Shown: piece by piece, positions 1 through 64,000 of the stretch
How positions within the stretch are numbered: the first letter of the stretch is position 1
Layout: each line of letters opens with the position of its first letter
Source: Bacillota bacterium
GTDB taxonomy: Bacteria; Bacillota; Clostridia; Lachnospirales; Bianqueaceae
Reading direction: 5' to 3'
Assembly (NCBI GenBank): GCA_017441925.1
Contig: JAFRUE010000005.1
Location: 62,001-126,000, forward strand
Length of the DNA stretch: 64,000 bases
The notes under the pieces: generated by a model
Databases searched by the model: none
What the model was told of the DNA's origin: nothing
The model's input: only the letters and a program-made list of their open reading frames with translations
Translations under genes and position numbers: made by a program

Positions 1-457
1 CTTCATAGACGCTCACGATCTCCCGCTCCGGTGTTACGGAAATGCCCATGCCGCCGAACGACCCTTTGGACGTCTTTTTGATCTCTTCGAATTCCTCCGC
101 CGTATAATAAGCGGCGTATTTGTCGGAAAGAGTGCCCATGATCCCGCGGTAAATTCCCTCGATCAGTTTTTCTTTCGGGATATCCTCGAGGATATAATAC
201 TTGTCGATATAGCTGATCAGCTGGTTTTCTTTCGTTAGGATTGCTTCCGCTTCGTCCTGATCCAGTCCGCCGTCCACATAAGCTCCGGGAACAAGGATCG
301 GTTTATTGACGTACCAGAAGATGCCGCCGGCTACAGCGATCAGCAGAAAAGCGGTGATGAAACCCGCCCAGAAACCCGGCATGGACTGTCTTCCGCCCCG
401 TTCTGTGAAGACGTGTCTGTTATCCGATCTCTCTTCAAAAAAGCCTCTGTCATCCAT
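1..457 (-). CDS. ctpA: S41 carboxyl-terminal processing protease, N-terminal part (cut by window edge)
   Basis: Amino-terminal 152 codons of a CtpA-type protease that runs leftward off the window. Visible are a short cytoplasmic tail, one membrane anchor at about residues 28-48 (AGFITAFLLIAVAGGIFWYV) and the helical segment that precedes the PDZ domain in this family, including IYRGIMGTLSDKYAAYYT. The PDZ and Ser-Lys catalytic parts lie outside, so activity cannot be judged. The start ATG lies 5 bases after the stop of the M23 gene, so it is the last visible gene of the ftsE-ftsX-M23-ctpA cluster, an order common in Clostridia and Bacilli. The likely role is processing of extracellular or cell-wall proteins at the membrane. 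The identity is inferred from the N-terminus and the gene order. Confidence 0.85.
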   Translation of the reverse strand, partial: MDDRGFFEERSDNRHVFTERGGRQSMPGFWAGFITAFLLIAVAGGIFWYVNKPILVPGAYVDGGLDQDEAEAILTKENQLISYIDKYYILEDIPKEKLIEGIYRGIMGTLSDKYAAYYTAEEFEEIKKTSKGSFGGMGISVTPEREIVSVYE

Positions 458-462
458 AGTTA

Positions 463-1917
463 TCAGAAGAACAACATCGGGTCGACCGTTGCGCCGTTAA
501 CGCGTACTTCAAAATGGCAATGCGGGCCGGTCGCTTCACCGGTCTCTCCAACGAGAGCGATGACCTCTCCGCGGGAGACCTGCTGTCCTGCGTAAACAAG
601 CAGCTGACTGCAATGTGCATACATTGTAACGTATCCCGACGGATGGCTGATCATAACATAATATCCATAGCTCCAGTGATACATGGCAGCAATAACGGTC
701 CCGCTGTCGGCAGCTACAATATTGGATCCGTAATTCGCCGCGATATCCGTCCCTGCGTGCAGTCTGTAGGTGCCCTCGATCGGGTGCACGCGGTAACCGT
801 ACGGAGACGAAATATAATAGCTTGAAGGCACCGGCCAGGTGAAGACGCCTGAAGAACCGGAGCTTCCCGATCCTGAACCCGAATCATCGGGCTCGTCCTC
901 TTCCTCGGTATAAGTCTCCTCTTCCTGCGGTTCTTCCTCTTCTTCCTCTGCCTGCCGTTCCTCTTCGGCACGTCTGGATTCTTCTTCCGCTCTGCGGCTT
1001 TCTTCAGCCTGGCGCTCCTCTTCAGCCTGACGCTCCTCTTCAGCGCGTCTTGACGATTCTTCCGCAGCAAGCCGCTCCGCCTCGCGGGCAGCCGCAAGCC
1101 TTGCTTCCGCTGTACTGATCTGCTGTTCCTTCTCCGCTATCTGCGCAGAGAGCCAATTGGACTGTTCATACAGATAGTACAGATAATTCTGATAACTGGT
1201 CTGGTCGCTCTGCAGTTGTGCGTAGAAATCCTGCTTATTCTGCATGGCCTCCACCAGAGCTTCGCGTTCTTTCTCCAGCTTCTGATGGTTCATGTCCAGT
1301 TCCAGCTGCGTCTGCGTCTGCCGGCTCTCGATCTCCTGGATCGTCTCTCGGTCGTTCTTCAGATCGTTCTGGATCTTCTCGTCATAAGCAGCCATTTCGT
1401 TGATATACTCGATCCGGCTGAAGAAATCGGAAATGCTCTTGGAGCCGAGCAGAAGCTCCAGATAGTTCACATCTCCGTACTCATACATGATCTGCAGGCG
1501 GGCTTTCAGCTCATTGTAATGTCCTGTCTCGATCTCCTTGGCTGTCGCAAGCTCCGCCTCGGTCTGCTCCAGCATGGCTTCATTGTCTGCTATCGCAGCC
1601 TCAAGATTCTGGATATTGATCTCACAGACATTGATCTGATTATCCAGCTCCGCCATCTGTGCTTCCAGCTCAGCCATATCGCTGGTTATCTGCGCAAGCT
1701 GTGCGGACGTGTAATTCTGTTCCCAGGCTACCCAGTAAGCCTGATCCTCCAGCGCGTCCTTCTCGTCCTCGAGCTCCTCGAGTCCTTCCTCGATCTCGTC
1801 CGCATCCTCATCCGCATACACGGCAGGCATCCCGGAGAATCCGAGAATAAAGGCAAGCGTCAGCGCAAAGATCCTGACAAGCGTGGAAAAACGGGTATAT
1901 TTGCGTTTCTTAGGCAT
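463..1917 (-). CDS. Murein hydrolase activator / M23 (LytM) peptidase, EnvC-like
   Basis: A 484-residue exported peptidoglycan hydrolase. It has a signal peptide (residues 1-35, ending AVYA), a long coiled coil (about 36-290), a Glu/Arg-rich tract (about 285-340, units like RRAEEERQAEEE), a Gly/Ser linker, and a C-terminal LytM domain (about 370-484). The zinc ligands look intact: H387 and D391 in HAGTD, and the HxH pair H466/H468 in GPHCHFEV, so this should be an active endopeptidase rather than a dead activator. It lies 12 bases after ftsX and 5 before ctpA. In this gene order FtsEX is known to control a coiled-coil murein hydrolase across the membrane, and this protein is the obvious partner. 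Confidence 0.92.
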   Translation of the reverse strand: MPKKRKYTRFSTLVRIFALTLAFILGFSGMPAVYADEDADEIEEGLEELEDEKDALEDQAYWVAWEQNYTSAQLAQITSDMAELEAQMAELDNQINVCEINIQNLEAAIADNEAMLEQTEAELATAKEIETGHYNELKARLQIMYEYGDVNYLELLLGSKSISDFFSRIEYINEMAAYDEKIQNDLKNDRETIQEIESRQTQTQLELDMNHQKLEKEREALVEAMQNKQDFYAQLQSDQTSYQNYLYYLYEQSNWLSAQIAEKEQQISTAEARLAAAREAERLAAEESSRRAEEERQAEEERQAEESRRAEEESRRAEEERQAEEEEEEPQEEETYTEEEDEPDDSGSGSGSSGSSGVFTWPVPSSYYISSPYGYRVHPIEGTYRLHAGTDIAANYGSNIVAADSGTVIAAMYHWSYGYYVMISHPSGYVTMYAHCSQLLVYAGQQVSRGEVIALVGETGEATGPHCHFEVRVNGATVDPMLFF

Positions 1918-1929
1918 CTTTATCTCTCC

Positions 1930-2850
1930 TCAGACTTTCAGATATTTACGCAGGGAGAACAGACTTCCCAGAATACCGACAGCGATGCCGACCACCAGGA
2001 AAGCCGGTATCAGCATCCGCATGATCTCTGACATGCTCAGGAAGTGGATCATCTGCGAGAAGGTCTCATTAAACTGGCGGACGACCAGTGTCAGGACTGC
2101 CCTGTATATGAAATAGATCGTTACAGCCGGCAGGATCGAACCGAGAATTCCGATCATGATGCCTTCCACGACGAAAGGTATCCGGACGAACGAATCCGTA
2201 GCCCCGATGTATTTCATGATCTCGATCTCCTCGCGGCGCACATAGACGGACAGCTTGATCGTATTGGAGATCAGCAGGATGGCGATGATGATCAGCAGCA
2301 GGATCAGTACCAGTCCGCCGATCGTGATCACGCGGTTGATATTGGACATGACGGCGGCTGTCTCCGCCGCATACTGAATGCGTCTGAACTGAGGCATGGT
2401 CTTGAGTTGGCTGACAAAAGCCTCCTGATCCCCGGCATCATACAGATAGATCTGGAACGACGCCGAATCGGCCAGCGGATTATCCTGGTCCAGTCGGTTC
2501 ACCATATCCGTCCCCAGCTGCTCGCCAAAGCCCATGGACTCCTTAAAGCTCTCCCAGGCTTCTTCCGCAGAAATATACTGGACTTCTTTGACTCCGTCCA
2601 TCTTCCGGATCTGATCGAGCAGCGTAGGCACGCTCTCTTCGGGAACTTTGGAAGACAGGAAGGCTACAATGCCCAGATTATCATCCAGATTATTCGCAAA
2701 GGAACGGACGTTCATTACGATACAGTAGACAATGCCGAAAATAAACAGACACGCGGAGACCGTAAGCACCGACGCGGTGACCATCCATCCGTTGCGGCTG
2801 ATTCCCTGCAGACCTTCTTTAACACATACTTTTACGGAGCGAAGCTTCAT
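1930..2850 (-). CDS. ftsX: Cell division ABC permease FtsX
   Basis: A 306-residue FtsX. A cytoplasmic N-terminus leads to TM1 (about 20-46), an extracellular domain (about 50-165, with KMDGVKEVQYISAEEAW typical of FtsX), then three TM helices in the C-terminal half (about 175-200, 225-250 and 275-300). Its ATG overlaps the ftsE stop by four bases (ATGA), so the two are translationally coupled. With FtsE it forms the non-transporting ABC complex that signals to a peptidoglycan hydrolase, here most likely the M23 protein encoded next. Confidence 0.95.
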   Translation of the reverse strand: MKLRSVKVCVKEGLQGISRNGWMVTASVLTVSACLFIFGIVYCIVMNVRSFANNLDDNLGIVAFLSSKVPEESVPTLLDQIRKMDGVKEVQYISAEEAWESFKESMGFGEQLGTDMVNRLDQDNPLADSASFQIYLYDAGDQEAFVSQLKTMPQFRRIQYAAETAAVMSNINRVITIGGLVLILLLIIIAILLISNTIKLSVYVRREEIEIMKYIGATDSFVRIPFVVEGIMIGILGSILPAVTIYFIYRAVLTLVVRQFNETFSQMIHFLSMSEIMRMLIPAFLVVGIAVGILGSLFSLRKYLKV

Positions 2851-3524
2851 ATATCGTAGCCTCCCTTCGCGTCTTTCACGACTTTGCCGTCCATGATATG
2901 GATCACGCGTTTCTGCATGCGGTCAACGGTCTCCTTATCATGCGTCGCGATAATGACGGTCGTGCCCAGACTGTTGATGTGCTCCATCAGATCCATGACC
3001 TCCTTGGCGTTTCGCGGATCCAGATTGCCGGTCGGCTCATCCGCCAGGAGATATACCGGGTTATTGGCGACGGCCCGCGCGATCGCGGTGCGCTGCTGCT
3101 CTCCGCCCGATATTTCATTGGGAAAATTGTGGCTCTTATGAGCAAGGCCCACCATATTGAGCACGCGCGGCACTCTGCGGCGGATCCTGCGCTGCGTCTC
3201 CTCGATCGCTTCCATCGCGAACGCGACGTTTTCATAGACGGTCTTCTTGGGCAGCAGCCGGTAATCCTGGAAAACAAAACCCATGCGGCGGCGCAGCTTC
3301 GCAGTCTTGCGGCTGCGGAGCCGTGTCACGTTCTGCCCGTCGATAAAGATCTTACCGGATGTCGGATTGATCTCTTTGATCAGAAGCCGCAGCAGTGTAC
3401 TCTTGCCGGAACCGCTCTCGCCGACCAGGAAAACAAATTCGCCCTGGTCGATCTTGATATTCGCGTCCTGTACACCGATGACGTTCCCGTCATAAATCTT
3501 GGTAACGTTCTGTAATTCTATCAA
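2847..3524 (-). CDS. ftsE: Cell division ATP-binding protein FtsE
   Basis: A 225-residue ABC ATPase with Walker A GESGSGKS (about 36-43), a Q-loop in VFQDYRLL, signature ISGGEQQR, Walker B YLLADEPT and the H-loop in IIATHDKE. VFQDYRLLPKKTVYENVAFA is the usual FtsE form. It is coupled to ftsX by a four-base overlap and follows the PucR-type regulator gene by 28 bases, so it may share that transcript. Confidence 0.96.
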   Translation of the reverse strand: MIELQNVTKIYDGNVIGVQDANIKIDQGEFVFLVGESGSGKSTLLRLLIKEINPTSGKIFIDGQNVTRLRSRKTAKLRRRMGFVFQDYRLLPKKTVYENVAFAMEAIEETQRRIRRRVPRVLNMVGLAHKSHNFPNEISGGEQQRTAIARAVANNPVYLLADEPTGNLDPRNAKEVMDLMEHINSLGTTVIIATHDKETVDRMQKRVIHIMDGKVVKDAKGGYDI

Positions 3525-3552
3525 AATACTCTCCTATCGGAAATCTGCTGTA

Positions 3553-4659
3553 TTATACGCTGTATCCGGATTTCTCCATATAATCCACGTAGCCCGCGAC
3601 CATCATCGCGATCTTGAACTTGATGGCGTCCTCAAAGATACGCACGTCAAGTCCCGTATTCTTCTGCAGCTTGTCCAGACGGTACACCAGCGTATTCCTG
3701 TGGATGTAGAGCTGCCTCGAGGTCTCGGACACATTCAGATTATTCTCAAAGAACTGATTGACCGTGTGCAGTGTCTCCTCGTCAAAATCCGATATCCTGA
3801 AACCGTTCACGGCTTCATCCAGATACATCCTGCACAGAGAAATCGGCTGCTGGTAGATCAGACGGCCGATCCCAAGCTGGCTGTAATGGATGATGTAGCG
3901 GTCCTGATAAAAGATCTTGCCGACGTCAAGCGCAAGCTTTGCTTCTTTATACGACTTGGAAATATCCTTCAGATCCCGTACGATCGAGCCGGAAGCGATG
4001 TGCACCTTGCCCATGGCCTCACTGTTCAGCGTATCCAGGATCGTCAGGTCCACTTCGTTAAGCGTCGCATCGGCGTCCTTGGACTCGCTCAGATCCTTGA
4101 CCAGAATGATATTGTTCTCATCCACAGCCGTGATGAAATCCTTACCCTTGGTGGGATAGAGGTTCCTCACGATATCCATTACCGTCGAATTCGTATCGCT
4201 GTCATTCTGCGTCTCGATCAGGCAGACCGCGCGCGGAACGTTGTTTTCGATCCGAAGCTTATCAGCCCTCATGTAGATATCCACACGCAGCATATTGTCA
4301 AGCAGCAGATTTTTCACGAAATTATCCTGATCATAGCGGTCCCGGTAAGCCTTCAGCAGTCCCTCAAGCTGGACAACGACTAGCCGTCCGAAACAGCTGT
4401 TTCCCTGATCTGTCCCGCACAGCGCGGCAACATACTCCAGACTGTCCTTATCATGGACCTTATAGAACTGCCAGGAACCACAGGTCATGCTCTCTGCTTC
4501 CGAGACAAGGAAATCCTTTGTAAAAGCAGGATTACCGGACGGCCGTCTGTTATCCGCGGATACCAGCAGACTGGCATCCGGGCTGTACACACAGACCGGT
4601 ATCTGGGTAACCTGATAAAACTCTTTGATATACTCGCGCAGGGTCTGGCTCGTCAGCAT
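3553..4659 (-). CDS. PucR/CdaR-type helix-turn-helix regulator
   Basis: A 368-residue transcription factor. The C-terminal 60 residues hold the PucR-type HTH, with ETSRQLYIHRNTLVYRLDKL, preceded by the linker found in CdaR-like regulators. The N-terminal 250 residues, including CGSWQFYKVHDKDSLEY, are a sensor region of unclear ligand. The ATG at 4659 is preferred over an in-frame one 30 bases upstream because GAGGAGAG sits just before it. A TATAAT-like -10 lies at 4717-4722 on this strand with only a poor -35. It stands first ahead of ftsEX; whether it controls that cluster is not visible. Confidence 0.8.
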   Translation of the reverse strand: MLTSQTLREYIKEFYQVTQIPVCVYSPDASLLVSADNRRPSGNPAFTKDFLVSEAESMTCGSWQFYKVHDKDSLEYVAALCGTDQGNSCFGRLVVVQLEGLLKAYRDRYDQDNFVKNLLLDNMLRVDIYMRADKLRIENNVPRAVCLIETQNDSDTNSTVMDIVRNLYPTKGKDFITAVDENNIILVKDLSESKDADATLNEVDLTILDTLNSEAMGKVHIASGSIVRDLKDISKSYKEAKLALDVGKIFYQDRYIIHYSQLGIGRLIYQQPISLCRMYLDEAVNGFRISDFDEETLHTVNQFFENNLNVSETSRQLYIHRNTLVYRLDKLQKNTGLDVRIFEDAIKFKIAMMVAGYVDYMEKSGYSV

Positions 4660-4841
4660 CGCTTTCTCTCCTCTCAAGCCAATCGACAATAAAAAGTGTA
4701 TGGAAACTCATCCTGTATTATACCCTATCCGGGCAAAAAAAGAAAGGGAAAAGCCTGCCAAAACCCCTTTTTCGTCATATATTTTACGTTTATTTAATAC
4801 TTTTGTAACATTTGTAGGGGCAGCCGGCACTCCGGAGACAT

Positions 4842-4871
4842 AAAAACACGGCCGGTATAAAACCGGCCGTG
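4842..4871 (-). terminator. Intrinsic terminator after the UgpC-type ATPase gene
   Basis: A perfect 10-bp stem (CACGGCCGGT / ACCGGCCGTG, 4847-4871) with a 5-base loop, followed on the minus strand by five T residues. It lies about 40 bases past the stop of the ABC ATPase gene. Confidence 0.9.
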
Positions 4872-4911
4872 CCATTGTAAGCTCTTGATTCGGCGAATCC
4901 TGAACCTGTTA

Positions 4912-6024
4912 TCAGTTGGTGATAACCTGCTCGGTCTCCTTGTCGAATACGTGGATACGGGCGGGATCCATAGCCAGCTTGATGTTGTCATCAGCCTTGA
5001 CCTGGATACGCGGATTGACCTTGGCGATCATGTCAAGATCCTCGATGCTCAGATACAGATGCATCTCAGCGCCAAGAAGCTCGGTGACGTTGATCTTGGA
5101 AACGAAGGTGTCGTCTTTGAATTTCTCAAGAACGTCCTCAGTCTCATGGATGTCTTCCGGACGGATGCCGAGGATGACTTCCTTGCCGATGAATCCGGCT
5201 TCCTCAACCTTCTTGCCCTTCTCTTCCGGAAGCTTAACAGACTGGCCCTTGAACTTCAGCCATACATCGTTGCCGACCTTCTCAGGAACAGCGTCGATGA
5301 AGTTCATCTGAGGAGATCCGATGAATCCTGCTACGAACAGATTCTGAGGCTCGTTGTACAGTTTTACCGGAGAGTCGACCTGCTGAATGATACCGTCCTT
5401 CATAACTACGATACGGGTTCCCAGTGTCATAGCCTCGACCTGGTCATGGGTAACGTAGATGATAGTGGCCTGCAGACGCTGATGCAGCTTAGCGATCTCA
5501 ACACGCATCTGTACACGCAGCTTAGCATCCAGGTTGGACAGAGGCTCGTCCATCAGGAATACCTTAGGACTACGAACGATTGCACGTCCCATAGCTACAC
5601 GCTGTCTCTGACCGCCGGAAAGAGCCTTCGGCTTACGGTCAAGCAGGTGTTCGATCTCAAGGATGCGGGCTGCCTCTTTAACGCGGGTCTCGATCTCTTT
5701 CTTGGGAACTTTACGAAGCTTAAGGCCGAATGCCATGTTGTCGTAAACGGTCATATGAGGATACAGAGCGTAGTTCTGGAAAACCATCGCGATATCACGA
5801 TCCTTGGGAGCTACGTCGTTGACAAGCTTATCATCGATGTAAAGCTCGCCTTCCGTGATCTCCTCAAGACCAGCGATCATACGAAGGGTGGTAGACTTTC
5901 CGCAGCCGGAAGGTCCTACGAAGATGATGAATTCCTGGTCAGCGATGTCAAGATTGAAATCGTTAACCGCAGTGATGCCGTTTGAATAGGTCTTCTTAAT
6001 GTTCTTAAGCTGCAAACTAGACAT
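4912..6024 (-). CDS. UgpC/MsmK-family sugar ABC transporter ATPase
   Basis: A 370-residue ATPase of the MalK/UgpC/MsmK group. It has Walker [10 protein letters not shown], signature [15 protein letters not shown], Walker [18 protein letters not shown], and a C-terminal TOBE/regulatory domain (about 240-370) with [11 protein letters not shown]. The start has a good ribosome binding site (AAGGAGG). No permease or binding protein is encoded beside it, so it is probably a shared ATPase that energises several carbohydrate importers, as MsmK does in streptococci. It ends at a strong terminator and appears monocistronic. Confidence 0.93.
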
Positions 6025-6165
6025 CCGTTACAATCCTCCTTGATTTTAAGTAGACTTACTTGAGTTAATGATATAATACACTATTTTTACGAAAAAAACT
6101 ATATATAAAGTGAACAAAGAATTGGCCGGTTTTTTATGATAGTTGCCAATATCTGATAAACCTGA

Positions 6166-7116
6166 CTATTTTGCGGTATCATATTCGGTAAAACCTTCGC
6201 CGAGGACCTCTTTGGTATCGGTCAGCATCATGAACGCGCGCGGGTCCACCTCCTGTACGATCCGCTTTGCATGGACCGCTTCCCGTGTGGATGTTACGAC
6301 GTAGAGCATCTCTTTGCTCGCGCCGGTATACTTGCCGACCGCCGGGATGCCTGTCGCGCCGCGGTTCAGCTCCTCCATCAGGCGCGCGGCGATCTCATTG
6401 CTTTTCTCCGAAATGATGAAGATCGCTTTGCTGTAGTGGAAACCGTCGACAACGCGGTCCGCTACCCATGCGGTGATATAGATCCCGATGATCGCGTACA
6501 GCGCAAGATTCATGCCGAATACCAGAACACTGGCTACGATCACGGCAAAATCCGTGAAAAACGTCAGCGCGGCGACAGACAGATGCCGTATGAAATAGTG
6601 CAGGATCGCGGCAAGCAGATCGGTACCTCCCGTTGTTGCCCGCGCCGCAAAGACCAGTCCGCAGCCGATTCCGGACAGAATACCGCCGTAGATCGCATTG
6701 ATCAGGACCTCTCCGCTGTCATAGCCCCATGAAACCGAGACATACAGACTCAGCGTCAGCGAAGCCATCGCAAAACCCGTACGCAGGATGAATTTCCGTC
6801 CATGCAGGAAATATGCTCCGATAAAAAGCGGAACGTTCAGGACCAGGTTGGCGAGCCAGAGCGGCACTTCGACCCCTCTGCGGCTCAGGACTTCTCTAAG
6901 CACCATGCCGAGACCGGTGATCCCGCCGGCTACGATGTGATACGGTTCAAAAAAGATATTGATCGCCAGTCCAAGAATGAACGCTCCGGCAAAGATCCTT
7001 ATTCCATCCCAAAGAAGACGCATGGCAGGCGTCATCTGTCCGTTGGCCGGGCGCTCCTCTTTCGCGGCGTCAGCAGCGATGATATGCTCTTTTTCCGGCG
7101 AACTGTCGTGTTTCAT
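6166..7116 (-). CDS. YitT family membrane protein with DUF2179 domain
   Basis: A 316-residue membrane protein of the YitT family. Five or six hydrophobic segments lie at about 30-215 (for example IFAGAFILGLAINIFFEPYH), followed by the cytoplasmic DUF2179 domain containing GVYT-like AVGKYTGASKEMLYVVTS and PRAFMMLTDTKEVLGEGF. The ATG at 7116 is chosen over an upstream TTG because AGGAGC precedes it. The family is widespread in Bacillota and its transported substrate is unknown. It is divergent from the SDR gene across a 98-base gap. Confidence 0.88.
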   Translation of the reverse strand: MKHDSSPEKEHIIAADAAKEERPANGQMTPAMRLLWDGIRIFAGAFILGLAINIFFEPYHIVAGGITGLGMVLREVLSRRGVEVPLWLANLVLNVPLFIGAYFLHGRKFILRTGFAMASLTLSLYVSVSWGYDSGEVLINAIYGGILSGIGCGLVFAARATTGGTDLLAAILHYFIRHLSVAALTFFTDFAVIVASVLVFGMNLALYAIIGIYITAWVADRVVDGFHYSKAIFIISEKSNEIAARLMEELNRGATGIPAVGKYTGASKEMLYVVTSTREAVHAKRIVQEVDPRAFMMLTDTKEVLGEGFTEYDTAK

Positions 7117-7131
7117 GTGTTTCTGTGCTCC

Positions 7132-7160
7132 TTGCAAATTCGTATCTCGTGTGATATGAT
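7132..7160 (+). promoter_or_regulatory. Promoter of the SDR gene
   Basis: TTGCAA at 7132-7137 and TATGAT at 7155-7160 with a 17-base spacer, 55 bases upstream of the SDR start codon, in the divergent gap with the YitT gene. Confidence 0.6.
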
Positions 7161-7214
7161 TTTTATATCTCCGGCTCCAAGGCCGGACAATTACTGTCAG
7201 AAAGAAGGGATCCT

Positions 7215-7958
7215 ATGTCTTTGCAGAATCCGTCCATGATCCTCACCGGCGCTTCCGGAGGGATCGGCCGCGCGATCGCGGAAGAATACGCACGTAACGG
7301 CTGGAATCTGTTCCTGCAGGGATTCCGTCATATAGATATGCTCACGCAGTTCTGTGAAGAACTGTCCTCGCGCTGCGGTGTCCGGGCTGCCGCTATCCGG
7401 TCGGATCTTGCGGACCCGGAGAGTGTACGCCGCATGTTTGAGACGATCCTGAACGAAGATCCGTCACCGGACGTCCTGATCAACTGCGCCGGAATCGCCT
7501 GGTTCGGACTGCTGCAGGATATGACGGATGCCGAATACGAGCGCGTGATGGAGACGAATTTTGGTTCTGTTTTCCGCTGCTGCCGCGCGGTCCTGCCCTC
7601 GATGCTGCGCCGGCATTCCGGCTGTATCCTGAACATTTCTTCTATGTGGGGCAGCGCGGGCTCCTCTACCGAAGCCGTCTACTCCGCCTCCAAAGGGGCC
7701 GTGGACGCTTTTACACGTGCTCTGGGGAAAGAGCTCGCTCCTTCCGGGATCCGTGTCAACGCGATCGCCTGCGGTGTGATCGACACGCCGATGAACGATG
7801 TCTTGACCTCTGAAGACAAAGCCGCCCTTGCGGACGAGATCCCGCTCGGACGCTTCGGCCGGCCTGAAGAAATCGCTAAGACCGCTTATTTCCTGACCGG
7901 TCCGGACAGTTCCTACATCACCGGACAGGTGATCCGCGCAGACGGCGCTTTTCTGTAA
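7215..7958 (+). CDS. SDR family NAD(P)-dependent oxidoreductase, FabG/YmfI-like
   Basis: A 247-residue classical short-chain dehydrogenase. The nucleotide-binding TGASGGIG lies at 11-18, NCAG at 90-93, and the catalytic set is N115, S142/S143, Y156 and K160 (YSASK). The ISSMWG stretch followed by a YSASKGAVDAF helix resembles the YmfI subgroup, which reduces the 5-aminopentanone modification on elongation factor P, but a FabG-type or other carbonyl reductase cannot be excluded. AGAAGGA precedes the start. It is a single gene, convergent with the next leftward gene. Confidence 0.85.
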   Translation: MSLQNPSMILTGASGGIGRAIAEEYARNGWNLFLQGFRHIDMLTQFCEELSSRCGVRAAAIRSDLADPESVRRMFETILNEDPSPDVLINCAGIAWFGLLQDMTDAEYERVMETNFGSVFRCCRAVLPSMLRRHSGCILNISSMWGSAGSSTEAVYSASKGAVDAFTRALGKELAPSGIRVNAIACGVIDTPMNDVLTSEDKAALADEIPLGRFGRPEEIAKTAYFLTGPDSSYITGQVIRADGAFL

Positions 7959-7997
7959 ACCGCCCGGAGATCCGCCGCTTCCCTGCCTGCAGTCCGG

Positions 7998-9977
7998 TTA
8001 GGACTCAAGCAGGAAGAAATTCGGCAGATCCCAGTTGGCCGCAGCGCTCTCGACCGAGCGGAAGGCCAGGATCACTTCGTCATTGCTGACTTCAAATACA
8101 CAGCTGCGTCTGTTCGTGAAGCGTACATAGATATAATTATCAACATAATAGTAAAAATCGATTTTCTGCGCGGTATTCACGATATTCTGCTGCCGCGCTT
8201 TTTCAAGCAGGATCTGGAGTCCCGCCTGCGGGATCGTCCGGATCCTGAGATTTTTAGTGGTCTCAAGCGGGAATACCGTCCCGTTGATCTCGGGATGCTG
8301 CGCCGCGTAGCCCTTATAATCCATAACATCATAATCAGCAGGGATCCATACTGTCCCTTCCTTACGCAGCACGCAGGTCCGGATCCTCTCCGGATGCTGG
8401 TGCGTGGAGAAGACCATGAATGCGGAGCCTGAATCGGCCGACAGATATCTGGACAGGATATCTCCTTCACCCAGTGCTTCCTCGAGCGCATCCATCATGG
8501 CAATGCGGTCTGCATCGTCTTTAGCCGGGATCCTGGCCATTTCCGGAGTTCCGTTACGGTACGGGTACTCCGCATCCGCTTCAGCGGCGGTCAGCCGCCT
8601 AAGATTTCCCGACGAGATAACCGTCACTCCGTCATCATCCGATATGATCACGGAAGCCGTTCCCGTAGCATTGTCATAATAGAGCCGGTAATCGTCCAGG
8701 AATGTGACGTGCGGCGTCTTTACAGGGTTCTCCGAGGTCACGAGCTCCGTCGTGATAAATGCGTCTCTATCGTAATCATAGACCGTCCCCTTGTCCGTGA
8801 AGCAGAATGTCTCCGGTACTTCCGGATCCTCCGCTGTATTGGCCTGGATCACGATCGCCGTGCCTTCAAGCTTCTGCCCGTCGGAGAAGTTGACATACGA
8901 ATTATCAAGGCTGGAAGTAGCTGTTTCCAGCGGATCCGGTGTAATGCCGATCCCGTTCTCGAGCAGCGACTGATAGGAAACATAAATATCTTTGCCGACA
9001 GCGATCCGGATCTCCGCCAGGATCTCTCCGCGTTTTGCCGTATACGCCCCTAGATTGACCAGTTCCGGATTCAGGATATAGGTGTATTTCTCTAAGAACG
9101 CCTGGACCGAAGGCTCTTTCATACAGGCAAGGACGACCGGCAGATTCTCCTGCTCGTCCGTAACGGTCTTGAGGATCGCTTTCAGTGCCGTATCAGAATA
9201 CTTCTGCTGATGCACAGCAGTCTGAAGCTGCCGGACGATCAGCGGACAGTCGCTCATTGAGCACTGCCAGTCGAGATAGACCGGATCCGCCTCAAATTCT
9301 CTGAACATCATGTCCGAGACCGCCTTGAGGTCCGGCTGCATCTGCAGCAGCATTTCATTATAGCTGAGCTGCATGCCGCTCACGGGCAGCCATGCCGGCG
9401 ACATGAAATATGTATCCGGGACCCGGATTCCGGCGATATCGGGCGGATTCAGATTACTTGCCCAGAAATTCTGCGTCTCGCCAAGCCGCATCTCTTCGAA
9501 CCTAAAGAAGACCTCTCTTGCATCCGGGTCCCATGAGACCGATGCCGCCGCCTGTGCAGGCACCGTGAAGATTCCATCCTGCACAAGCATGTGGAATTTA
9601 TTCTCATTCTGCCGATAGACAAACTCATAGATCCTGTAGCCGTTGACCATCCGTCCCTGGTCATCCAGATAACGGTTGATCACCGTATTGACCAGATCCT
9701 CCGTCAACATCAGCGTCATCTGGTTCTCTTTCTCCTCGTAGGAATAGACCAGGACGCCGTTGGCAGAGCGGTATTCGGACGGGTCGACTTCTTTGAATTC
9801 ATAGGAAACCGTCTGCGTCGCCTTATTGGACAAGCCCCACATGAGTGCAGCTCCGATCGCCGCGGCAATCGCCAGGACCTCGATACAGATGGTGAAGATC
9901 TGCGCAGCCAAAGGAGAAAACAGGCCGAATACACGGCTGGAATGTTTTGCGCTTCCGGTCGCAGAACGCTTTTGCAT
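7998..9977 (-). CDS. Membrane-anchored extracellular protein of unknown function
   Basis: A 659-residue protein that I do not recognise. A basic N-terminus is followed by one membrane segment at about residues 22-45 (IFTICIEVLAIAAAIGAALM); the remaining 600 residues look extracellular and mixed alpha/beta, rich in Asp, Glu and Tyr, with no cysteine-rich or repeat domains. ATG 9977 is preferred over an in-frame start 27 bases upstream because AAGGAGAGG lies directly before it. It follows the iron-type dehydrogenase gene by 77 bases in the same direction. The context does not suggest a role. Confidence 0.75.
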   Translation of the reverse strand: MQKRSATGSAKHSSRVFGLFSPLAAQIFTICIEVLAIAAAIGAALMWGLSNKATQTVSYEFKEVDPSEYRSANGVLVYSYEEKENQMTLMLTEDLVNTVINRYLDDQGRMVNGYRIYEFVYRQNENKFHMLVQDGIFTVPAQAAASVSWDPDAREVFFRFEEMRLGETQNFWASNLNPPDIAGIRVPDTYFMSPAWLPVSGMQLSYNEMLLQMQPDLKAVSDMMFREFEADPVYLDWQCSMSDCPLIVRQLQTAVHQQKYSDTALKAILKTVTDEQENLPVVLACMKEPSVQAFLEKYTYILNPELVNLGAYTAKRGEILAEIRIAVGKDIYVSYQSLLENGIGITPDPLETATSSLDNSYVNFSDGQKLEGTAIVIQANTAEDPEVPETFCFTDKGTVYDYDRDAFITTELVTSENPVKTPHVTFLDDYRLYYDNATGTASVIISDDDGVTVISSGNLRRLTAAEADAEYPYRNGTPEMARIPAKDDADRIAMMDALEEALGEGDILSRYLSADSGSAFMVFSTHQHPERIRTCVLRKEGTVWIPADYDVMDYKGYAAQHPEINGTVFPLETTKNLRIRTIPQAGLQILLEKARQQNIVNTAQKIDFYYYVDNYIYVRFTNRRSCVFEVSNDEVILAFRSVESAAANWDLPNFFLLES

Positions 9978-10054
9978 AACTGTCCTCTCCTTTCTCAGAT
10001 TCATATATCGCGGCTGCTTCAGGCCGCTGTTCTCCGGCCGTAAACAGCCGTGTA

Positions 10055-11374
10055 TTAATGCGTAACGATCCTGTCAAAATCGCCCGTTACCGCCGCTTCA
10101 AGCACTGGCTTCATGTAAATATCGACTTCCTCGGTCTTCATCGGGACCGGCATGTTGGCGAGCTTCATCGCAAGCTGCGGATCCTTGGCCGCGTTCAGCA
10201 TCCTGTCGATGTGTTCCGAAGTGAAGTCCGGGAGCTCAAGCAGTGTTGTCGGAGCTCCGATGGATTCCGCGAATGTCTTCCAGGCTTCCGCAAATGTGAC
10301 CGCAAGGTCATGATTGTCAAGCGTCCCATAGAAATCACCGACAAGCTCATAGCGTGAGAACACTTCACAGAGCTGACGCAGCTGCGGCTCTACTGCCGGA
10401 GCATAATACACCGCATAATACGGATTCATGATTCCGCAGGCCGTCCCGTGAGACGTTACGTCCGTCAGTGAGAAACTCGTCAGATGCGCTCCGCTCGTCC
10501 CGCCGACCATGATCGCGTATCCGCCGAGATCCGAAGCGAGCGCAATGCCTTCCCGCGCCTCTGCGTCGCTGAGGTCCTGCATCAGGCGCTGTCCGCAAAG
10601 GATGCAAAGCTCGAGCGCGGTTCTGGCAAGTGTCCCTGTCAGCTCAAACGTCTCCGGCTTTGCTCCGCAGAAAACCTCAAATGTATGTGACAACGCGTCC
10701 ATGATCCCGTCCCTTGTGACGGACGCGGGCGACGTCAGCGTTCTGTTATAATCAAAAACAGCCGCGACGGGTACGATCGCCGGATCGACGATCAGCTTTT
10801 TCTGTCCCGCCTTGATATCCGTGATGTTCGCGTATTTGGTCAGATGGGAGCTGCTGGATGCCGCCGTCGCTACAGCAAGGAGCGGGATCAGCTTTTTCCC
10901 GGTCTCTTCCAGACGTTTTGTGACAAGGCCTGTCCCGAAATAATCATCTACGGTCCCGCCGAGGACAGCGAGCACATCGGCCGCCTTGCAGGCATCGATC
11001 GTCGAGCCGCCGCCAAGCGCTATGATCGCGTCCGGCTGCGTCCTGAGAATATCCGCGCAGATCCTCTTCACGTCCTCGCGGGGAGCATTGGGCCGCGCGC
11101 CGGAAACGACGTCGATCACCTCTTCATTGACCTTCTCCAGGCCTTCGCGGATCGCGACCGTCGTCGCCAGATAAGTCTCACTCGCTACGATCAGGAACTT
11201 TTCTCCGTATTTGCCGAGATACAGGCCAGCCTGGTCTATAACTCCCCTGCCGAAAAGATACGAATCCCCTTTATATTCTCTGAGCAGGCTGTAGGCCTTA
11301 TCTTCCAGCACTTCAAGCGCGCTGTCCCGCGGGTCGTTGACCTGCATATCGTCGAGCAGTATACTATCGTTCAT
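10055..11374 (-). CDS. Iron-containing alcohol/polyol dehydrogenase
   Basis: A 439-residue member of the group III (iron-type) dehydrogenase superfamily, near glycerol dehydrogenases and butanol dehydrogenases. The NAD-binding GGGSTIDACKAADVLA lies at about 115-130, and metal-ligand histidines lie in DALSHTFEVF and DVTSHGTACG. The ATG at 11374 has GGAGG eight bases upstream, which rules out the longer in-frame start. The substrate cannot be named from the sequence. Confidence 0.85.
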   Translation of the reverse strand: MNDSILLDDMQVNDPRDSALEVLEDKAYSLLREYKGDSYLFGRGVIDQAGLYLGKYGEKFLIVASETYLATTVAIREGLEKVNEEVIDVVSGARPNAPREDVKRICADILRTQPDAIIALGGGSTIDACKAADVLAVLGGTVDDYFGTGLVTKRLEETGKKLIPLLAVATAASSSSHLTKYANITDIKAGQKKLIVDPAIVPVAAVFDYNRTLTSPASVTRDGIMDALSHTFEVFCGAKPETFELTGTLARTALELCILCGQRLMQDLSDAEAREGIALASDLGGYAIMVGGTSGAHLTSFSLTDVTSHGTACGIMNPYYAVYYAPAVEPQLRQLCEVFSRYELVGDFYGTLDNHDLAVTFAEAWKTFAESIGAPTTLLELPDFTSEHIDRMLNAAKDPQLAMKLANMPVPMKTEEVDIYMKPVLEAAVTGDFDRIVTH

Positions 11375-11461
11375 ATAATAGCCTCCAGTCTGTTGTGTAG
11401 GATAATATTCCAATTTATATAATACCGCAGTTGCGTCGGAATTTCAAGTTCAGGATATCTG

Positions 11462-12247
11462 TTACAGACAGTATTCTTTGATCAGCTGCTCTGCCAGCCG
11501 GGTGTCAAAAGGCTCCGCGGCTGTCTCTCCTGAGAGGATCAGCCCTGTTCCGGGAAATATCCCGGCCCGTTCATAGTCGCGGATCTTCTTATGATTCCGG
11601 GCAATATACTTCGGATCATCAAGACGGCCAAGATGCTCCCAGTACAGCTCCTTGCGGTCGCGGATCCTCAGGATCGTAAAGTCCGGGCTGACAAAACTGT
11701 CTCTCAGCGTTAGCGGGCATTCATACTTGTACGGAATCCCGTGTCCTCTGAGCAGATTCGCGATGATCACCTCTGATTTGGAACGGACCCTCTCACCCTT
11801 TTCCGTACTATAAATCAGATGTTCTTCATGGTAATCCGATCTGACAAACGGTTTGTTAAGCCATTCGCGGGCATATTCCCCGTCCGGCTGGACGATCGGC
11901 GAAACAAAAGGCTGCTTGACCGGATGCATTCTGCCGAGCTGATCCTCCGCCTGATCCGCATCGTCATACAAGGACCGCAGTTTATGGATCTGCTTGATTT
12001 CCCGCTCTGCCGCGTCCAGGACTCTCTGGTCATATTCTTTCTGCGCAAGCGCCCAGATCAGTTTATCGTCCTTTTTCAGGTATATTCTGTCCCCGTTTGG
12101 CATGCGATGAAAGAACTGTACAGTCTTCCCGTGCGAGCTGGTAAAACCGCTGCCTTCCGGCGCTCTTTTGAGTGCCTGCTGTTTCCCGCGGATCAAATCC
12201 AGCAGAAACTGTTCCCTGGCTCTGACTGCTTCTTTCAAATCGCGCAT
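11462..12247 (-). CDS. PD-(D/E)XK nuclease-like protein A, next to a palindrome array
   Basis: A 261-residue protein. A helical basic N-terminal region contains RIYLKKDDKLIWALAQKEYD (about 54-73). The C-terminal half looks like a PD-(D/E)XK fold: RSKSE at 155-159, IPYKYE at 171-176, PDF at 188-190 and YWEHLGRLD at 202-210, then a Lys/Arg helix ending in YERAGI. E159, D189 and E204 are the candidate catalytic acids; the usual lysine of the third motif is not in its standard place. It is a clear paralogue of the protein at 47553-48293. AAGGAAG precedes the start. The five-copy CTGAA array begins 99 bases upstream of the start codon. Proteins of this type occur in multiple copies in gut Clostridia, to my knowledge without an assigned function. 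Confidence 0.7.
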   Translation of the reverse strand: MRDLKEAVRAREQFLLDLIRGKQQALKRAPEGSGFTSSHGKTVQFFHRMPNGDRIYLKKDDKLIWALAQKEYDQRVLDAAEREIKQIHKLRSLYDDADQAEDQLGRMHPVKQPFVSPIVQPDGEYAREWLNKPFVRSDYHEEHLIYSTEKGERVRSKSEVIIANLLRGHGIPYKYECPLTLRDSFVSPDFTILRIRDRKELYWEHLGRLDDPKYIARNHKKIRDYERAGIFPGTGLILSGETAAEPFDTRLAEQLIKEYCL

Positions 12248-12301
12248 ATGATACTTCCTTTTATTACTGTGTTGTTTTGTGATCTAAATAAAATATCTGG
12301 C

Positions 12302-12613
12302 AGAACTGTCCCTTTTCTTCCTTACAGAGCGAGCTTGTTTCCAGTGTACTGAAAAATCTCTCATTTTTCTCAAAAGTTCAGCCGCTGACAGGTCCGCATC
12401 AGTCGAACGGCTGAATTATCCTGAATTTTGTGGTTTTGTTCAGTACTTTCCCTCCATTTCCGGCTGAAAAAAACTCAATTTTTACCAATTATTCAGCTCT
12501 TCAGGACTCTCTGCCGTCAAACGTACTGAACAGTTCAATAAAAGAAGGCGCCCGTTCAGTACAGCGAGGCCATTCCGGCTGAATTTCCAGACATTTTCAC
12601 GAAATATTCAGCC
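12302..12613. repeat. Tandem array of five CTGAA-type palindromic elements (family 1)
   Basis: Five inverted-repeat elements span 12346-12384, 12408-12446, 12461-12498, 12523-12562 and 12576-12613. Each has left arm CTGAA and right arm TTCAG separated by 23 bases (24 in the fourth), extended outward by either GTA (GTACTGAA) or CGG (CGGCTGAA). CTGAA cores start at 12349, 12411, 12464, 12526 and 12579, so steps alternate 62, 53, 62, 53. Interiors are AT-rich and only partly alignable. The word AGAACTGTCCCT lies at 12302-12313, 32 bases before the first element. The array sits upstream of the PD-(D/E)XK protein A gene. Stems of 5-8 bp with 23-base loops are poor RNA hairpins, so protein recognition of DNA is more likely. 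Confidence 0.85.
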
Positions 12614-12835
12614 ACGGTCCATGCCGGACATCTCCATAACGAAAACAATGCCGGCAGAGAAAACTCTACCAGCATTATAAGTGTTTCGGTTCGGTTTTTC
12701 AAGGCTTTCGGGCAAATTCAAAGGTGTCAGAAAGGGACGGATACAGCCAACAAACGGCTTGTTTAAGCCATTTTCTCGTGCAGTCCAGACAGGCGTCGCA
12801 CAACCCAAACTGACAACCCGAACAAACATCACCAA
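12608..12835 (-). pseudogene. Possible remnant of a protein-A-like gene
   Basis: A reading frame of 75 residues on the minus strand carries ARENGLNKPFVG, which matches AREWLNKPFVRS at residues 126-137 of the PD-(D/E)XK protein A. At base level, around 12751-12771 against 11844-11865, ACAAACGG, TTGTT and AAGCCATT are shared with one substitution and one inserted T. The flanking parts do not align well by eye. It is most simply a decayed fragment of a second copy left beside the array, or a short duplicated piece. It is unlikely to be expressed as a protein. Confidence 0.35.
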
Positions 12836-12836
12836 C

Positions 12837-14297
12837 TCAGTCCAGTATCACGATGCGGCCTTCAACACGCGAATCAAGCCCGGCATGCGTCGAGAAATAC
12901 TCCTCGACAATGTTGTTGACGCTGGTCGCGACGATGCGCGGACGCATGTTGGCTTTGACTTCATCGATCGGCACGTTAAAGAACTCTTCAAAATTGTTAT
13001 AATGATAGTTCTGCATCGCAATGAGCAGTTTCTGGTCGTCAAGTACATCTTTGCCGCGGAACTGCAGTTTCTCGATCGTATGCGTGCTCTTGCGGTACAC
13101 GATCTGCACGCCTTTGGAGAACTCGTAGAACTCGGTATGTCCCTCCCAGGCCTCATCGCGCATGATATGCTGCACCATCCGGCGGAACTGCGCGCCGGTC
13201 ACTTTCAGCATCCACAGTACGTCATCAAAAGGCGTATTTTCCATCATGTCGCGGTATTCTACGATCGGTCCGAGCGACTTCTTGCGGATCGCTCCGGAGC
13301 CCATCATCATGATATCGAAACTGCTCTCCCACTGAAGCAGATCCGCATATAGATTGCCAAGCTCTGTTTCCTCGATCCGGGACGGATGCGTCAGCGCCCT
13401 CGCAAAAGTCGTAACCACCCGCTCGTATTTCGCATCGGTGACGTTTTTATAACGGTACAGCAGCTGCTCCATTGCTTCATCACGCGGCGCAGTATTCTCG
13501 TTTATCGGCACAAGCTTCCACTCCCAGGATTCGATGCTGTTGGTATCTGTGTCGCACACAAAATCAAACCGGCCGATCTGACCGCTTCCCGAACCGGCCT
13601 GTACGATCGGGATCCCGTTAATGACTTCCGGCTGCGTCATCATTGTATGTGAATGGCCGCCGATAATGAGATCGACCCCCCAGTCCGGATTGAGCAGCTC
13701 CGCCAGCTGCCTGTCTGCTTCAATACCGATATGTGTCAGAAGCACAACAAGATCGATGTCGACCGTCCGGTAATTATCACAGATGATCCCGACTTCTTTT
13801 GCCGCTTCTTCCGCATCGATGAAAGTCCCGATAACCTTCTCGCTCTTTGTCGAGGAAATAACCTCCTGTGTCAGGATTCCGATGACAAGGATCCTCAGTC
13901 CGTCCCTTTCAATGATTTTATACGGTTCAAAAAGCCGCGCATTGCTCAGTGTTACGAACAAATTCGCATTAATGACCGGGAAGCGCGCGCATTTCTCGAG
14001 GAAAAGCAGATGTGCGATGCCGTAATCAACCTCATGATTGCCGATCGTCATAACATCCGGCGCCAGCAGATTCATCATATCGATCGTCGAAAGGCCCAGA
14101 TACTCCGAGTCTATGACCGACCCGCGGAACATATCGCCTGCATTCGCGTATATGACATACTCCTCTTCCGCACGGACCTTTTTGACATAACCGGAAAGGC
14201 GGGATAGTCCGCCGGTCTGCACTCCGTCGACTTCCTTGGGCAGAAAATCCCCGTGCAGATCGTTCGAATGAAGGATCGTCAGTTTCCTTTTCGCCAT
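12837..14297 (-). CDS. Bifunctional metallophosphatase / 5'-nucleotidase family protein
   Basis: A 486-residue two-domain enzyme. The N-terminal calcineurin-like domain has metal motifs ILHSNDLHGDF (8-18), NAGDMFRG, TIGNHEVDYG and GGHSHT; the C-terminal 5'-nucleotidase domain covers about 290-486. It has no signal peptide, anchor or sorting motif, so it should act in the cytoplasm, unlike many homologues, hydrolysing nucleoside phosphates, cyclic nucleotides or UDP-sugars. AGGAGG precedes ATG 14297. A good promoter lies about 105 bases upstream (14403-14431). Confidence 0.9.
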   Translation of the reverse strand: MAKRKLTILHSNDLHGDFLPKEVDGVQTGGLSRLSGYVKKVRAEEEYVIYANAGDMFRGSVIDSEYLGLSTIDMMNLLAPDVMTIGNHEVDYGIAHLLFLEKCARFPVINANLFVTLSNARLFEPYKIIERDGLRILVIGILTQEVISSTKSEKVIGTFIDAEEAAKEVGIICDNYRTVDIDLVVLLTHIGIEADRQLAELLNPDWGVDLIIGGHSHTMMTQPEVINGIPIVQAGSGSGQIGRFDFVCDTDTNSIESWEWKLVPINENTAPRDEAMEQLLYRYKNVTDAKYERVVTTFARALTHPSRIEETELGNLYADLLQWESSFDIMMMGSGAIRKKSLGPIVEYRDMMENTPFDDVLWMLKVTGAQFRRMVQHIMRDEAWEGHTEFYEFSKGVQIVYRKSTHTIEKLQFRGKDVLDDQKLLIAMQNYHYNNFEEFFNVPIDEVKANMRPRIVATSVNNIVEEYFSTHAGLDSRVEGRIVILD

Positions 14298-14402
14298 GTG
14301 AAAACCTCCTCAGATATTATGTCTCCAGGTATATTGTCTCTGCCGGCGCTTTCACGGCAGGCATTTCATTGCAAAAGCGACATTTACTCTTAATCCATTT
14401 TT

Positions 14403-14431
14403 ATTATACACAAACGCCGGCTGTTTTTAAA
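14403..14431 (-). promoter_or_regulatory. Promoter of the 5'-nucleotidase-family gene
   Basis: Minus-strand -35 TTTAAA (14426-14431) and -10 TATAAT (14403-14408) with a 17-base spacer. It predicts a leader of about 100 bases. Confidence 0.6.
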
Positions 14432-14492
14432 GATGATTTCGGAATTGTAATATAGCACGACACCGGCCCTTGAATGCTCTGTTCAGCCATAC

Positions 14493-14520
14493 AAGAAAAC
14501 CGCCCGGATGTCCCGGACGG
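14493..14520 (-). terminator. Terminator-like hairpin with no recognised gene upstream
   Basis: Minus-strand stem CCGTCCGG / CCGGGCGG (one mismatch) at 14500-14520, followed by TTTTCTT at 14493-14499. The nearest upstream reading frame on this strand is the 11-codon one at 14539-14574. Confidence 0.5.
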
Positions 14521-14538
14521 CCTAAACATCGGATTCAA

Positions 14539-14574
14539 TCATCTGCCAGAATACACCGGACAGCGCAGTTTCAC
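14539..14574 (-). CDS. Very short reading frame with a strong ribosome binding site (leader peptide or gene remnant)
   Basis: A GTG start with AAAGGAGGGG five bases upstream opens an 11-residue peptide (VKLRCPVYSGR; initiator Met), closed by TGA about 20 bases before a terminator-like hairpin. It could be a leader peptide or the start of a gene whose body was deleted. No matching promoter was found with confidence. Confidence 0.25.
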   Translation of the reverse strand: MKLRCPVYSGR

Positions 14575-14815
14575 CAGATCCCCTCCTTTATGCTATTTCA
14601 AAGGAACTATACAACCGTTTGATTTCTGTCTGACTGCATATCAGGCACATCTATAAATAAAGAAGCCCAGCAGCGATAAAAGATGAAACAAATCGCGGGG
14701 CCTGCGTATTCCCCTATCTCATGTTGACGAATGGGACTATTTTATCGTCTTGAAAATGCCGCCTCAGAAACAGCAGCAATACATCCATGACTCGACATCT
14801 GCTTGTGTTGGCTGC

Positions 14816-14852
14816 GGCGGTAAAATATCAATCAAGGCCGTTTTTTTCCGCC
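14816..14852. repeat. GGCGGTAAA-type palindromic element, copy 1 (family 3)
   Basis: A 37-base unit. Left arm GGCGGTAAA and right arm TTTTTCCGCC pair except for one position. It has the same total length as the copy at 14994-15030. It lies in the gene-free stretch 14298-15131, whose other contents are the promoter at 14403, a hairpin at 14493, one CTGAA element and a word shared with the CTGAA arrays. Confidence 0.6.
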
Positions 14853-14919
14853 AGTTTTGGGCTTCAGCAGCGGATAAAAGCCAAAATCGAAGTGATCCTA
14901 TCGTCATTCTGTGCTTGTC

Positions 14920-14957
14920 CGGCTGAATAATTCATTTAATTCATCAATTGTTCAGCT
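14920..14957. repeat. CTGAA-type palindromic element, single copy (family 1)
   Basis: CGGCTGAA at 14920-14927 and TTCAGCT at 14951-14957, with exactly 23 bases between CTGAA and TTCAG as in the arrays at 12.3 and 24.3 kb. It sits between the two GGCGGTAAA-type elements. Confidence 0.75.
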
Positions 14958-14993
14958 TTTGAACTGATTTTCAGGCCTTTTTATGGCTTTGCC

Positions 14994-15030
14994 GGCGGTA
15001 AAATTTTGAAAAATAGGCGCTTTTACCGCC
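14994..15030. repeat. GGCGGTAAA-type palindromic element, copy 2 (family 3)
   Basis: A perfect 10-bp inverted repeat, GGCGGTAAAA (14994-15003) and TTTTACCGCC (15021-15030), 37 bases in all. Its interior shares an AGGC(C/G) core with copy 1. The reverse-oriented word AGGGACAGTTC follows at 15046-15056. Confidence 0.65.
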
Positions 15031-15073
15031 AGAACCTGCCCCGATAGGGACAGTTCACACTAGGGGTAGTAGT

Positions 15074-15108
15074 AAAAACTGCCCGACCGGGAGTGATCCC
15101 GGCCGGGC
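15074..15108 (-). terminator. Intrinsic terminator of the pilus operon
   Basis: A 12-bp stem with one mismatch (GCCCGGCCGGGA / TCCCGGTCGGGC, loop of 4), followed by TTTTT on the minus strand at 15074-15078. It is 24 bases past the adhesin stop. Confidence 0.9.
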
Positions 15109-15131
15109 ATAGCAATGCAATAAATCAGAAC

Positions 15132-18100
15132 TTACTTCCGTACAGGCTTAACGCGGCCGGAGAAACGCTTGACAACCGAGAGGACTGCCATTGCGGCCAT
15201 GCCGCCAAGAGCAATCATCAGAAGCAGCGTGCTGCTCATGCCGTCGTTGAAGCGGATTCCGGTTTCCGGAACGGTCGCCAATGTATTGTGTACGACGATC
15301 GTGTTTTCCTCTGTGCCGGCAGTCAAAGTCAGTGATTCACTGGCCTTGCCTTCGGAAGGAGTCTTCGGATTACCCGGTGCGCCATTCAGATCGAACGCTA
15401 CGGTGTAACCCTCAAGAATGCCGGATTCCTCAACTGTTACTGTACCAATCGGAAGACCGGTCAGTTCTTTCTCTCCATTGTGGCCAAGCGTGAAAGTAGA
15501 TTCACTAAATGAGTAAGCCACATTGCCGCTATATGACACGTTGAAGGAATATGTCTTGGTCATGTCGGCATAAGTACCTTCGATGCTCTTCTTGATCGTC
15601 AGCGAGACGGTCTTGACATGAACAACGAAAGCGGTATCTACAGTAGCCGCAGGAACGGTCTCACATACCTCAGGCGTGCAGGTGCGTGTTACCTTTTCTG
15701 CTGTGATCAAGGCAGCCGTAACATCGGTCCCGCCAAGCGTAATAACAGCTTTTACAGGAACATCTGTTGTTACCTGGACATAACCGCCGCTAAACGCTGT
15801 TTCCGGAGTCGGAGTCAGAGCGACTGTAACGGCCGGAACTGCGTTGTCCATGGATGACGGAGCTGCGGTAGTTCCGTTCTTCCACTCGATGCTGCTGGTA
15901 TTAACGGTAGGAAGCGTGTAAGCTTCGCCGTAATACTTGACATCATCGTCGAAGGTAAAGCTCGGTGTGTAGACATGGATCTTGAAGGCTTCAGCTGCAG
16001 TAGCGTCTACGCCTGTCAGAGATTCAACAGAGCAATTACGCTTGAAAGTAACGGAGCCTTCCGGATAAGTCGTAAGCAGATCGACTTCACCGTTCTTGAC
16101 CGCTGTAACTTCAACCGTATAATCAGTTGTCTGATCTACAGTTGTACCGGTAACACCGTCGTAGGTGTAAGTTAAAGTCGGCTTGGTCGTGTCCATGTGA
16201 ACGGCCGTGTCCAAGGTGTCGCCACACTTCCAGACGATTTCTGTCGGAGCAACATCTGCAATAGCGATTTGCGCACCTGCATAGTACACGTTCTTGTCCG
16301 CATAGGTCAACGTAGGTTTGAATACATTCAGAGAAATGCGTCCTTCCGTCACAACCGGATCCATACTGTCGTTTTTGTCTTTAACAACAGAATCGATTAT
16401 GTATTCCTTAGCAGGCAGCACCGGTGCGGAACCATCGATACTTGCCCATCCGGAATCTTCATCAGAAGGTGTTTTCCCTGCAGGGATCCTGTAGGTGCCT
16501 TTAACAACATCGCCGTCCATGATGATAAGTTCATAATTCACACCGGCGTTATTTACACCGTTGAACAAATCATTGAAGTTTACTTCGTTATTACCGACTG
16601 TAAATCTCAGGCTGGAAAAAGTCTCTGCCAGCTGATCTTCCGTCGATAAGTAGATGTTTCTTTCCGCGCTCTTCGGCTCGATGGCTTTCAGTTTAAACGG
16701 ATTTTCCGGCACCGGGAAGGTCCCGATCGGAGTATTCGCTCCTTCCGGATAGATACCAGAGTCAGCACCGTTCGTGTCGATTGTACCACCGAGGAAATTC
16801 GGGTCAGGCTCTACAGTAATCTCAATGATGAGTTTCTTACCGTGGGAGTGATCTTCCTTCTCTTCTTCTGTCACACAATTGGCGTTGAAGTCAAATCCGG
16901 AAACGCTGACGGTCTTGGGATCTTCTTCTCCCGGAACCAAATATATGCTACCGTCGGTGACTTGAGTCTTAGCACCGGTAAAGGCACTGCCGTCATAAGC
17001 CTGGGTGAAGAACTTGACTGTAGCGTCTTCTGGAATCTGGAGCTGCGGGGCAATGATATCCTTAACCACGGTTGAGGATCCAAGATCAATTGTCGGAGTC
17101 GCAATCTGTTCTGCGATGCTCTGGAAGAGCGCATCAAGGTCTTCTGCATTATCAGCTGTTAAATAATAGCCCGTAGACGCTCTCTGATTATTTGCTGTAA
17201 TAGTATATCTAATCCTCTCGGCAACTAATAAATCCAGAACAGAGCGATTTAATCCGATTTGTGTTACACTTCCATAGTTTGAAGACAAATAGTTCAGGAA
17301 ACGGTTGCCGGCAGGGATATCTGCCTGTTCAACGTCACCGAATATTAAGATTCTCCAATCTTCCCAGCGAGAATTAACACTGCCATTAGAATTAGTAAAG
17401 TGACCACTAGCTCCATATAGTTCATTCGGGTCTGCGCCACCGAATATACCAACGGTGAATATTGTAGCTCCTGCATTTTTAATATTTGCAGCTGCATTCA
17501 ATGCACCGTTTGCTACCCCAGTGCTGAAATCAGATGCTGTTGTCGGTACTCCATCTGTAAATACAACAACTACTTTCTGGCGCGTTGTATTATTACCGCT
17601 GTAATTAAGCAGATCCGTAACTAGATGCTGTGCCCGCCCCATTCCGGCAGCGACATTTGTTGCACCACTAGGACTCTGAGGCAGCCCAGCAACCGAATCA
17701 TTAAGCGTGCTATAGCCATCATTATTTACGAAAGTCCAATCGACACGTGTAGCAGCATCACTTCCAAAGGTAACAATGGATATCCGGTGATCAGCACTCT
17801 CACTATACTTTTCATGAACAGTAGAAATGAAGTTCTGGACCGCATCTTTCATTGCCTTCTGACGCGAATTGGCATAACTCGACGAATCTCCATCGAAATC
17901 ATACGCCATCGAGCCCGACTGGTCGAGAACCAATACGATATCAACAGGCGTACTGATTTCCGTAGAGGTTACTTCTCCGGTCGTATAGGAGTCCAAGGTG
18001 ATGGTGTAGGTGCCATCAGGATTCTCGACGATATTCTTGTCCAGCTCCAAACCGTCCGGCGTGTTACCGCTGCCCTTACTGCCAGCGTTCTTAGCCAGTA

Positions 18101-18920
18101 ACCGTCTTCTGGCTGAAGATTCGACTTTCACTGCCGGCATGAAGGGACCAGCATAAGTGCTGACAACAGTTTCCGGATAGGACTCAGGTTCAAGTCCTTC
18201 GATATAAGTCCGAAGTGCTCCTACCTGATCTTCCGTGAGCGTGGCAAGTGCCGTCTCGATCTCCTCATCCGACATTTCCTTCAAAGTCGCATACTGCTCC
18301 TCTACGGTCAGGTCGGCAAAAGCTTTCTCTTCAGCCTTAGGCTCCTCGTCCTTGGTCTCTTCTACCTTGGCTTCTTCTGCCTTGGGCTCTTCGTCCTTAG
18401 GCTCCTCGTCCTTGGGCTCTTCAGCCTTAGGCTCCTCGTCCTTGGGCTCTTCAGCCTTGGGCTCTTCAACCTTGGGCTCTTCAACCTTGGGCTCTTCGGC
18501 CTTGGGCTCTTCGGCCTTAGGCCCTTCGGCCTTAGGCTCCTCGTCCTCGGGTTCTTCGTCCTTGGGCTCTTCGTCCTTGGATTCTTCGTCCTTGGGCTCT
18601 TCGTCCTTGGGTTCTTCGTCCTTGGGCTCTTCGTCCTTGGGTTCTTCGTCCTCGGTTTCTTCGTCCTTGGCCTCTTCGTCCTTGGCTTCTTCGTCCTTGG
18701 TCTCTTCATCCTCGGGCTCTACAGCCTTTGGCTCTTCAACCACGAGTTCTTCGGCCTTGCTCTCATCCTTGGACTCTTCTACAAGCGTCTGGCCGCTTTC
18801 TGCAGGCGCGCCGCTCTCGTCTTCAGCGGCAACTGCGGGAACAACAGCACTCATCATTATCAGTGCTGAAAGAAGGATGGCAAAAAGACGCCGCATGGAT
18901 TTATTGATCATTTTACGCAT
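15132..18920 (-). CDS. Pilus tip adhesin with vWA domain and cell-wall sorting signal
   Basis: A 1262-residue surface protein. A signal peptide (about 1-35) is followed by an acidic tract of EEPK(D/A) five-residue repeats (about 60-205), a vWA domain (about 325-560) with the MIDAS motif DQSGSM and VVVFTDG, several beta-sandwich segments, and a C-terminal SLTIKKSIEGTYADMTKTYS pilin-like module. The sorting signal is VPETG, a hydrophobic helix and a basic tail. ATG 18920 overlaps the stop of the upstream pilin by eight bases and has GAGG upstream; an in-frame GTG three codons earlier is less likely. As last gene of the operon with vWA and sorting signal it is the expected tip adhesin. The vWA part (about 17150-17950) is clearly more AT-rich than its flanks. 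Confidence 0.9.
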   Translation of the reverse strand: MRKMINKSMRRLFAILLSALIMMSAVVPAVAAEDESGAPAESGQTLVEESKDESKAEELVVEEPKAVEPEDEETKDEEAKDEEAKDEETEDEEPKDEEPKDEEPKDEEPKDEESKDEEPKDEEPEDEEPKAEGPKAEEPKAEEPKVEEPKVEEPKAEEPKDEEPKAEEPKDEEPKDEEPKAEEAKVEETKDEEPKAEEKAFADLTVEEQYATLKEMSDEEIETALATLTEDQVGALRTYIEGLEPESYPETVVSTYAGPFMPAVKVESSARRRLLAKNAGSKGSGNTPDGLELDKNIVENPDGTYTITLDSYTTGEVTSTEISTPVDIVLVLDQSGSMAYDFDGDSSSYANSRQKAMKDAVQNFISTVHEKYSESADHRISIVTFGSDAATRVDWTFVNNDGYSTLNDSVAGLPQSPSGATNVAAGMGRAQHLVTDLLNYSGNNTTRQKVVVVFTDGVPTTASDFSTGVANGALNAAANIKNAGATIFTVGIFGGADPNELYGASGHFTNSNGSVNSRWEDWRILIFGDVEQADIPAGNRFLNYLSSNYGSVTQIGLNRSVLDLLVAERIRYTITANNQRASTGYYLTADNAEDLDALFQSIAEQIATPTIDLGSSTVVKDIIAPQLQIPEDATVKFFTQAYDGSAFTGAKTQVTDGSIYLVPGEEDPKTVSVSGFDFNANCVTEEEKEDHSHGKKLIIEITVEPDPNFLGGTIDTNGADSGIYPEGANTPIGTFPVPENPFKLKAIEPKSAERNIYLSTEDQLAETFSSLRFTVGNNEVNFNDLFNGVNNAGVNYELIIMDGDVVKGTYRIPAGKTPSDEDSGWASIDGSAPVLPAKEYIIDSVVKDKNDSMDPVVTEGRISLNVFKPTLTYADKNVYYAGAQIAIADVAPTEIVWKCGDTLDTAVHMDTTKPTLTYTYDGVTGTTVDQTTDYTVEVTAVKNGEVDLLTTYPEGSVTFKRNCSVESLTGVDATAAEAFKIHVYTPSFTFDDDVKYYGEAYTLPTVNTSSIEWKNGTTAAPSSMDNAVPAVTVALTPTPETAFSGGYVQVTTDVPVKAVITLGGTDVTAALITAEKVTRTCTPEVCETVPAATVDTAFVVHVKTVSLTIKKSIEGTYADMTKTYSFNVSYSGNVAYSFSESTFTLGHNGEKELTGLPIGTVTVEESGILEGYTVAFDLNGAPGNPKTPSEGKASESLTLTAGTEENTIVVHNTLATVPETGIRFNDGMSSTLLLMIALGGMAAMAVLSVVKRFSGRVKPVRK
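18310..18730 (-). repeat. Tandem 15-base repeats coding for EEPKD/EEPKA units
   Basis: About 27 imperfect 15-base units inside the adhesin gene (plus-strand reading close to TCGTCCTTGGGCTCT). They encode Asp/Glu/Pro/Lys pentapeptides and likely form an extended acidic stalk between signal peptide and vWA domain. Low divergence between units suggests length change by slippage or recombination. Confidence 0.85.
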
Positions 18921-19755
18921 TGTCCTCACGTCCTTTCTTCGATTTCAGCATTACTGACATTAATGCGAGAAGTGCTGCAAAGGATACGAGCATGATCATG
19001 CTGTAGAACGGGAGATTGCTCGTATCACCGGTATCCGGTATAGCCGGCTTGGGTTTGGAAGATTCCTCAGGTTTAGAAGACTCTTCCGGTTTAGAGGATT
19101 CCTCAGGCTTAGAAGACTCTTCCGGTTTGGAGGATTCTTCTGTCTCAGAAGACTCTTCAGGCTCAGATGATTCTTCAGGCTCAGAAGACTCTTCCGGTTC
19201 TTCGTAGGAATAGGTCGGATCAAGCTCGATCTCGGTCGGCTTGAGGCTGTCGTCCGTCTCGGCGGTCAGCATTGTCAGCTTCAGCCCGCCTTCGGGATCG
19301 TTCGCGATGTAGCAGTAGAATTTGAATGTGCGGGCTTCGAAATAATAGCGGTCCGCGTTCTCTTTCTGTTCGTCTGTCGCGATGTCGCCTTTCAGTTCGT
19401 AGGCATAGATCCCCGGCTTTGTAAATGTGAAAGTCAGTTTCCCGTCCTGAACGAACCGTGTGCCTTCCTCAACGCTTTCACCCGTTCCGCCTACGCCTTT
19501 GAAGGTGAAGACGCCTTTTGCGTCCGCTTCCGCGGGAAGAGGCGCTTCGTCCTCAGCTGTCACGATATAGTGGAAAACGTCGTCCACTGTCGTGTCCGTT
19601 GTCGTGTAGACATGCTTAAACGGAATGGTTACTGTTAGAGGTTCGTACTCACTGCCTGCAGCGTCGGCCGGAATCCCGGTCGATACAAAGCAGATCAGCA
19701 GCACCAGTGCTAAAAGCATGCCCAACACCTTTGCGTGCTTTTGTGTTTTTTTCAT
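18913..19755 (-). CDS. Minor (basal) pilin with Spy0128-like domain
   Basis: A 280-residue exported pilin. It has a signal peptide (1-32), one Spy0128/FctA-type domain (about 37-175) with TFTFTKPGIYAYELKGD, a tract of EESSEP/EESSKP repeats (about 183-232), then the sorting signal IPDTG (about 239-243), a hydrophobic helix and a basic tail. The Ser/Glu/Pro spacer would carry the domain through the wall, as expected for an anchor pilin of the FctB kind. It is 3 bases downstream of the sortase gene and overlaps the adhesin start by eight bases, so translation is coupled. Confidence 0.88.
   Translation of the reverse strand: MKKTQKHAKVLGMLLALVLLICFVSTGIPADAAGSEYEPLTVTIPFKHVYTTTDTTVDDVFHYIVTAEDEAPLPAEADAKGVFTFKGVGGTGESVEEGTRFVQDGKLTFTFTKPGIYAYELKGDIATDEQKENADRYYFEARTFKFYCYIANDPEGGLKLTMLTAETDDSLKPTEIELDPTYSYEEPEESSEPEESSEPEESSETEESSKPEESSKPEESSKPEESSKPEESSKPKPAIPDTGDTSNLPFYSMIMLVSFAALLALMSVMLKSKKGREDNA
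19055..19200 (-). repeat. 30-base tandem repeats coding for EESSKP/EESSEP units in the minor pilin
   Basis: Alternating 15-base units (plus-strand reading near GATTCCTCAGGTTTA and GACTCTTCCGGTTTA) make a Ser/Glu/Pro spacer of about 50 residues before the sorting signal. Similar EESSK units occur in the lipoprotein at 25916-27706, so the spacer type is shared by unrelated surface proteins. Confidence 0.8.
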
Positions 19756-19758
19756 AGG

Positions 19759-20688
19759 TTAATTCTTCTTTCTCTTAGGCCGTTTCCGGCTGGTCAATAC
19801 CCTGATTGCGATGAGCAGCAGAATCAGGAAAACGATCACCACGATCCATAACCCGACGGGGTATTGCGCAAATTGATTCAATTGTTTCGCGTCGACACCC
19901 TTCCCACGGTTGATGACGACGGGCTTCTCTACGACTGGCGGCAGATGGTTCTCATCGCACAGCTTGCCGAAAAGCAGATACCGTCCGTTTGTTATCGCGG
20001 AGGTGCAGGTCGAGAGCACTATGATCTGATCTTCCGCCGTAACGGGAAGATCCCGCCGGCAGACCGCCTTGGCATATATCTCATCGATATATTCCTGGCG
20101 TCTGTCCCCGTCCGCGATCGCGGGGGAGAACAGCAGATGGTCATAGGCGCTCGTCAGGACTAAAGCGAAGAAATCGATGCCGTGGTCGCTCCCGTTGTAG
20201 TACAGGTTCCCGTAAGGATGAGCGTCGAAGTACGAAGCTTCGGCAAAATCGCTCAGCGCGCCGAACATCATCTTCTTCTCCATATGGTGTCCGTAGATGA
20301 TACTGTTAAAATCGTCAAAGTCAGGGCTGTTTCTGTAATCAAGAAAGATCGCGCCGGAAAGAGCGTACGCCCCTTCGGCATTGGTGTTGATGTACTTGTC
20401 GTTATTCGTTGTCTGCGTCATCGGATAGTCGATAGGAGTATCGATAACGGTCAGCCAAGCGAAAACCTCGGGATTGACTGCACGCAGTTCTTCAAAACTC
20501 ACCGTATCGTCAACTGTCGGCCTGAAGGCGACATAGTTGTTGGAATCAGCAGCGTTGTAGACCTGCTGTGAATCCCAGAGTGAGTACACACCGATCAGGA
20601 GCACTACGCATAACGCGGCCTTAATGATGAGGTCGGTTATCCGGTCTATGGCTCTGACTGATTGAAAAGCTATTTTCTCAAGAGTCAT
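19759..20688 (-). CDS. srtB: Class B sortase (pilus polymerase)
   Basis: A 309-residue sortase. It has an N-terminal membrane anchor (about 20-40), a catalytic domain with H134 in IIYGHHM, C228 in VLSTCTS and R236 in NGRYLLFGKL, and a second hydrophobic helix at about 275-298 followed by a basic tail. All three catalytic residues are present. FCT-type pilus loci of streptococci use a class B sortase together with FctA-like pilins, which matches its position between major and minor pilin genes. Confidence 0.93.
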   Translation of the reverse strand: MTLEKIAFQSVRAIDRITDLIIKAALCVVLLIGVYSLWDSQQVYNAADSNNYVAFRPTVDDTVSFEELRAVNPEVFAWLTVIDTPIDYPMTQTTNNDKYINTNAEGAYALSGAIFLDYRNSPDFDDFNSIIYGHHMEKKMMFGALSDFAEASYFDAHPYGNLYYNGSDHGIDFFALVLTSAYDHLLFSPAIADGDRRQEYIDEIYAKAVCRRDLPVTAEDQIIVLSTCTSAITNGRYLLFGKLCDENHLPPVVEKPVVINRGKGVDAKQLNQFAQYPVGLWIVVIVFLILLLIAIRVLTSRKRPKRKKN

Positions 20689-20750
20689 AGTAAATCTTAA
20701 TCTGTCAGCGACCGAGGCCCGACCGAAGCCTTGTTCGAAACAGCAGTTCT

Positions 20751-20782
20751 GGTACGGGCGGGGATCTGTCCCCGCCCGTACC
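20751..20782 (-). promoter_or_regulatory. Strong hairpin between major pilin and sortase genes
   Basis: A perfect 14-bp GC-rich stem (GGTACGGGCGGGGA and its complement) with a 4-base loop, 46 bases after the major pilin stop. It has no T-run, so it is not a standard terminator. It could protect the 3' end of the pilin message or lower read-through into the sortase gene, giving more pilin than sortase. Confidence 0.75.
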
Positions 20783-20828
20783 CCGATTGTCAGATCTGAT
20801 TGATAAATCCGTTATAATTCGTGAAGAA

Positions 20829-21893
20829 TTAAGCCTTGTAAGCCTTCTTCTTCAGAGCCATGAAAGCCAGAGCTCCGCCGGCAATTACAACCAGCAGAAT
20901 GTAAGGCAGATTGTTGATGATAACACCGGTGGGAGGAGTGATGTTTTCACGATTGTTCTCGATAGCAACGTTCTTGCCGGAAGCAGTGATCGTGATACCT
21001 GCTTTATCAACATTAGCGCCATATTCGCTATAAGCAGTGTCAGGTGTCTCTACATCGCCCGTGACTTTGCTTCTGTAATACTGGTCCTGAGTTTCTTTTA
21101 CGGTAAAGGTAGTACCAGCGGGAAGCTTAGTGAACTGAATCTTGCCACCGTCAGCCAGGTCAGCAGAGGCAGTCTTAGTTTCCGCATTCCAAGTTGTTCC
21201 TTCAGCAACTGCAACATTGTCTACACTGGCGGTTCCAGGAAGAGTAAGAACAACAGATACCGGGAATGTCTTGGTCTTGTCAGCATATGTACCGGTAATG
21301 GACTTGGTAACGGTCAGAACTCCGTTCTCATCCTCATCAAGAACTTCGGTATAAGTGTTTTCAAACTTGAAGCCATCAGCATCGTCCTTAGTCGGATCCT
21401 TCTTCTCTTCGCCTTCATAGACGATGTAATTGGTGATCTCAAGTCCGCCGTCTGCCTTATTGGCAACATAGACTTCCAGTTTATAAGTAGTAGTATCAAA
21501 TGTCAGTGTCTTGGTTTTACCTTCGGTCTCAGGAACATTGAAGGTATCCTCTGTTACGTTGTAAACATATACGCCGGCGTGCGGGAAAGTCTTACCTTCG
21601 AAGATCGAAGCAAGAGTCTTTTCTCCCTTAGCAAGGTCATCTGTCTGGTCACCGACAGTAATCGAAGCGCTAACTGCAGGATGCTCAGTCGCAGTCGTAG
21701 AACCTGCCAGACCAACAGCCGTAAAAGTAAATGTGTATGTATTGATTCCTGTCAGGTCGATGCCATCTGCAACGCTCAGCTCCTTAATGAGCTTCGGTTC
21801 AGCCGGTGTTTCGTCTGCTGCGAAAGCTGCGAATGATCCCAGAGAGGCAACCATCATGACAGCAAGCAGAATGCTTAAAAATCTTTTCATCAT
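20829..21893 (-). CDS. Major pilin, FctA/Spy0128-like
   Basis: A 354-residue pilin. It has a signal peptide (1-25), a first Spy0128-type domain (about 30-175, with GIDLTGINTYTFTFTAVGLA), a second one (about 188-312, with VTKSITGTYADKTKTFPVSV), sorting motif TPPTG (about 319-323) followed by VI, a hydrophobic helix and a basic tail. Such domains normally carry internal Lys-Asn isopeptide bonds; the exact residues cannot be assigned by eye. The sorting motif differs from those of the minor pilin (IPDTG) and adhesin (VPETG). Confidence 0.92.
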   Translation of the reverse strand: MMKRFLSILLAVMMVASLGSFAAFAADETPAEPKLIKELSVADGIDLTGINTYTFTFTAVGLAGSTTATEHPAVSASITVGDQTDDLAKGEKTLASIFEGKTFPHAGVYVYNVTEDTFNVPETEGKTKTLTFDTTTYKLEVYVANKADGGLEITNYIVYEGEEKKDPTKDDADGFKFENTYTEVLDEDENGVLTVTKSITGTYADKTKTFPVSVVLTLPGTASVDNVAVAEGTTWNAETKTASADLADGGKIQFTKLPAGTTFTVKETQDQYYRSKVTGDVETPDTAYSEYGANVDKAGITITASGKNVAIENNRENITPPTGVIINNLPYILLVVIAGGALAFMALKKKAYKA

Positions 21894-21960
21894 GTTTTCT
21901 CCTTATTTAAGAATGTTTATAACAAAGCCGGTTTCGGTCGGTAACCGGTTTTATTATCAG

Positions 21961-22581
21961 TTAGAAATTCCTTCGGCGGAAGAGGCCGACGAGGCGGCCG
22001 TCGATATCCGCGATCCTGACACAGCCAAAGATGCGGCTGTCTGTTGCGTTAGGCCGATTGTCACCGAGGACGAAGACTTCGCCTTCGGGCACCGTTAGCG
22101 GGAAGGTGACGGCGTCTACGAAGCTCGTGGTCTCGCCGACGGCTCTCGGCTCCTGAACCATCGCCCCGTTGACGATAAGCCCACCGGCCTCGATGTCGAC
22201 AGTATCGCCGGCGACCGCGACAATACGCGAGACGATCTACTTCTCTTCATGGTGAACGATGACAACATCGTCTGCCGCATAGTCATTGACCAGCCGGTAA
22301 TAGAAAAGCAAATCTCCATCCTGGACAGCCGGCTGCATGTTCAGGCTCTGATTGCGCGTTACGCCGAAAACGTAGCTGAACAGTACGAATACGGTCAGGG
22401 CAACGATCATGAGTTTAATGACGAACATCAGCAGGGCGATAGCGAGCCGGGAAAGCTTTTTGCCGGCTTTAGCAGGGTCTTTCTCCTCCTGCTGTACGGG
22501 TTCGGGCGCTTCCTGTTCCGGTTGCTGTACAGGTTCGGATGTTTCCGGTTCCGGTATGGATAACAGGTCTTCAGATTCCAT
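21961..22581 (-). pseudogene. SipA-like signal peptidase homologue of the pilus locus, interrupted by an in-frame TAG
   Basis: A signal peptidase I-like gene at the head of the pilus operon. ATG 22581 follows AGGAG; then come a Glu/Pro/Gln-rich cytoplasmic tail, a TM at about 48-70, and the catalytic-region equivalent SLNMQPAVQDGD (79-90). Codon 115 (22237-22239) is TAG, and the frame continues without shift into IVSRIVAVAGDTVDI and VFVLGDNRPNATDSR to the TAA at 21961. Where active enzymes have Ser (SMxP) there is N81; where they have the general-base Lys (KRV) there is S118. Both catalytic residues are therefore absent, as in streptococcal SipA, which assists pilus assembly without peptidase activity. 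The TAG may be a mutation (pilus phase-off), a sequencing error, or read through. Confidence 0.8.
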
Positions 22582-22725
22582 AGAGTGTTTACTCCTGTCT
22601 GCAGTGAGGTCTGCTGCACGCGAAATATCACTCGGGGACAATAATCCATACAACAGACTGATGTCTTGTCAGCCACGGCATCTGTATGCTCTCTGCAGCT
22701 CTGCCTGCAGTTGACTGAAAATTAT

Positions 22726-22755
22726 ACTATAGTGTTTATGTAAATTCATTGTAAA
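22726..22755 (-). promoter_or_regulatory. Candidate promoter of the pilus operon
   Basis: Minus-strand TTTACA (22750-22755) and TATAGT (22726-22731), spacer 18, in a very AT-rich stretch; an overlapping TATAAT lies at 22721-22726. It predicts a leader of about 140 bases before the SipA-like gene. Confidence 0.4.
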
Positions 22756-22956
22756 TATATCACAGAAAAGATGAGAAGTTATGTCAACAAATCCGTGTTC
22801 CGTTTCCGCTGATACAATTGACATATTTATGTCTAAAATGCAGAAAACTCTGTAAATTAGGCAGACTTTCCCCTTCATTACCCATAAACACAGTCTAATT
22901 ATATATTTTAGTTAACAGAAACGCAATACCTTTTTGTAAAAAATATATATTATAAA

Positions 22957-23091
22957 TTACTTTTTACAGTTTACACTATATTTAGTATTCTTCTTTAACA
23001 CACAACACAAAATTGTCCGGTACAGCCACAGGATAAGCAGGTTGCCAGCAGCAATCAGTCCGTAAATCTGACGCCAGATGGTATTTTTCAT
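22957..23091 (-). CDS. Possible small membrane peptide (44 residues)
   Basis: A 44-residue frame with one hydrophobic stretch (YGLIAAGNLLILWLYRTIL) and a Lys-rich tail. No clear Shine-Dalgarno sequence precedes it, and the aldo/keto reductase promoter overlaps its start, so expression is doubtful. The rest of the gap 22582-23147 is AT-rich and holds only promoters. Confidence 0.2.
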   Translation of the reverse strand: MKNTIWRQIYGLIAAGNLLILWLYRTILCCVLKKNTKYSVNCKK

Positions 23092-23119
23092 ATTCAAGTC
23101 TGCAAGCATGTGCTATAAT
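23091..23119 (+). promoter_or_regulatory. Promoter of aldo/keto reductase gene
   Basis: TATAAT at 23114-23119 with a weak -35 (TATTCA, 23091-23096), spacer 17, just ahead of an AGGAGGGG ribosome binding site. Confidence 0.45.
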
Positions 23120-23147
23120 AAGACAAATAACAGACAGGAGGGGTCAT

Positions 23148-24125
23148 ATGAAGTATAATTATTTCCCGAATACCGGGCTTAAAGTGTCCCGCATCTCGCT
23201 CGGCACCATGATGTTCGGCGGGCAGACCAGCGAGGCGGACAGTATCGACATCATCCACTGCGCGCTGGACGGCGGCATCAATTTCATCGACACGGCTGAC
23301 CAGTACAACCGCGGCGCAAGCGAGATCGCGGTCGGCAAGGCGCTCGCGGGGCGGCGCGACAGCGTGATTCTGGCGACAAAGGTATGCAATCCGATGAGCG
23401 ATGACATGAATGACCAGGGGCTTTCCCGCCGCCATATCATTTCCGCCTGCGAAGCCAGTCTGAAGCGTCTGGGGACGGATTATATTGATATTTATTACAT
23501 GCACAAGCCGGACTACAATACGCCGGTCGAGGAATCGATCGAGGCGATGACGCAGCTCGTGCGCGACGGCAAAGTCCGCTATATCGGCATCTCCAACTAT
23601 GCTTCCTGGCAGGCGGCCGATATTCTCTGGACCGCCGAGCTCAAGAACCTCATCAAGCCGGTCGTGACACAGAACGTCTACAATCTGCTGACCCGCGGCA
23701 TCGAGGAGGAGCTGCTGCCCTTCTGCCGCGAGCATAAAGTAGGGCTGACGGTCTACAATCCGATCGCCGCAGGGCTGCTCGCCGGCAAGCACAAATATGG
23801 CGACCGCCCGACTCCGGAGACGCGTTTTGCGCTGAACAAGACCTATGCGGACCGCTACTGGAACGAAAAGAATTTCCAGGCGCTGGATTCTTTCATCAAG
23901 CTGGCGGAGGACTGCGGCATGCCGATCCTCGAATTTGCGATGAAGTGGGTCGACGCCTGCCCGCTGGTGACCTCGATCATCTCCGGCGTCAGCCGCAAAG
24001 AACAGCTTGTGCAGAATATGTCGATTCTGGAAAGCGGAAACGGCGCGATCCCCGCAGAAGCGATGGCCCGCGCGGCTGAGATCTACGCCGACCTGACGGG
24101 CCGCCGGTTCAAGTACAATCGGTAA
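23148..24125 (+). CDS. Aldo/keto reductase (YajO/PdxI-like group)
   Basis: A 325-residue TIM-barrel NADPH-dependent oxidoreductase. The catalytic tetrad is visible as Asp and Tyr in FIDTADQYNRG, Lys in ILATKVCN and His in IYYMHKPD; SIISGVSRKEQLVQNM near the C-terminus is the cofactor-binding region. AGGAGG precedes the start. Natural substrate unknown. It is a single gene, followed by a 590-base gap containing a palindrome array. Confidence 0.9.
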   Translation: MKYNYFPNTGLKVSRISLGTMMFGGQTSEADSIDIIHCALDGGINFIDTADQYNRGASEIAVGKALAGRRDSVILATKVCNPMSDDMNDQGLSRRHIISACEASLKRLGTDYIDIYYMHKPDYNTPVEESIEAMTQLVRDGKVRYIGISNYASWQAADILWTAELKNLIKPVVTQNVYNLLTRGIEEELLPFCREHKVGLTVYNPIAAGLLAGKHKYGDRPTPETRFALNKTYADRYWNEKNFQALDSFIKLAEDCGMPILEFAMKWVDACPLVTSIISGVSRKEQLVQNMSILESGNGAIPAEAMARAAEIYADLTGRRFKYNR

Positions 24126-24190
24126 CGACCGGCCCGGTTAGTCGGCCCGATCACAGTCTCCGGGATCCCGCACACTCCGACCCGAAAGCA

Positions 24191-24482
24191 AGAACTGTCC
24201 CTATTCGGCCGCAGAAATGGCGGTTTTCTGTTCGGCAGTTTCTTTTCCCTCATTTTGGGTCCCTGAGGGAAGGCTCCGGCTGAACAATTCAGCAAAACTT
24301 CAAATAATACAGTACAAAGTTGCTTCTGTGTACTGAACAGATTAAAAAAATCTCCTAAAATTCAGCCGGCAGGCCTCTTTTCGGCTGAAAAATCGTGCAG
24401 AAATGCAGATTTTTCAGTATTGTTCAGCACGGAGAAGGCGCCAAATACTGAACAATTTTGAAAAACCACGAAAAATTCAGCC
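24191..24482. repeat. Tandem array of four CTGAA-type palindromic elements (family 1)
   Basis: Elements lie at 24277-24315, 24330-24368, 24382-24420 and 24445-24482. Each has CTGAA and TTCAG (TACAG in the first) separated by exactly 23 bases, with outer extensions CGG, GTA or ATA. CTGAA cores begin at 24280, 24333, 24385 and 24448, giving steps 53, 52, 63, the same two spacings as the array at 12.3 kb. AGAACTGTCCCT at 24191-24202 precedes it in the same orientation as at 12.3 kb. The array sits between two convergent gene ends, which argues against a promoter role. Confidence 0.85.
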
Positions 24483-24585
24483 AGACCCCATCGGCGACTG
24501 AACCAAATGAGCATAAGGCAGCCGGATTCCACGCTGTATCTTCGTCTGGCACGCCTCCATCCGGCGCAACGCACACAAAGACAGT

Positions 24586-24611
24586 CGCATCATTAGATGC
24601 GGCAGTTTTTT
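24586..24611 (+). terminator. Possible terminator
   Basis: A 6-bp stem CGCATC / GATGCG with an ATTA loop, then GCAG and six T residues. It is 460 bases past the aldo/keto reductase stop, on the far side of the palindrome array. Confidence 0.35.
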
Positions 24612-24669
24612 CTGTCAGTAATTGTATCTTTTCGTGAAATCCGGATCAAATGCTGACACTTTTAGCCAC

Positions 24670-24700
24670 AAAAAACCGCCGCACGTCCGTGCGGCGGTTT
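24670..24700 (-). terminator. Intrinsic terminator of the DUF1508 gene
   Basis: A perfect 12-bp stem (AAACCGCCGCAC and complement, loop GTCC), ending in a run of six T on the minus strand, 19 bases past the stop. Confidence 0.9.
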
Positions 24701-24718
24701 CTGATGACTTGTCTGGTC

Positions 24719-25087
24719 TTATTCGACCTTCTCGACCGCTGCGTCCGGAGCATTCTTGCCGATGCTCTCGATGCCGTTCAGCGCGCTCTTCTTGGACTTA
24801 TAGCCCTCGGAATGTGCGATGATCTGGCCGTTTTTGGCTTTCAGACGGAAGCGGATCTCGCCTGCTTTGTCGGTATATACTTCGAACTTGGGATGCTTAA
24901 CCGGTGCATAATTCTCTACGGTCTGATCTTCTACTGCTGCCGCGCAGTTCTTACGGACGCTCTCTACGCCGTTGCGGCAGGTCTTCTCGGATTTATATAC
25001 CTGAGAGCTGGCAATGATCTCACCGTTTCCCGCCTTAAGATCAAACTTGAAACCGGCTGCGGTCTGTTTTACAGCAAATTTACCCAT
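24719..25087 (-). CDS. YegP-like protein with two DUF1508 repeats
   Basis: A 122-residue protein made of two DUF1508 units: residues 1-50 (FKFDLKAGNGEIIASSQVYK) and 68-115 (IRFRLKAKNGQIIAHSEGYK). Each has the family pattern of beta strands, a G-(E/Q)-I-I-A-x-S turn and a Y-K-S-(E/K)-K-x-x-x-x-x-G-(V/I)-E-S helix. It is cytoplasmic, of unknown function. AGGAGGG precedes the start and a strong terminator follows, so it is monocistronic. Confidence 0.9.
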   Translation of the reverse strand: MGKFAVKQTAAGFKFDLKAGNGEIIASSQVYKSEKTCRNGVESVRKNCAAAVEDQTVENYAPVKHPKFEVYTDKAGEIRFRLKAKNGQIIAHSEGYKSKKSALNGIESIGKNAPDAAVEKVE

Positions 25088-25224
25088 GAAAAACCCTCCT
25101 TGATTTCGTTGTTGCGGCCTGCTGCCGTCTTAGCTAGTTTCAGTTTAATCAAAACAGGCGGCAATGTCAAGATTTCTTTCACAAAAATGCGATAAAAACA
25201 CAAAAACGGTCCCGGCAAGACCCG

Positions 25225-25788
25225 TTATTCCTTCTCAGAGACGATCTGCTCAAGCACAGCAGCGAAAAGTTCCTGATACTCCGCTTCTTCGCGGAGAACT
25301 GTCCCCCGGTATCCGGCAACAGTCTCACTGCTCAGTATTTCTGCCCCAGTCCAGACGAGCTGTGAAACGGCTTTATCCGTTTTGACCGCGAACTGTCGGT
25401 AAGCGGGGCCGATCAGCAGCAGTTTCAGGGACTCTTCACGGGACAGAAATCCGCTCGTTGTGATCCCGAGCGTATCGTAGATCGTATCATTCGCGATCGG
25501 TCCGATGATCAGATCATATTCCGCGAGGCTGTCCGGCCTGCCGTTCCGGTTCGCGTAGATATAGTCAAACCAGTCTGCGTCCCTGTCGAATTCCCGGATC
25601 CGCAGACCTTCCGTCGTCAGCTCGTACTGATTCAGGATCGTGGTCTGTCCCCCTCGCTCCCTCGCCCAACGCTGTGCGAAAGCTCTGTCCCCAGTCAGAT
25701 AGAAGCCCTGTCCGAAATCCGCGTTTCTTCTGCCATAGTGGATATCCGGCTTCCGGATCTCCGCAAATCCTGTATGATATAGAATCAT
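25225..25788 (-). CDS. DUF3990 domain protein (ADP-ribosyltransferase-like fold suspected)
   Basis: A 187-residue soluble protein beginning MILYHTGFAEIRKPDI and containing RRNADFGQGFYLTGDRAFA (about 20-38), the hallmark of DUF3990. This family is usually placed near ADP-ribosyltransferase-like domains and is often found with toxin-antitoxin or mobile-element genes; here no small antitoxin-like gene is adjacent. The C-terminal 60 residues are helical. No membrane segment or signal. It is single, between the DUF1508 gene and a lipoprotein gene. Confidence 0.7.
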   Translation of the reverse strand: MILYHTGFAEIRKPDIHYGRRNADFGQGFYLTGDRAFAQRWARERGGQTTILNQYELTTEGLRIREFDRDADWFDYIYANRNGRPDSLAEYDLIIGPIANDTIYDTLGITTSGFLSREESLKLLLIGPAYRQFAVKTDKAVSQLVWTGAEILSSETVAGYRGTVLREEAEYQELFAAVLEQIVSEKE

Positions 25789-25831
25789 CTGAACTCCTTA
25801 ACTTCGTATAAAATGCCCGGTTGCATAAAAT

Positions 25832-25863
25832 ACCCGGCGGACAGGAATCACTGCCCGCCGGGT
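25832..25863 (-). terminator. Hairpin after the lipoprotein gene
   Basis: A 13-bp stem with one mismatch (ACCCGGCGGACAG against CTGCCCGCCGGGT, loop of 6), followed by ATTTTAT on the minus strand; 53 bases past the lipoprotein stop. Confidence 0.6.
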
Positions 25864-25915
25864 GTCATTTCATACAGTATTTCTGCGGAATACCTTCCGC
25901 ATATCCACTGTCTCG

Positions 25916-27706
25916 TTATTGTGCCGGATATACGCCGCCGACCTTGACATCGTCCCAGAAATCAGAGAAGACGACCGCGATCGGAGAATCGTTGTACAGC
26001 TCCCATTCCAGCGTAATGGTGATCTTGCCGCCAGCCGCGACATCTTCAAAAGCATTCTCCTCTTTTGCAGTGTCAAGGGCAAGTCTGTCCTGAGAAGCAA
26101 CATATTCGATCTCTGACCAGAAGTTCGTTGTCTCCTTACTGTTGTTGCGGAATTCAAGCACGACCTTGAGTTTTGTCTTCTCAAACTCGTCCTGCGCCTT
26201 TTCAATCCCGGTCTCGAGAATCTCGACTTCATAGTCGCTGTTAAGTGTTCCGACTGTCGCGATGCCTTCAAGCTCCGGATATTCGGTCACTTTCTCGATG
26301 ACGAGAGGCTCTGTCGGCGCGCCGGGCAGATTCTTAGGATCAAATTCCGCATCAACAAACACGGTTTCTTCCAGCCAGTCAATGATTTCAAGATGGAGAA
26401 CGCCGCCTTCCGGATCCGCATCAAAGAAGAATACGACACGGTTCCTGCCTCCGGGAAGGATTTCTCTCATGGTGTCATCATTTGCATCGTCGAGCTCAGC
26501 GTCGTCAAAATAGAACCAATCGTCTTCAATCTCATTCTCGTCCTGTGTCAGCGTGATTTCTGTGTCAAAATCAGGAGTAAAGCCCTCTGCGCTTGCATTG
26601 TCAACATCCAGCCAGACAGCCAGTATTTTCCCGCCTTCTTCGTCCGGATTGTCGAGCCAGTCCGCGCCGGAAACCGTGATGACCGCAGGCTCTTCCGGAA
26701 CGGAATTGTCTATGGAAGCGATTCCGTCTCCGGCGGCCTCCATTTCCGAAGCAGTCCGCAGCGAGAAAATCAGGTAAGCATCGTCTTCAAACAGAACGAT
26801 AAAGTCTTCCGTCTGATCGAAGCTGATCTTCTCTCCTTCCAGAATGACCGCATTGTCTTCCCACGCGATCTCTGTCGCCTCTCCGTACAGTACAAGCGTG
26901 CCTGTACCGTCCGAATTCAGCTGCAGCGAAGATGACATTCCCAGAGTATCCAGCATCGCGACCTGATCCGTCCCTACTACCTGTCCTGTCGACTGCATGG
27001 CAACCAGATGATAGACATCTCCGTCACCTTCAAGCGTAGGTCCTTCTACGGGCGCATACTGGCCGGTTCCTTCCACAGCCTTGCCGGCCGCGATAAGCTC
27101 GTCAGGTGTCATCGCGGAAAGGATCAACTGTGTTGATTCGTCGCCGGCAAAGATCTTAAGGAAATCATCCTCAAAAACGTAATCTGCAGGTTCTTCATCA
27201 ACTGTAATGGCCTTATCGTCCCAGGTAAGCTCGGTAACTTCACCAAACAGCGTGAATGTACCAGTCCCGTCCTCATTCAGAAGCAGCTCGCTTGTGAGAC
27301 CGAACGCAGCCATCTTCCGCATCATATCCGTACCCATCATCTCGTCGTTCTCAAACATACCGACCAGATAATAGGTGCCGGCCTTCAGATTCCCGGAGGC
27401 AGAATCGGTTTTAGAGGATTCCGCGGTCTTAGAGGATTCTTCGGCTTTAGAAGATTCCTCAGTCTTAGAGGACTCTTCCGCCTTGGAAGCCTCGGCAGCC
27501 TCAGACTCTTCCGCCTTGGATTCTTCCGTCTTGGATTCTTCAGCTTTGGACTCAGCCTTGGACTCTTCGGCTTTTGAGGTCTCCGCCTTGGAAGCCTCGG
27601 CCGACGATTCCGCCGGTGTACCCTTGGAGCTGTTGTCCGTAGAGACGCAGCCCGCCAGAGAAAGGACCATGACAGCCGCCATCAGCAGAGCAATCAGTTT
27701 CTTCAT
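25916..27706 (-). CDS. Lipoprotein with Glu/Ser/Lys tract, duplicated domain and C-terminal Ig-like domain
   Basis: A 596-residue lipoprotein. It has signal and lipobox (LSLAGC, Cys about 20), then an EESK/EESSK low-complexity linker (about 30-108). Two tandem copies of a roughly 100-residue beta-rich domain follow (about 110-210, SELLLNEDGTGTFTLFGEVT; and about 222-325, SSLQLNSDGTGTLVLYGEAT). The C-terminal half ends in a beta-sandwich of the DUF5067/FxLYD kind (VVLEFRNNSKETTNFWSEI). ATG 27706 has GAGGAG upstream; an in-frame start 105 bases earlier is excluded. Function unknown; cell-surface. Confidence 0.8.
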   Translation of the reverse strand: MKKLIALLMAAVMVLSLAGCVSTDNSSKGTPAESSAEASKAETSKAEESKAESKAEESKTEESKAEESEAAEASKAEESSKTEESSKAEESSKTAESSKTDSASGNLKAGTYYLVGMFENDEMMGTDMMRKMAAFGLTSELLLNEDGTGTFTLFGEVTELTWDDKAITVDEEPADYVFEDDFLKIFAGDESTQLILSAMTPDELIAAGKAVEGTGQYAPVEGPTLEGDGDVYHLVAMQSTGQVVGTDQVAMLDTLGMSSSLQLNSDGTGTLVLYGEATEIAWEDNAVILEGEKISFDQTEDFIVLFEDDAYLIFSLRTASEMEAAGDGIASIDNSVPEEPAVITVSGADWLDNPDEEGGKILAVWLDVDNASAEGFTPDFDTEITLTQDENEIEDDWFYFDDAELDDANDDTMREILPGGRNRVVFFFDADPEGGVLHLEIIDWLEETVFVDAEFDPKNLPGAPTEPLVIEKVTEYPELEGIATVGTLNSDYEVEILETGIEKAQDEFEKTKLKVVLEFRNNSKETTNFWSEIEYVASQDRLALDTAKEENAFEDVAAGGKITITLEWELYNDSPIAVVFSDFWDDVKVGGVYPAQ

Positions 27707-27753
27707 AATAGTGTTTCTCCTCAATGTAAATATAAATTTGTCAAAGCGACAGA

Positions 27754-27782
27754 ATTCTATCATAAAGACGGCAAAAATGCAA
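27754..27782 (-). promoter_or_regulatory. Promoter of the lipoprotein gene
   Basis: Minus-strand TTGCAT (27777-27782) and TAGAAT (27754-27759) with a 17-base spacer, immediately after the end of the aldo/keto reductase gene. Confidence 0.5.
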
Positions 27783-27785
27783 GTT

Positions 27786-28700
27786 TTACAGTGTATAGCA
27801 GTTCTCGGCAAAGAACGGCTGATCCTTCACCTGCTCCAGTCTTGCCGCAAGCAAGGCGCGTTCCGCGTCGCTTAAGGGACCGGCCAGCGCCTCGTCGATG
27901 TGGTCGACCGCAAACTTAAAGTGATTGAAGTTGCCTGGCGGGATGATGGTGTCCACTCCGAGGCTCAGCGCGTATTTCACGGCTGCGAGCAGGATCTCGG
28001 GCTCCTCGTCCGTGTCAAACGGCTTGCACCAGGATTTCGGATACTTGGAGGCATAGCGCTCCTCGTCCGTCCACGCCCGCTCGATCATGGATTTCATGCA
28101 GAGCACGCCCATGCCCTTCTCCCTTGCCGTGCGGAGAAGCGTATTTCCCATACCGTGCTCCATATTCATGTGCCAGTTAAACGGGAAGAGAACCGTGTCG
28201 AAATCATACAGGGAAATCGCCTTCAGCGCGACGGCCTCACTGTGCGCAGTAATACCCAGCTTTCGGGCAATGCCTTTCTCCTTCATCTCGACCATCATCT
28301 CCATGATGCCGCCAGGGCCGAAAGCCGTATCGAGATCTTCCATTTTGCTCAGCGCGTGCATCTGATAGACGTCAAAATAGTCTGTATGCAGCAGTTCCAT
28401 GGATTCTTTCATCCGCTTCTCCGCCTCTTTGCGGGTCCGCTCCGTCGTCTTGCAGGCCAGATAAACGTTCTTGCGGTACGGCCTCAGCGAATTACCCAGC
28501 ATCAGCTGCGCGTCGCCGTAAGTCGGCGCGACGTCAAAGTAGTTGACACCCTGGTCGATCGCCCAGGAGACGTATCCGTCTGAATTGGTCTGTCCGTCCC
28601 CGGGCATTATTGTCTTTTCATAGTGCCCCGCTGAAACGATACCGCCATAAGTGACGGCTGAGATATTATAACCGGTATTGCCGAATGCGCGATATTTCAT
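27786..28700 (-). CDS. Aldo/keto reductase
   Basis: A 304-residue TIM-barrel reductase with catalytic Asp/Tyr in FDVAPTYGDA, Lys in YLACKTTE and His in VYQMHALS. It is a distant paralogue of the enzymes at 23148 and 41039. The C-terminal cofactor loop (DTIIPPGNFNHFKFAVDHI) differs from those two. It starts 59 bases after the VOC gene in the same direction and may share its promoter. Substrate unknown. Confidence 0.88.
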   Translation of the reverse strand: MKYRAFGNTGYNISAVTYGGIVSAGHYEKTIMPGDGQTNSDGYVSWAIDQGVNYFDVAPTYGDAQLMLGNSLRPYRKNVYLACKTTERTRKEAEKRMKESMELLHTDYFDVYQMHALSKMEDLDTAFGPGGIMEMMVEMKEKGIARKLGITAHSEAVALKAISLYDFDTVLFPFNWHMNMEHGMGNTLLRTAREKGMGVLCMKSMIERAWTDEERYASKYPKSWCKPFDTDEEPEILLAAVKYALSLGVDTIIPPGNFNHFKFAVDHIDEALAGPLSDAERALLAARLEQVKDQPFFAENCYTL

Positions 28701-28759
28701 GATATACTGCTCCTTTCCGTGCTGTGCCGTGATCTTGATGCTGTGCCGCTCAGCCGGTA

Positions 28760-29194
28760 TCAGGTATGCTCGCGGATGTAACGGTTCTGCAGCGAGGCCT
28801 CGCCCATCTGCATGAGCTCGATGCGGTTGCCGTCAGGATCGCGTACCCAGGCCTGCCAGTTGTTGTCACTCTCGAGAAAACGCGGAGGAGAATCCAGCTT
28901 GTAGCCGGCTTTCTCGATGTTCTCCGCAAGAGCGTAAATATCTGTCACCTCCAGACAGAGATGACTGTAGCCGATGTTGCTGTCCTTGTATTCAATTCGG
29001 TTCTCTCCGCCGTAGAAAAGCTCGATGAACTGATCGCGGCCTGCATGGACGTAAACGATCCACGGATTGCCCTTGGAATCCGGGATGTCAAACGCGCGCT
29101 CAAATCCAAGCGCGTCGTGATAGAATTTCAGCGACGCCTCCATATCAGAGACGGTATAAGCGGTATGGGCGATGCCCTTGACCAGTCCGGACAT
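28760..29194 (-). CDS. VOC family protein (glyoxalase I-like)
   Basis: A 144-residue vicinal-oxygen-chelate protein of two paired beta-alpha-beta-beta-beta units. Metal ligands are suggested by H10 in GIAHTAYTV, E in FIELFYGG, H in IGYSHLCLEV and E in NRIELMQM, so it could be a glyoxalase I-type lyase. AGGAGG precedes the ATG, and a near-consensus promoter (29241-29270) lies upstream. Confidence 0.85.
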   Translation of the reverse strand: MSGLVKGIAHTAYTVSDMEASLKFYHDALGFERAFDIPDSKGNPWIVYVHAGRDQFIELFYGGENRIEYKDSNIGYSHLCLEVTDIYALAENIEKAGYKLDSPPRFLESDNNWQAWVRDPDGNRIELMQMGEASLQNRYIREHT

Positions 29195-29240
29195 ATGTGT
29201 TACCTCCTGTTTTTATGTAATGGTCTGTTTCTTATCATTG

Positions 29241-29270
29241 ATTATACTTTTACGGACTGTATTCTGTCAA
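29241..29270 (-). promoter_or_regulatory. Near-consensus sigma-A promoter of the VOC/aldo-keto reductase pair
   Basis: Minus-strand TTGACA (29265-29270) and TATAAT (29241-29246), spacer 18. Confidence 0.75.
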
Positions 29271-29323
29271 TGAAAATCCTGCCGGAGAATCTCATGATCC
29301 GGTTCATGCCCCAAACATTGCAT

Positions 29324-29351
29324 TTGACAATACTCCAGTAATCTGTATAAT
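29324..29351 (+). promoter_or_regulatory. Consensus promoter of the zinc-ribbon/membrane protein operon
   Basis: TTGACA (29324-29329) and TATAAT (29346-29351), spacer 16, about 90 bases upstream of the start codon. It is divergent from the VOC promoter. Confidence 0.75.
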
Positions 29352-29439
29352 AGAGATACAATCGTTTGAAATGAGCATCAAACAAATGAATCCGTATAGG
29401 ATAATCCTATCTCACATATATCCATCAGGAGGATTTATC

Positions 29440-30528
29440 ATGATCTGTAAAAATTGCGGAGCGGCTCTGCCCCCCGGAACAAAATTCTGTGTCGAATGCG
29501 GTGCCCGTGTAGTGGAAGATCCGGTTCAGCCTGTCCGGGAAACCGTACGTCAGGGTTCCTGGTCGCAGTACATGAACCAGCCGAACGCCTCGGCACCGGA
29601 TACACAGATGCCGACCCGGGACATGCCTGATAGCATGCAGGGCACAGAGCAGCCACAGTACTCTCAGCCGTTCTATATTCCCCCGTACTCTCAGCCCTCT
29701 TCGCCTGAAACCTCGCAGCCGGCAAGATCTCAGCAGGCTGCACAGCCGCGAACCTCCTATCAGGCAACTGAATATCAGGCAAATGAATCTCAGCCGAATG
29801 TGCCTCAATCTCAGGAGATCGTGATCAGGTCCCACTCGACAGGAGGGGCAAACGCACTCCTGATCAGCCTTTCGGTATTGGTTTTCGCCGTACTGCTGTT
29901 CATTTATCTGACAGTCATGCCAGGCAGCTCTTCCGGCGGAAAAAACGGCAGTTCAGGATCCGCCGCGACACCGGCCGGCCAGCAGAGCAGCCCCAAGACA
30001 GACACGGCAGAATCCGCCGCCACAGCCACTCCGGCAGCGATCGCAGAGGATTTCGATTTCAATTCCGTCCCTGCTGAGATACAGGCCCTTATCAAAACCG
30101 GACCTGTCCCGGAGGACTATTACGGCAAATATACGGGCAGCATTACCTACCAGTTCTTCGGCGGTGATTTTCTGAAAAGTATGGGCATGCCGGCTGACCA
30201 GCTCGCTTATTACGAAGAAATCTCCGGCAAGACGTATTCTGTTACTGCCGAATATGCCGATGAAGATCTTATCGGTTATTGTACGGAGCTCCCCGTAGCC
30301 AATGAAGACAACCGGATCTTCAGATTCTGGATTTACGGTGATCTGGAAGACGGCATATATGAAGAGGATGACATCGATGCCGAAGACGCTTTCTCCTTCC
30401 AGGTTGCCGAACGTGTCTATTTCCTGAACGACGGTTCTCTGTACGTCGTTTCCGGCATCGTTGCCAGCCAGGACGGAGAGCCCCGCGGAGGCGCGGTCTA
30501 CCGTTCGCGGCTGATGCCAGAGGGTTAA
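29440..30528 (+). CDS. Zinc-ribbon membrane protein with extracellular C-terminal domain
   Basis: A 362-residue protein. The N-terminal zinc ribbon (CKNCGAALPPGTKFCVECGA, residues 3-22) is followed by a Gln/Ser/Pro-rich cytoplasmic linker (about 30-135), one TM at about 143-165 (LLISLSVLVFAVLLFIYLTV), a Ser/Ala/Thr-rich spacer and a C-terminal domain (about 215-362) beginning YYGKYTGSITYQFFGGDFL. ATG 29440 has AGGAGG upstream. It ends 4 bases before the next gene; that gene's extracellular part also carries a Y-x-G-x-x-x-Y-x-x-x-G domain, suggesting related sensing or surface roles. Confidence 0.78.
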   Translation: MICKNCGAALPPGTKFCVECGARVVEDPVQPVRETVRQGSWSQYMNQPNASAPDTQMPTRDMPDSMQGTEQPQYSQPFYIPPYSQPSSPETSQPARSQQAAQPRTSYQATEYQANESQPNVPQSQEIVIRSHSTGGANALLISLSVLVFAVLLFIYLTVMPGSSSGGKNGSSGSAATPAGQQSSPKTDTAESAATATPAAIAEDFDFNSVPAEIQALIKTGPVPEDYYGKYTGSITYQFFGGDFLKSMGMPADQLAYYEEISGKTYSVTAEYADEDLIGYCTELPVANEDNRIFRFWIYGDLEDGIYEEDDIDAEDAFSFQVAERVYFLNDGSLYVVSGIVASQDGEPRGGAVYRSRLMPEG

Positions 30529-30532
30529 CGCC

Positions 30533-32647
30533 ATGAAAACAGGATTCTGGTCGGATTTCGCCGGGGCCTTTACCCGGCCTTTCAGGAAAGAAAACCGCGG
30601 TGTGACGCTGCAGACGCTGATCTTCATGCTGATTCCGTTTGCCGGTTTCATCGGGATCGGTGCGGCTTATACTCTGCAGTCCGGCGGCCGCAGGAGTATC
30701 GGCCGCTATGCAAAAACCGGTCTTAAGATTACACTCGCGCACGTATTGCTTGCAGCGCCTGTCCTTCTGATCTATGCGGTCCAGCTGCTGCTGTCGGCTT
30801 ATTTCTCCGCATATCCGTTTTATATCTCGCTGATCTTTCTTGCAGCTTATGTGTTTTTCATCGTAAGGCTGCTGGTTCTGATGCCGATCGCGTCCTGTTC
30901 CGTTGCGTACGGTATGCCTCTCCGCGAAGCAGTAAACGGCAGACAGCTTAAATCCATCCTCGGAGGATGCGTTTTTACTTACATCTTCTGCAGTCTGATC
31001 GTCGGTATTCTGGTATATTTCGCGGGCGGATTCACGAACATGCACCGCGGCATCACAGGATATCTGCTGAGCGCTGTATTAGGGACGGTTTACTATCTGT
31101 TCTCCGCAGGCCTGTATATGGCATGCTGCCGCCGCTCTATGGGCATCAATCCGCCTCCGTCATCCGGCGGGCCGTCTGCGAAGAAGTACCGCGCCGCAGC
31201 TGCCGTGATGGTTCTTGTCCTGCTTGTCTCGGCCGTTGCTCCGGCTGCACGGGCTCTTTCTCCGGAAGAGCTTACCGGAGACCCTGTACCCGCAGACCCG
31301 GCCGACGGCGCTGCCGGTCAGAAACCAGGCTACGAAGCGCCGAGGACTTATCTGGAAGCCTATTACAGGTTCGCCAAGGACGGGAAACTCGGCCCCGGGA
31401 CAGATATCCGCCGCCGGGATGACGGTACGTACTATCTTGGTGTGTATCAGACACAGGCCGAGGCTGAAGCCGTCGCTTTTGTCAACAAGACAGCGGAAGT
31501 CTCCGTAGCTATCGCCGATATCGGTCTCGATTTCGTTCCCGTAATCGGAGAAGTCAAGAACACGCTTCAGATGGGTTATTATGGCTACAGGTATTACACA
31601 GAGACAGATCCCCAAAAGAAAAGAACATACGGCTACAATGTCGTCTACAAAGCAATCGGCCTCGGATTCAAAGGGCTCGGCAGTGCCGCGACCTGGGCCA
31701 AAAACGCGGATCTGGTCAACAATAAAGGCGTTGCGACCACACTTGCATATGTAATGCAGCAGGAATGGTTCTATAAGAATCTTGAAGCATTTGATAAGAT
31801 GTTCGACGGTTATGACAAACTCAAAACCCTGATCGATCTGGAGAATATGGCTTCCGGCAAAGAAAACACTCTGGATCTGGATAAATTCTTTGACGATCCA
31901 ACTGCAGCGACAGAGGAAGCTGCAAACCGGCTGAAAGATCTGATCACATTGCAATCCTTCACGAAACGGGATAATCCGAAACCGACCATCCCGGACACGG
32001 TAGATGTACAGCCCGGCAATGCGCCTAAGGGCCAGAAAGCCGAGAATTCTTCTGCCGTGGAGGAATCCCGTGTTCCCGACGTATCCCAGCCGGAGGAATC
32101 CACCGCAGAGTCCGCGGCGGATTCTGCGTCCGGGCCTGTCGACGCCGATCCGTTCGGTTCCTACAAAGGGACGTCTTCCTATACGATCTACGGAAATACC
32201 GCCGGAGTGAATTACAGCGGGACGACCGGTAACGTTGAGGTCATTATCAATTCCAACGGCACAGCCCATCTGATCACTACGGTCGAATTCAGTTCCGATT
32301 ATACGATACAGGGAGTCGGTAGAGTTTTCTCGGCTGTCAGTAAGACACCGGTCGATGTCAACAATATCCCGATCGTTCAGAATACGATCGGCGATATGAC
32401 TTATAAAACGACTGCCAAGGTTACGTCCACTTATTCCGTCGAATATCAGGGACAGGGTTATGTGAACGGCGGCGGTTCAGCAGTCGACAGTGCTGAAGGG
32501 ACCTGTACGATCACGATCGTCGTAACCTGGGTCGATCTGAACTATTACGTCGTCAACGGAACCATTAACTTTGTCACACAGAATGATCCTACCGGTTCAT
32601 TCCCGAACATCGATGTCGGTTTTACCTGCGATAAAGTAAGGGATTAA
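30533..32647 (+). CDS. Polytopic membrane protein with large extracellular domain
   Basis: A 704-residue protein. Five hydrophobic segments lie in the first 235 residues (for example LQTLIFMLIPFAGFIGIGAA), the last ending at an AARA cleavage-like site, followed by about 460 extracellular residues. The middle part (about 320-440) contains DFVPVIGEVKNTLQMG, which resembles the pre-toxin segments of polymorphic toxins; no toxin domain follows. A Ser/Glu/Ala spacer leads to a beta-rich C-terminal domain (about 540-704, TIYGNTAGVNYSGTTGNVEV). It is transcribed with the zinc-ribbon gene (4-base gap) and ends at a strong terminator. Function unknown. Confidence 0.72.
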   Translation: MKTGFWSDFAGAFTRPFRKENRGVTLQTLIFMLIPFAGFIGIGAAYTLQSGGRRSIGRYAKTGLKITLAHVLLAAPVLLIYAVQLLLSAYFSAYPFYISLIFLAAYVFFIVRLLVLMPIASCSVAYGMPLREAVNGRQLKSILGGCVFTYIFCSLIVGILVYFAGGFTNMHRGITGYLLSAVLGTVYYLFSAGLYMACCRRSMGINPPPSSGGPSAKKYRAAAAVMVLVLLVSAVAPAARALSPEELTGDPVPADPADGAAGQKPGYEAPRTYLEAYYRFAKDGKLGPGTDIRRRDDGTYYLGVYQTQAEAEAVAFVNKTAEVSVAIADIGLDFVPVIGEVKNTLQMGYYGYRYYTETDPQKKRTYGYNVVYKAIGLGFKGLGSAATWAKNADLVNNKGVATTLAYVMQQEWFYKNLEAFDKMFDGYDKLKTLIDLENMASGKENTLDLDKFFDDPTAATEEAANRLKDLITLQSFTKRDNPKPTIPDTVDVQPGNAPKGQKAENSSAVEESRVPDVSQPEESTAESAADSASGPVDADPFGSYKGTSSYTIYGNTAGVNYSGTTGNVEVIINSNGTAHLITTVEFSSDYTIQGVGRVFSAVSKTPVDVNNIPIVQNTIGDMTYKTTAKVTSTYSVEYQGQGYVNGGGSAVDSAEGTCTITIVVTWVDLNYYVVNGTINFVTQNDPTGSFPNIDVGFTCDKVRD

Positions 32648-32681
32648 GAGATCCCGTGAGCATCGTTTTAGACAAAACGAG

Positions 32682-32711
32682 ACCGGCGGAGCCAAGCTCC
32701 GCCGGTTTTTT
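32682..32711 (+). terminator. Intrinsic terminator
   Basis: A perfect 11-bp stem ACCGGCGGAGC / GCTCCGCCGGT with a CAA loop, then six T residues, 35 bases past the stop of the 704-residue membrane protein. Confidence 0.95.
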
Positions 32712-32801
32712 GTACAGCCGTTTCCGGCAATCCCTTTTATCAGTTCGTTCCCGCGAGCCGGTCCATTTCATTAATCCTGATTTATTCCGTACGGATCAGC
32801 C

Positions 32802-32830
32802 TTGTCAATCTCTGCTCTATCTGCTACAAT
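32802..32830 (+). promoter_or_regulatory. Promoter of the glycyl-radical operon
   Basis: TTGTCA (32802-32807) and TACAAT (32825-32830), spacer 17, about 20 bases upstream of the activase start codon, with an AAGAAGGA ribosome binding site between. Confidence 0.6.
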
Positions 32831-32852
32831 ATCCCCAGAAAGAAGGACTGAC

Positions 32853-33701
32853 ATGACAAAAGGAATCATTTTTGATATTAAAGAACTGGCTGTATTCGAC
32901 GGTCCGGGGATCCGGACGACGGTTTTCCTGAAAGGCTGCCCGCTACGCTGCCGCTGGTGCCATAACCCGGAGGGACTCTCGGCCGCGCCGCAGCTGATGG
33001 TAAGCCTGGGAAGCTGTACTCATTGCGGCCGCTGCGATGAGATCTGTCCCTCTCCGGAACACTGCATAACCTGCGGTAAATGCGTCCCCGTCTGTCCGCT
33101 GCATCTGCGCCGTATCGCCGGGACGCCGTGGACCGCACAGGATCTGGCCGACCGTCTCCTGCGGGACAAGGAGATCCTCGGGATGTCCGGAGGCGGTGTG
33201 ACTTTCTCCGGCGGAGAACCGACGCTGCAAGGGACATTTCTGCTGGAAGTCCTGCCGCTCCTTCGCGGCATGCACCGTGCGATCGAGACCTGCGCGTACT
33301 GCGACTCCGCGCTGTTCACCGCAATCCTTGCCGAGCTGGACTATGTGATCATGGATCTGAAACTTGCAGATCCTGCCGCGCACCGGCAGTGGACCGGCGT
33401 AGACAACGGCCTGATCCTTAAGAATCTGCGGATCCTTGAGGATTCCGGCCTGCCGTACAGGATCCGTGTCCCGCTGATCCCGGGCGTCACCGATACGCCG
33501 GAGAATCTGAACGGCATCGCGGCCTTGCTCGATGGTTCACGGCATCTGGAACAGGTCGAGCTGCTGCCCTACCACCGCACTGCCGGTGCGAAATATGAGA
33601 TGGTCAGCCGGGTCTATGACCCACGGTTCGACGAAACCGTATCCCCCCGCGGAGATCTGTCGCCGTTTGCAAAACGCGGCATCCCCGCGTCCGTACTCTA
33701 A
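32853..33701 (+). CDS. Glycyl-radical enzyme activating enzyme (radical SAM)
   Basis: A 282-residue radical SAM activase. The radical SAM Cys set is GCPLRCRWCHNPEG (CxxxCxxC, about 30-43). A two-cluster ferredoxin insert follows (CTHCGRCDEICP and CITCGKCVPVCPLH, about 57-88), then SGGGVTFSGGEP and VIMDLKL. It would install the glycyl radical on the enzyme encoded 25 bases downstream. ATG 32853 has AAGAAGGA upstream. Confidence 0.93.
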   Translation: MTKGIIFDIKELAVFDGPGIRTTVFLKGCPLRCRWCHNPEGLSAAPQLMVSLGSCTHCGRCDEICPSPEHCITCGKCVPVCPLHLRRIAGTPWTAQDLADRLLRDKEILGMSGGGVTFSGGEPTLQGTFLLEVLPLLRGMHRAIETCAYCDSALFTAILAELDYVIMDLKLADPAAHRQWTGVDNGLILKNLRILEDSGLPYRIRVPLIPGVTDTPENLNGIAALLDGSRHLEQVELLPYHRTAGAKYEMVSRVYDPRFDETVSPRGDLSPFAKRGIPASVL

Positions 33702-33726
33702 ATATACTATTCCGAGAGGCTACCCC

Positions 33727-35799
33727 ATGACAGAACGCATTGAGAAACAGCTTCAGTTTTTTGTCAGAGATAAAAAACATCACGCCCTGCGCAAGGCCGC
33801 TTCCGACCCCTACCGCTATGCGGGAAAATACCGTGCCGAGGGGCTTTCCGATCTTGACCGCGCCGCCGCCCGCCTGCGCGACCTCCTTGCGGAAGAGACG
33901 CCCGTCGTATTCCCGGACGAGCGGATCGCAGGACTCCGTACCGTACCGACCGTGCCGGAGATTTTCACACCGGAGGAAGAAGCCGCTGTTCACGCGGCTC
34001 ACTATATCCACGAGCAGGGCAAAGTCTGCAACATAACACCGGATTATTCCCTGCTGCTTAAGGGCGGATTCGCGCCTGTCCGCGAGGAGATCCGGACTGC
34101 CAGGGAGCGGTTCGCTGCTGCCGGGGACGCGGAGAAAGTCCACTACGAAGACGTCCTGATGGAGATGCTGGACACGGTTTCGGCTTTCTGCCGCCGCTAC
34201 TGGGACGCGGCCGAAGCGGCCGGCAACCGCGTCGTCGCGGAATCTTTCGCGCGGATCCCGGAACAGGCGCCGGAGACTTTCCTCCAGGCGCTGCAGTTCC
34301 TGCGCATCATTCATTACTGTCTCTGGTGCTGTTTCCACTACCACAACACCTTCGGGCGCTTCGACCAGTATATGCTGCCCTGGTATCAGGCGGATATCGC
34401 CGCCGGACGGCTCGATAACGATACGGCGCTTGAGCTTGTCGAGGAATTCTTCCTGTCGCTGAACCGCGATTCGGACCTGTACCCCGGTATGCAGCAGGGA
34501 GACAACGGCCAGAGCATGGTGCTCGGCGGCTTTGACGCAGCCGGCAATGAGATGTTCAACGATCTCTCCGCCCTGTGCCTCGAGGCAAGCCTTGAGCTCA
34601 GGCTGATCGATCCCAAGATCAACCTGCGCGTCAGCAAGAAAACGCCTCTGGAGCGCTATATCTCCGGCACGCGGCTGACCCGGCAGGGGCTTGGCTTCCC
34701 CCAGTATTCCAATGACGACGTGGTCTGCAAAGCGCTGCGTCAGTGGGGCTACCGCGAAGAAGATCTGATCGATTACTCCGTCGCCGCCTGCTGGGAGTTC
34801 ATCATTCCCGGATACGGCATGGATATCCCGAACATCGCGAGCCTGTCTTTCCCGGCATGTGTCAGAAAAGCCCTCGAAAATCCGGATTCCTGGCAATCTG
34901 CTGACACATTGATGGACGCGGTCCGGGCCGAAATCTTCCTGGAGTCTGAGGCGCTGCGCGATTCCGTCCATGATCTGTATATGGAGCCCGCACCGTATCT
35001 GTCCCTGATGATGCATGACACGATCGCCCAGGCCAAAGATGTGTCCCTGGGGAACCGCTACAATAATTTCGGCTTCCACGGGTCGGGACTGTCAACGGCT
35101 GTCGATTCTCTCGCCGCGATCCGCAAGTACGTATTTGAGACCGGTGAAATCTCACGGGAAGAGCTGATGGCCGCGCTCGACGACAACTTCGCGGATGAAC
35201 CGCTGCTGCAGAATAAGCTTCGCTACGAGGCGCCGAAATTCGGCAATGACGACGACACGGTCGATGCCATCGCGACACGGCTGCTGAATGATTTCGCCGA
35301 TTCGCTGGAAGGCCACCGCAATGAGCGAGGCGGGATCTACCGCGCGGGGACAGGAAGCGCGATGTATTATATCTGGCAGGCCGCACAGGAGAAAGCGTCC
35401 CCCGACGGCCGCAGCCAGGGCGAGGCTTTTGCCGCTAACTATTCACCGAGCCTGTTCACACGGCTCAACGGACCGCTTTCCATCATCAAGTCCTTCACAA
35501 AACCGGACCTGTCCCGCGTCTGTAACGGCGGGCCGCTGACCATCGAGCTCTCCGACTCCATGTTCCGCAACGAGGAGAGCATCGTCAAAACCGCCCAGTT
35601 CGTGCAGGCTTTCATCCTGCTCGGCGGCCACCAGCTGCAGATCAACGCGGTGAACCGAGACGAGCTGCTCGACGCGAAAAAACACCCGGAGAATCATCGC
35701 AATCTGATCGTCCGGGTGTGGGGCTGGAGCGGCTATTTCGTCGAACTTGACGAATGCTATCAGGATCACATCATCAAACGGATGGAGCTGACAGTATAA
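33727..35799 (+). CDS. Glycyl-radical enzyme of unassigned substrate (PFL-like family)
   Basis: A 690-residue glycyl-radical enzyme, short for the family (usually about 750-850). GRFDQYMLPWY (about 210-220) and MVLGGFDAAGNEMFNDLSAL are family hallmarks. The catalytic thiyl site is C355 in SVAACWEFIIPG; most dehydratases and lyases of the family have GCxE, so the preceding Gly is Ala here while E357 is kept and the middle residue is Trp. The radical site is G666 in RVWGWSGYF, unusual in its two Trp. It lacks the double Cys of pyruvate formate-lyase. The reaction cannot be assigned; a C-x-E enzyme would normally be a dehydratase or C-N/C-S lyase. A TIR protein gene follows by 19 bases. Confidence 0.88.
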   Translation: MTERIEKQLQFFVRDKKHHALRKAASDPYRYAGKYRAEGLSDLDRAAARLRDLLAEETPVVFPDERIAGLRTVPTVPEIFTPEEEAAVHAAHYIHEQGKVCNITPDYSLLLKGGFAPVREEIRTARERFAAAGDAEKVHYEDVLMEMLDTVSAFCRRYWDAAEAAGNRVVAESFARIPEQAPETFLQALQFLRIIHYCLWCCFHYHNTFGRFDQYMLPWYQADIAAGRLDNDTALELVEEFFLSLNRDSDLYPGMQQGDNGQSMVLGGFDAAGNEMFNDLSALCLEASLELRLIDPKINLRVSKKTPLERYISGTRLTRQGLGFPQYSNDDVVCKALRQWGYREEDLIDYSVAACWEFIIPGYGMDIPNIASLSFPACVRKALENPDSWQSADTLMDAVRAEIFLESEALRDSVHDLYMEPAPYLSLMMHDTIAQAKDVSLGNRYNNFGFHGSGLSTAVDSLAAIRKYVFETGEISREELMAALDDNFADEPLLQNKLRYEAPKFGNDDDTVDAIATRLLNDFADSLEGHRNERGGIYRAGTGSAMYYIWQAAQEKASPDGRSQGEAFAANYSPSLFTRLNGPLSIIKSFTKPDLSRVCNGGPLTIELSDSMFRNEESIVKTAQFVQAFILLGGHQLQINAVNRDELLDAKKHPENHRNLIVRVWGWSGYFVELDECYQDHIIKRMELTV

Positions 35800-35818
35800 C
35801 CAATTTGTGAGGTCCCCT

Positions 35819-38476
35819 ATGAGTACAGCAAATTATACGGCTTTTATCAGTTACCGCCACCAGTCGCCGGATCAGGAGGTCGCAAAGGCACTGCACACCG
35901 CGATCGAGACCTACGGCATCCCGGCTTCGGTCCGCAGACAGACCGGCCGCAAAAACATGGGCAAGGTCTTCCGCGACCAGGAAGAACTGCCCCTCTCCTC
36001 CGATCTCGGGGCGGACATCGAGGCAGCGCTTGACCACAGTGAATGGTTCATTGCGATCTGCTCTCCCCGCTATCTGAAGAGCGACTGGTGCCTGCGCGAG
36101 ATGGAATATTTTATCGCGCATAAGGGACGGGAACGCGTTCTGACCGTCCTTGTCGAGGGCGAGCCTGAGGACAGTTTTCCCGAGATGATCCGTTTCACAA
36201 CGAACGCCGCGGGTCAGCGCGTTGAAAATGAGCCTCTCGCGGCCAACGTCCGTTCCGTCACGGCCGCCGGACGTCTGAAGGCCGTCAGACAGGAAAAACT
36301 GCGCATCCTGGCTCCGATGCTGGGGCTTAGTTACGATGATCTCAAACGGCGCGCCAGACAACGCAGGATCCGGATCACAGCCCTCACTGCCGCAGCCGTA
36401 TTTGCTGCCGTGGCCGGGCTGAGTGCCTATCTGATCACCAGTCACATCCGCAGTGAAGCCTTGAAAAAAGCCGCGGCCGAGCAGGAGCGGATCGCTGAAG
36501 AGCAGCGTGTTCTTGCCGTTTCCAACGAGATCGGCGAGCTTCTGGAGAAAGCCGAGACTGCGCGTCAGGCAAACGAAAAGCGTTCTGCCGCCGGACTGCT
36601 GTCTGATGCTTATGCCCTCAGCGAAGCCGACAATGGTCTCCGTCACGAAGAGATCCTCGCCGGCATGCGCAGGACCGCGTTCACAGAACCTTTCTCGACC
36701 GTTTCCGGCTTTACGGACCAAAACGTCCGTCTTCTCGATATGGTCCCCTCTCCCGATGGCAAGACCGCGCTCGGCATCGAGAATCAGAACTCGATCGCGA
36801 TGGTCGATCTGGAGACCAATTCCGTGCTGTACAAAGTCAGTCTCAGCAATGAATCCATCTCCGCTCCGCGTTTCTCGGCAGACGGGTCGCGCTTCCTCGC
36901 AGTGTGCGATCAGGGACGGACTGTCGGTATCTGGAACAGTGCGGACGGTTCGCCCGTCTATACTTATACGAGCCGTCAGAATCAGCCTTACCAGATCGCG
37001 AACGCGTTCTTTTTCCGGGACGCGGACACAGTCCTCGTGCAGGATATGGATGAGATCTACCGCATTACGGCCGACGGCACAGCCAGCCTGTTCTACAGAC
37101 TCGGCGACCAGCAGTCGGATTATGATTACGATTACAATCTGTTCACGATCCTCACGGAGAAACCGATCCATGAGCTTTTCCAGTCGCTGGCGGAGGATTA
37201 TTCCGGCATGAGTCTGCTCACCTCCGCAGACGAGTCGCTGCTGCTCGCTGCCGGCAAAGACGGTACGACCGGCACGATCATCCTGGACGCGGACGGCAAC
37301 CGTGTCAGCCTCCTTGCCGGAATGCCAGGCCTACTGTCAGAGCACTACACCTTCTCGCCGGACGGCCGGTACGCCGCCTGCATCTCGTATTTCGGCTTCA
37401 TCGCATGGTGGGACGCACAGACGGGCGAGATCCAGAACCTGCTTTTCGTCGATTATGAAAATGATTTCATGTTCTCGGATCTTGTTTTCTCGCCGGACTC
37501 CCGGGTACTAGCTTTTGTCGGCGAAAACCACCTGTATACCTATGATATCGGAGCAAATGCGGTGCTGCTCGACATCGAGCTTGAGGAAACCAATATTGTC
37601 CCCGACCTCTGCTATACCGCGGACGGACGCTATCTGCTGGCATCCGACCAGAATTTCTATGTGATTGATGCGGAAACAGGCGAACTGTATCTGCGGATGA
37701 ATGGCGAATTCAATTCCGCGTATAACAACGTTGTGGAACTCGGCAATACGATCTTTGTCACGCGGAACGACGGAACCGCCTATCTCCTCGGAACCGAAGC
37801 CATTTCGACCGTAACGGTACGTGAGTCTTTTGACGGCTCGCTGCTGCCCTCGTATGAAGAACTGTCGCTTGCCGCAATCCCCGGCTCTCTTCCGACCTTC
37901 CAGAGCCAGCATCAGCTGACCGAAGGCTTCATTCAGTCGACAGTCCACACTGATCTGTCCCCTCATATGCATTATTCTCTGGACGGATCCCGCGCAGCGC
38001 TCTCCTACGCAGACGGCGTGATCGAGCTGTTCCGGACGGACGACGCGGGCGAAGTCGATCTGATGCTTGCGCAGCTGACAGACAGGATCGCGGCTCTCGG
38101 CATGACAGCCGACATTCTCGTCGCGTCAGACGATCTGGACCGCGTGATGTTCTATGATCTAAACGCATCATCCGTCATCCGGATCCTTAACAACGACGGC
38201 TATTACTATACAGGATTCGCTTTTGACCCGTCCGGCGAATACGTGATGGCGCTGCGGCATAACAATGCCGTGATCGACGTCTTCCGGCTGCGGACGGCTG
38301 AGCTTCTTTTTTCCATAAAAACGACCGACGCAGGCGGCTTTACGGAATTTGCCTTTTCCGAAGACGGTGCCTATGCGGTCGGCAAAACCGGCTCCGGAGT
38401 CTGCGTCGGCGATATGCTGACTTCCGAATCCGCGGTGCTCGCACAGATCCGGATCCTGACAGATCTGTATGAATAA
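35819..38476 (+). CDS. TIR domain membrane protein with C-terminal beta-propeller
   Basis: An 885-residue protein. An N-terminal TIR domain (1-160; YTAFISYRHQSPDQEVAK) has the NADase-type glutamate in SDWCLREMEYF (E94). A basic linker leads to one TM at about 184-205, a charged coiled coil (206-250) and a large WD40-like beta-propeller (about 290-885) with blades such as YTFSPDGRYAACISYFGF. The topology would put TIR inside and propeller outside. TIR plus sensor-domain proteins are often antiphage NAD hydrolases; the role here is inferred only. It starts 19 bases after the glycyl-radical enzyme and may be co-transcribed. Confidence 0.85.
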   Translation: MSTANYTAFISYRHQSPDQEVAKALHTAIETYGIPASVRRQTGRKNMGKVFRDQEELPLSSDLGADIEAALDHSEWFIAICSPRYLKSDWCLREMEYFIAHKGRERVLTVLVEGEPEDSFPEMIRFTTNAAGQRVENEPLAANVRSVTAAGRLKAVRQEKLRILAPMLGLSYDDLKRRARQRRIRITALTAAAVFAAVAGLSAYLITSHIRSEALKKAAAEQERIAEEQRVLAVSNEIGELLEKAETARQANEKRSAAGLLSDAYALSEADNGLRHEEILAGMRRTAFTEPFSTVSGFTDQNVRLLDMVPSPDGKTALGIENQNSIAMVDLETNSVLYKVSLSNESISAPRFSADGSRFLAVCDQGRTVGIWNSADGSPVYTYTSRQNQPYQIANAFFFRDADTVLVQDMDEIYRITADGTASLFYRLGDQQSDYDYDYNLFTILTEKPIHELFQSLAEDYSGMSLLTSADESLLLAAGKDGTTGTIILDADGNRVSLLAGMPGLLSEHYTFSPDGRYAACISYFGFIAWWDAQTGEIQNLLFVDYENDFMFSDLVFSPDSRVLAFVGENHLYTYDIGANAVLLDIELEETNIVPDLCYTADGRYLLASDQNFYVIDAETGELYLRMNGEFNSAYNNVVELGNTIFVTRNDGTAYLLGTEAISTVTVRESFDGSLLPSYEELSLAAIPGSLPTFQSQHQLTEGFIQSTVHTDLSPHMHYSLDGSRAALSYADGVIELFRTDDAGEVDLMLAQLTDRIAALGMTADILVASDDLDRVMFYDLNASSVIRILNNDGYYYTGFAFDPSGEYVMALRHNNAVIDVFRLRTAELLFSIKTTDAGGFTEFAFSEDGAYAVGKTGSGVCVGDMLTSESAVLAQIRILTDLYE

Positions 38477-38487
38477 ACCGCTGCGGA

Positions 38488-40929
38488 TCAGTTCGCAGTG
38501 ATCTCGACCGTAACTCCTTCCAGACCTTCACTTTCGAAACAGACGGTGAAGGTCCCTTTTTTGTCCGGCCTGACGACCGCGAGCAGACAGCCGCTATATA
38601 GCCTGCGTTCAGGGCTGCCGTACAGCGTATGATCCATCAGATCGCCGGAATCAAGGCCGAGCAGCTTTGCATCGCTCTCCACGCGGCAGCGGACGAGATT
38701 CGAAGCATCCGGGACATATCTGCCCGCAGCGTCTTTCGCACGGATCTCGATCTGCACGACGCCGTCGACAGTTATACTGTCCTGAAATACACGGGCCTCC
38801 AGTGCAGCCGGGGCTCCTGTCGTCGTCACAGTCTCTTCCGTGACCTTGATGCGCTCTTTAGCATGCATCCGGTCGGCCAGGCTCGCGTTCTCCGGCAAAG
38901 GCCGGTCCACATATCTGTATCCGACCGCTTTCAGCTCGCCCGGCTCATACGGCACGTCAAAGGTCAGATGTAGATCGAGCGTTGTCGGACGGCCGCTGCC
39001 TCTGTCGTACCAGGCGGTTTTCGCCCCGTAGAAAGGTGCTTTGGAACCGCGGCACGCGACGAACCGGCCGTTAATGTAAAGCTCCACTTCATCGCAGCTT
39101 GAATAGACGATCACGGTCTTGAACCTGCCTTCTTCGCCCGCCCAGTTCCAGTGCGGCAGGATGTGCAGTGTCTCCGCGTCCCGGTTCCAGATCGAGCGGA
39201 AATACCACCATGTGTCTTTGGGGAAACCGGCCGTATCGATCGGGCCGGACCCCGCGCCGCGTGAAGGCCAACGGGCTTCGCCAAGATAATCGATCCCGGT
39301 CCACAAATAATCCCCCGCAACGAATTTCCGGCTTGCCGTGTAGCGGTACAGAAGCTCATTATGCAGCGTCGCGGTTCGGTAATCCCGGCGGCCTGCGCCT
39401 GCTTCCTCATACACGCCGCGAGGCCCTCCGGCTGAAGGATTCTCCGTGCCGATCATCCGCCGCTCCGGATACAGATGCCGGTCCTCATCGTAAAAAGTCT
39501 CAGCCCTCTCGCGCCACCGACCGACGTAGTTGTAGCCGACCACGTCCAAAGCCTCTTCGAACTCGCGCCGGGTCGTATACGGTGCCGCGGACACGATGTT
39601 ATCACAGGCGGAAGTAACCATCCGGGACGGATCTTCCTCGTGGCAGATCTCCGTCAGCCGCCGGACGATCGCCGCGCCGTTCTCCGCGGCCTGCTCCGGA
39701 ATCTCGTTCCCGATCGACCACAGGATGACGGACGGATGATTGCGGTCCCGGTGCAGCATCCCGCGCAGGATGTTTTCCCCGTCCCTGCTGAAATACTTGG
39801 ACGAACCGTACGCAAACCGCTCGCTGTAGTAATTGTTGATCTTGTCCTTTGTCAGGTACCACTCGTCGAACGCCTCGTCGAGCACAAGAAAGCCGAGCTC
39901 GTCGCACAGATCGAGCAGTGCAGGCGCCGGCGGGTTATGCGCGCAGCGGATACCGTTGCAGCCCATGTCTTTGAGGAGCTTGAGGCGGCGTTCCCACTGG
40001 TCGCGGTAACCGACCGCGCCGGTCACACCGCAATCATGATGGACACACATTCCCTGGATCTTAACGGACCTGCCGTTCAGCAGGAAGCCTTCATCGCTGT
40101 CAAAAACCGCTGTGCGGATCCCGACAGTAGTGACTGCCTCATCCACATCCTCCAGTCCGCAGACGACGCGGCTGATCAGCTTATACAGGTACGGATCCTC
40201 AACGGACCACAGATGTGCGTTCTGGATCACCGGGCTCGTCATGGTCTCGCCTTCGGAATGAGGCGGCAGGCGCAGAGCTGTCCCTGAACGGTTCACAAGA
40301 TTGCCTTTCGCATCGTAAAGCTCGTGGACCACACCGGTCGAGACTTCTTCATCTGTCTCATTGACGATGCGCGCCGTGATCTGCAGCCGGGCACTGCCAA
40401 GATCCGGGATAATTGCAGCAGTATAGGCAAAAATGCCCCATTCGGCCATGTGGACCGGCGCGTACTCTTCGAACCAGACGTCGCGATAGATGCCGCTTCC
40501 GGTATACCATCGCGAATTCGGCTGCTCAGAGTTGTCCACCCGCACCGCAAGTACGTTTTCGCCGTCAGTCAGTCCTTCCGCCGGCACGGCGAAAGAACTG
40601 TAGCCATAACCGTTGCCGCCGATCCGTGTCCCGTTCAGATAGATGTCACAATCCGCAAATACGCCGTCGAAAACAAACGCCGCGCGCCGACCGTCTCCAG
40701 TATACTCAAAGTGCTTCCGATACCAGGAAATGCCGCATTCCGCGTATCCTCCGCCCGCGCCGGCCGGGTTGTTCTCTTTGACGGGATAATCGACCGACCA
40801 GTCGTGCGGCAGGCGCACCGGCTTCCAGGCGCTGTCGTCATAGTCCGCCCGGGCATAGTCCGCCGCGTCGCTGTGCTCAAACAGCCAGTCCCTGTTAAAG
40901 CAGACCCGGCTGCGCAGTTTTCCGTCCAT
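38488..40929 (-). CDS. Glycoside hydrolase family 2 (beta-galactosidase-like)
   Basis: An 813-residue cytoplasmic GH2 enzyme. It has a sugar-binding jelly-roll domain (about 1-170), an Ig-like domain (170-280), and a TIM barrel (about 280-570) with the acid/base Glu in VILWSIGNE and the likely nucleophile in MIGTENPS, followed by C-terminal beta domains (DUF4982-like, about 600-813). AGGAGGA precedes ATG 40929. No signal peptide, so it acts on imported oligosaccharides. The orphan ATPase at 4912 could belong to such an importer, but none is adjacent. Confidence 0.9.
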   Translation of the reverse strand: MDGKLRSRVCFNRDWLFEHSDAADYARADYDDSAWKPVRLPHDWSVDYPVKENNPAGAGGGYAECGISWYRKHFEYTGDGRRAAFVFDGVFADCDIYLNGTRIGGNGYGYSSFAVPAEGLTDGENVLAVRVDNSEQPNSRWYTGSGIYRDVWFEEYAPVHMAEWGIFAYTAAIIPDLGSARLQITARIVNETDEEVSTGVVHELYDAKGNLVNRSGTALRLPPHSEGETMTSPVIQNAHLWSVEDPYLYKLISRVVCGLEDVDEAVTTVGIRTAVFDSDEGFLLNGRSVKIQGMCVHHDCGVTGAVGYRDQWERRLKLLKDMGCNGIRCAHNPPAPALLDLCDELGFLVLDEAFDEWYLTKDKINNYYSERFAYGSSKYFSRDGENILRGMLHRDRNHPSVILWSIGNEIPEQAAENGAAIVRRLTEICHEEDPSRMVTSACDNIVSAAPYTTRREFEEALDVVGYNYVGRWRERAETFYDEDRHLYPERRMIGTENPSAGGPRGVYEEAGAGRRDYRTATLHNELLYRYTASRKFVAGDYLWTGIDYLGEARWPSRGAGSGPIDTAGFPKDTWWYFRSIWNRDAETLHILPHWNWAGEEGRFKTVIVYSSCDEVELYINGRFVACRGSKAPFYGAKTAWYDRGSGRPTTLDLHLTFDVPYEPGELKAVGYRYVDRPLPENASLADRMHAKERIKVTEETVTTTGAPAALEARVFQDSITVDGVVQIEIRAKDAAGRYVPDASNLVRCRVESDAKLLGLDSGDLMDHTLYGSPERRLYSGCLLAVVRPDKKGTFTVCFESEGLEGVTVEITAN

Positions 40930-40986
40930 TTCTGTCCTCCTGTTCTGTCCCTGTTCTTTCCTTGTGCGTTCCCTGTTCTTTCCCGC

Positions 40987-41020
40987 AAAAAGATCCCGGA
41001 AGGATATCTGCCGGGATCTT
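40987..41020 (-). terminator. Intrinsic terminator of aldo/keto reductase gene
   Basis: A perfect 10-bp stem AAGATCCCGG / CCGGGATCTT with an 11-base loop; four T on the minus strand. It separates the aldo/keto reductase from the GH2 gene. Confidence 0.8.
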
Positions 41021-41038
41021 GGTGTGTCATATTGATTT

Positions 41039-42019
41039 TTACCAGAGGCACTCCACGCTGTCCTTGATGTATTTGTCGTAGATCGCGCGGACTCCGGCCA
41101 TCTGCTCATCTGTCAGCGGCGGGACCTCGGCGGCCTTGACGTTGGACAGCACCTGCTCCTTGCGGCTTGCGCCCGGGATGACCGTGCTGACAGCGTCATT
41201 CATCAGGATCCAGCGGATCGCGATCGGCGCCAGCTCCTCGGTGCCGAAAAGCTTCTTGAGCTCTTCCGCAGCCTCGATGCCCGTCGCGTAATCAACCCCG
41301 GAGAAAGTCTCGCCCTTGTCGAACGACTCGCCGTTGCGGTTGAAAGTCCTGTGGTCCTTCGGTCCGAAGACGGTGTCTTTCCTGAATTTGCCGGTCAGGA
41401 TGCCGGACGCCAGCGGCACTCTCGCAAGAATGCCGACGTTATTGGCCTTCGCTGCCGGGAAAAGCTCCTTCTCGGGTTTCATGCGGAACATATTGTAGAT
41501 GACCTCGATCGCGGAAATGTCGTATTTCATCGCGGCCAGGCCTTCAGAGACCTTCTCGATGCTCACGCCGTAATTCAGGATCTTACCGGCTTTCTTCATC
41601 TTATCCATGATCGCGAAGACCTCGTCGTTGCTGAAAACCGGTGTCGGCGGGCAGTGCAGCAGGACCAGATCGAGCTTCTCGAGCTGCAGTCTCTCCAGAC
41701 AGGCGTCTACGTATTTCGTCAGGTTCGCCTCATTATAACTCTCCGCCGTATGCGGATTGGAACGGCGGCCAATCTTGGTCGTCACGAAGAAATGATCCGG
41801 ATGCTTCTTGATGAAAGATCCGATCGCTTTTTCACTGTTGCCGCCGTTGTAGCCGTCCGCTGTATCGATCAGGGTGATGCCGGCATCATAAGCGGCCTCC
41901 AGGATTCTCTCCGCCTCTTCGGGATTGAACGGGTCGCCCCATTTGGTCCCGAGCTGCCACGTTCCCAGTCCGATCTCTGTCACCATTCTGCCGGTCTTGC
42001 CGAATAAACGCTGATTCAT
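41039..42019 (-). CDS. Aldo/keto reductase
   Basis: A 326-residue NADPH-dependent reductase of the YhdN/IolS-like group. The catalytic residues are in LIDTADGYNGG, VTTKIGRR and VLLHCPPT; the cofactor loop is VIPGASRKEQ. AGGAGG precedes the start. Its promoter (TTGAAT, 17 bases, TATAAT) lies inside the 50-base GTGTCAGA element at 42058-42107. A terminator follows, so it is monocistronic. Substrate unknown. Confidence 0.9.
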   Translation of the reverse strand: MNQRLFGKTGRMVTEIGLGTWQLGTKWGDPFNPEEAERILEAAYDAGITLIDTADGYNGGNSEKAIGSFIKKHPDHFFVTTKIGRRSNPHTAESYNEANLTKYVDACLERLQLEKLDLVLLHCPPTPVFSNDEVFAIMDKMKKAGKILNYGVSIEKVSEGLAAMKYDISAIEVIYNMFRMKPEKELFPAAKANNVGILARVPLASGILTGKFRKDTVFGPKDHRTFNRNGESFDKGETFSGVDYATGIEAAEELKKLFGTEELAPIAIRWILMNDAVSTVIPGASRKEQVLSNVKAAEVPPLTDEQMAGVRAIYDKYIKDSVECLW

Positions 42020-42057
42020 GCAGTAACCTCCTTATGTGTTTTATGAATTGTTTCTAT

Positions 42058-42107
42058 GTGTCAGATTATAGCAAAAAAACTCATGTTATTCAATCTTTTT
42101 CTGACAC
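42058..42107. repeat. GTGTCAGA-type palindromic element, copy a (family 2), carrying a promoter
   Basis: GTGTCAGA (42058-42065) and TCTGACAC (42100-42107) with 34 bases between. On the minus strand the interior contains TTGAAT, 17 bases and TATAAT directly next to the arm: the likely promoter of the aldo/keto reductase starting at 42019. Part of the interior (ATGAG, GCTATA) aligns with the copy at 53293. Confidence 0.8.
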
Positions 42108-42122
42108 GTCCGGCGGCCTGCC

Positions 42123-43349
42123 TCAGGCTCTCGGCCGGCTGTTCGGCTTTCTGTAATACCGGACCGTAAAAGCCGTGCCTTCGCCGGGGACAGATTCCAC
42201 CGAGATGGATCCGCCCTCTTTCTCGATAACAGTCTTCGCGAAATTCAGCCCGATCCCGATGCTGTCGGCAGAGCTGTTTTTCGCCTTATAGAACCGTTCG
42301 AAAATGTGCCGCTGATCCTCTCTGGAGATGCCTTCGCCCTGGTCGGAGATCCTGATTTTCAGGAACAGGCTGCTGCGCTCGGTTTCTACCGTAACACAGG
42401 TGCCGGCCGGACTGTGCTCGATCGCGTTCTTCACGATGTTGGCCAGGGCCTGATGCTGCCATTTGCGGTCCAGCAGCCAGCTTACGCCTGGCTCCGTCTT
42501 CTGTGAAAGCGCAACGCCCTTGACCTCCGCAAGCATCGACAGTTCTTCAAAAACGTCCGAAATCATCTGCCGCACATCTGTCTCCTGCGGATTCATGACC
42601 ACAGCGCCGCTGTCAAACCGCGCGAGCTGCAGTAGTGTTACGACCAGCGACGAAATCCTGTCGGTCTGCGAACTGATCAGCCGCAGGAATTCCTGCCGTG
42701 TCTCCGGATCCATTTCCGGATTGTCCTCGATGTTATCCAGCATGATCTGGATCGATGTAAGCGGCGTTTTGATCTGATGTGAAATGTCCGCAAGCGACCG
42801 GCTCAGGCCTTCGCTCTCTTTGCGACTGTTCTCTGCGGATTCCTTAAGCAGGACTGTGAGTTTATACAGGGCATTGGACAGCTGCGACAAAGCATCCTCG
42901 GTATTTCCGCTGATGCGCAGGTCGTAATTGCCCCGGGCAATATCCTGTGTATAGCGGATCAGTTCCTTCACCTGCCTCTGCCTGCGGCGTTCGTACAGGT
43001 ACAGACCCAACACGCTCAATCCGGTCAGGAAAACCGCTGCGGCCCCGCTCCATAACGCGTACCGCCGGATCTGTCTCCGCATCGTATTGGAATAGATAAT
43101 ATCCCCTGAATAGCCATATTTTTCAAGAAAAGCAGCCCCGGCAGAATTGTCCCCGGCATCCTGCAGAATCCGGATCAATTCTTCTTCCGGGATGTCTGGA
43201 TACGCCTCATAGACAGCCTCAAAGATGGCCGCTGTCTCCCTGTTAATATCCTGCCTGCTCGTACTGTATAGTCCCCAGAACACTCCCGTGTAGGTAACGA
43301 CACAGACCAGCAGAAGGACAAGCGCGCCGATAATGAATCTCTTCTTCAT
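42123..43349 (-). CDS. Sensor histidine kinase
   Basis: A 408-residue membrane kinase. TM1 lies at about 5-28, an extracellular region of about 70 residues follows, TM2 at about 98-120, then a HAMP-like linker, the H-box with phosphorylated H191 (DISHQIKTPLTS), N-box NIVKNAIEHS, and ATP lid with DQGEGIS and GIGLNFAK. It starts 1 base after the response regulator stop. It would phosphorylate the regulator encoded upstream, and the pair probably controls the ABC exporter in the same operon. Confidence 0.92.
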   Translation of the reverse strand: MKKRFIIGALVLLLVCVVTYTGVFWGLYSTSRQDINRETAAIFEAVYEAYPDIPEEELIRILQDAGDNSAGAAFLEKYGYSGDIIYSNTMRRQIRRYALWSGAAAVFLTGLSVLGLYLYERRRQRQVKELIRYTQDIARGNYDLRISGNTEDALSQLSNALYKLTVLLKESAENSRKESEGLSRSLADISHQIKTPLTSIQIMLDNIEDNPEMDPETRQEFLRLISSQTDRISSLVVTLLQLARFDSGAVVMNPQETDVRQMISDVFEELSMLAEVKGVALSQKTEPGVSWLLDRKWQHQALANIVKNAIEHSPAGTCVTVETERSSLFLKIRISDQGEGISREDQRHIFERFYKAKNSSADSIGIGLNFAKTVIEKEGGSISVESVPGEGTAFTVRYYRKPNSRPRA

Positions 43350-43350
43350 C

Positions 43351-44007
43351 TCAGTCCACCCGATAGCCGAGGCCTTTTACGGTCTTGATCACGTCATCGC
43401 CAAGCTTCTCGCGGATCCGTTTGACGGCGACGGTCAGTGTATTGTCGTTTACGACATTCCCCGTAATGTCCCAGAACCGCGACAAGAGCTGCTCGCGCGT
43501 GATGACGCGCCCCTGATTCTGGAACAGATAGGACACGATTTTCCACTCGAGCGCCGTCAGCACGACCTCCTGCTCACCGCGCCAGACCCGGTCCGCCGAC
43601 ATATCGACCCGCACATCTCCGGAGCTTAGGACAACTGTCCCTTTGTTGTACCGGCGGAACGCGTTCTCGATCCGGGAGATCAGTTCGCGGTTGCGGAACG
43701 GCTTGATCACGTAATCATCCGCGCCTGAGTCAAAGCCCTCAACAACGTCGGATTCTTCGTCTTTCGCCGTCAGGAAAATCACCGGAATATCCGGGTAAAC
43801 GCTTTTGATTCTGTGACAGATATCATATCCGGATCCGTCCGGCAGCATAATATCCAGGATCGCAAGATCAAACAAAACCGTCCCGGCGAGCTCTTCAGCC
43901 TGCCGCGCGGTTCTGCCTACTATTACGTCGTAGCCTGCCTGCTTCAGCGCATAGGTCAGGCCTTTGACGATCATTTCGTTATCTTCTGCCAATAGAATCT
44001 TTTTCAT
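43351..44007 (-). CDS. OmpR-family response regulator
   Basis: A 218-residue regulator. Its receiver domain has the acidic pocket E8/D9, phospho-accepting D52 in AILDIMLPDGSG and conserved Thr/Lys in IFLTAKDEE; the C-terminal winged helix (about 125-218) has DNTLTVAVKRIREKLG. OmpR-type proteins bind direct repeats spaced about one helical turn; such a repeat (GTGACAG twice, 11 apart) lies at the promoter of the operon (47374-47391). Confidence 0.93.
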   Translation of the reverse strand: MKKILLAEDNEMIVKGLTYALKQAGYDVIVGRTARQAEELAGTVLFDLAILDIMLPDGSGYDICHRIKSVYPDIPVIFLTAKDEESDVVEGFDSGADDYVIKPFRNRELISRIENAFRRYNKGTVVLSSGDVRVDMSADRVWRGEQEVVLTALEWKIVSYLFQNQGRVITREQLLSRFWDITGNVVNDNTLTVAVKRIREKLGDDVIKTVKGLGYRVD

Positions 44008-44038
44008 ATCTGCCGCCGGTGCTCCTGTGCTTCACTGC

Positions 44039-46606
44039 TTAGATATTGTCGTTACGGATCGTCTCCACAATATTGTGCGATTCTATTTTACGAAGAGAAT
44101 AAAGCATTGTCAAGCCGACGATCAGGAAGACGAATACACAGGCAAACAGGATCGGCTTCCACGGGAAGAAGTATCCCATATCGATCTCGTCGGAAGTCAG
44201 CCTGTACAGCAGCCACGAACCGGCCACACCGAGCGGAAGGCCGATCGCGAGCGACTTCAGGGAATACAGGATGTTTTCCACAAAGATCATGCCCTTGAAC
44301 TGCCGGTTCGTCATACCGACCGACTTGAGCATTGCGAATTCCTTACTGCGCAGGATCATATTCGTCGAGATCGTATTGAAGATATTCGTCACGCCAATCA
44401 GTGTAATGACTGTGATAAAGCCATAAAGGAAGATCTCGATGACCAAGATGAAATTGCGTTCCTGGCGGACCTGGCTCGCGGCGTTCATCACGTCGAATCC
44501 CGCAAAACGGCTATCCTCGGCTTTCAGCGCGACAATCTCTTTCTCGACCCGGTCCGGATCCGCGTCATTGATATAGAGCGCACCCGCATAACTGTTTTTC
44601 ACTATTTCCCCGGGAACCGCGGACTCCGGCATAATGTAGGTCCCGCCGGACGGAGTATAGCCTTCCATTCCCATCGGAGCTTTATCAAGTATGCCTGCGA
44701 CCGTAACAGAAAGCGGTATTTCCTGTTTCGCTTCGCCGGTCTCGTCGTCATATTCCGTAAACTTCAGTACAGCCTGATCTCCTGCTTTAAGAATCGTACT
44801 GCGGGCCACGATCTTGGTTCCGTCTTCATTGCGGAAAGATCCGGTATCCCAGAGCAGCGCCGTGCCCGGAGCCACAGTATCCGGCAAACCGTATTCATGT
44901 GCAAACTCCACATAGCGCGCGTCCGGCAGGACCGCGATAGAAGCGTACAGATCGGACATATTGTCGAAAACGTCTTTCCATTCTTCTGACAGATACGATA
45001 CATCTGCCGTTGCACTCGCGGCACGGTAATAGATGCTCTTGTCCACCTCGACCTCTGCAAGGAGATCATCAAAGGCTGTCTCGTCGCCAAGCACCTGGAT
45101 ATTGAATCCATAATCGGTGAAGTAATAATAGGTACTCCGCTTCGCCGTGCTGACGAATGACGAAAGCGCGACAAATACCGATATGCTCAGCACCAGCGAA
45201 ACGACTGTTGTGCGGTATTTTGCACGGCTGCGCTTCAGGTTCTTGTCCGCGATGACTCCGCCCGTCCCGAAAAGCCTGCGGATGAGGGGCGTTGTCCGCA
45301 GTTTGCGCGGATCGATCTTGACTTCGCGGTTGCCGCGAATCGCCTCGATCGGCGTGATCTGTCCCGCGCGGACCGCCGGGACCAGGCAGGACAGCCATAT
45401 CGTGAGAGCCGCAAGGAAGATCGTAAGCAGGAAGACCCAGACCGGGACGGAATAGACGAAAGTCATTCCGTCAAACATATCTTTCAGCAGGACATTCATG
45501 ATCTGAAGAACGATCATGACCGCCGCGACACCGAGCGCGATTCCAAGCGGAATGCCGATCAGCCCGATGATCAGACCTTCATACAGAATGCTTCCGCGGA
45601 TCTGCTTCGCGGTCGCGCCGACAGACGCAAGCATGCCGTACTGCTGCGTTTTTTCCGAAACGGAGATCGCGAAACTGTTGCGGATGACATAGACACTTGT
45701 GACCAGGATGATCACAAGAATTACTGCCGCGAGTGAATACAGCACGCCGGTCGTCCGTGCGGACAAAGCGCCCTCGAGCTCCAGCAGATAATGATTCGAC
45801 AGCGCGCCTGTTGTACTGTCCCCTTCTGCATCCAGGACGGCCATGATCTCGTCGGTATAGTCCTGAAAATGCTTCGGCTTGTCATAGGTCACACCAACGG
45901 TCCGTGTACCGCCGGCCTGGGATCCATCCACACCGGTCTGGGATCCTTCCATACGGCTGAGCAGCACGAATCCCGGCGCGTCGTAGTTTTCCAGCATATA
46001 CGAAAGTCTCTCGGAAATCCCGACGATCGTATAGGTCCGGACGGCCGTATTGACGATGGATTCCGGTTCCCCTTCGTCAGGGTCGAACGGATTATGCTGT
46101 CCAAGCACCCAACCGTCATCCGTCATACGCGTGCCGACTTCCAGTGTAAGCGTATCGCCGATCCTGTACTCCATGTCCCCGCTCGTGAAAACATGATCCG
46201 GAATGACGATCTCGCCGGCGTTCTCCGGGAGGCGTCCGGACAGAAGGCGCAGCGAAATATGTGCAAATGCCGCGTCATCCGCTTCCATTATATAGAAATA
46301 CGGCTTGTTCGGATTGCCGCTGTCGGCCGCCTGCGCGTAACCGAGCCCGCGAAGGCTGAAACTGTCTTTTACATGCACATTGGACGTGATGTAGCTGATC
46401 TTGTCCTCCGGCACGTCTATAAACAGCACATGATAATCACCGTCTGTGTGCTTCGCCCAATTGATAAGCGAAGTCAGCCCGCTCTGCGCGAGGCCGGCGA
46501 CCGCACAGATCAGTGCCGTCGAAAGCAGAATGCCGATGATCGTGACGATCGTCCGTTTTTTGTTCTGCTTCAGGTTCTGCAGGGTGAGTTTATGCAGGAT
46601 ATTCAT
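44039..46606 (-). CDS. ABC transporter permease, double FtsX-domain type
   Basis: An 855-residue permease with two FtsX-like modules: an N-terminal TM (about 18-38), a large extracellular region, three TMs (about 285-425), another TM at about 460, a second extracellular region (490-720), and three C-terminal TMs (about 725-845). The layout is that of exporters for peptides or lipoproteins and of antimicrobial-peptide resistance systems, with larger loops than MacB. It is 19 bases after the ATPase gene. Confidence 0.9.
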   Translation of the reverse strand: MNILHKLTLQNLKQNKKRTIVTIIGILLSTALICAVAGLAQSGLTSLINWAKHTDGDYHVLFIDVPEDKISYITSNVHVKDSFSLRGLGYAQAADSGNPNKPYFYIMEADDAAFAHISLRLLSGRLPENAGEIVIPDHVFTSGDMEYRIGDTLTLEVGTRMTDDGWVLGQHNPFDPDEGEPESIVNTAVRTYTIVGISERLSYMLENYDAPGFVLLSRMEGSQTGVDGSQAGGTRTVGVTYDKPKHFQDYTDEIMAVLDAEGDSTTGALSNHYLLELEGALSARTTGVLYSLAAVILVIILVTSVYVIRNSFAISVSEKTQQYGMLASVGATAKQIRGSILYEGLIIGLIGIPLGIALGVAAVMIVLQIMNVLLKDMFDGMTFVYSVPVWVFLLTIFLAALTIWLSCLVPAVRAGQITPIEAIRGNREVKIDPRKLRTTPLIRRLFGTGGVIADKNLKRSRAKYRTTVVSLVLSISVFVALSSFVSTAKRSTYYYFTDYGFNIQVLGDETAFDDLLAEVEVDKSIYYRAASATADVSYLSEEWKDVFDNMSDLYASIAVLPDARYVEFAHEYGLPDTVAPGTALLWDTGSFRNEDGTKIVARSTILKAGDQAVLKFTEYDDETGEAKQEIPLSVTVAGILDKAPMGMEGYTPSGGTYIMPESAVPGEIVKNSYAGALYINDADPDRVEKEIVALKAEDSRFAGFDVMNAASQVRQERNFILVIEIFLYGFITVITLIGVTNIFNTISTNMILRSKEFAMLKSVGMTNRQFKGMIFVENILYSLKSLAIGLPLGVAGSWLLYRLTSDEIDMGYFFPWKPILFACVFVFLIVGLTMLYSLRKIESHNIVETIRNDNI

Positions 46607-46625
46607 ACATGACCCTCCTGTGGCT

Positions 46626-47303
46626 TCAGTTCTTCTCGTCGCGCACGATCCGGCCGTCCTCGATCGTGATCACACGGCCAGCCTGCGCCGCGATCTCCAG
46701 GTCATGTGTAATGATGATGACCGTCTGGTTGTACTCCTGATTGGCTTTTTTCAGGAGCGCCACGATCTCCTCGCTCGCCTTGGAGTCCAGGTTGCCGGTC
46801 GGCTCGTCCGCCAGGATAATCGCAGGATTCTGAATGATCGCCCGGCCGATCGATACGCGCTGCTGCTGTCCGCCGGAGAGCTCGTTCGGCAGATGCGTGC
46901 GGCGGTCATACAGGCCGAGGCTGTCCAAAAGCTGTTTCAAGCGTTCCGGCGCGACTTTCTCCCCGTCCAGATCGCAGGGCAGCGTGATGTTCTCCTCAAC
47001 GTTCAGGACCGGGATCAGATTATAGAACTGATAGATGATCCCGATCTGGCGGCGGCGGAAAATCGCAAGCTGATCGGCCGTGAGGGTGCTGATGTCTTTG
47101 CCGTCGATGTAGATCCGTCCCTCCGTCGGGCGGTCAACTCCGCCGATAAGATGCAGCAGCGTGGACTTGCCGCTGCCGGAAGCGCCGACGATCGCCGTGA
47201 ATTCGCCTTTTTCAATGCTGAAAGACACATTGTCCACGGCGACGACTTTGTTTTCGTCCTTGCCGTAAATCTTGCTTAAGTTCTCAACCCGTAAGATTTC
47301 CAT
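46626..47303 (-). CDS. ABC transporter ATP-binding protein, LolD/MacB type
   Basis: A 225-residue ATPase with Walker A GASGSGKST, signature LSGGQQQRVSIGRAI, Walker B ILADEPTGNLDSK and the H-loop in IIITHDLE. It partners the double-FtsX permease. ATG 47303 has AAAGGA upstream; in-frame starts further upstream would run through the promoter and are rejected. It is first gene of the ATPase-permease-regulator-kinase operon. Confidence 0.94.
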   Translation of the reverse strand: MEILRVENLSKIYGKDENKVVAVDNVSFSIEKGEFTAIVGASGSGKSTLLHLIGGVDRPTEGRIYIDGKDISTLTADQLAIFRRRQIGIIYQFYNLIPVLNVEENITLPCDLDGEKVAPERLKQLLDSLGLYDRRTHLPNELSGGQQQRVSIGRAIIQNPAIILADEPTGNLDSKASEEIVALLKKANQEYNQTVIIITHDLEIAAQAGRVITIEDGRIVRDEKN

Positions 47304-47357
47304 ATATAGAGTCCTTTCTGTCTGATTCATTCGCGGTCTCCCGCGTTTACAGGCTTC

Positions 47358-47391
47358 AGTATAGTCCCCCAGAGTGACAGCAAAGTGACAG
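47358..47391 (-). promoter_or_regulatory. Promoter with response-regulator-type direct repeat
   Basis: Minus-strand -10 TATACT (47358-47363). Instead of a normal -35 the region holds two direct copies of CTGTCAC (47374-47380 and 47385-47391), exactly 11 bases apart, covering the -35 position. This is the usual layout for activation by an OmpR-family regulator and would give positive feedback of the operon. Confidence 0.65.
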
Positions 47392-47440
47392 AATCTTTCA
47401 TTTTCACAAATCTTTTCCGGCTGCTCCAGATGCAATAAAT

Positions 47441-47489
47441 GTGTCAGAAGACCGTCGATTTCTTGCAGTTTCGTTTATTTTTCTGACAC
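47441..47489. repeat. GTGTCAGA-type palindromic element, copy b (family 2)
   Basis: GTGTCAGA (47441-47448) and TCTGACAC (47482-47489) with 33 bases between, ending 63 bases before the start of the PD-(D/E)XK protein B gene. Outer TTTTCCGG (47413-47420) and CCGGAAAA (47493-47500) may extend the symmetry. Confidence 0.8.
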
Positions 47490-47552
47490 GATCCGGAAAA
47501 ACCAGCCAAAACCGATTTACGTTACATAATAAGGGTAGAATGGAGGGATTCT

Positions 47553-48293
47553 ATGACAATTGATTATTTTGGAGAAACATATCTTGATTCAACCAAGCTG
47601 GTAATTCCGGACCCGGAACTCGATGCCGCGGCACTTTCCGTGGAGGATTTAGTCACATTGCATGCCAAACTGCTGTATGAACTGCCTTATTTCCCGCGAG
47701 GGACACTTGCCGAACGCCGCCGCGGCCGCCGGACATACTACAGCGTTCAGACCACTGTCAATCATCGGCGCCAGGAACGGTATCTTTCGCTGAAAAAGGA
47801 CTCAAATCTGATCGAGCAGCTGCGAATCAAGAAGCAGATCCGAACAGCTCTTACAAAGATCCGCCGGGCTTCGGAGCATCTGAAGGGTTATCGCCGCCGT
47901 CTTGCCGCCAAAATGTCCGTCATCGGGCATCGCTATGCGGAAAATTATGTTTTTTATACAAACAAGATATACGTCCGGTCCACTGCTGAAGCTGCAATCG
48001 TCGAGATGCTGCATAAACGCCACGTCCGATTCGAATATGAGGCGCCGACAGAGGTCGCGGGATGGATCATTCATCCGGATTTCAAATATATCGTTGACGG
48101 CAGGTCCGTTTATCACGAACACCTCGGAATGCTGGACAGAGAAGACTATGCTTCAGACTGGAGAAACAGGCAGGAGCGCTACAGGCGCGCCGGCCTTAAG
48201 GAAGGGACAGATCTGCTGATCAGCCGCGCGCACGGCAAGTATATTGATCTCGTTGAAATCGAGCAGATGCTGCATACTCGGGGCGTTTTCTGA
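47553..48293 (+). CDS. PD-(D/E)XK nuclease-like protein B, flanked by palindromic elements
   Basis: A 246-residue paralogue of the protein at 11462-12247. An Arg-rich middle (RRRGRRTYYSVQTTVNHRRQ, about 55-74) and RYLSLKKDSNLIEQLRIKKQ match RIYLKKDDKLIWALAQKEY of protein A. The C-terminal PD-(D/E)XK-like region has RSTAE at 142-146, FEYE at 160-163, HPDF at 174-177 and HEHLGMLD at 188-195, with E146, D176 and E189 as candidate catalytic acids. AGGGA precedes the start. GTGTCAGA elements lie 63 bases upstream and 258 and 382 bases downstream. The N-terminal 25 residues have no counterpart in protein A. Confidence 0.7.
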   Translation: MTIDYFGETYLDSTKLVIPDPELDAAALSVEDLVTLHAKLLYELPYFPRGTLAERRRGRRTYYSVQTTVNHRRQERYLSLKKDSNLIEQLRIKKQIRTALTKIRRASEHLKGYRRRLAAKMSVIGHRYAENYVFYTNKIYVRSTAEAAIVEMLHKRHVRFEYEAPTEVAGWIIHPDFKYIVDGRSVYHEHLGMLDREDYASDWRNRQERYRRAGLKEGTDLLISRAHGKYIDLVEIEQMLHTRGVF

Positions 48294-48550
48294 ATAAAAA
48301 TCCTACAGCTGTCCCGCCGTCGTCCTGCTGACTTCCTGCAATTCCGGCGCCGGTCTTTTTGTTGTGCACGGAATTGCTTTTTTTTGCATAAAGAAGCCTT
48401 GTTTCTTGCAACAACTCTATACAAAACGGATATGATCTTTTCCTGTATCGTCCCTGAATGATCCATGATTTATTATTGTCCATTATTCATCTTTTCCGTG
48501 TCTGTTCCGTATCTGTTCTGTTCTATTTCTTTCTATTTCTCATCTATTCC

Positions 48551-48599
48551 GTGTCAGAAAATCGCCTAAATCTTCACATAAAGCATCATTCTCTGACAC
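48551..48599. repeat. GTGTCAGA-type palindromic element, copy c (family 2)
   Basis: GTGTCAGA (48551-48558) and TCTGACAC (48592-48599), 33 bases between. It lies in the convergent gap 48294-48786, which otherwise holds a terminator, copy d and a pyrimidine-rich stretch with repeated CTGTTC and CTATTTCT words (48498-48548). Confidence 0.8.
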
Positions 48600-48626
48600 A
48601 AATATAGGAAGCCCGGCAAAAGCCAC

Positions 48627-48656
48627 AAAAATCCCCGGCAGCTTCTGCTGCCGGGG
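48627..48656 (-). terminator. Intrinsic terminator of the transhydrogenase operon
   Basis: A perfect 10-bp stem CCCCGGCAGC / GCTGCCGGGG, loop TTCT, with five T on the minus strand, about 130 bases past the stop of the last gene. Confidence 0.92.
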
Positions 48657-48674
48657 TTCGTCCGTACTGGATTC

Positions 48675-48723
48675 GTGTCAGATAAGTATTGTTTTTCTCT
48701 GATTCCTGACGAAAATCTGACAA
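48675..48723. repeat. GTGTCAGA-type palindromic element, copy d (family 2)
   Basis: GTGTCAGA (48675-48682) and TCTGACAA (48716-48723), 33 bases between; one arm base differs. The interior shares TTTTCTC..ATTC and TGA.GAAA with the copy at 53293, with one indel. It lies inside the 3' untranslated part of the transhydrogenase operon, before the terminator. Confidence 0.75.
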
Positions 48724-48786
48724 GTGATTCGACCTGGTGATTCGACAAGATATTCCTTACCGACTCAGACTTGCTGGATATCCTTA

Positions 48787-50835
48787 TTATTTGGCCGTCA
48801 GGATCTTGAGGGCGCCGGTCGGACAGGCCTCAGCGCACTTCAGGCAGTCTTTGCACGCCGCCACCACGGCCGGATCGTTGAATTCCGGCTTAATGACGGT
48901 CTCGAATCCGCGGCCAACCAGTCCAAGAATGCCTTTGCCGACCACTTCGTCGCAGACGCGGACGCAGAGATTGCAGGTGATGCACTTGCCCTGATCGCGT
49001 TCGATCGCCACGAGCCTGGTCTCGGTGAACTTCTCGTGTTTCGCACCGGCCAGTCTCTCCGGATGGATTTCAATCTCATTTGCAGTGCTGATCAGACGGC
49101 ACTCACGATAATCATGGCAGCCACACTCCAGGCAGCGCAGGGCCTCCTTCATCGCTTCTTCCGCGGTATAGCCGCTGTTGACCGGCTTAAAATCGCATCT
49201 GCGCTCCGCTGCGGGACGGTTCACAACAGGAACCCGCGGCTGTTTCTCGCGGTCCTTGAAATCCTCTTCCGTCACGACACGCTTGGACACATAAGGCTTT
49301 CTGTACGGCTTCTCGGCTCCGGCAAGATACGAATCGATCACGTCGGCGGCTCTGCCTGCCTCGCCGATTGCCGCAATCGCGATGTCCGCGCCTTTGTTGG
49401 TCGCGTCGCCGACCGCAAATACGCCGGGCAGTGAAGTATGGAAGGACAGTTCGTCAGCTGCAATGATCCCGCGGCGGTTCAGTTCCAGACTGCTTGCCCC
49501 GACGTCAAAACCCGCAACATCCACTCTCTGGCCGATAGCCGCAATGACGCTGTCCACCTCAAGATATTCGAATTTGCCTTCAACAGGGACAGGACTCCGG
49601 CGTCCGGAAGCATCCGGCTCGCCCAGCTCCATGACCTGCAGTTTGACCGCCTTGACCTTACCGTCCTCTCCGATGATCGAATCCGGATTGGTCAGGAATT
49701 TAAAGACCACGCCCTCTTCAATGGCCTCGTCGATCTCGTCCGCGGCCGCCGGCATCTCACTGCGCGTACGGCGGTAGATGACGTAGACTTCTTCGGCGCC
49801 GAGACGCACTGCGGTACGGCAGGCGTCCATCGCGGTATTGCCGCCGCCGACGATGGCCGTACGTTTGCCGATCGCAACAGGATCGCCCAGCGCGACACTG
49901 CGGAGAAAATCAATTCCGCCGTACACGCCTTCCAGATTCTCGCCCGGGCAGCGCATCGGGCTGCTCTTCCACGCGCCGATCGCCACGACGACCGCGTCAT
50001 ACTGCTTCCGGTATTCTTCGAAAGAAATGTCCCTGCCGATCTTGAAATCATTGACGAGCTTAACGCCGGTCTCAGCGATCTCCGCGATCTCCGCATCCAG
50101 CACAGCCTTGGGCAGACGGTATTCCGGAATGCCGTAACGAAGCATTCCGCCCATCTTGGGCATCGCATCATGAACCGTCACTTCATGACCTTTCAGTGCC
50201 AGATAATAAGCCGCCGTCAGTCCCGCCGGACCTCCGCCGATGATGCCGACTTTCTTGCCGGTCGCCGGCGCGATCTCCGGTTTCCACCTGTCGGCCTTGT
50301 CCAGCTGGTCCATCGCCATGAAACGCTTGATCATCGCGATGCTGATCGGCTGCTCTACCAGACGTCTGCGGCATTCGCTCTCGCAGGGATGCGGACAGAC
50401 ATGGCCGATACTCGCCGGAAGCGGCAGACGCTCCTTGACGATCCGGACGGCCTCACGCGTATTGCCGAGCGCGACCTGCTTGACATATTCCTGGCAGGCT
50501 GTCTCAGCCGGGCATGCCAGACGGCAGGGCCCGACGCAGTCGCCTTCATGATCGCTCATCAGAAGCTCGAGCGCGATCTTCCTGGCCTGGATGATCCGGT
50601 CATTCTCGGTATGCAGCACCTGTCCGTCCGCAGCTATCGTCGAACAGGAACGGATAAGTTTGGGACTCTTTTCGTCCTGCACAAGACACAGTCCGCAGGC
50701 TCCGTAGCGGGCTACGCTGGGATGATAGCAGAGATTCGGGATATAGATCCCGTTATCCTGGGCGATCTTAAAGATCGTATCGCCCTGCTGCCCCTTGCAG
50801 AGTTTTCCGTTTATCGTAATTGTAATCTCAGACAT
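48787..50835 (-). CDS. StnC-like subunit: NuoG-type [2Fe-2S] + NADPH/FAD oxidoreductase + ferredoxin
   Basis: A 682-residue iron-sulfur flavoprotein. An N-terminal plant-type [2Fe-2S] domain has C36, C47, C50 and C64. A GltD/NfnB-like part (about 85-560) has Cys-rich GDCVGPCRLACPAETACQEY, FAD site VGIIGGGPAGLTAAYYLA and NADPH site TAIVGGGNTAMDACRTA. The C-terminal domain has two [4Fe-4S] clusters (CITCNLCVRVC and CKDCLKCAEACP). This layout matches StnC of the Sporomusa-type Nfn, an electron-bifurcating transhydrogenase linking NADH, NADPH and ferredoxin. It starts 13 bases after the StnB-like gene. Confidence 0.85.
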   Translation of the reverse strand: MSEITITINGKLCKGQQGDTIFKIAQDNGIYIPNLCYHPSVARYGACGLCLVQDEKSPKLIRSCSTIAADGQVLHTENDRIIQARKIALELLMSDHEGDCVGPCRLACPAETACQEYVKQVALGNTREAVRIVKERLPLPASIGHVCPHPCESECRRRLVEQPISIAMIKRFMAMDQLDKADRWKPEIAPATGKKVGIIGGGPAGLTAAYYLALKGHEVTVHDAMPKMGGMLRYGIPEYRLPKAVLDAEIAEIAETGVKLVNDFKIGRDISFEEYRKQYDAVVVAIGAWKSSPMRCPGENLEGVYGGIDFLRSVALGDPVAIGKRTAIVGGGNTAMDACRTAVRLGAEEVYVIYRRTRSEMPAAADEIDEAIEEGVVFKFLTNPDSIIGEDGKVKAVKLQVMELGEPDASGRRSPVPVEGKFEYLEVDSVIAAIGQRVDVAGFDVGASSLELNRRGIIAADELSFHTSLPGVFAVGDATNKGADIAIAAIGEAGRAADVIDSYLAGAEKPYRKPYVSKRVVTEEDFKDREKQPRVPVVNRPAAERRCDFKPVNSGYTAEEAMKEALRCLECGCHDYRECRLISTANEIEIHPERLAGAKHEKFTETRLVAIERDQGKCITCNLCVRVCDEVVGKGILGLVGRGFETVIKPEFNDPAVVAACKDCLKCAEACPTGALKILTAK

Positions 50836-50848
50836 CTTAATCCCTCCT

Positions 50849-52600
50849 TTAGCCTACCGATACGGCGCCGAATCTGCAGGCCGCCAGGCACTGTCCGCAC
50901 CGTATGCACTTCTCCGGATCGATCGAATGCGGATTGCGGACTGTCCCCGCGATGGCTCCGGCCGGGCATTTCCTTGCGCACATCGTACAGCCGACGCACT
51001 TGGACGGATCGATCGAATAGGTCAGCAGCGCCGCGCAGGATCCTGCCGGGCACTTCTTCTCGTTGATGTGAGCCTCATATTCGTCGCGGAAATACCGCAG
51101 TGTCGTCAGTACCGGGTTCGGCGCGGTCTGTCCGAGCCCGCAGAGCGCTCCGTCCTTGACAGCGGCGCACAGCTCCTCCAGCAGCTCGATATCGCCCTCA
51201 CGTCCCTCGCCTTCCGTGATCCTCGTCAGGATCTCCTGCATACGCTTCGTACCGATACGGCAGTGCACGCACTTGCCGCAGGACTCTTTCGCGGTGAAAT
51301 CCAGGAAGAACTTGGCCATACCGACCATACAGGTGTTTTCGTCCATGACGACCATGCCGCCGGATCCCATGATGGCTCCGGTCGCGCTGAGCTTCTTATA
51401 ATCGATCGGCGTATCCAGCAGAGACGCGGGAATACATCCGCCCGACGGTCCGCCCATCTGCACGGCCTTGAATTCCTTATCGTCCCGGATCCCGCCGCCG
51501 ATGTCAAAAATGACTTCCCGCAGGGTCTTGCCCATCGGAATCTCCACGAGTCCGCCGCGTTTGATCTTGCCGGTCAGCGCGAAGACCTTGGTGCCTTTAC
51601 TGTCCTCTGTCCCCATCGCGGCGAATTTGTCTCCGCCGTTCAGGATGATCCACGCGACGTTCGCGAACGTCTCCACGTTATTGATATTGGACGGTTTATG
51701 CCAGTAACCGCTGTTTGCGGGGAAAGGCGGCTTGAGCCGCGGCATGCCGCGGTTTCCTTCCAGCGACTCGATCAGAGCGGTCTCCTCGCCGCATACAAAA
51801 GCTCCCGCGCCGGCCTTGATCCGCATATCGCAGGAAAAATCACTGCCCAGGATATTTTTGCCGAGTTTGCCTGCTTCACGGGCCTGTTTGATCGCGTTCT
51901 CCAGACGCACGATCGCAAGCGGATATTCAGCACGGACGTACACGATCGCTTCCGCCGCGCCGATCGCATAGGCCGCGATCATCATACCCTCGATCAGACT
52001 ATGCGGATCGGACTCGATAACGGCACGGTCCATGAACGCGCCGGGGTCGCCTTCGTCCGCGTTGCAGATCAGGTATTTCGGCCCGCCTGCGGCATTGCGC
52101 GCGGCCTTCCATTTGAACCAGGTCGGGAAACCCGCTCCGCCGCGGCCCGCAAGCCCGGAGACCTTGATTTCCTCGATGACCTCTTCCGGCGTCATGGTCC
52201 CAAGCACCTTTTCAAGGGCCTGATATCCGTCATCGGCCATATAATCGTTAATGTCAGCCGGATCGATCACGCCGCAGTGGCGCAGCGCGATCCTTGTCTG
52301 TTTGCGCAGGAAATCCTCGTCCTCTTTGCGGATCGTGATACGGTCCACCAGGGACAGATCTCCGCTCTGGACCGCAGCGGCAATATCGTCCGCATCCTCA
52401 GGTGCGACATGCACAAGCCTCTTCGCCAGCATTTTTCCATTATACAGATCAACAATGGGCTCGAGCCAACACATACCGACGCATCCGGTGATCCCCAGGC
52501 TCGCGCTCTCTATTCCTTCAAGTTTAGTCTGCAGCGCTTCATAAACCTTGCCGGCACCCGCGGCCAGTCCGCAGCTGCCCTCTCCGACGATAACTCTCAT
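50849..52600 (-). CDS. StnB/NuoF-like NADH-oxidising flavoprotein subunit
   Basis: A 583-residue subunit with an N-terminal thioredoxin-like [2Fe-2S] domain (GCVGMCWLEP), a NuoF core with NADH/FMN site GRGGAGFPTWFKWK, CGEETALIESLEG, and cluster motif ESCGKCVHCRIGTKRM. Two C-terminal [4Fe-4S] motifs (CVGCTMCARKCP and CIRCGQCLAACR) complete it. The extended form equals HydB or StnB rather than respiratory NuoF. Its ATG overlaps the stop of the StnA-like gene by four bases. Cytoplasmic. Confidence 0.9.
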   Translation of the reverse strand: MRVIVGEGSCGLAAGAGKVYEALQTKLEGIESASLGITGCVGMCWLEPIVDLYNGKMLAKRLVHVAPEDADDIAAAVQSGDLSLVDRITIRKEDEDFLRKQTRIALRHCGVIDPADINDYMADDGYQALEKVLGTMTPEEVIEEIKVSGLAGRGGAGFPTWFKWKAARNAAGGPKYLICNADEGDPGAFMDRAVIESDPHSLIEGMMIAAYAIGAAEAIVYVRAEYPLAIVRLENAIKQAREAGKLGKNILGSDFSCDMRIKAGAGAFVCGEETALIESLEGNRGMPRLKPPFPANSGYWHKPSNINNVETFANVAWIILNGGDKFAAMGTEDSKGTKVFALTGKIKRGGLVEIPMGKTLREVIFDIGGGIRDDKEFKAVQMGGPSGGCIPASLLDTPIDYKKLSATGAIMGSGGMVVMDENTCMVGMAKFFLDFTAKESCGKCVHCRIGTKRMQEILTRITEGEGREGDIELLEELCAAVKDGALCGLGQTAPNPVLTTLRYFRDEYEAHINEKKCPAGSCAALLTYSIDPSKCVGCTMCARKCPAGAIAGTVRNPHSIDPEKCIRCGQCLAACRFGAVSVG

Positions 52601-53091
52601 CCCTGCACCTCCTTAGCCCGGATCTCCCGGATAATGGACAAAGCCTTATCCGGAGTAAGCGAACCGTAAGTGTCCTCATTGATCATCATGACCGGCGACA
52701 GACTGCAGCATCCAAGGCAGGCAACATGCTTGACGGAGAAAAGCCCGTCTTCCGTAGTGCCGCCATCTCCGATGCCAAGCTCTTCCTGAATCGCCGCGGC
52801 AATCCGCTCCGAGCCGTTGACATGGCACGCCGTACCCTGACACAGCATCAGCATATATTTGCCTACAGGCTCCAGACGGAACTGCGTGTAGAAAGTCGCC
52901 ACGCCCATGACTTTAGCCGGACTGTTGCCCGTCTTCTCGGCAATACGATAGATCACGTCGGCAGGCAGATAACCGTAGATCGCCTGCGCCTTCTGCAGAA
53001 TCGCGATAAGGCTGCCAGGCGTTCCCGCATATTCTTCCAGGACCTTATCCACCAGTGTAAGATCGCTCTTACTGCAACTGCATGTGTTCAT
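52597..53091 (-). CDS. StnA/NuoE-like [2Fe-2S] subunit
   Basis: A 164-residue thioredoxin-like ferredoxin with the four cluster cysteines in LCQGTACHV and ACLGCCSLSP. The N-terminal helical part (YLPADVIYRIAEKTGNSPAK) is NuoE-like. It is first gene of the three-gene operon and is coupled to the next gene by an ATGA overlap. Confidence 0.92.
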   Translation of the reverse strand: MNTCSCSKSDLTLVDKVLEEYAGTPGSLIAILQKAQAIYGYLPADVIYRIAEKTGNSPAKVMGVATFYTQFRLEPVGKYMLMLCQGTACHVNGSERIAAAIQEELGIGDGGTTEDGLFSVKHVACLGCCSLSPVMMINEDTYGSLTPDKALSIIREIRAKEVQG

Positions 53092-53292
53092 TTGTTATTC
53101 CCCCTACTGCCAGAATATAAAAATACAGTACCTGAAGCATTACATGTGTTTCTATGTTTATACGGATTATATTATATAAAAACAAAAAATGCAATATGGG
53201 CGCCGGTCTAATTCGACAATACATTAGTAAGAGATCTCTAACTTTATGCAGACTCCATGTACGTGTTCGGCTCCGTCAGTCACTCCCGATCT

Positions 53293-53341
53293 GTGTCAGC
53301 AATCTGTAGCTTTTCTCATATTCTGATGAAATTGCTGACAC
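53293..53341. repeat. GTGTCAGC-type palindromic element, copy e (family 2) with matched arm changes
   Basis: GTGTCAGC (53293-53300) and GCTGACAC (53334-53341) with 33 bases between; symmetry extends to 12 bases per side (TGTGTCAGCAAT and ATTGCTGACACA). The A-to-C change in the left arm is matched by T-to-G in the right. It lies in the gap 53092-53406, which otherwise holds AT-rich sequence and a terminator. Confidence 0.8.
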
Positions 53342-53349
53342 ACAAGACA

Positions 53350-53383
53350 ATAAAACAGACCTGGCCGGTTCTCCCGGTCAGGC
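53350..53383 (-). terminator. Terminator of the lipoprotein gene
   Basis: A 9-bp stem with one G-T pair (CCTGGCCGG / CCGGTCAGG, 53360-53382) followed on the minus strand by GTTTTATT. Confidence 0.7.
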
Positions 53384-53406
53384 CGTTCGTATCATGCAAA
53401 AAAAGC

Positions 53407-54366
53407 TTAGTCCTCCTGAGCTACCATCGGGAACACATATTCCATGAGCTTCGCAAGGTCAAATACGCAGGTGTCCGCGGCATTGCCTTCCGCGCGGATC
53501 TCGAGCTTCTCCTTCGATTCGTATTTCACGTACAGGTAATAGCCCGGCAGATCCACGTTGTTTTTCTGATAATAGCCGTTCAATGCCGGCAGGCCGAGCT
53601 CCGCGATCTGCCCGGCAAGGCCGGCAACGTATTCCGCGCTGACCGTGTCATGGAAACTGATTCCGATATAGGAGTCGTAGCTCTGGTCAAAATCCATCAC
53701 GTAGTTTCCGTCGCTTTGTTTCTCGATCGTCCAGCTGTAGCTCGCACCTCGCCAGCTGTCATCAAGTCCATAGCCGCGGCCGTTCTTCGTGCTGAAGTTC
53801 AGTGTGAACTGGCGGATCTCCTTCGATTCGATCTGTTTCGGCATGTCTTTGGAAAGGTCGACGATCTCCTTCTCCGCCGCGATCTGCTCTTCTCGCACAA
53901 AGTGATAATCATGACCGTCCGCGTCCAGGATCATCTCATAGGCAATCAGGCTGCCGTCATCCTTAATCTGAATATCCGAAATAAAGCCAAGATCACGGCC
54001 TTCCTTTTCGACCAGATACCACCAGTCTCCCTGCTTCTCAGCCGCGACTGCAAAAGTCTTTTCGTAATTTGTCCCGAAATGGAGCGTGAGCTGTTCTCCG
54101 CTGATCACAAGTCTCGTATCGCCGTTCACATCGAACCATTCGCCCTGCACATACTGCATCTTCTCGTCCACTTCCGCATCCCCCGTCCCCGTCATTGACT
54201 GCTCGCCGGCCGATGACTGCTCTGCAGTCGACTCCGCTGCAGAATCTGCTGCCGACGATTCTGTCACCGACTCTGCCTTCGAATCCTCTGGCCTGTTGAT
54301 CATATCAATGCAGCCGGCTGCCGTCATCACCAGAATGATGAGCTGCGCCGCCAATCTATATTTCAT
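53407..54366 (-). CDS. Lipoprotein of unknown function
   Basis: A 319-residue lipoprotein with signal and lipobox (MTAAGC, Cys 19), a Ser/Ala/Glu spacer (about 28-62) and a beta-rich globular domain (about 70-319) whose first part (QGEWFDVNGDTRLVISGEQL) looks like the small lipocalin-like domain common in Clostridia lipoproteins. Its own terminator follows. It may be co-transcribed with the hydrolase gene upstream (75-base gap). Confidence 0.8.
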   Translation of the reverse strand: MKYRLAAQLIILVMTAAGCIDMINRPEDSKAESVTESSAADSAAESTAEQSSAGEQSMTGTGDAEVDEKMQYVQGEWFDVNGDTRLVISGEQLTLHFGTNYEKTFAVAAEKQGDWWYLVEKEGRDLGFISDIQIKDDGSLIAYEMILDADGHDYHFVREEQIAAEKEIVDLSKDMPKQIESKEIRQFTLNFSTKNGRGYGLDDSWRGASYSWTIEKQSDGNYVMDFDQSYDSYIGISFHDTVSAEYVAGLAGQIAELGLPALNGYYQKNNVDLPGYYLYVKYESKEKLEIRAEGNAADTCVFDLAKLMEYVFPMVAQED

Positions 54367-54441
54367 CTGTTCTGTCTCCTTTCTGTCAGTTTCAAGACCC
54401 GGTACAGCGGTCCGGCTATGAACCGGCTGCCTCCCGGCTGT

Positions 54442-55134
54442 TTATTCTTTCCATTTATCCGCCAGAAAACGGATCAGCATCCGTCCCATGATCTCGCTTC
54501 CGACGATATAACTGCCGTGATCCTCGCCCACTATAATTTCCATCTGTGCGTCCGGGATCATCGCCGCGATCCGCTCCGTCTCTTCCCGGAGGATCAGGTC
54601 GTTTTCTCCGGCTGTGACCAGCACCGGGATCCTGATCCCGGCAAGCTCCTGCGGTTCGATGCGCGGCTCCGTCAGCATCAGCGTGATCAGCGGATCCTGT
54701 GTTTTTTCGTTGATGACGGTATACTCCTCGATAAAAGACGGAATCAGTCCAGCTGGGGACAGATTCGTGCCGCTCACTGCGAGCGCTCCAAGTGTCCCCG
54801 GGTGACGCATCTCAAGCAGCAGGCCGATGATCCCCCCGTCGCTGTAGCCGTACAGCGCGGGACGCACCAGCCCCATTGCCCGGATAAACTGATACATATC
54901 CTCCGCCATGTCCGCATAATGATATTCCGGCAAAGGCTCGTTGGCACCCTGACCGCGGCTGTCCGGTGCGTACACGCGGTATCCCGCCTCAACAAGCTGC
55001 CGCATCTCCGCGCCGAGGACCTCATGGCTCTCCCCGTTGCCATGGACCAGCACTACAGGCCGGCCTTTCCCCGCCGCTGCATAATGCAGACTGACTCCGT
55101 TTACCTGTACGACTCCGGATATCCCGTATGGCAT
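54442..55134 (-). CDS. Alpha/beta hydrolase
   Basis: A 230-residue alpha/beta hydrolase. The oxyanion motif is VVLVHGNGESH, the nucleophile elbow GYSDGG, the acid probably D in VTAGENDLIL, and the catalytic His in GEDHGSYIVG. Length and lack of a large cap suggest an esterase or thioesterase-like enzyme. ATG 55134 has AGGGGTG upstream; an in-frame ATG 21 bases earlier is also possible. Substrate unknown. Confidence 0.85.
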   Translation of the reverse strand: MPYGISGVVQVNGVSLHYAAAGKGRPVVLVHGNGESHEVLGAEMRQLVEAGYRVYAPDSRGQGANEPLPEYHYADMAEDMYQFIRAMGLVRPALYGYSDGGIIGLLLEMRHPGTLGALAVSGTNLSPAGLIPSFIEEYTVINEKTQDPLITLMLTEPRIEPQELAGIRIPVLVTAGENDLILREETERIAAMIPDAQMEIIVGEDHGSYIVGSEIMGRMLIRFLADKWKE

Positions 55135-55214
55135 CTGATTCACCCCTGACTGCATATTCTGTCCCTATTATACTTCATTCCGGCGTAAACTTCCATACTT
55201 CCGGCATGATACCA

Positions 55215-55243
55215 TAGACAAATCCGCTGCAATCCTATACAAT
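55215..55243 (+). promoter_or_regulatory. Promoter of the D-cysteine desulfhydrase-like gene
   Basis: TAGACA (55215-55220) and TACAAT (55238-55243), spacer 17, about 30 bases upstream of the start codon. Confidence 0.5.
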
Positions 55244-55274
55244 AAGATCATATACCGATACAGGAGGTCTTTCC

Positions 55275-56234
55275 ATGAAAAGTCTGAACGATTTCCCACG
55301 TGTGGAGCTTGGTTTCTTCCCCACACCGATCCGCCGGCTCAACAATATCAGCCGGATCTTAGGAACAAATGTATACATTAAACGTGATGATCTGAGCGGT
55401 CTGGGCCTTGGCGGCAACAAGATCCGCAAGCTCGAATTCCTGCTTGCGGACGCGCTGGCGCAGGGTGCGGAGGTCGTCTTCACCACAGGCGGCGCGCAGT
55501 CTAACCACGCCATGCTGACGGCGGCTTCCTGCTGCAAACTCGGCCTCGAGCCGATCCTGATCCTGATGGACCGCGGTGTGACGGAGAAAAAAGGCAACCT
55601 GCTTCTGGAGAGCCTGATGGGGACGGAAGTCCGCTTCCAGGACACGGACAGCTACAGAGAAATCTATGCCGAGATGGACCGCGTCGGGACAGAACTCGGT
55701 AGACCTTACTATAAGATCCCCTGCGGCGGCTCGAACGCGCTCGGGACTCTCGGATATGTTGCCTGCGCGGAAGAGATCAGCCGTCAGGAAAAAGACGCCG
55801 GGCTTTCCTTCAGACACATCATCTGCGCGGAAGGCAGCGGCGGCACGATGGCCGGCATGGCGCTCGGCGCGAAGCTTTTCCTGCCCGAAGCACGTGTGCA
55901 CGGCATGATGGTTTCCGAAGATCCGTTCGATCAGATCACGCTGGATCTGATGCAGGGCGCGGCAGATCTGCTGGAGGCGGATGTCGCCATCAATGCCGAC
56001 AATTATGACCTGCGCGAAATGTGGGGCCCGGGTTACGCGATCTCCTCTGAGGAAGGCGCTGCCGCCGTCACCATGATGGCCGAAAACGAAGGCATTTTCC
56101 TCGACCCGGTCTATACCGGAAAGGCTTTTGCCGGACTGATCGCAATGGCGCGCGAAGGCGCTTTTGCTCCGGATGACAACGTGCTTTTCATCCACACCGG
56201 AGGCGCCGGCGGACTCTTTGCCGTCGAGATGTAA
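55275..56234 (+). CDS. PLP-dependent D-cysteine desulfhydrase / ACC deaminase family enzyme
   Basis: A 319-residue fold-type II PLP enzyme. The Schiff-base lysine is K49 in GLGGNKIRKLEF; TTGGAQSNHA (about 75-84) and the phosphate-binding AEGSGGTMAGM are family motifs. Homologues convert D-cysteine to pyruvate, H2S and ammonia, or deaminate 1-aminocyclopropane-1-carboxylate; D-cysteine is more likely in a gut anaerobe. AGGAGG precedes the start. Monocistronic, ending at a bidirectional terminator. Confidence 0.88.
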   Translation: MKSLNDFPRVELGFFPTPIRRLNNISRILGTNVYIKRDDLSGLGLGGNKIRKLEFLLADALAQGAEVVFTTGGAQSNHAMLTAASCCKLGLEPILILMDRGVTEKKGNLLLESLMGTEVRFQDTDSYREIYAEMDRVGTELGRPYYKIPCGGSNALGTLGYVACAEEISRQEKDAGLSFRHIICAEGSGGTMAGMALGAKLFLPEARVHGMMVSEDPFDQITLDLMQGAADLLEADVAINADNYDLREMWGPGYAISSEEGAAAVTMMAENEGIFLDPVYTGKAFAGLIAMAREGAFAPDDNVLFIHTGGAGGLFAVEM

Positions 56235-56253
56235 CGCCTGCGCGTGACCATAA

Positions 56254-56307
56254 CAAAACCGCGTCTTCTCTGCCGTTTTTATAGGCCAGAGGAGACGCGG
56301 TCTTTTT
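56254..56307. terminator. Bidirectional terminator between convergent genes
   Basis: A 15-bp stem with one mismatch (ACCGCGTCTTCTCTG, 56258-56272, against CAGAGGAGACGCGGT, 56287-56301), then TCTTTTT on the plus strand and a short GTTTTGTT on the minus strand. Confidence 0.85.
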
Positions 56308-56331
56308 GTATTTTTCTGCAGCAGACGGCTG

Positions 56332-58008
56332 TTATCCGGCGATCGCTTTGGCAATCAGAGCGTTTACCTCCGCCCGCAGCCGCAGCAGATAATCAGCAGA
56401 CTTGGGATAATCGGCAAACGTGACCGGACGGCCGGCAAGGCTGTCGATCAGCGCGACGACTTTATCACGCCCGACAAGAGATTCGCAGAGCTTCAGCGCG
56501 TCAATGTCCTGGACGGCTTCGTGGAAAACGGCCAGACGGGTCGAAGCGACCGGCTGTCCCGCGGCTCCCGGATAGACCGAGAAAGTGTCCCCGCTCGGCA
56601 CCTGCCGTTCGCCCGACTGGGACAGATACGGATTGATCAGGCGGCGCGAACCCATGCTGTAGTAAAAATTATAGCCCCACTGCAGGAAACCGTCGATCCG
56701 ATATTTGTACAGCTGGACCCCCAGGATCCGGTTCCGAAACGCGGGATAGGCGATAAAGCGGTTGGCGACTTTGTCGAACTGACTGCAGCAATAGTATGTC
56801 CAGCGCTCTTTGATATCCTCTTCCAGGAACGGCTCGATGTGATTGCTGCTCGGGACAGGCGTTCTGATGATGCCGCGCCGGTAGAATTCAACAGACGACA
56901 TCGCGTCCATCACGGCTTCCTCCGGCAGATAAGGGGCGACGATCTGCTTCGCCTTGAGGTAACGCTCCAGATGCTGCTCACCCGGCTCGTCCGACACATG
57001 GAAACGGCAGCGCTCCATCACGCCTTCCCTGCGGAGGAAATCCGTCAGCTCCGGCAGGAATGCCTTCAGGAAACGTGGGTATTCCCCTTCTGTTCCCGGC
57101 GTATCCCATCCGAAGATACGCTGCAGGGTGCCGTCCACGACAGCAACGACCTTAGGCGCGAATTCCGCACCCCACTGGGAGAACAGGTGTGAAATCTCAT
57201 AATAACGCACTCCGCACGATTTTGCCAGATCCAGGTAGCGTTTCAGCAGTGTGAAATCAAAGCAGTATTTCCCGGCGGTCCTTGTGACTCCGACGAGCTG
57301 AACCGTGGGGCGTTCGGAACCGATCTCAGTATCAAGCGGAGGCGTAAATATCGGCGTCAGAATACAGTTGATCCCGTGCCGGACCGCAAAGCGCATATAG
57401 TTTCCGATGATCCGCCAATGCTCCTCCGAGAAAACAGGCACATTATAGTACGATGCGAGGCAGTCGTTATGGAACCACTGCGTGCAGATCAGACTCTGCT
57501 CCGGCAGCTGTGCGTCGATCACGGTCACCGAAAGCGGCAGCTGTGCAACCGTTTCCCCCTCCTCTTTGACCGTCACAGTAACTGCATATTCTCCCGCCTG
57601 GCTGATCTCCGTCTCGAACCATACAGCAGTCAAAGTATCCTCCAGAGGACGGAGCCGGCTTCCGTCATCGAGCGGTTCCAGCACATCGGGATACAACCCG
57701 GTCGTGCTGTCGATATACAGCCCGTCTTCGCGGGATCTGTCCACATTGAAACACGGATAATCCGCGTAGACCTGCCTGACTTCATACGCAGCGGTATCGA
57801 TGCCGCTAGTTTCCACATTAAACAGCCGGCGCCTCCGGTTCTCATACGGTGCCACCCGCAGAAACAGCTGGAAGTTCAGCCGTTCACCTTTGAGGACCGA
57901 GATCTGCGTCAAAGCCGGATAATCCTCTGTCCGTCCGTTCACAAGACCTTTTTCCAGTGAAGAAACCAGCCGCGCGTCAACATACGGTCCGTTCGTTGAA
58001 TTATTCAT
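56332..58008 (-). CDS. DUF4091 domain protein (glycoside hydrolase-like)
   Basis: A 558-residue protein. An N-terminal beta-sandwich (about 1-170) is followed by a TIM-barrel-like middle and a C-terminal DUF4091 region (about 490-540). DUF4091 proteins are considered carbohydrate-active but mostly unassigned. FHVSDEPGEQHLERYLKAKQ and a Tyr/Trp-rich active-site area (DGFLQWGYNFYYSMGSRR) fit a sugar-binding barrel. No signal peptide. ATG 58008 has GGGGAA upstream. Confidence 0.8.
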   Translation of the reverse strand: MNNSTNGPYVDARLVSSLEKGLVNGRTEDYPALTQISVLKGERLNFQLFLRVAPYENRRRRLFNVETSGIDTAAYEVRQVYADYPCFNVDRSREDGLYIDSTTGLYPDVLEPLDDGSRLRPLEDTLTAVWFETEISQAGEYAVTVTVKEEGETVAQLPLSVTVIDAQLPEQSLICTQWFHNDCLASYYNVPVFSEEHWRIIGNYMRFAVRHGINCILTPIFTPPLDTEIGSERPTVQLVGVTRTAGKYCFDFTLLKRYLDLAKSCGVRYYEISHLFSQWGAEFAPKVVAVVDGTLQRIFGWDTPGTEGEYPRFLKAFLPELTDFLRREGVMERCRFHVSDEPGEQHLERYLKAKQIVAPYLPEEAVMDAMSSVEFYRRGIIRTPVPSSNHIEPFLEEDIKERWTYYCCSQFDKVANRFIAYPAFRNRILGVQLYKYRIDGFLQWGYNFYYSMGSRRLINPYLSQSGERQVPSGDTFSVYPGAAGQPVASTRLAVFHEAVQDIDALKLCESLVGRDKVVALIDSLAGRPVTFADYPKSADYLLRLRAEVNALIAKAIAG

Positions 58009-58104
58009 GACCATTCCCCGATTGTCGATTGATTCAGAACTTATACTGACAGCATATCGCAAAACCGTGGATTTTGCAATCTCAATTCTGCAGATTCCGC
58101 ACAG

Positions 58105-58135
58105 AAAAAGAGCGAAGACATACTCCGCTCTTTTT
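58105..58135. terminator. Bidirectional terminator
   Basis: Perfect AAAAAGAGCG / CGCTCTTTTT stem with an 11-base loop, 60 bases past the stop of the leftward lipoprotein gene. Confidence 0.85.
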
Positions 58136-58194
58136 GTCTGTTCATCCCGGGCAATGCTGCTCCAAATCCATCCGGACCGACTGTAAACTGTCCC

Positions 58195-60093
58195 TTAGCC
58201 GTTCGAGCCGATCTTCTGACTGACCTCGATCAGCTTCTCCGAACACCGCAGTTGGACTTCTGAATAGTACAGCAGCTCCGCGTTATTCAGATCGTCTTCC
58301 AGGGCGTCAAATTTCTCGCTCATATCGACCTCCTTCTGCAGCAGGGACAGATACTGCATCAGTTTGGTCGTATCAGCGGCATCATAAGATTCCATAAAAC
58401 TGCAGTACTCGTCGATAAAATCCTCGTAGCTGTCGATCGCTTCTTTGACGTCCTCCCGGATCAGACCGTTGTCGGCGGAAGGTTCCTCAGCAACACTGTC
58501 CACTACAGTGCTGTCCGTCTCAGTCGAATTTTCTTTCACAGGGACCGTACTTTCACCGGCAGCTGCTGACTTTCCGACCTTCTTCCGGAAATTCTCCAAT
58601 TCTTTATCTGCATCGTCGATATCTCCGCCAAAAAGCTCGCCCCGTATATCCGAATAGAATTTATAAATATCGCCCCGTGTATCGGACCATGCTTTATACA
58701 CATCACTGCGGGCATCCGACCACCGGCTATAGGCATCACTGCGGGCATCCGACCAGTCGCTGTAGGGAACAGCATCTTTTGCATCCCTGATGATGCCCTC
58801 ATAGTAGTACTCCTTTATTTCCGGCAGCAGATCTTCGTAGATTTCATCCTTAACGATCTCGCAGGCGTCGTCATAAATACAATCTCTGAAATCTTCAAAA
58901 TCTTCGTATTTATCCTTGGATGAGCTGTCGGATCGCATTATAAATTCCGCATAAGATACCCCATAACCACATATCATCTCAAGAATCTGAGAAACCGCGT
59001 CTACGATGTGTTCATGGAAATCTTCGACAGTATCGGTGCCGGCCGTATATTTTTCAAATGTATCGACATCCGCGGCAAGCGCTTCCCATTCATTCCGCAA
59101 AGCCTGTACACACTCGGAAACATGAGCCTCGACCACTTCTTCCAGTTCTTCTATGCCGACAGCGGTACGCAATGTTGTGTCGAATGATGCATCAGCGTCC
59201 GGTTCTCCTGTATTGAGGCCTTTGTCCTTGGCCAGTTTCTGAAGGAAGCGGGCATAAACTTTCTCTGCGCGTTCAAGATCGCTGCTGTACAGTTTACTGC
59301 TCAGATCATAATAAAATGAATAGATATCAGAAGAAGCCTCATAATACAGGTCATATACGCCGGAAGATGCGTCATACCACTGATCATACTCCTTGGAAAG
59401 GGCATCATACCAGTCGCTGTAATTCATGCCATCCGGCATTTCTTCCAGGATGTCCCCGTAATAGAAGTCGTACATATCATCAAGGATGCCCTCGTAGATC
59501 TCATCAAAAATCTCATCGCAGGCGTCTTCGTACAAAGTATTTTCAATGCCGTCAGCCGCTTTATATTTGTCTTTATCGGACATACCGGAGTCCAGGATCA
59601 TCCTCGCGTACACAGCACTGTATTCTTTAAGCTTAATACAAATCTGCTCAGTTTCCGTCACTATCGTCTCATAAAAACCTGAGATTCTTTCCGCATTCTC
59701 GTTATATTTCTCAAAAGAATCTGTCTCTGCCGAAAGAATCTCCCACTGCGACTTAAGGGCTGATATGGCGCTGTCTACATCTTCTTCGATCCGGGCCTCC
59801 AGTTCATCAAGGCTCACTATACCGGCCGTATCAATTTCAACAGGGTTCTCCGGTGCTCCTGCCTGATCATGATTCGCGGCGGATGATTCCGGAACCATTT
59901 CCTCCAGTTCGGACGAGGACTGCTTTGTACTGTCAGAAGCAGCCTGGCTCACACTGTCCGAAGCAGTACTTACGGCTTGTTCCTGCTGTTTTACAAAACT
60001 GTCCTGCGTACCTGATGAAGCCGGCTTGCCTGCACACGAAGCTGCGGACATCACCAGCGCAACAGCTAAGACCAAAGCAACTATTCTTTTCAT
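58195..60093 (-). CDS. Lipoprotein with internally duplicated Tyr/Ser/Asp-rich helical domain
   Basis: A 632-residue lipoprotein. Signal and lipobox (MSAASC, Cys 20) lead to a Ser/Gln/Glu spacer (about 24-90) and two tandem copies of a helical domain. Copy 1 (about 93-300) holds LKSQWEILSAETDSFEKYNE and YDQWYDASSGVYDLYYEASS; copy 2 (about 315-515) holds LRNEWEALAADVDTFEKYTA and YSDWSDARSDAYSRWSDARS. The 7-8 residue (Y/W)-(Y/S)-D-A-(S/R)-S/D units repeat up to five times in each. A C-terminal helical segment follows. Function unknown; surface-attached. Confidence 0.8.
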   Translation of the reverse strand: MKRIVALVLAVALVMSAASCAGKPASSGTQDSFVKQQEQAVSTASDSVSQAASDSTKQSSSELEEMVPESSAANHDQAGAPENPVEIDTAGIVSLDELEARIEEDVDSAISALKSQWEILSAETDSFEKYNENAERISGFYETIVTETEQICIKLKEYSAVYARMILDSGMSDKDKYKAADGIENTLYEDACDEIFDEIYEGILDDMYDFYYGDILEEMPDGMNYSDWYDALSKEYDQWYDASSGVYDLYYEASSDIYSFYYDLSSKLYSSDLERAEKVYARFLQKLAKDKGLNTGEPDADASFDTTLRTAVGIEELEEVVEAHVSECVQALRNEWEALAADVDTFEKYTAGTDTVEDFHEHIVDAVSQILEMICGYGVSYAEFIMRSDSSSKDKYEDFEDFRDCIYDDACEIVKDEIYEDLLPEIKEYYYEGIIRDAKDAVPYSDWSDARSDAYSRWSDARSDVYKAWSDTRGDIYKFYSDIRGELFGGDIDDADKELENFRKKVGKSAAAGESTVPVKENSTETDSTVVDSVAEEPSADNGLIREDVKEAIDSYEDFIDEYCSFMESYDAADTTKLMQYLSLLQKEVDMSEKFDALEDDLNNAELLYYSEVQLRCSEKLIEVSQKIGSNG

Positions 60094-60222
60094 TGAAAAC
60101 TCTCCTTTTACTGTTTCTGCCGGTCATCTGTTCTTCCGACCGGTTTTGCATCAGTCATTATTCTGCTCCTTTTGATGCTCGTATATTATAAAATACCGCT
60201 GCCCTATGGACAACGGTCTCGG

Positions 60223-60241
60223 TGTCTATGAATCATAGACA
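60223..60241. promoter_or_regulatory. Perfect 19-base palindrome, operator candidate
   Basis: TGTCTATG-AAT-CATAGACA in the divergent gap between the lipoprotein gene and the XRE regulator gene. It sits between two copies of GTATATTATAAA (60181-60192, 60283-60294). Likely an operator, perhaps of the XRE regulator encoded 145 bases away. Confidence 0.55.
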
Positions 60242-60344
60242 TCGGATCCGCAGTCAAAAAAAGGATGCGGCCGACTGCGGCTGTATATTATAAATAAACG
60301 GTTTGTCCGTATGATTCCTACACGGACACGCCGCAAAAATTACA

Positions 60345-60377
60345 CCTCCTTATATAGAACAAATCTATATAAGGAGG
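60345..60377 (+). promoter_or_regulatory. Hairpin sequestering the ribosome binding site of the XRE gene
   Basis: Perfect 14-bp inverted repeat: CCTCCTTATATAGA (60345-60358), loop ACAAA, TCTATATAAGGAGG (60364-60377). The right arm contains the AGGAGG that serves ATG 60386, so the folded RNA would hide it. As DNA it could also be an operator. Confidence 0.8.
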
Positions 60378-60385
60378 ATTCTATA

Positions 60386-60610
60386 ATGGATAATCTCTTG
60401 GTGAATCTGCGGAACAATATCCGGATTCTGAGGGTTGCTGCCGGCGAGACCCAGGCAGCGCTCGGCCGTGTCCTTTTCGTGGACAGAAAAACCGTCTCGT
60501 CTTATGAGAGCGGCCGGACCGTTCCCGACCTGTTGACGCTGATCCGGATTGCCGATCACTATTGCATAAGTGTCGATGATCTGCTCCGCAAAGATCTGCA
60601 GACGCCATAA
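60386..60610 (+). CDS. Small XRE-family helix-turn-helix regulator
   Basis: A 74-residue protein made almost entirely of an XRE/Cro HTH: LRNNIRILRVAAGETQAALG (8-27), recognition helix DRKTVSSYESGRTVP (about 33-47), then ISVDDLLRKDL. Start fixed by AGGAGG. Translation is probably controlled by the preceding hairpin. It may regulate itself and the divergent lipoprotein gene. Confidence 0.9.
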   Translation: MDNLLVNLRNNIRILRVAAGETQAALGRVLFVDRKTVSSYESGRTVPDLLTLIRIADHYCISVDDLLRKDLQTP

Positions 60611-60641
60611 GCAATCAGGAACAATTAAACACAGAAATAAG

Positions 60642-60677
60642 AAGACCGGCTGCAGTTTATGCAACGCAGCCGGTCTT
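60642..60677. terminator. Bidirectional terminator between XRE and MBL genes
   Basis: Perfect 12-bp stem AAGACCGGCTGC / GCAGCCGGTCTT with a 12-base loop; only short T-rich tails. Confidence 0.75.
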
Positions 60678-60700
60678 AGTTCTGTCCGCGTCAAACGGAC

Positions 60701-61648
60701 TTATGCTTTGTTGAATTTCTCTTTAGGCTGTCTGCAGCGCGGGCATCTCCAGTCATCCGGGAGGTCTTCGAAGGCCACGCCGTCATGCTCAGCCGGATCA
60801 TAGACGTATCCGCAGATAGAGCATACATACTTGCCGCTTGCCTCCTGTGCGGAGAAATCGACTTCCGCAAGAATCGTTTCAGCCGGATTGTCGAGGTCCA
60901 TCACGCGTTTGGCTTCCAGATTCTCGTAGCCCTGCGGCGTATGTGTCCCCATATAGACGGTCGGATGATTCCGGATAAACTCGCGGACACGGTCCATCGT
61001 CACGCGCGCCTCCGCCTTATCGTCAAATACGACGGACAGCTTATCCGCGTACAGTGCCTCATCCACATAGGTGATGTCGCCGTGGATCATGTAGAACAGT
61101 CCCTCGTTCTCCACGATAACAAGGCTGTTACCGTTTGTATGTCCCTTAGCCTTGATAAAAGTGATACCGTCTGCTATCTTCTGGCATTCCGGGAAGTTAT
61201 AATATGCGCCGTCGGTAAAATACACCGGCTCGATGTTCGCAATACCCTCAAGCTCGGCCGCGCTGGTCTCTTCTGCGTTCACATAGATCTGCGCGTTTGG
61301 GAAAGACCGCAGCTCACCGGAGTGATCGGCATGCTTATGCGTCAGCAGGATCTTTGTCACCTGCTCCGGCTTATAGCCAAGTGCCGCAAAAGCTTCCATA
61401 TAGCTGCAGATATCCTTGCCGGTATAAGCAAGGCTCGTCTCATCCGGCTTCTCCTCGGGAGTGCCTGCCGGCAGGCCTGTATCGACCAGGATCACTTCTT
61501 CACCGGTATCGATCAGATAGTTCTGCAGACTGCCGCGGTAACGGATGTTCAGGTCGAATTTCTCCATGCCCTCTTCTCCGCCGAAAGCAAAGGGCTGTGA
61601 GTAGAATCCGTCTTTTCTGAATTTTACTGCCTTGATTGTCATGCTCAT
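60701..61648 (-). CDS. Metallo-beta-lactamase-fold hydrolase fused to rubredoxin
   Basis: A 315-residue protein. The N-terminal MBL-fold domain (about 1-255) has [13 protein letters not shown] (HxHxDH), KAKGHTNG and [10 protein letters not shown], close to lactonase-type (AHL-lactonase-like) hydrolases. A C-terminal rubredoxin domain (about 268-315) has its four Fe ligands in [10 protein letters not shown] and [11 protein letters not shown]. The fusion suggests a redox-linked or metal-delivery role, or a regulatory domain. AGGAGAG precedes the start. Confidence 0.88.
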
Positions 61649-61684
61649 GTTGTCTCTCCTTTCGATTTTTTGTCCGGGATAAGT

Positions 61685-61969
61685 TCACTGGATCCATTTA
61701 TCCGCCACGGTCGGTCTGTCGTAGCCCCAGTCCTCATCTACCGCGTGGACGACAAGGCTGAAACCGTTCTTGGTCAGCACCCTGGCAGAAGCCAGATTCT
61801 CGACCATCGTGCTGGCCGTGATGATTTCAGTCTCGGTTTCATTATACAGGTAATCGACTATCATCCGCAGCGCGCCTGTATGCTCCGGTCCAAGCGGTTT
61901 CAGGCAGAGCCTGCTGCCACTGATCACCGGCACCTCTGAGAAAAGCTTTTTCTCGGCCTGTCCGTCCAT
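61685..61969 (-). pseudogene. GNAT acetyltransferase with internal deletion
   Basis: A 94-residue frame. Residues 1-34 (EVPVISGSRLCLKPLGPEHT) look like the start of a RimJ-type acetyltransferase, and residues 35-94 (LRMIVDYLYNETETEIITAS, ENLASARVLTKNGFSL) like its last 60 residues. The 80-100 residues between, including the acetyl-CoA pyrophosphate loop, are missing, and the two parts are joined in frame. Probably an inactive deletion product. The start has no good ribosome binding site; it begins 6 bases after the VanX-type gene. Confidence 0.65.
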
Positions 61970-61975
61970 CGCTGT

Positions 61976-62638
61976 TTACCGCTTCAGATAGTCCGACGAA
62001 ACAGGGAATTCGAAATACGTATCCGGATAAGGCTCGTCCTTGAGGACAAAATGCCACCACTCGCAGTCGAGCGTGTTAAAGCCGTTGCGCACCATCAGTT
62101 TCTGCAGGATCATCCGGTTCTCATACTGCTCATCCGTGATCGTCCGGCAGTCCGGATGGGACACTTCGCTGAAAAGATCGAAAGGCCCGCCCATGTCCAG
62201 CTCCTTCCCGGTCTTCATATCCAGCAGCGTGAGATCGATCGCGCTGCCCCGGCTATGGCTGGACCGCTTCGCGATATACCCTTTTGAAAAAAGCTCCTGT
62301 TTCTCCAGATCCGGATAGAAATACGGTTTCATGCGGATATCCTGATCCTCGATGCCCCAGAGAATGAACTGCTTTACAGCGCTGACCGGCCGGTAGGCGT
62401 CAAACACCTTCAGCCGGTAGCCCTGGACAAACGCCTCGTTGCTGACGGTCTTAAGCGCCCGCGCCGCCTCTTTTGTCAGCAGCGCACAGGGCTCTTCGTA
62501 GCCATCGATCCGGTCACCGATAAAGTTATAGGTCGAATAATAGCGGATCTCCTGTATGATCCCGGGTACCATATCGGCCAGCAGTACAAAACCGGACGGA
62601 TCCATCGGATCGTTCCTGTATGTTGAATTCCTGATCAT
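61976..62638 (-). CDS. D-alanyl-D-alanine dipeptidase, VanX/DdpX-like
   Basis: A 220-residue M15D zinc peptidase. Zinc and catalytic residues lie in RSSHSRGSAIDLTL (SxHxxGxAxD) and DCEWWHFVL (ExxWH-type). VFDAYRPVSAVKQF is also typical. No signal peptide is apparent, as in VanX. No van ligase or regulator is encoded nearby, so a housekeeping role in D-Ala-D-Ala turnover is more likely than glycopeptide resistance. AGGGGA precedes the start. Confidence 0.9.
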   Translation of the reverse strand: MIRNSTYRNDPMDPSGFVLLADMVPGIIQEIRYYSTYNFIGDRIDGYEEPCALLTKEAARALKTVSNEAFVQGYRLKVFDAYRPVSAVKQFILWGIEDQDIRMKPYFYPDLEKQELFSKGYIAKRSSHSRGSAIDLTLLDMKTGKELDMGGPFDLFSEVSHPDCRTITDEQYENRMILQKLMVRNGFNTLDCEWWHFVLKDEPYPDTYFEFPVSSDYLKR

Positions 62639-62656
62639 TGTATTCCCCTGTCCGGC

Positions 62657-63664
62657 TTAGTCATAGAACATCATATCTGTCCTGCCGATCGCAAACAGCG
62701 TCAGGAAGATCGCATCCAGATTCTGTTCTTTTGTCGTGATGCGGAAGAATCCGGGAAACGGGACCTTGGCAATGATGCCTTTGGCCTCCGCATCCTCTTC
62801 GTGTACGAGCTTGTTGGTGCTGATGACCCGTGCAATCTCGACATCATCGCGATAGATGGTATATGCCCACTTCAGACCGTTCAGTCCCGTCGCGATCCGG
62901 ATCCCGTTCTCATGAAGCTGTTTCCAGATGTCCCTGCCGTCAAAATCGAACGTAGAATGATTGTCCAGTACGAAAAGCCCGTTGGAACTGCTGGTAACGG
63001 TCTTGCCGACCATATGAGCCGTCCTGCGGCCAAGCATATGATCCACAAACTCCATCTCGGAATCCGCAATCAGAGAGAATTTGGTCGAAACGGCTTCATA
63101 CAGAACCGTCCTGTTCGCGTCCTCAATATGGCAGGTTCCCTTAGCCGTACCGAGATCGGTAACGAAATACAGTTTCCGCTCTTCGAGACCTGGCTGAGGC
63201 GCGCCGAAGAGCTCCGTCGGCCGGCTCTCCGCCAGCTCTTCGTTTTTCTTCTTGTTCGTCACAAGACTGTAAACGGCAAATGCGGTTATCAGCACTCCGG
63301 CAATCAGCAGGTAGATCGCTATGCCGGGAGCATTCTCGATCGCCTTTGCAGGGTTGGTCGGATCGTATTTGATCTTAATCTCTGTTCCCAGCTTGTTTTT
63401 GTTAACAGAAGAACCAAGATCTGCGGTGTATTCTTTTCCGCCGACCGTATACCTGACCGTCGGGAAATAGGAAGGCGTTGTCGAATCGCCGACATACTCT
63501 TCTCTGAGGTCGGTAACGACAGCTGTCGTCTCTTCATATCCTTTTCCCTGGAAAAATCCGAAATACACACCGAGCGCTATCATCACGATTCCTGCGATCA
63601 GGAAGATGCCGGTCATTCCTTTACCGGTAACTTTGATCAAGGGCTTGAATGGATTAAACTTCAT
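62657..63664 (-). CDS. DUF3592 membrane protein with C-terminal LURP-one-like domain
   Basis: A 335-residue protein. TM1 (about 17-38) is followed by an extracellular DUF3592 domain (about 40-110; TPSYFPTVRYTVGGKEYTAD) and TM2 (about 113-135). A cytoplasmic beta-barrel domain (about 160-335) resembles LURP-one/scramblase-like folds (YEAVSTKFSLIADSEMEFVD). ATG 63664 has AAGGAG upstream. It follows the partial gene at the window end by 29 bases. Function unknown. Confidence 0.75.
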   Translation of the reverse strand: MKFNPFKPLIKVTGKGMTGIFLIAGIVMIALGVYFGFFQGKGYEETTAVVTDLREEYVGDSTTPSYFPTVRYTVGGKEYTADLGSSVNKNKLGTEIKIKYDPTNPAKAIENAPGIAIYLLIAGVLITAFAVYSLVTNKKKNEELAESRPTELFGAPQPGLEERKLYFVTDLGTAKGTCHIEDANRTVLYEAVSTKFSLIADSEMEFVDHMLGRRTAHMVGKTVTSSSNGLFVLDNHSTFDFDGRDIWKQLHENGIRIATGLNGLKWAYTIYRDDVEIARVISTNKLVHEEDAEAKGIIAKVPFPGFFRITTKEQNLDAIFLTLFAIGRTDMMFYD

Positions 63665-63693
63665 ATTAATCTCCTTTTTTTCCGTCATATTTG

Positions 63694-64000
63694 TTATCCG
63701 TTTCCGGACGTCACGATATCCCAACCGCCGTCTTCCGTACGGGCGAGCCAGAACTGCCAGTCGGTATACTCATAATCCGGATTCCATGCACCGGATGCCT
63801 CTTTGGGAGAATGGTAATCCATCAGGAACTCTGCACACTGGATATAAGCCTGCTCTCCGCCGGCTGCATCGTTCAGCCATTTAAGATTCTCTTCGGTATC
63901 GGCTTCATCGCCGGCATAACGGATGCTGTGGAGCTCACAGCCCTCCCAGGCCGCGAACTCGCATTTGATCCGGATGACTGCCGCTTCAAGCTCTTCCTGT
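63694..64000 (-). CDS. C-terminal part of an unknown protein (cut by window edge)
   Basis: 102 codons before the stop at 63694, open to the window end. The end of the protein is acidic and Trp/Tyr-rich (WEGCELHSIRYAGDEADTEE, EYTDWQFWLARTEDGGWDIV). The repeated W-x-x-W/L pattern near the C-terminus resembles the small cystatin-like or DUF4829-type domains that end many surface proteins. Start and N-terminal features are not visible. Confidence 0.6.
   Translation of the reverse strand, partial: QEELEAAVIRIKCEFAAWEGCELHSIRYAGDEADTEENLKWLNDAAGGEQAYIQCAEFLMDYHSPKEASGAWNPDYEYTDWQFWLARTEDGGWDIVTSGNG

Follow-up and report, generated by a model that had tools for sequence, protein, structure and literature searches.

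The five palindromic units at 12349-12611 of the window, by which we mean the whole 64,000-bp stretch analysed here (C1:62001-126000 of a 2.7-Mb, 16-contig genome, 97.9% complete), form one array of a repeat system whose units are spaced by whole turns of the DNA helix. This whole-turn spacing, and not a strict alternation of two step lengths, is the rule that holds throughout. On the evidence below, we would give roughly even chances to the reading that the array belongs, as one of many copies, to a scattered BIME-like element acting as double-stranded DNA, a phased platform at convergent gene ends with DNA gyrase as its likeliest partner.

Each unit of the window array has the form CTGAA-N23/24-TTCAG and is 33-34 bp long, and neither the units nor the gaps are assigned a strand. 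Unit 1 (12349..12381; GTA-CTGAA-N23-TTCAG-CCG) has a central T-tract and is followed by a 29-bp gap (12382..12410) in which the facing arms, TTCAGCCG and CGGCTGAA, are complementary. Unit 2 (12411..12443; CGG-CTGAA-N23-TTCAG-TAC) and unit 3 (12464..12496; CGG-CTGAA-N23-TTCAG-CTC) are separated by 20 bp (12444..12463), and a further 29-bp gap (12497..12525) leads to unit 4 (12526..12559), which is 34 bp long and contains AAGGCGCC. A 19-bp gap (12560..12578) precedes unit 5 (12579..12611; CGG-CTGAA-N23-TTCAG-CCA). The arm types thus run GTA/CCG, CGG/TAC, CGG/CTC, GTA/TAC and CGG/CCA. The CTGAA starts given in the initial annotation (12349, 12411, 12464, 12526 and 12579) are exact, and its steps (62, 53, 62, 53) and gaps (29, 20, 29, 19) are borne out; the unit lengths are 33, 33, 33, 34 and 33. 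Within the window, CTGAA-N18..30-TTCAG is matched ten times against 1.1 expected, a number reached by none of 100 shuffles. Another array on the same contig (C1:43310-43572, L021) has steps and an order of arm types identical to those of the window array. The fourth unit is 34 bp long in both of these arrays and in the array of the sister species (L142), and AAGGCGCC is common to the window array and L142; the window array is a member of a five-unit class with a 34-bp, AAGGCGCC-bearing fourth unit.

The array lies between two genes of the same direction. On its left, a 261-residue ORF without a Pfam match (11462..12247, minus strand) has its start codon toward the array, 102 bp away, and a AACTGTCCC tag is found at 12304..12312 (plus strand). 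On its right, a metallophosphoesterase/5'-nucleotidase gene (12837..14297, minus strand) has its stop toward the array at a distance of 226 bp, and the hairpin with a T-rich tail between the two (12645..12678, minus strand) is, from its sequence, a probable intrinsic terminator of this gene. A promoter-like TTGAAA-17-TATAAT box (11/12; 12702-12674, minus strand), directed through the array to the 261-residue ORF, overlaps the terminator-like hairpin; both are retained in the sister species (G002, start of L126), where the stem changes are paired, as judged by eye. Further along the window, a large surface-type protein (15132-18929, minus strand) includes a Glu/Lys/Pro-rich stretch with 27 copies of a 15-bp repeat (18327-18737).

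Across the genome, CTGAA-N22-24-TTCAG occurs 58 times, compared with 4 matches for a reversed-pattern control, and a sequence model derived from 43 units recovers about 50 CTGAA units at about 20 loci, which are extragenic by gene calls. The ten arrays that were read fully share one unit anatomy, CTGAA-N23-TTCAG with a central A4/T4 tract and outer arms of the GTA or the CCGG kind, and 34 of the 47 tabulated units have one arm of each. In the canonical four-unit arrays, neighbouring units alternate in orientation, so that each gap is bordered by two arms of one kind. Between two GTA arms the gap is mostly 20 bp, with a variant of 30, and between two CCGG arms it is 29 bp, with a variant of 19. 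A second array in the window (24280..24480, no strand assigned) has four units at steps of 53, 52 and 63. The same genome holds a second arm family, AAGCAGAAAA-N19-TTTTCTGCTT (CAGAA-N23-TTCTG; 47 matches against 3 in the control), arranged at steps such as 52, 52, 52, 62 and 52, 62, 52, 62, 52, and mixed GGCGGTAAA elements of a third kind share their architecture with both families. Inside one GGCGGTAAA-type element (about 14802-15056), a lone CTGAA unit (14923..14955, no strand assigned) has its centre 73 bp, or seven turns, from the adjoining GGCGGTAAA unit.

This last stretch of the window also corresponds to a dispersed element bounded by GGCGGTAAAA...TTTTACCGCC units, with ends that resemble CTTGTGTTGGTTGCGGCGG and with many partial copies in the genome (G000). 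The element often holds a single CTGAA or CAGAA unit, and its spacings are 42-43, 52-53, 63, 73, 105 and 124-126 bp. At C9:95100-95400 (L222, from 15101 onward), strong 10.45-bp A-tract periodicity accompanies TCAGCTTTT/AAAGCTGA-like arms, possibly a further array family. A role as macrodomain marker with a bias toward origin or terminus was rejected: the dnaA contig C9 has no CTGAA arrays, yet it does have CAGAA arrays.

The alternation of 62 and 53 that had been proposed for the window array is found there and in L021, but it fails as a general rule, as other arrays have steps of 53, 52, 63, of 51, 53, 62, 53 or of 52, 52, 52, 62. The initial annotation had reasoned that random steps elsewhere would make the alternation accidental; such randomness was not observed, and the steps fall on whole turns instead. 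Its further idea, that the difference between the two steps is close to one DNA turn and could let all units present the same face, is strongly supported. The spacing check that it had suggested, run over 60 distances between unit centres of all kinds, gave a vector length R of 0.91 at 10.5 bp with a phase near zero; the distances are 42-43, 51-53, 62-63.5, 72-73, 105, 115-116 and 124-126 bp, with one exception at 39. The nominal Rayleigh P of about 1e-22 is overstated, since copies descend from one another and the distances are non-independent. More weight than on this P value rests on the phase common to several step classes, to pairs of unlike units and to a compensating pair of changes. 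The spacings cover 4, 5, 6, 7, 10, 11 and 12 turns in several arm families, unlike unit pairs included, and the homologous arrays C1:86277 and C2:44363, in which gaps of 19 and 30 replace the canonical 29 and 20, stay phased through this +10/-10 pair, so that phase is kept through 10-bp changes.

The A-tracts follow the same period. For AAA/TTT tracts in 20 arrays, the power peaks at 10.5 bp (z=39 against dinucleotide shuffles), with values of 6-28 per array (median 14) and a median of 1.4 in control intergenic gaps, of which the three top-scoring are arrays missing from the exclusion list. In the averaged profile, peaks stand near 0, 10, 20, 31, 42 and 52 bp on either side of the unit centre and continue, weaker than within units, into the gaps. 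Part of this power is a consequence of repeating units at integer turns, but within units and within gaps, too, tracts follow one another at about one turn.

A five-unit array of the sister species, at a contig end, has steps of 63, 53, 63 and 53; its fourth unit is 34 bp long and includes AAGGCGCC, and all ten half-sites of the array read CAGAA/TTCTG in place of CTGAA/TTCAG: the layout is retained despite a wholesale change of arms. In another genus of the same family (G007), TATACGCA...TGCGTATA units stand at steps of 72, 73, 84, 73 and 84, equal to seven and eight turns, with strong A-tract power at 10.45 bp. In L079, a Bacillota MAG from goat gut, CTGAA units of 33 bp are arranged at steps of 52, 63 and 52, with one more, degenerate unit. 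Among 295 genomes of the order, the unit model detected nothing of the CTGAA family other than single weak matches, which, taken with the recurring geometry, implies that the arm sequence is lineage-specific. No recognised array was found in the 385 kb scanned of the congener G001, where 10.45-bp windows are in modest excess, and most of the 57 matches from a pattern scan of genome contigs look like chance single pairs. The rumen Clostridiales MAGs RGIG8239, RGIG8001 and RGIG8127 have real arrays of another type, made of nested TGTCTGAA-like units with a 62-bp step. Many such arrays with a constant 62-bp step occur in RGIG8239 (L034, L037, L039, L051, L059, L062, L064, L076, L081, L085), the nested palindrome being TGTCTGAA..GCGTCTGAAT-N-ATTCAGACGC..TTCAGACA, and a rabbit-gut Clostridia MAG (L075, 4305-4900) has CTGAAAAGTTGC...CAACTTTTTCAG hairpin units in 63-bp tandem repeats. 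Several arrays of the three RGIG genomes, L079 and L075 have weak A-tract periodicity, or one that tandem identity confounds, and for this reason the group is not used as proof.

Gene context was counted from a codon-usage gene call, with gaps of at least 150 bp for comparison. Convergent gene ends flank 16 of the 25 arrays and 34 of the 151 other gaps (Fisher P=6e-5), and divergent ones a single array of the 25; the window array, both of whose neighbours are on the minus strand, is an exception to the convergent bias. Inverted half-sites and phased A-tracts at whole turns would create one continuous face or a pre-bent path over roughly 200-300 bp, suited to a protein that wraps DNA or forms polymers along it. 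Because the arrays sit between convergent gene ends, the element may handle transcription-driven supercoiling. The platform reading is favoured since it explains spacing, A-tract ladder and location together; protein binding, gyrase as the partner and an effect on supercoiling are what we infer from these.

By analogy with BIME-2, of which the element would be a functional analogue, gyrase is the best single candidate; second would be an architectural protein whose DNA-binding domain is specific for the arms. The sites of gyrase are degenerate, with no requirement for conserved palindromic arms, and gyrase alone therefore fails to explain CTGAA or the switch between species; the arms and this switch suggest a sequence-specific partner in addition. 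The motif of Escherichia coli gyrase has arms with a period of 10.75 bp, and gyrase cleavage is enriched at BIME-2 elements (PMC6379681); a GC preference with a period of 10-11 bp was present in all gyrases examined (PMC12324340). The gyrase signal at BIME-2 rises, and does not fall, upon transcription block (PMC6379681), which weakens the link to transcription-driven supercoiling for the analogue. Further against the platform reading, the window copy lies between same-direction genes, and long inverted pairing, together with the few paired arm changes in L029, L115 and L023, also fits a single-strand fold.

Such a fold would be expected if the arrays were transcribed and worked as RNA, as hairpins that protect mRNA 3' ends, attenuate or terminate, and to this we attach a small probability. 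The arrays are found at gene 3' ends, their predicted folding is strong (z -3.6 to -9.4), the arms facing across gaps are complementary and the same three loci have paired changes, but an RNA has no need of 10.5-bp phasing of units or A-tracts. Moreover, pairing between the two outer arms of a unit falls short of expectation, the inner dyad positions lack covariation, by which the unit as a simple hairpin was rejected, and several arrays lie past the intrinsic terminators of flanking genes, although wrong-strand controls also score and this count is noisy; Rfam gave no match up to E=1 for 12000-13000. RNA and cruciform readings account for the inverted arms and leave the phase unexplained. Palindromic half-sites, helical phasing and the position of the window copy 102 bp upstream of a start codon would suit an operator array through which a sequence-specific transcription factor controls its neighbours; with a single array between divergent genes, most at convergent ends and unrelated genes as the neighbours seen, this is quite improbable. 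Intrinsically curved DNA formed by an A-tract cluster could also pin plectoneme ends or aid compaction passively, with no dedicated protein. The strong 10.5-bp ladder across units and gaps agrees with it, and two studies describe A-tract periodicity in prokaryotic genomes (PMC3940949, PMC3431218); as it leaves the conserved inverted arms and the coordinated switch between species unexplained, we rate it as very improbable indeed.

The arrays might instead belong to a miniature mobile element, with subterminal arrays as the sites of an absent or unrecognised transposase, phasing for the assembly of that enzyme and convergent gene ends as safe landing places; we regard this as rather unlikely. 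Its copies are dispersed, and the arm families vary between species, as expected for element lineages. A 329-bp block common to two arrays (24194..24522) recurs at C2:44321-44649 with 84% identity and a left edge exactly at ACTGTCCC, and near arrays AACTGTCCC stands on the left in 6 of 6 cases and GGGACAGTT on the right in 11 of 12, in inverted orientation. These tags and the block edge point, at the level of sequence, to dispersal as a defined element. Across about 0.99 Mb of own sequence, the dispersed 9-bp word AACTGTCCC/GGGACAGTT has 80 sites; 20 of them are at most 400 bp from arrays and nearly all inverted there, and the word may mark the ends of some larger system of repeats. Against mobility, only some arrays are tagged, the flanking ORFs that were read include no transposase gene adjoining the arrays, the arrays occupy most of the element, which is unusual for a MITE, and phasing holds in other families and another genus too. 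The contig of the sister species breaks near the array edge, and neither a clean empty site nor a target-site duplication was established.

For decades, opinion on REP and BIME repeats has been divided between mere passengers and elements of DNA topology. The phased arrays add a BIME-like element for which no RAYT was detected and whose constant is its spacing, not its sequence. From one sister species to the other, and from family to family, the arms are replaced wholesale, yet units and A-tracts remain at whole helical turns. This invariance makes the double-stranded, topological hypothesis directly testable, and palindromes at integer turns with an A-tract ladder provide a search rule for other genomes that is independent of arm sequence. 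More tentatively, the arrays may represent an undescribed class of phased palindromic arrays in several gut and rumen Bacillota genera, with lineage-specific arms, which would serve as docking platforms for an architectural protein co-evolving with the arms and would insulate convergent genes. In the open-access literature, searches met no account of palindromic arrays with helical phasing in Bacillota, which is weak evidence of absence. A CRISPR array was rejected, as no direct repeats were detected, unit cores vary and arms are inverted, and so was a plasmid-borne copy, for which there was no match.

Among known systems, the small MITEs of Bacillota (RUP-like) are likewise dispersed and devoid of evident coding capacity, and their inverted end tags have a possible counterpart in the words beside some of the arrays, but the interior of the arrays consists of phased palindromic units and target duplications are not demonstrated. 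Phased A-tract clusters and curved prokaryotic DNA share A/T-tracts at the helical period, whereas the arrays are a repeated element with conserved inverted arms. Like the motif of E. coli gyrase (about 130 bp), compared here by sequence periodicity only, they are symmetric and helically periodic in A/T and G/C over more than 100 bp; unlike it, they are multi-unit, with conserved palindromic arms. With REPINs, the REP doublets mobilised by RAYT, they share inverted unit pairs that form a long hairpin (e.g., L032, L029), but they have four to six units per array. No RAYT was found in the genome, whose sole Y1_Tnp (C10:7122-7478) is a canonical IS200/IS605-type TnpA (NF033573 IS200, 150 bits; RAYT model 38.9 bits, cut-off 80) with no CTGAA units in the 3.4-kb locus around it, and a RAYT-driven REP was accordingly rejected. 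In REPs, the palindrome has at its foot an unpaired tag, GTAG or CGTC, by which they are defined (PMC3733652); this tag is absent from the alignment of 43 units, where the outer arms are of GTAC or CCGG types. The likeness to mosaic BIMEs that the initial annotation had drawn holds for organisation, as in BIME and BIME-2 (asymmetric palindromic units, alternating orientation, two linker lengths, dispersed extragenic copies at gene 3' ends), and not for membership, given the missing tag and RAYT, the short arms (5-10 bp) and the long variable core (17-23 bp); the central A/T-tract of this core and the locking of units and A-tracts to whole turns are further differences. We therefore describe the element as BIME-like in build, and probably also in function, rather than as a member of the REP/BIME family.
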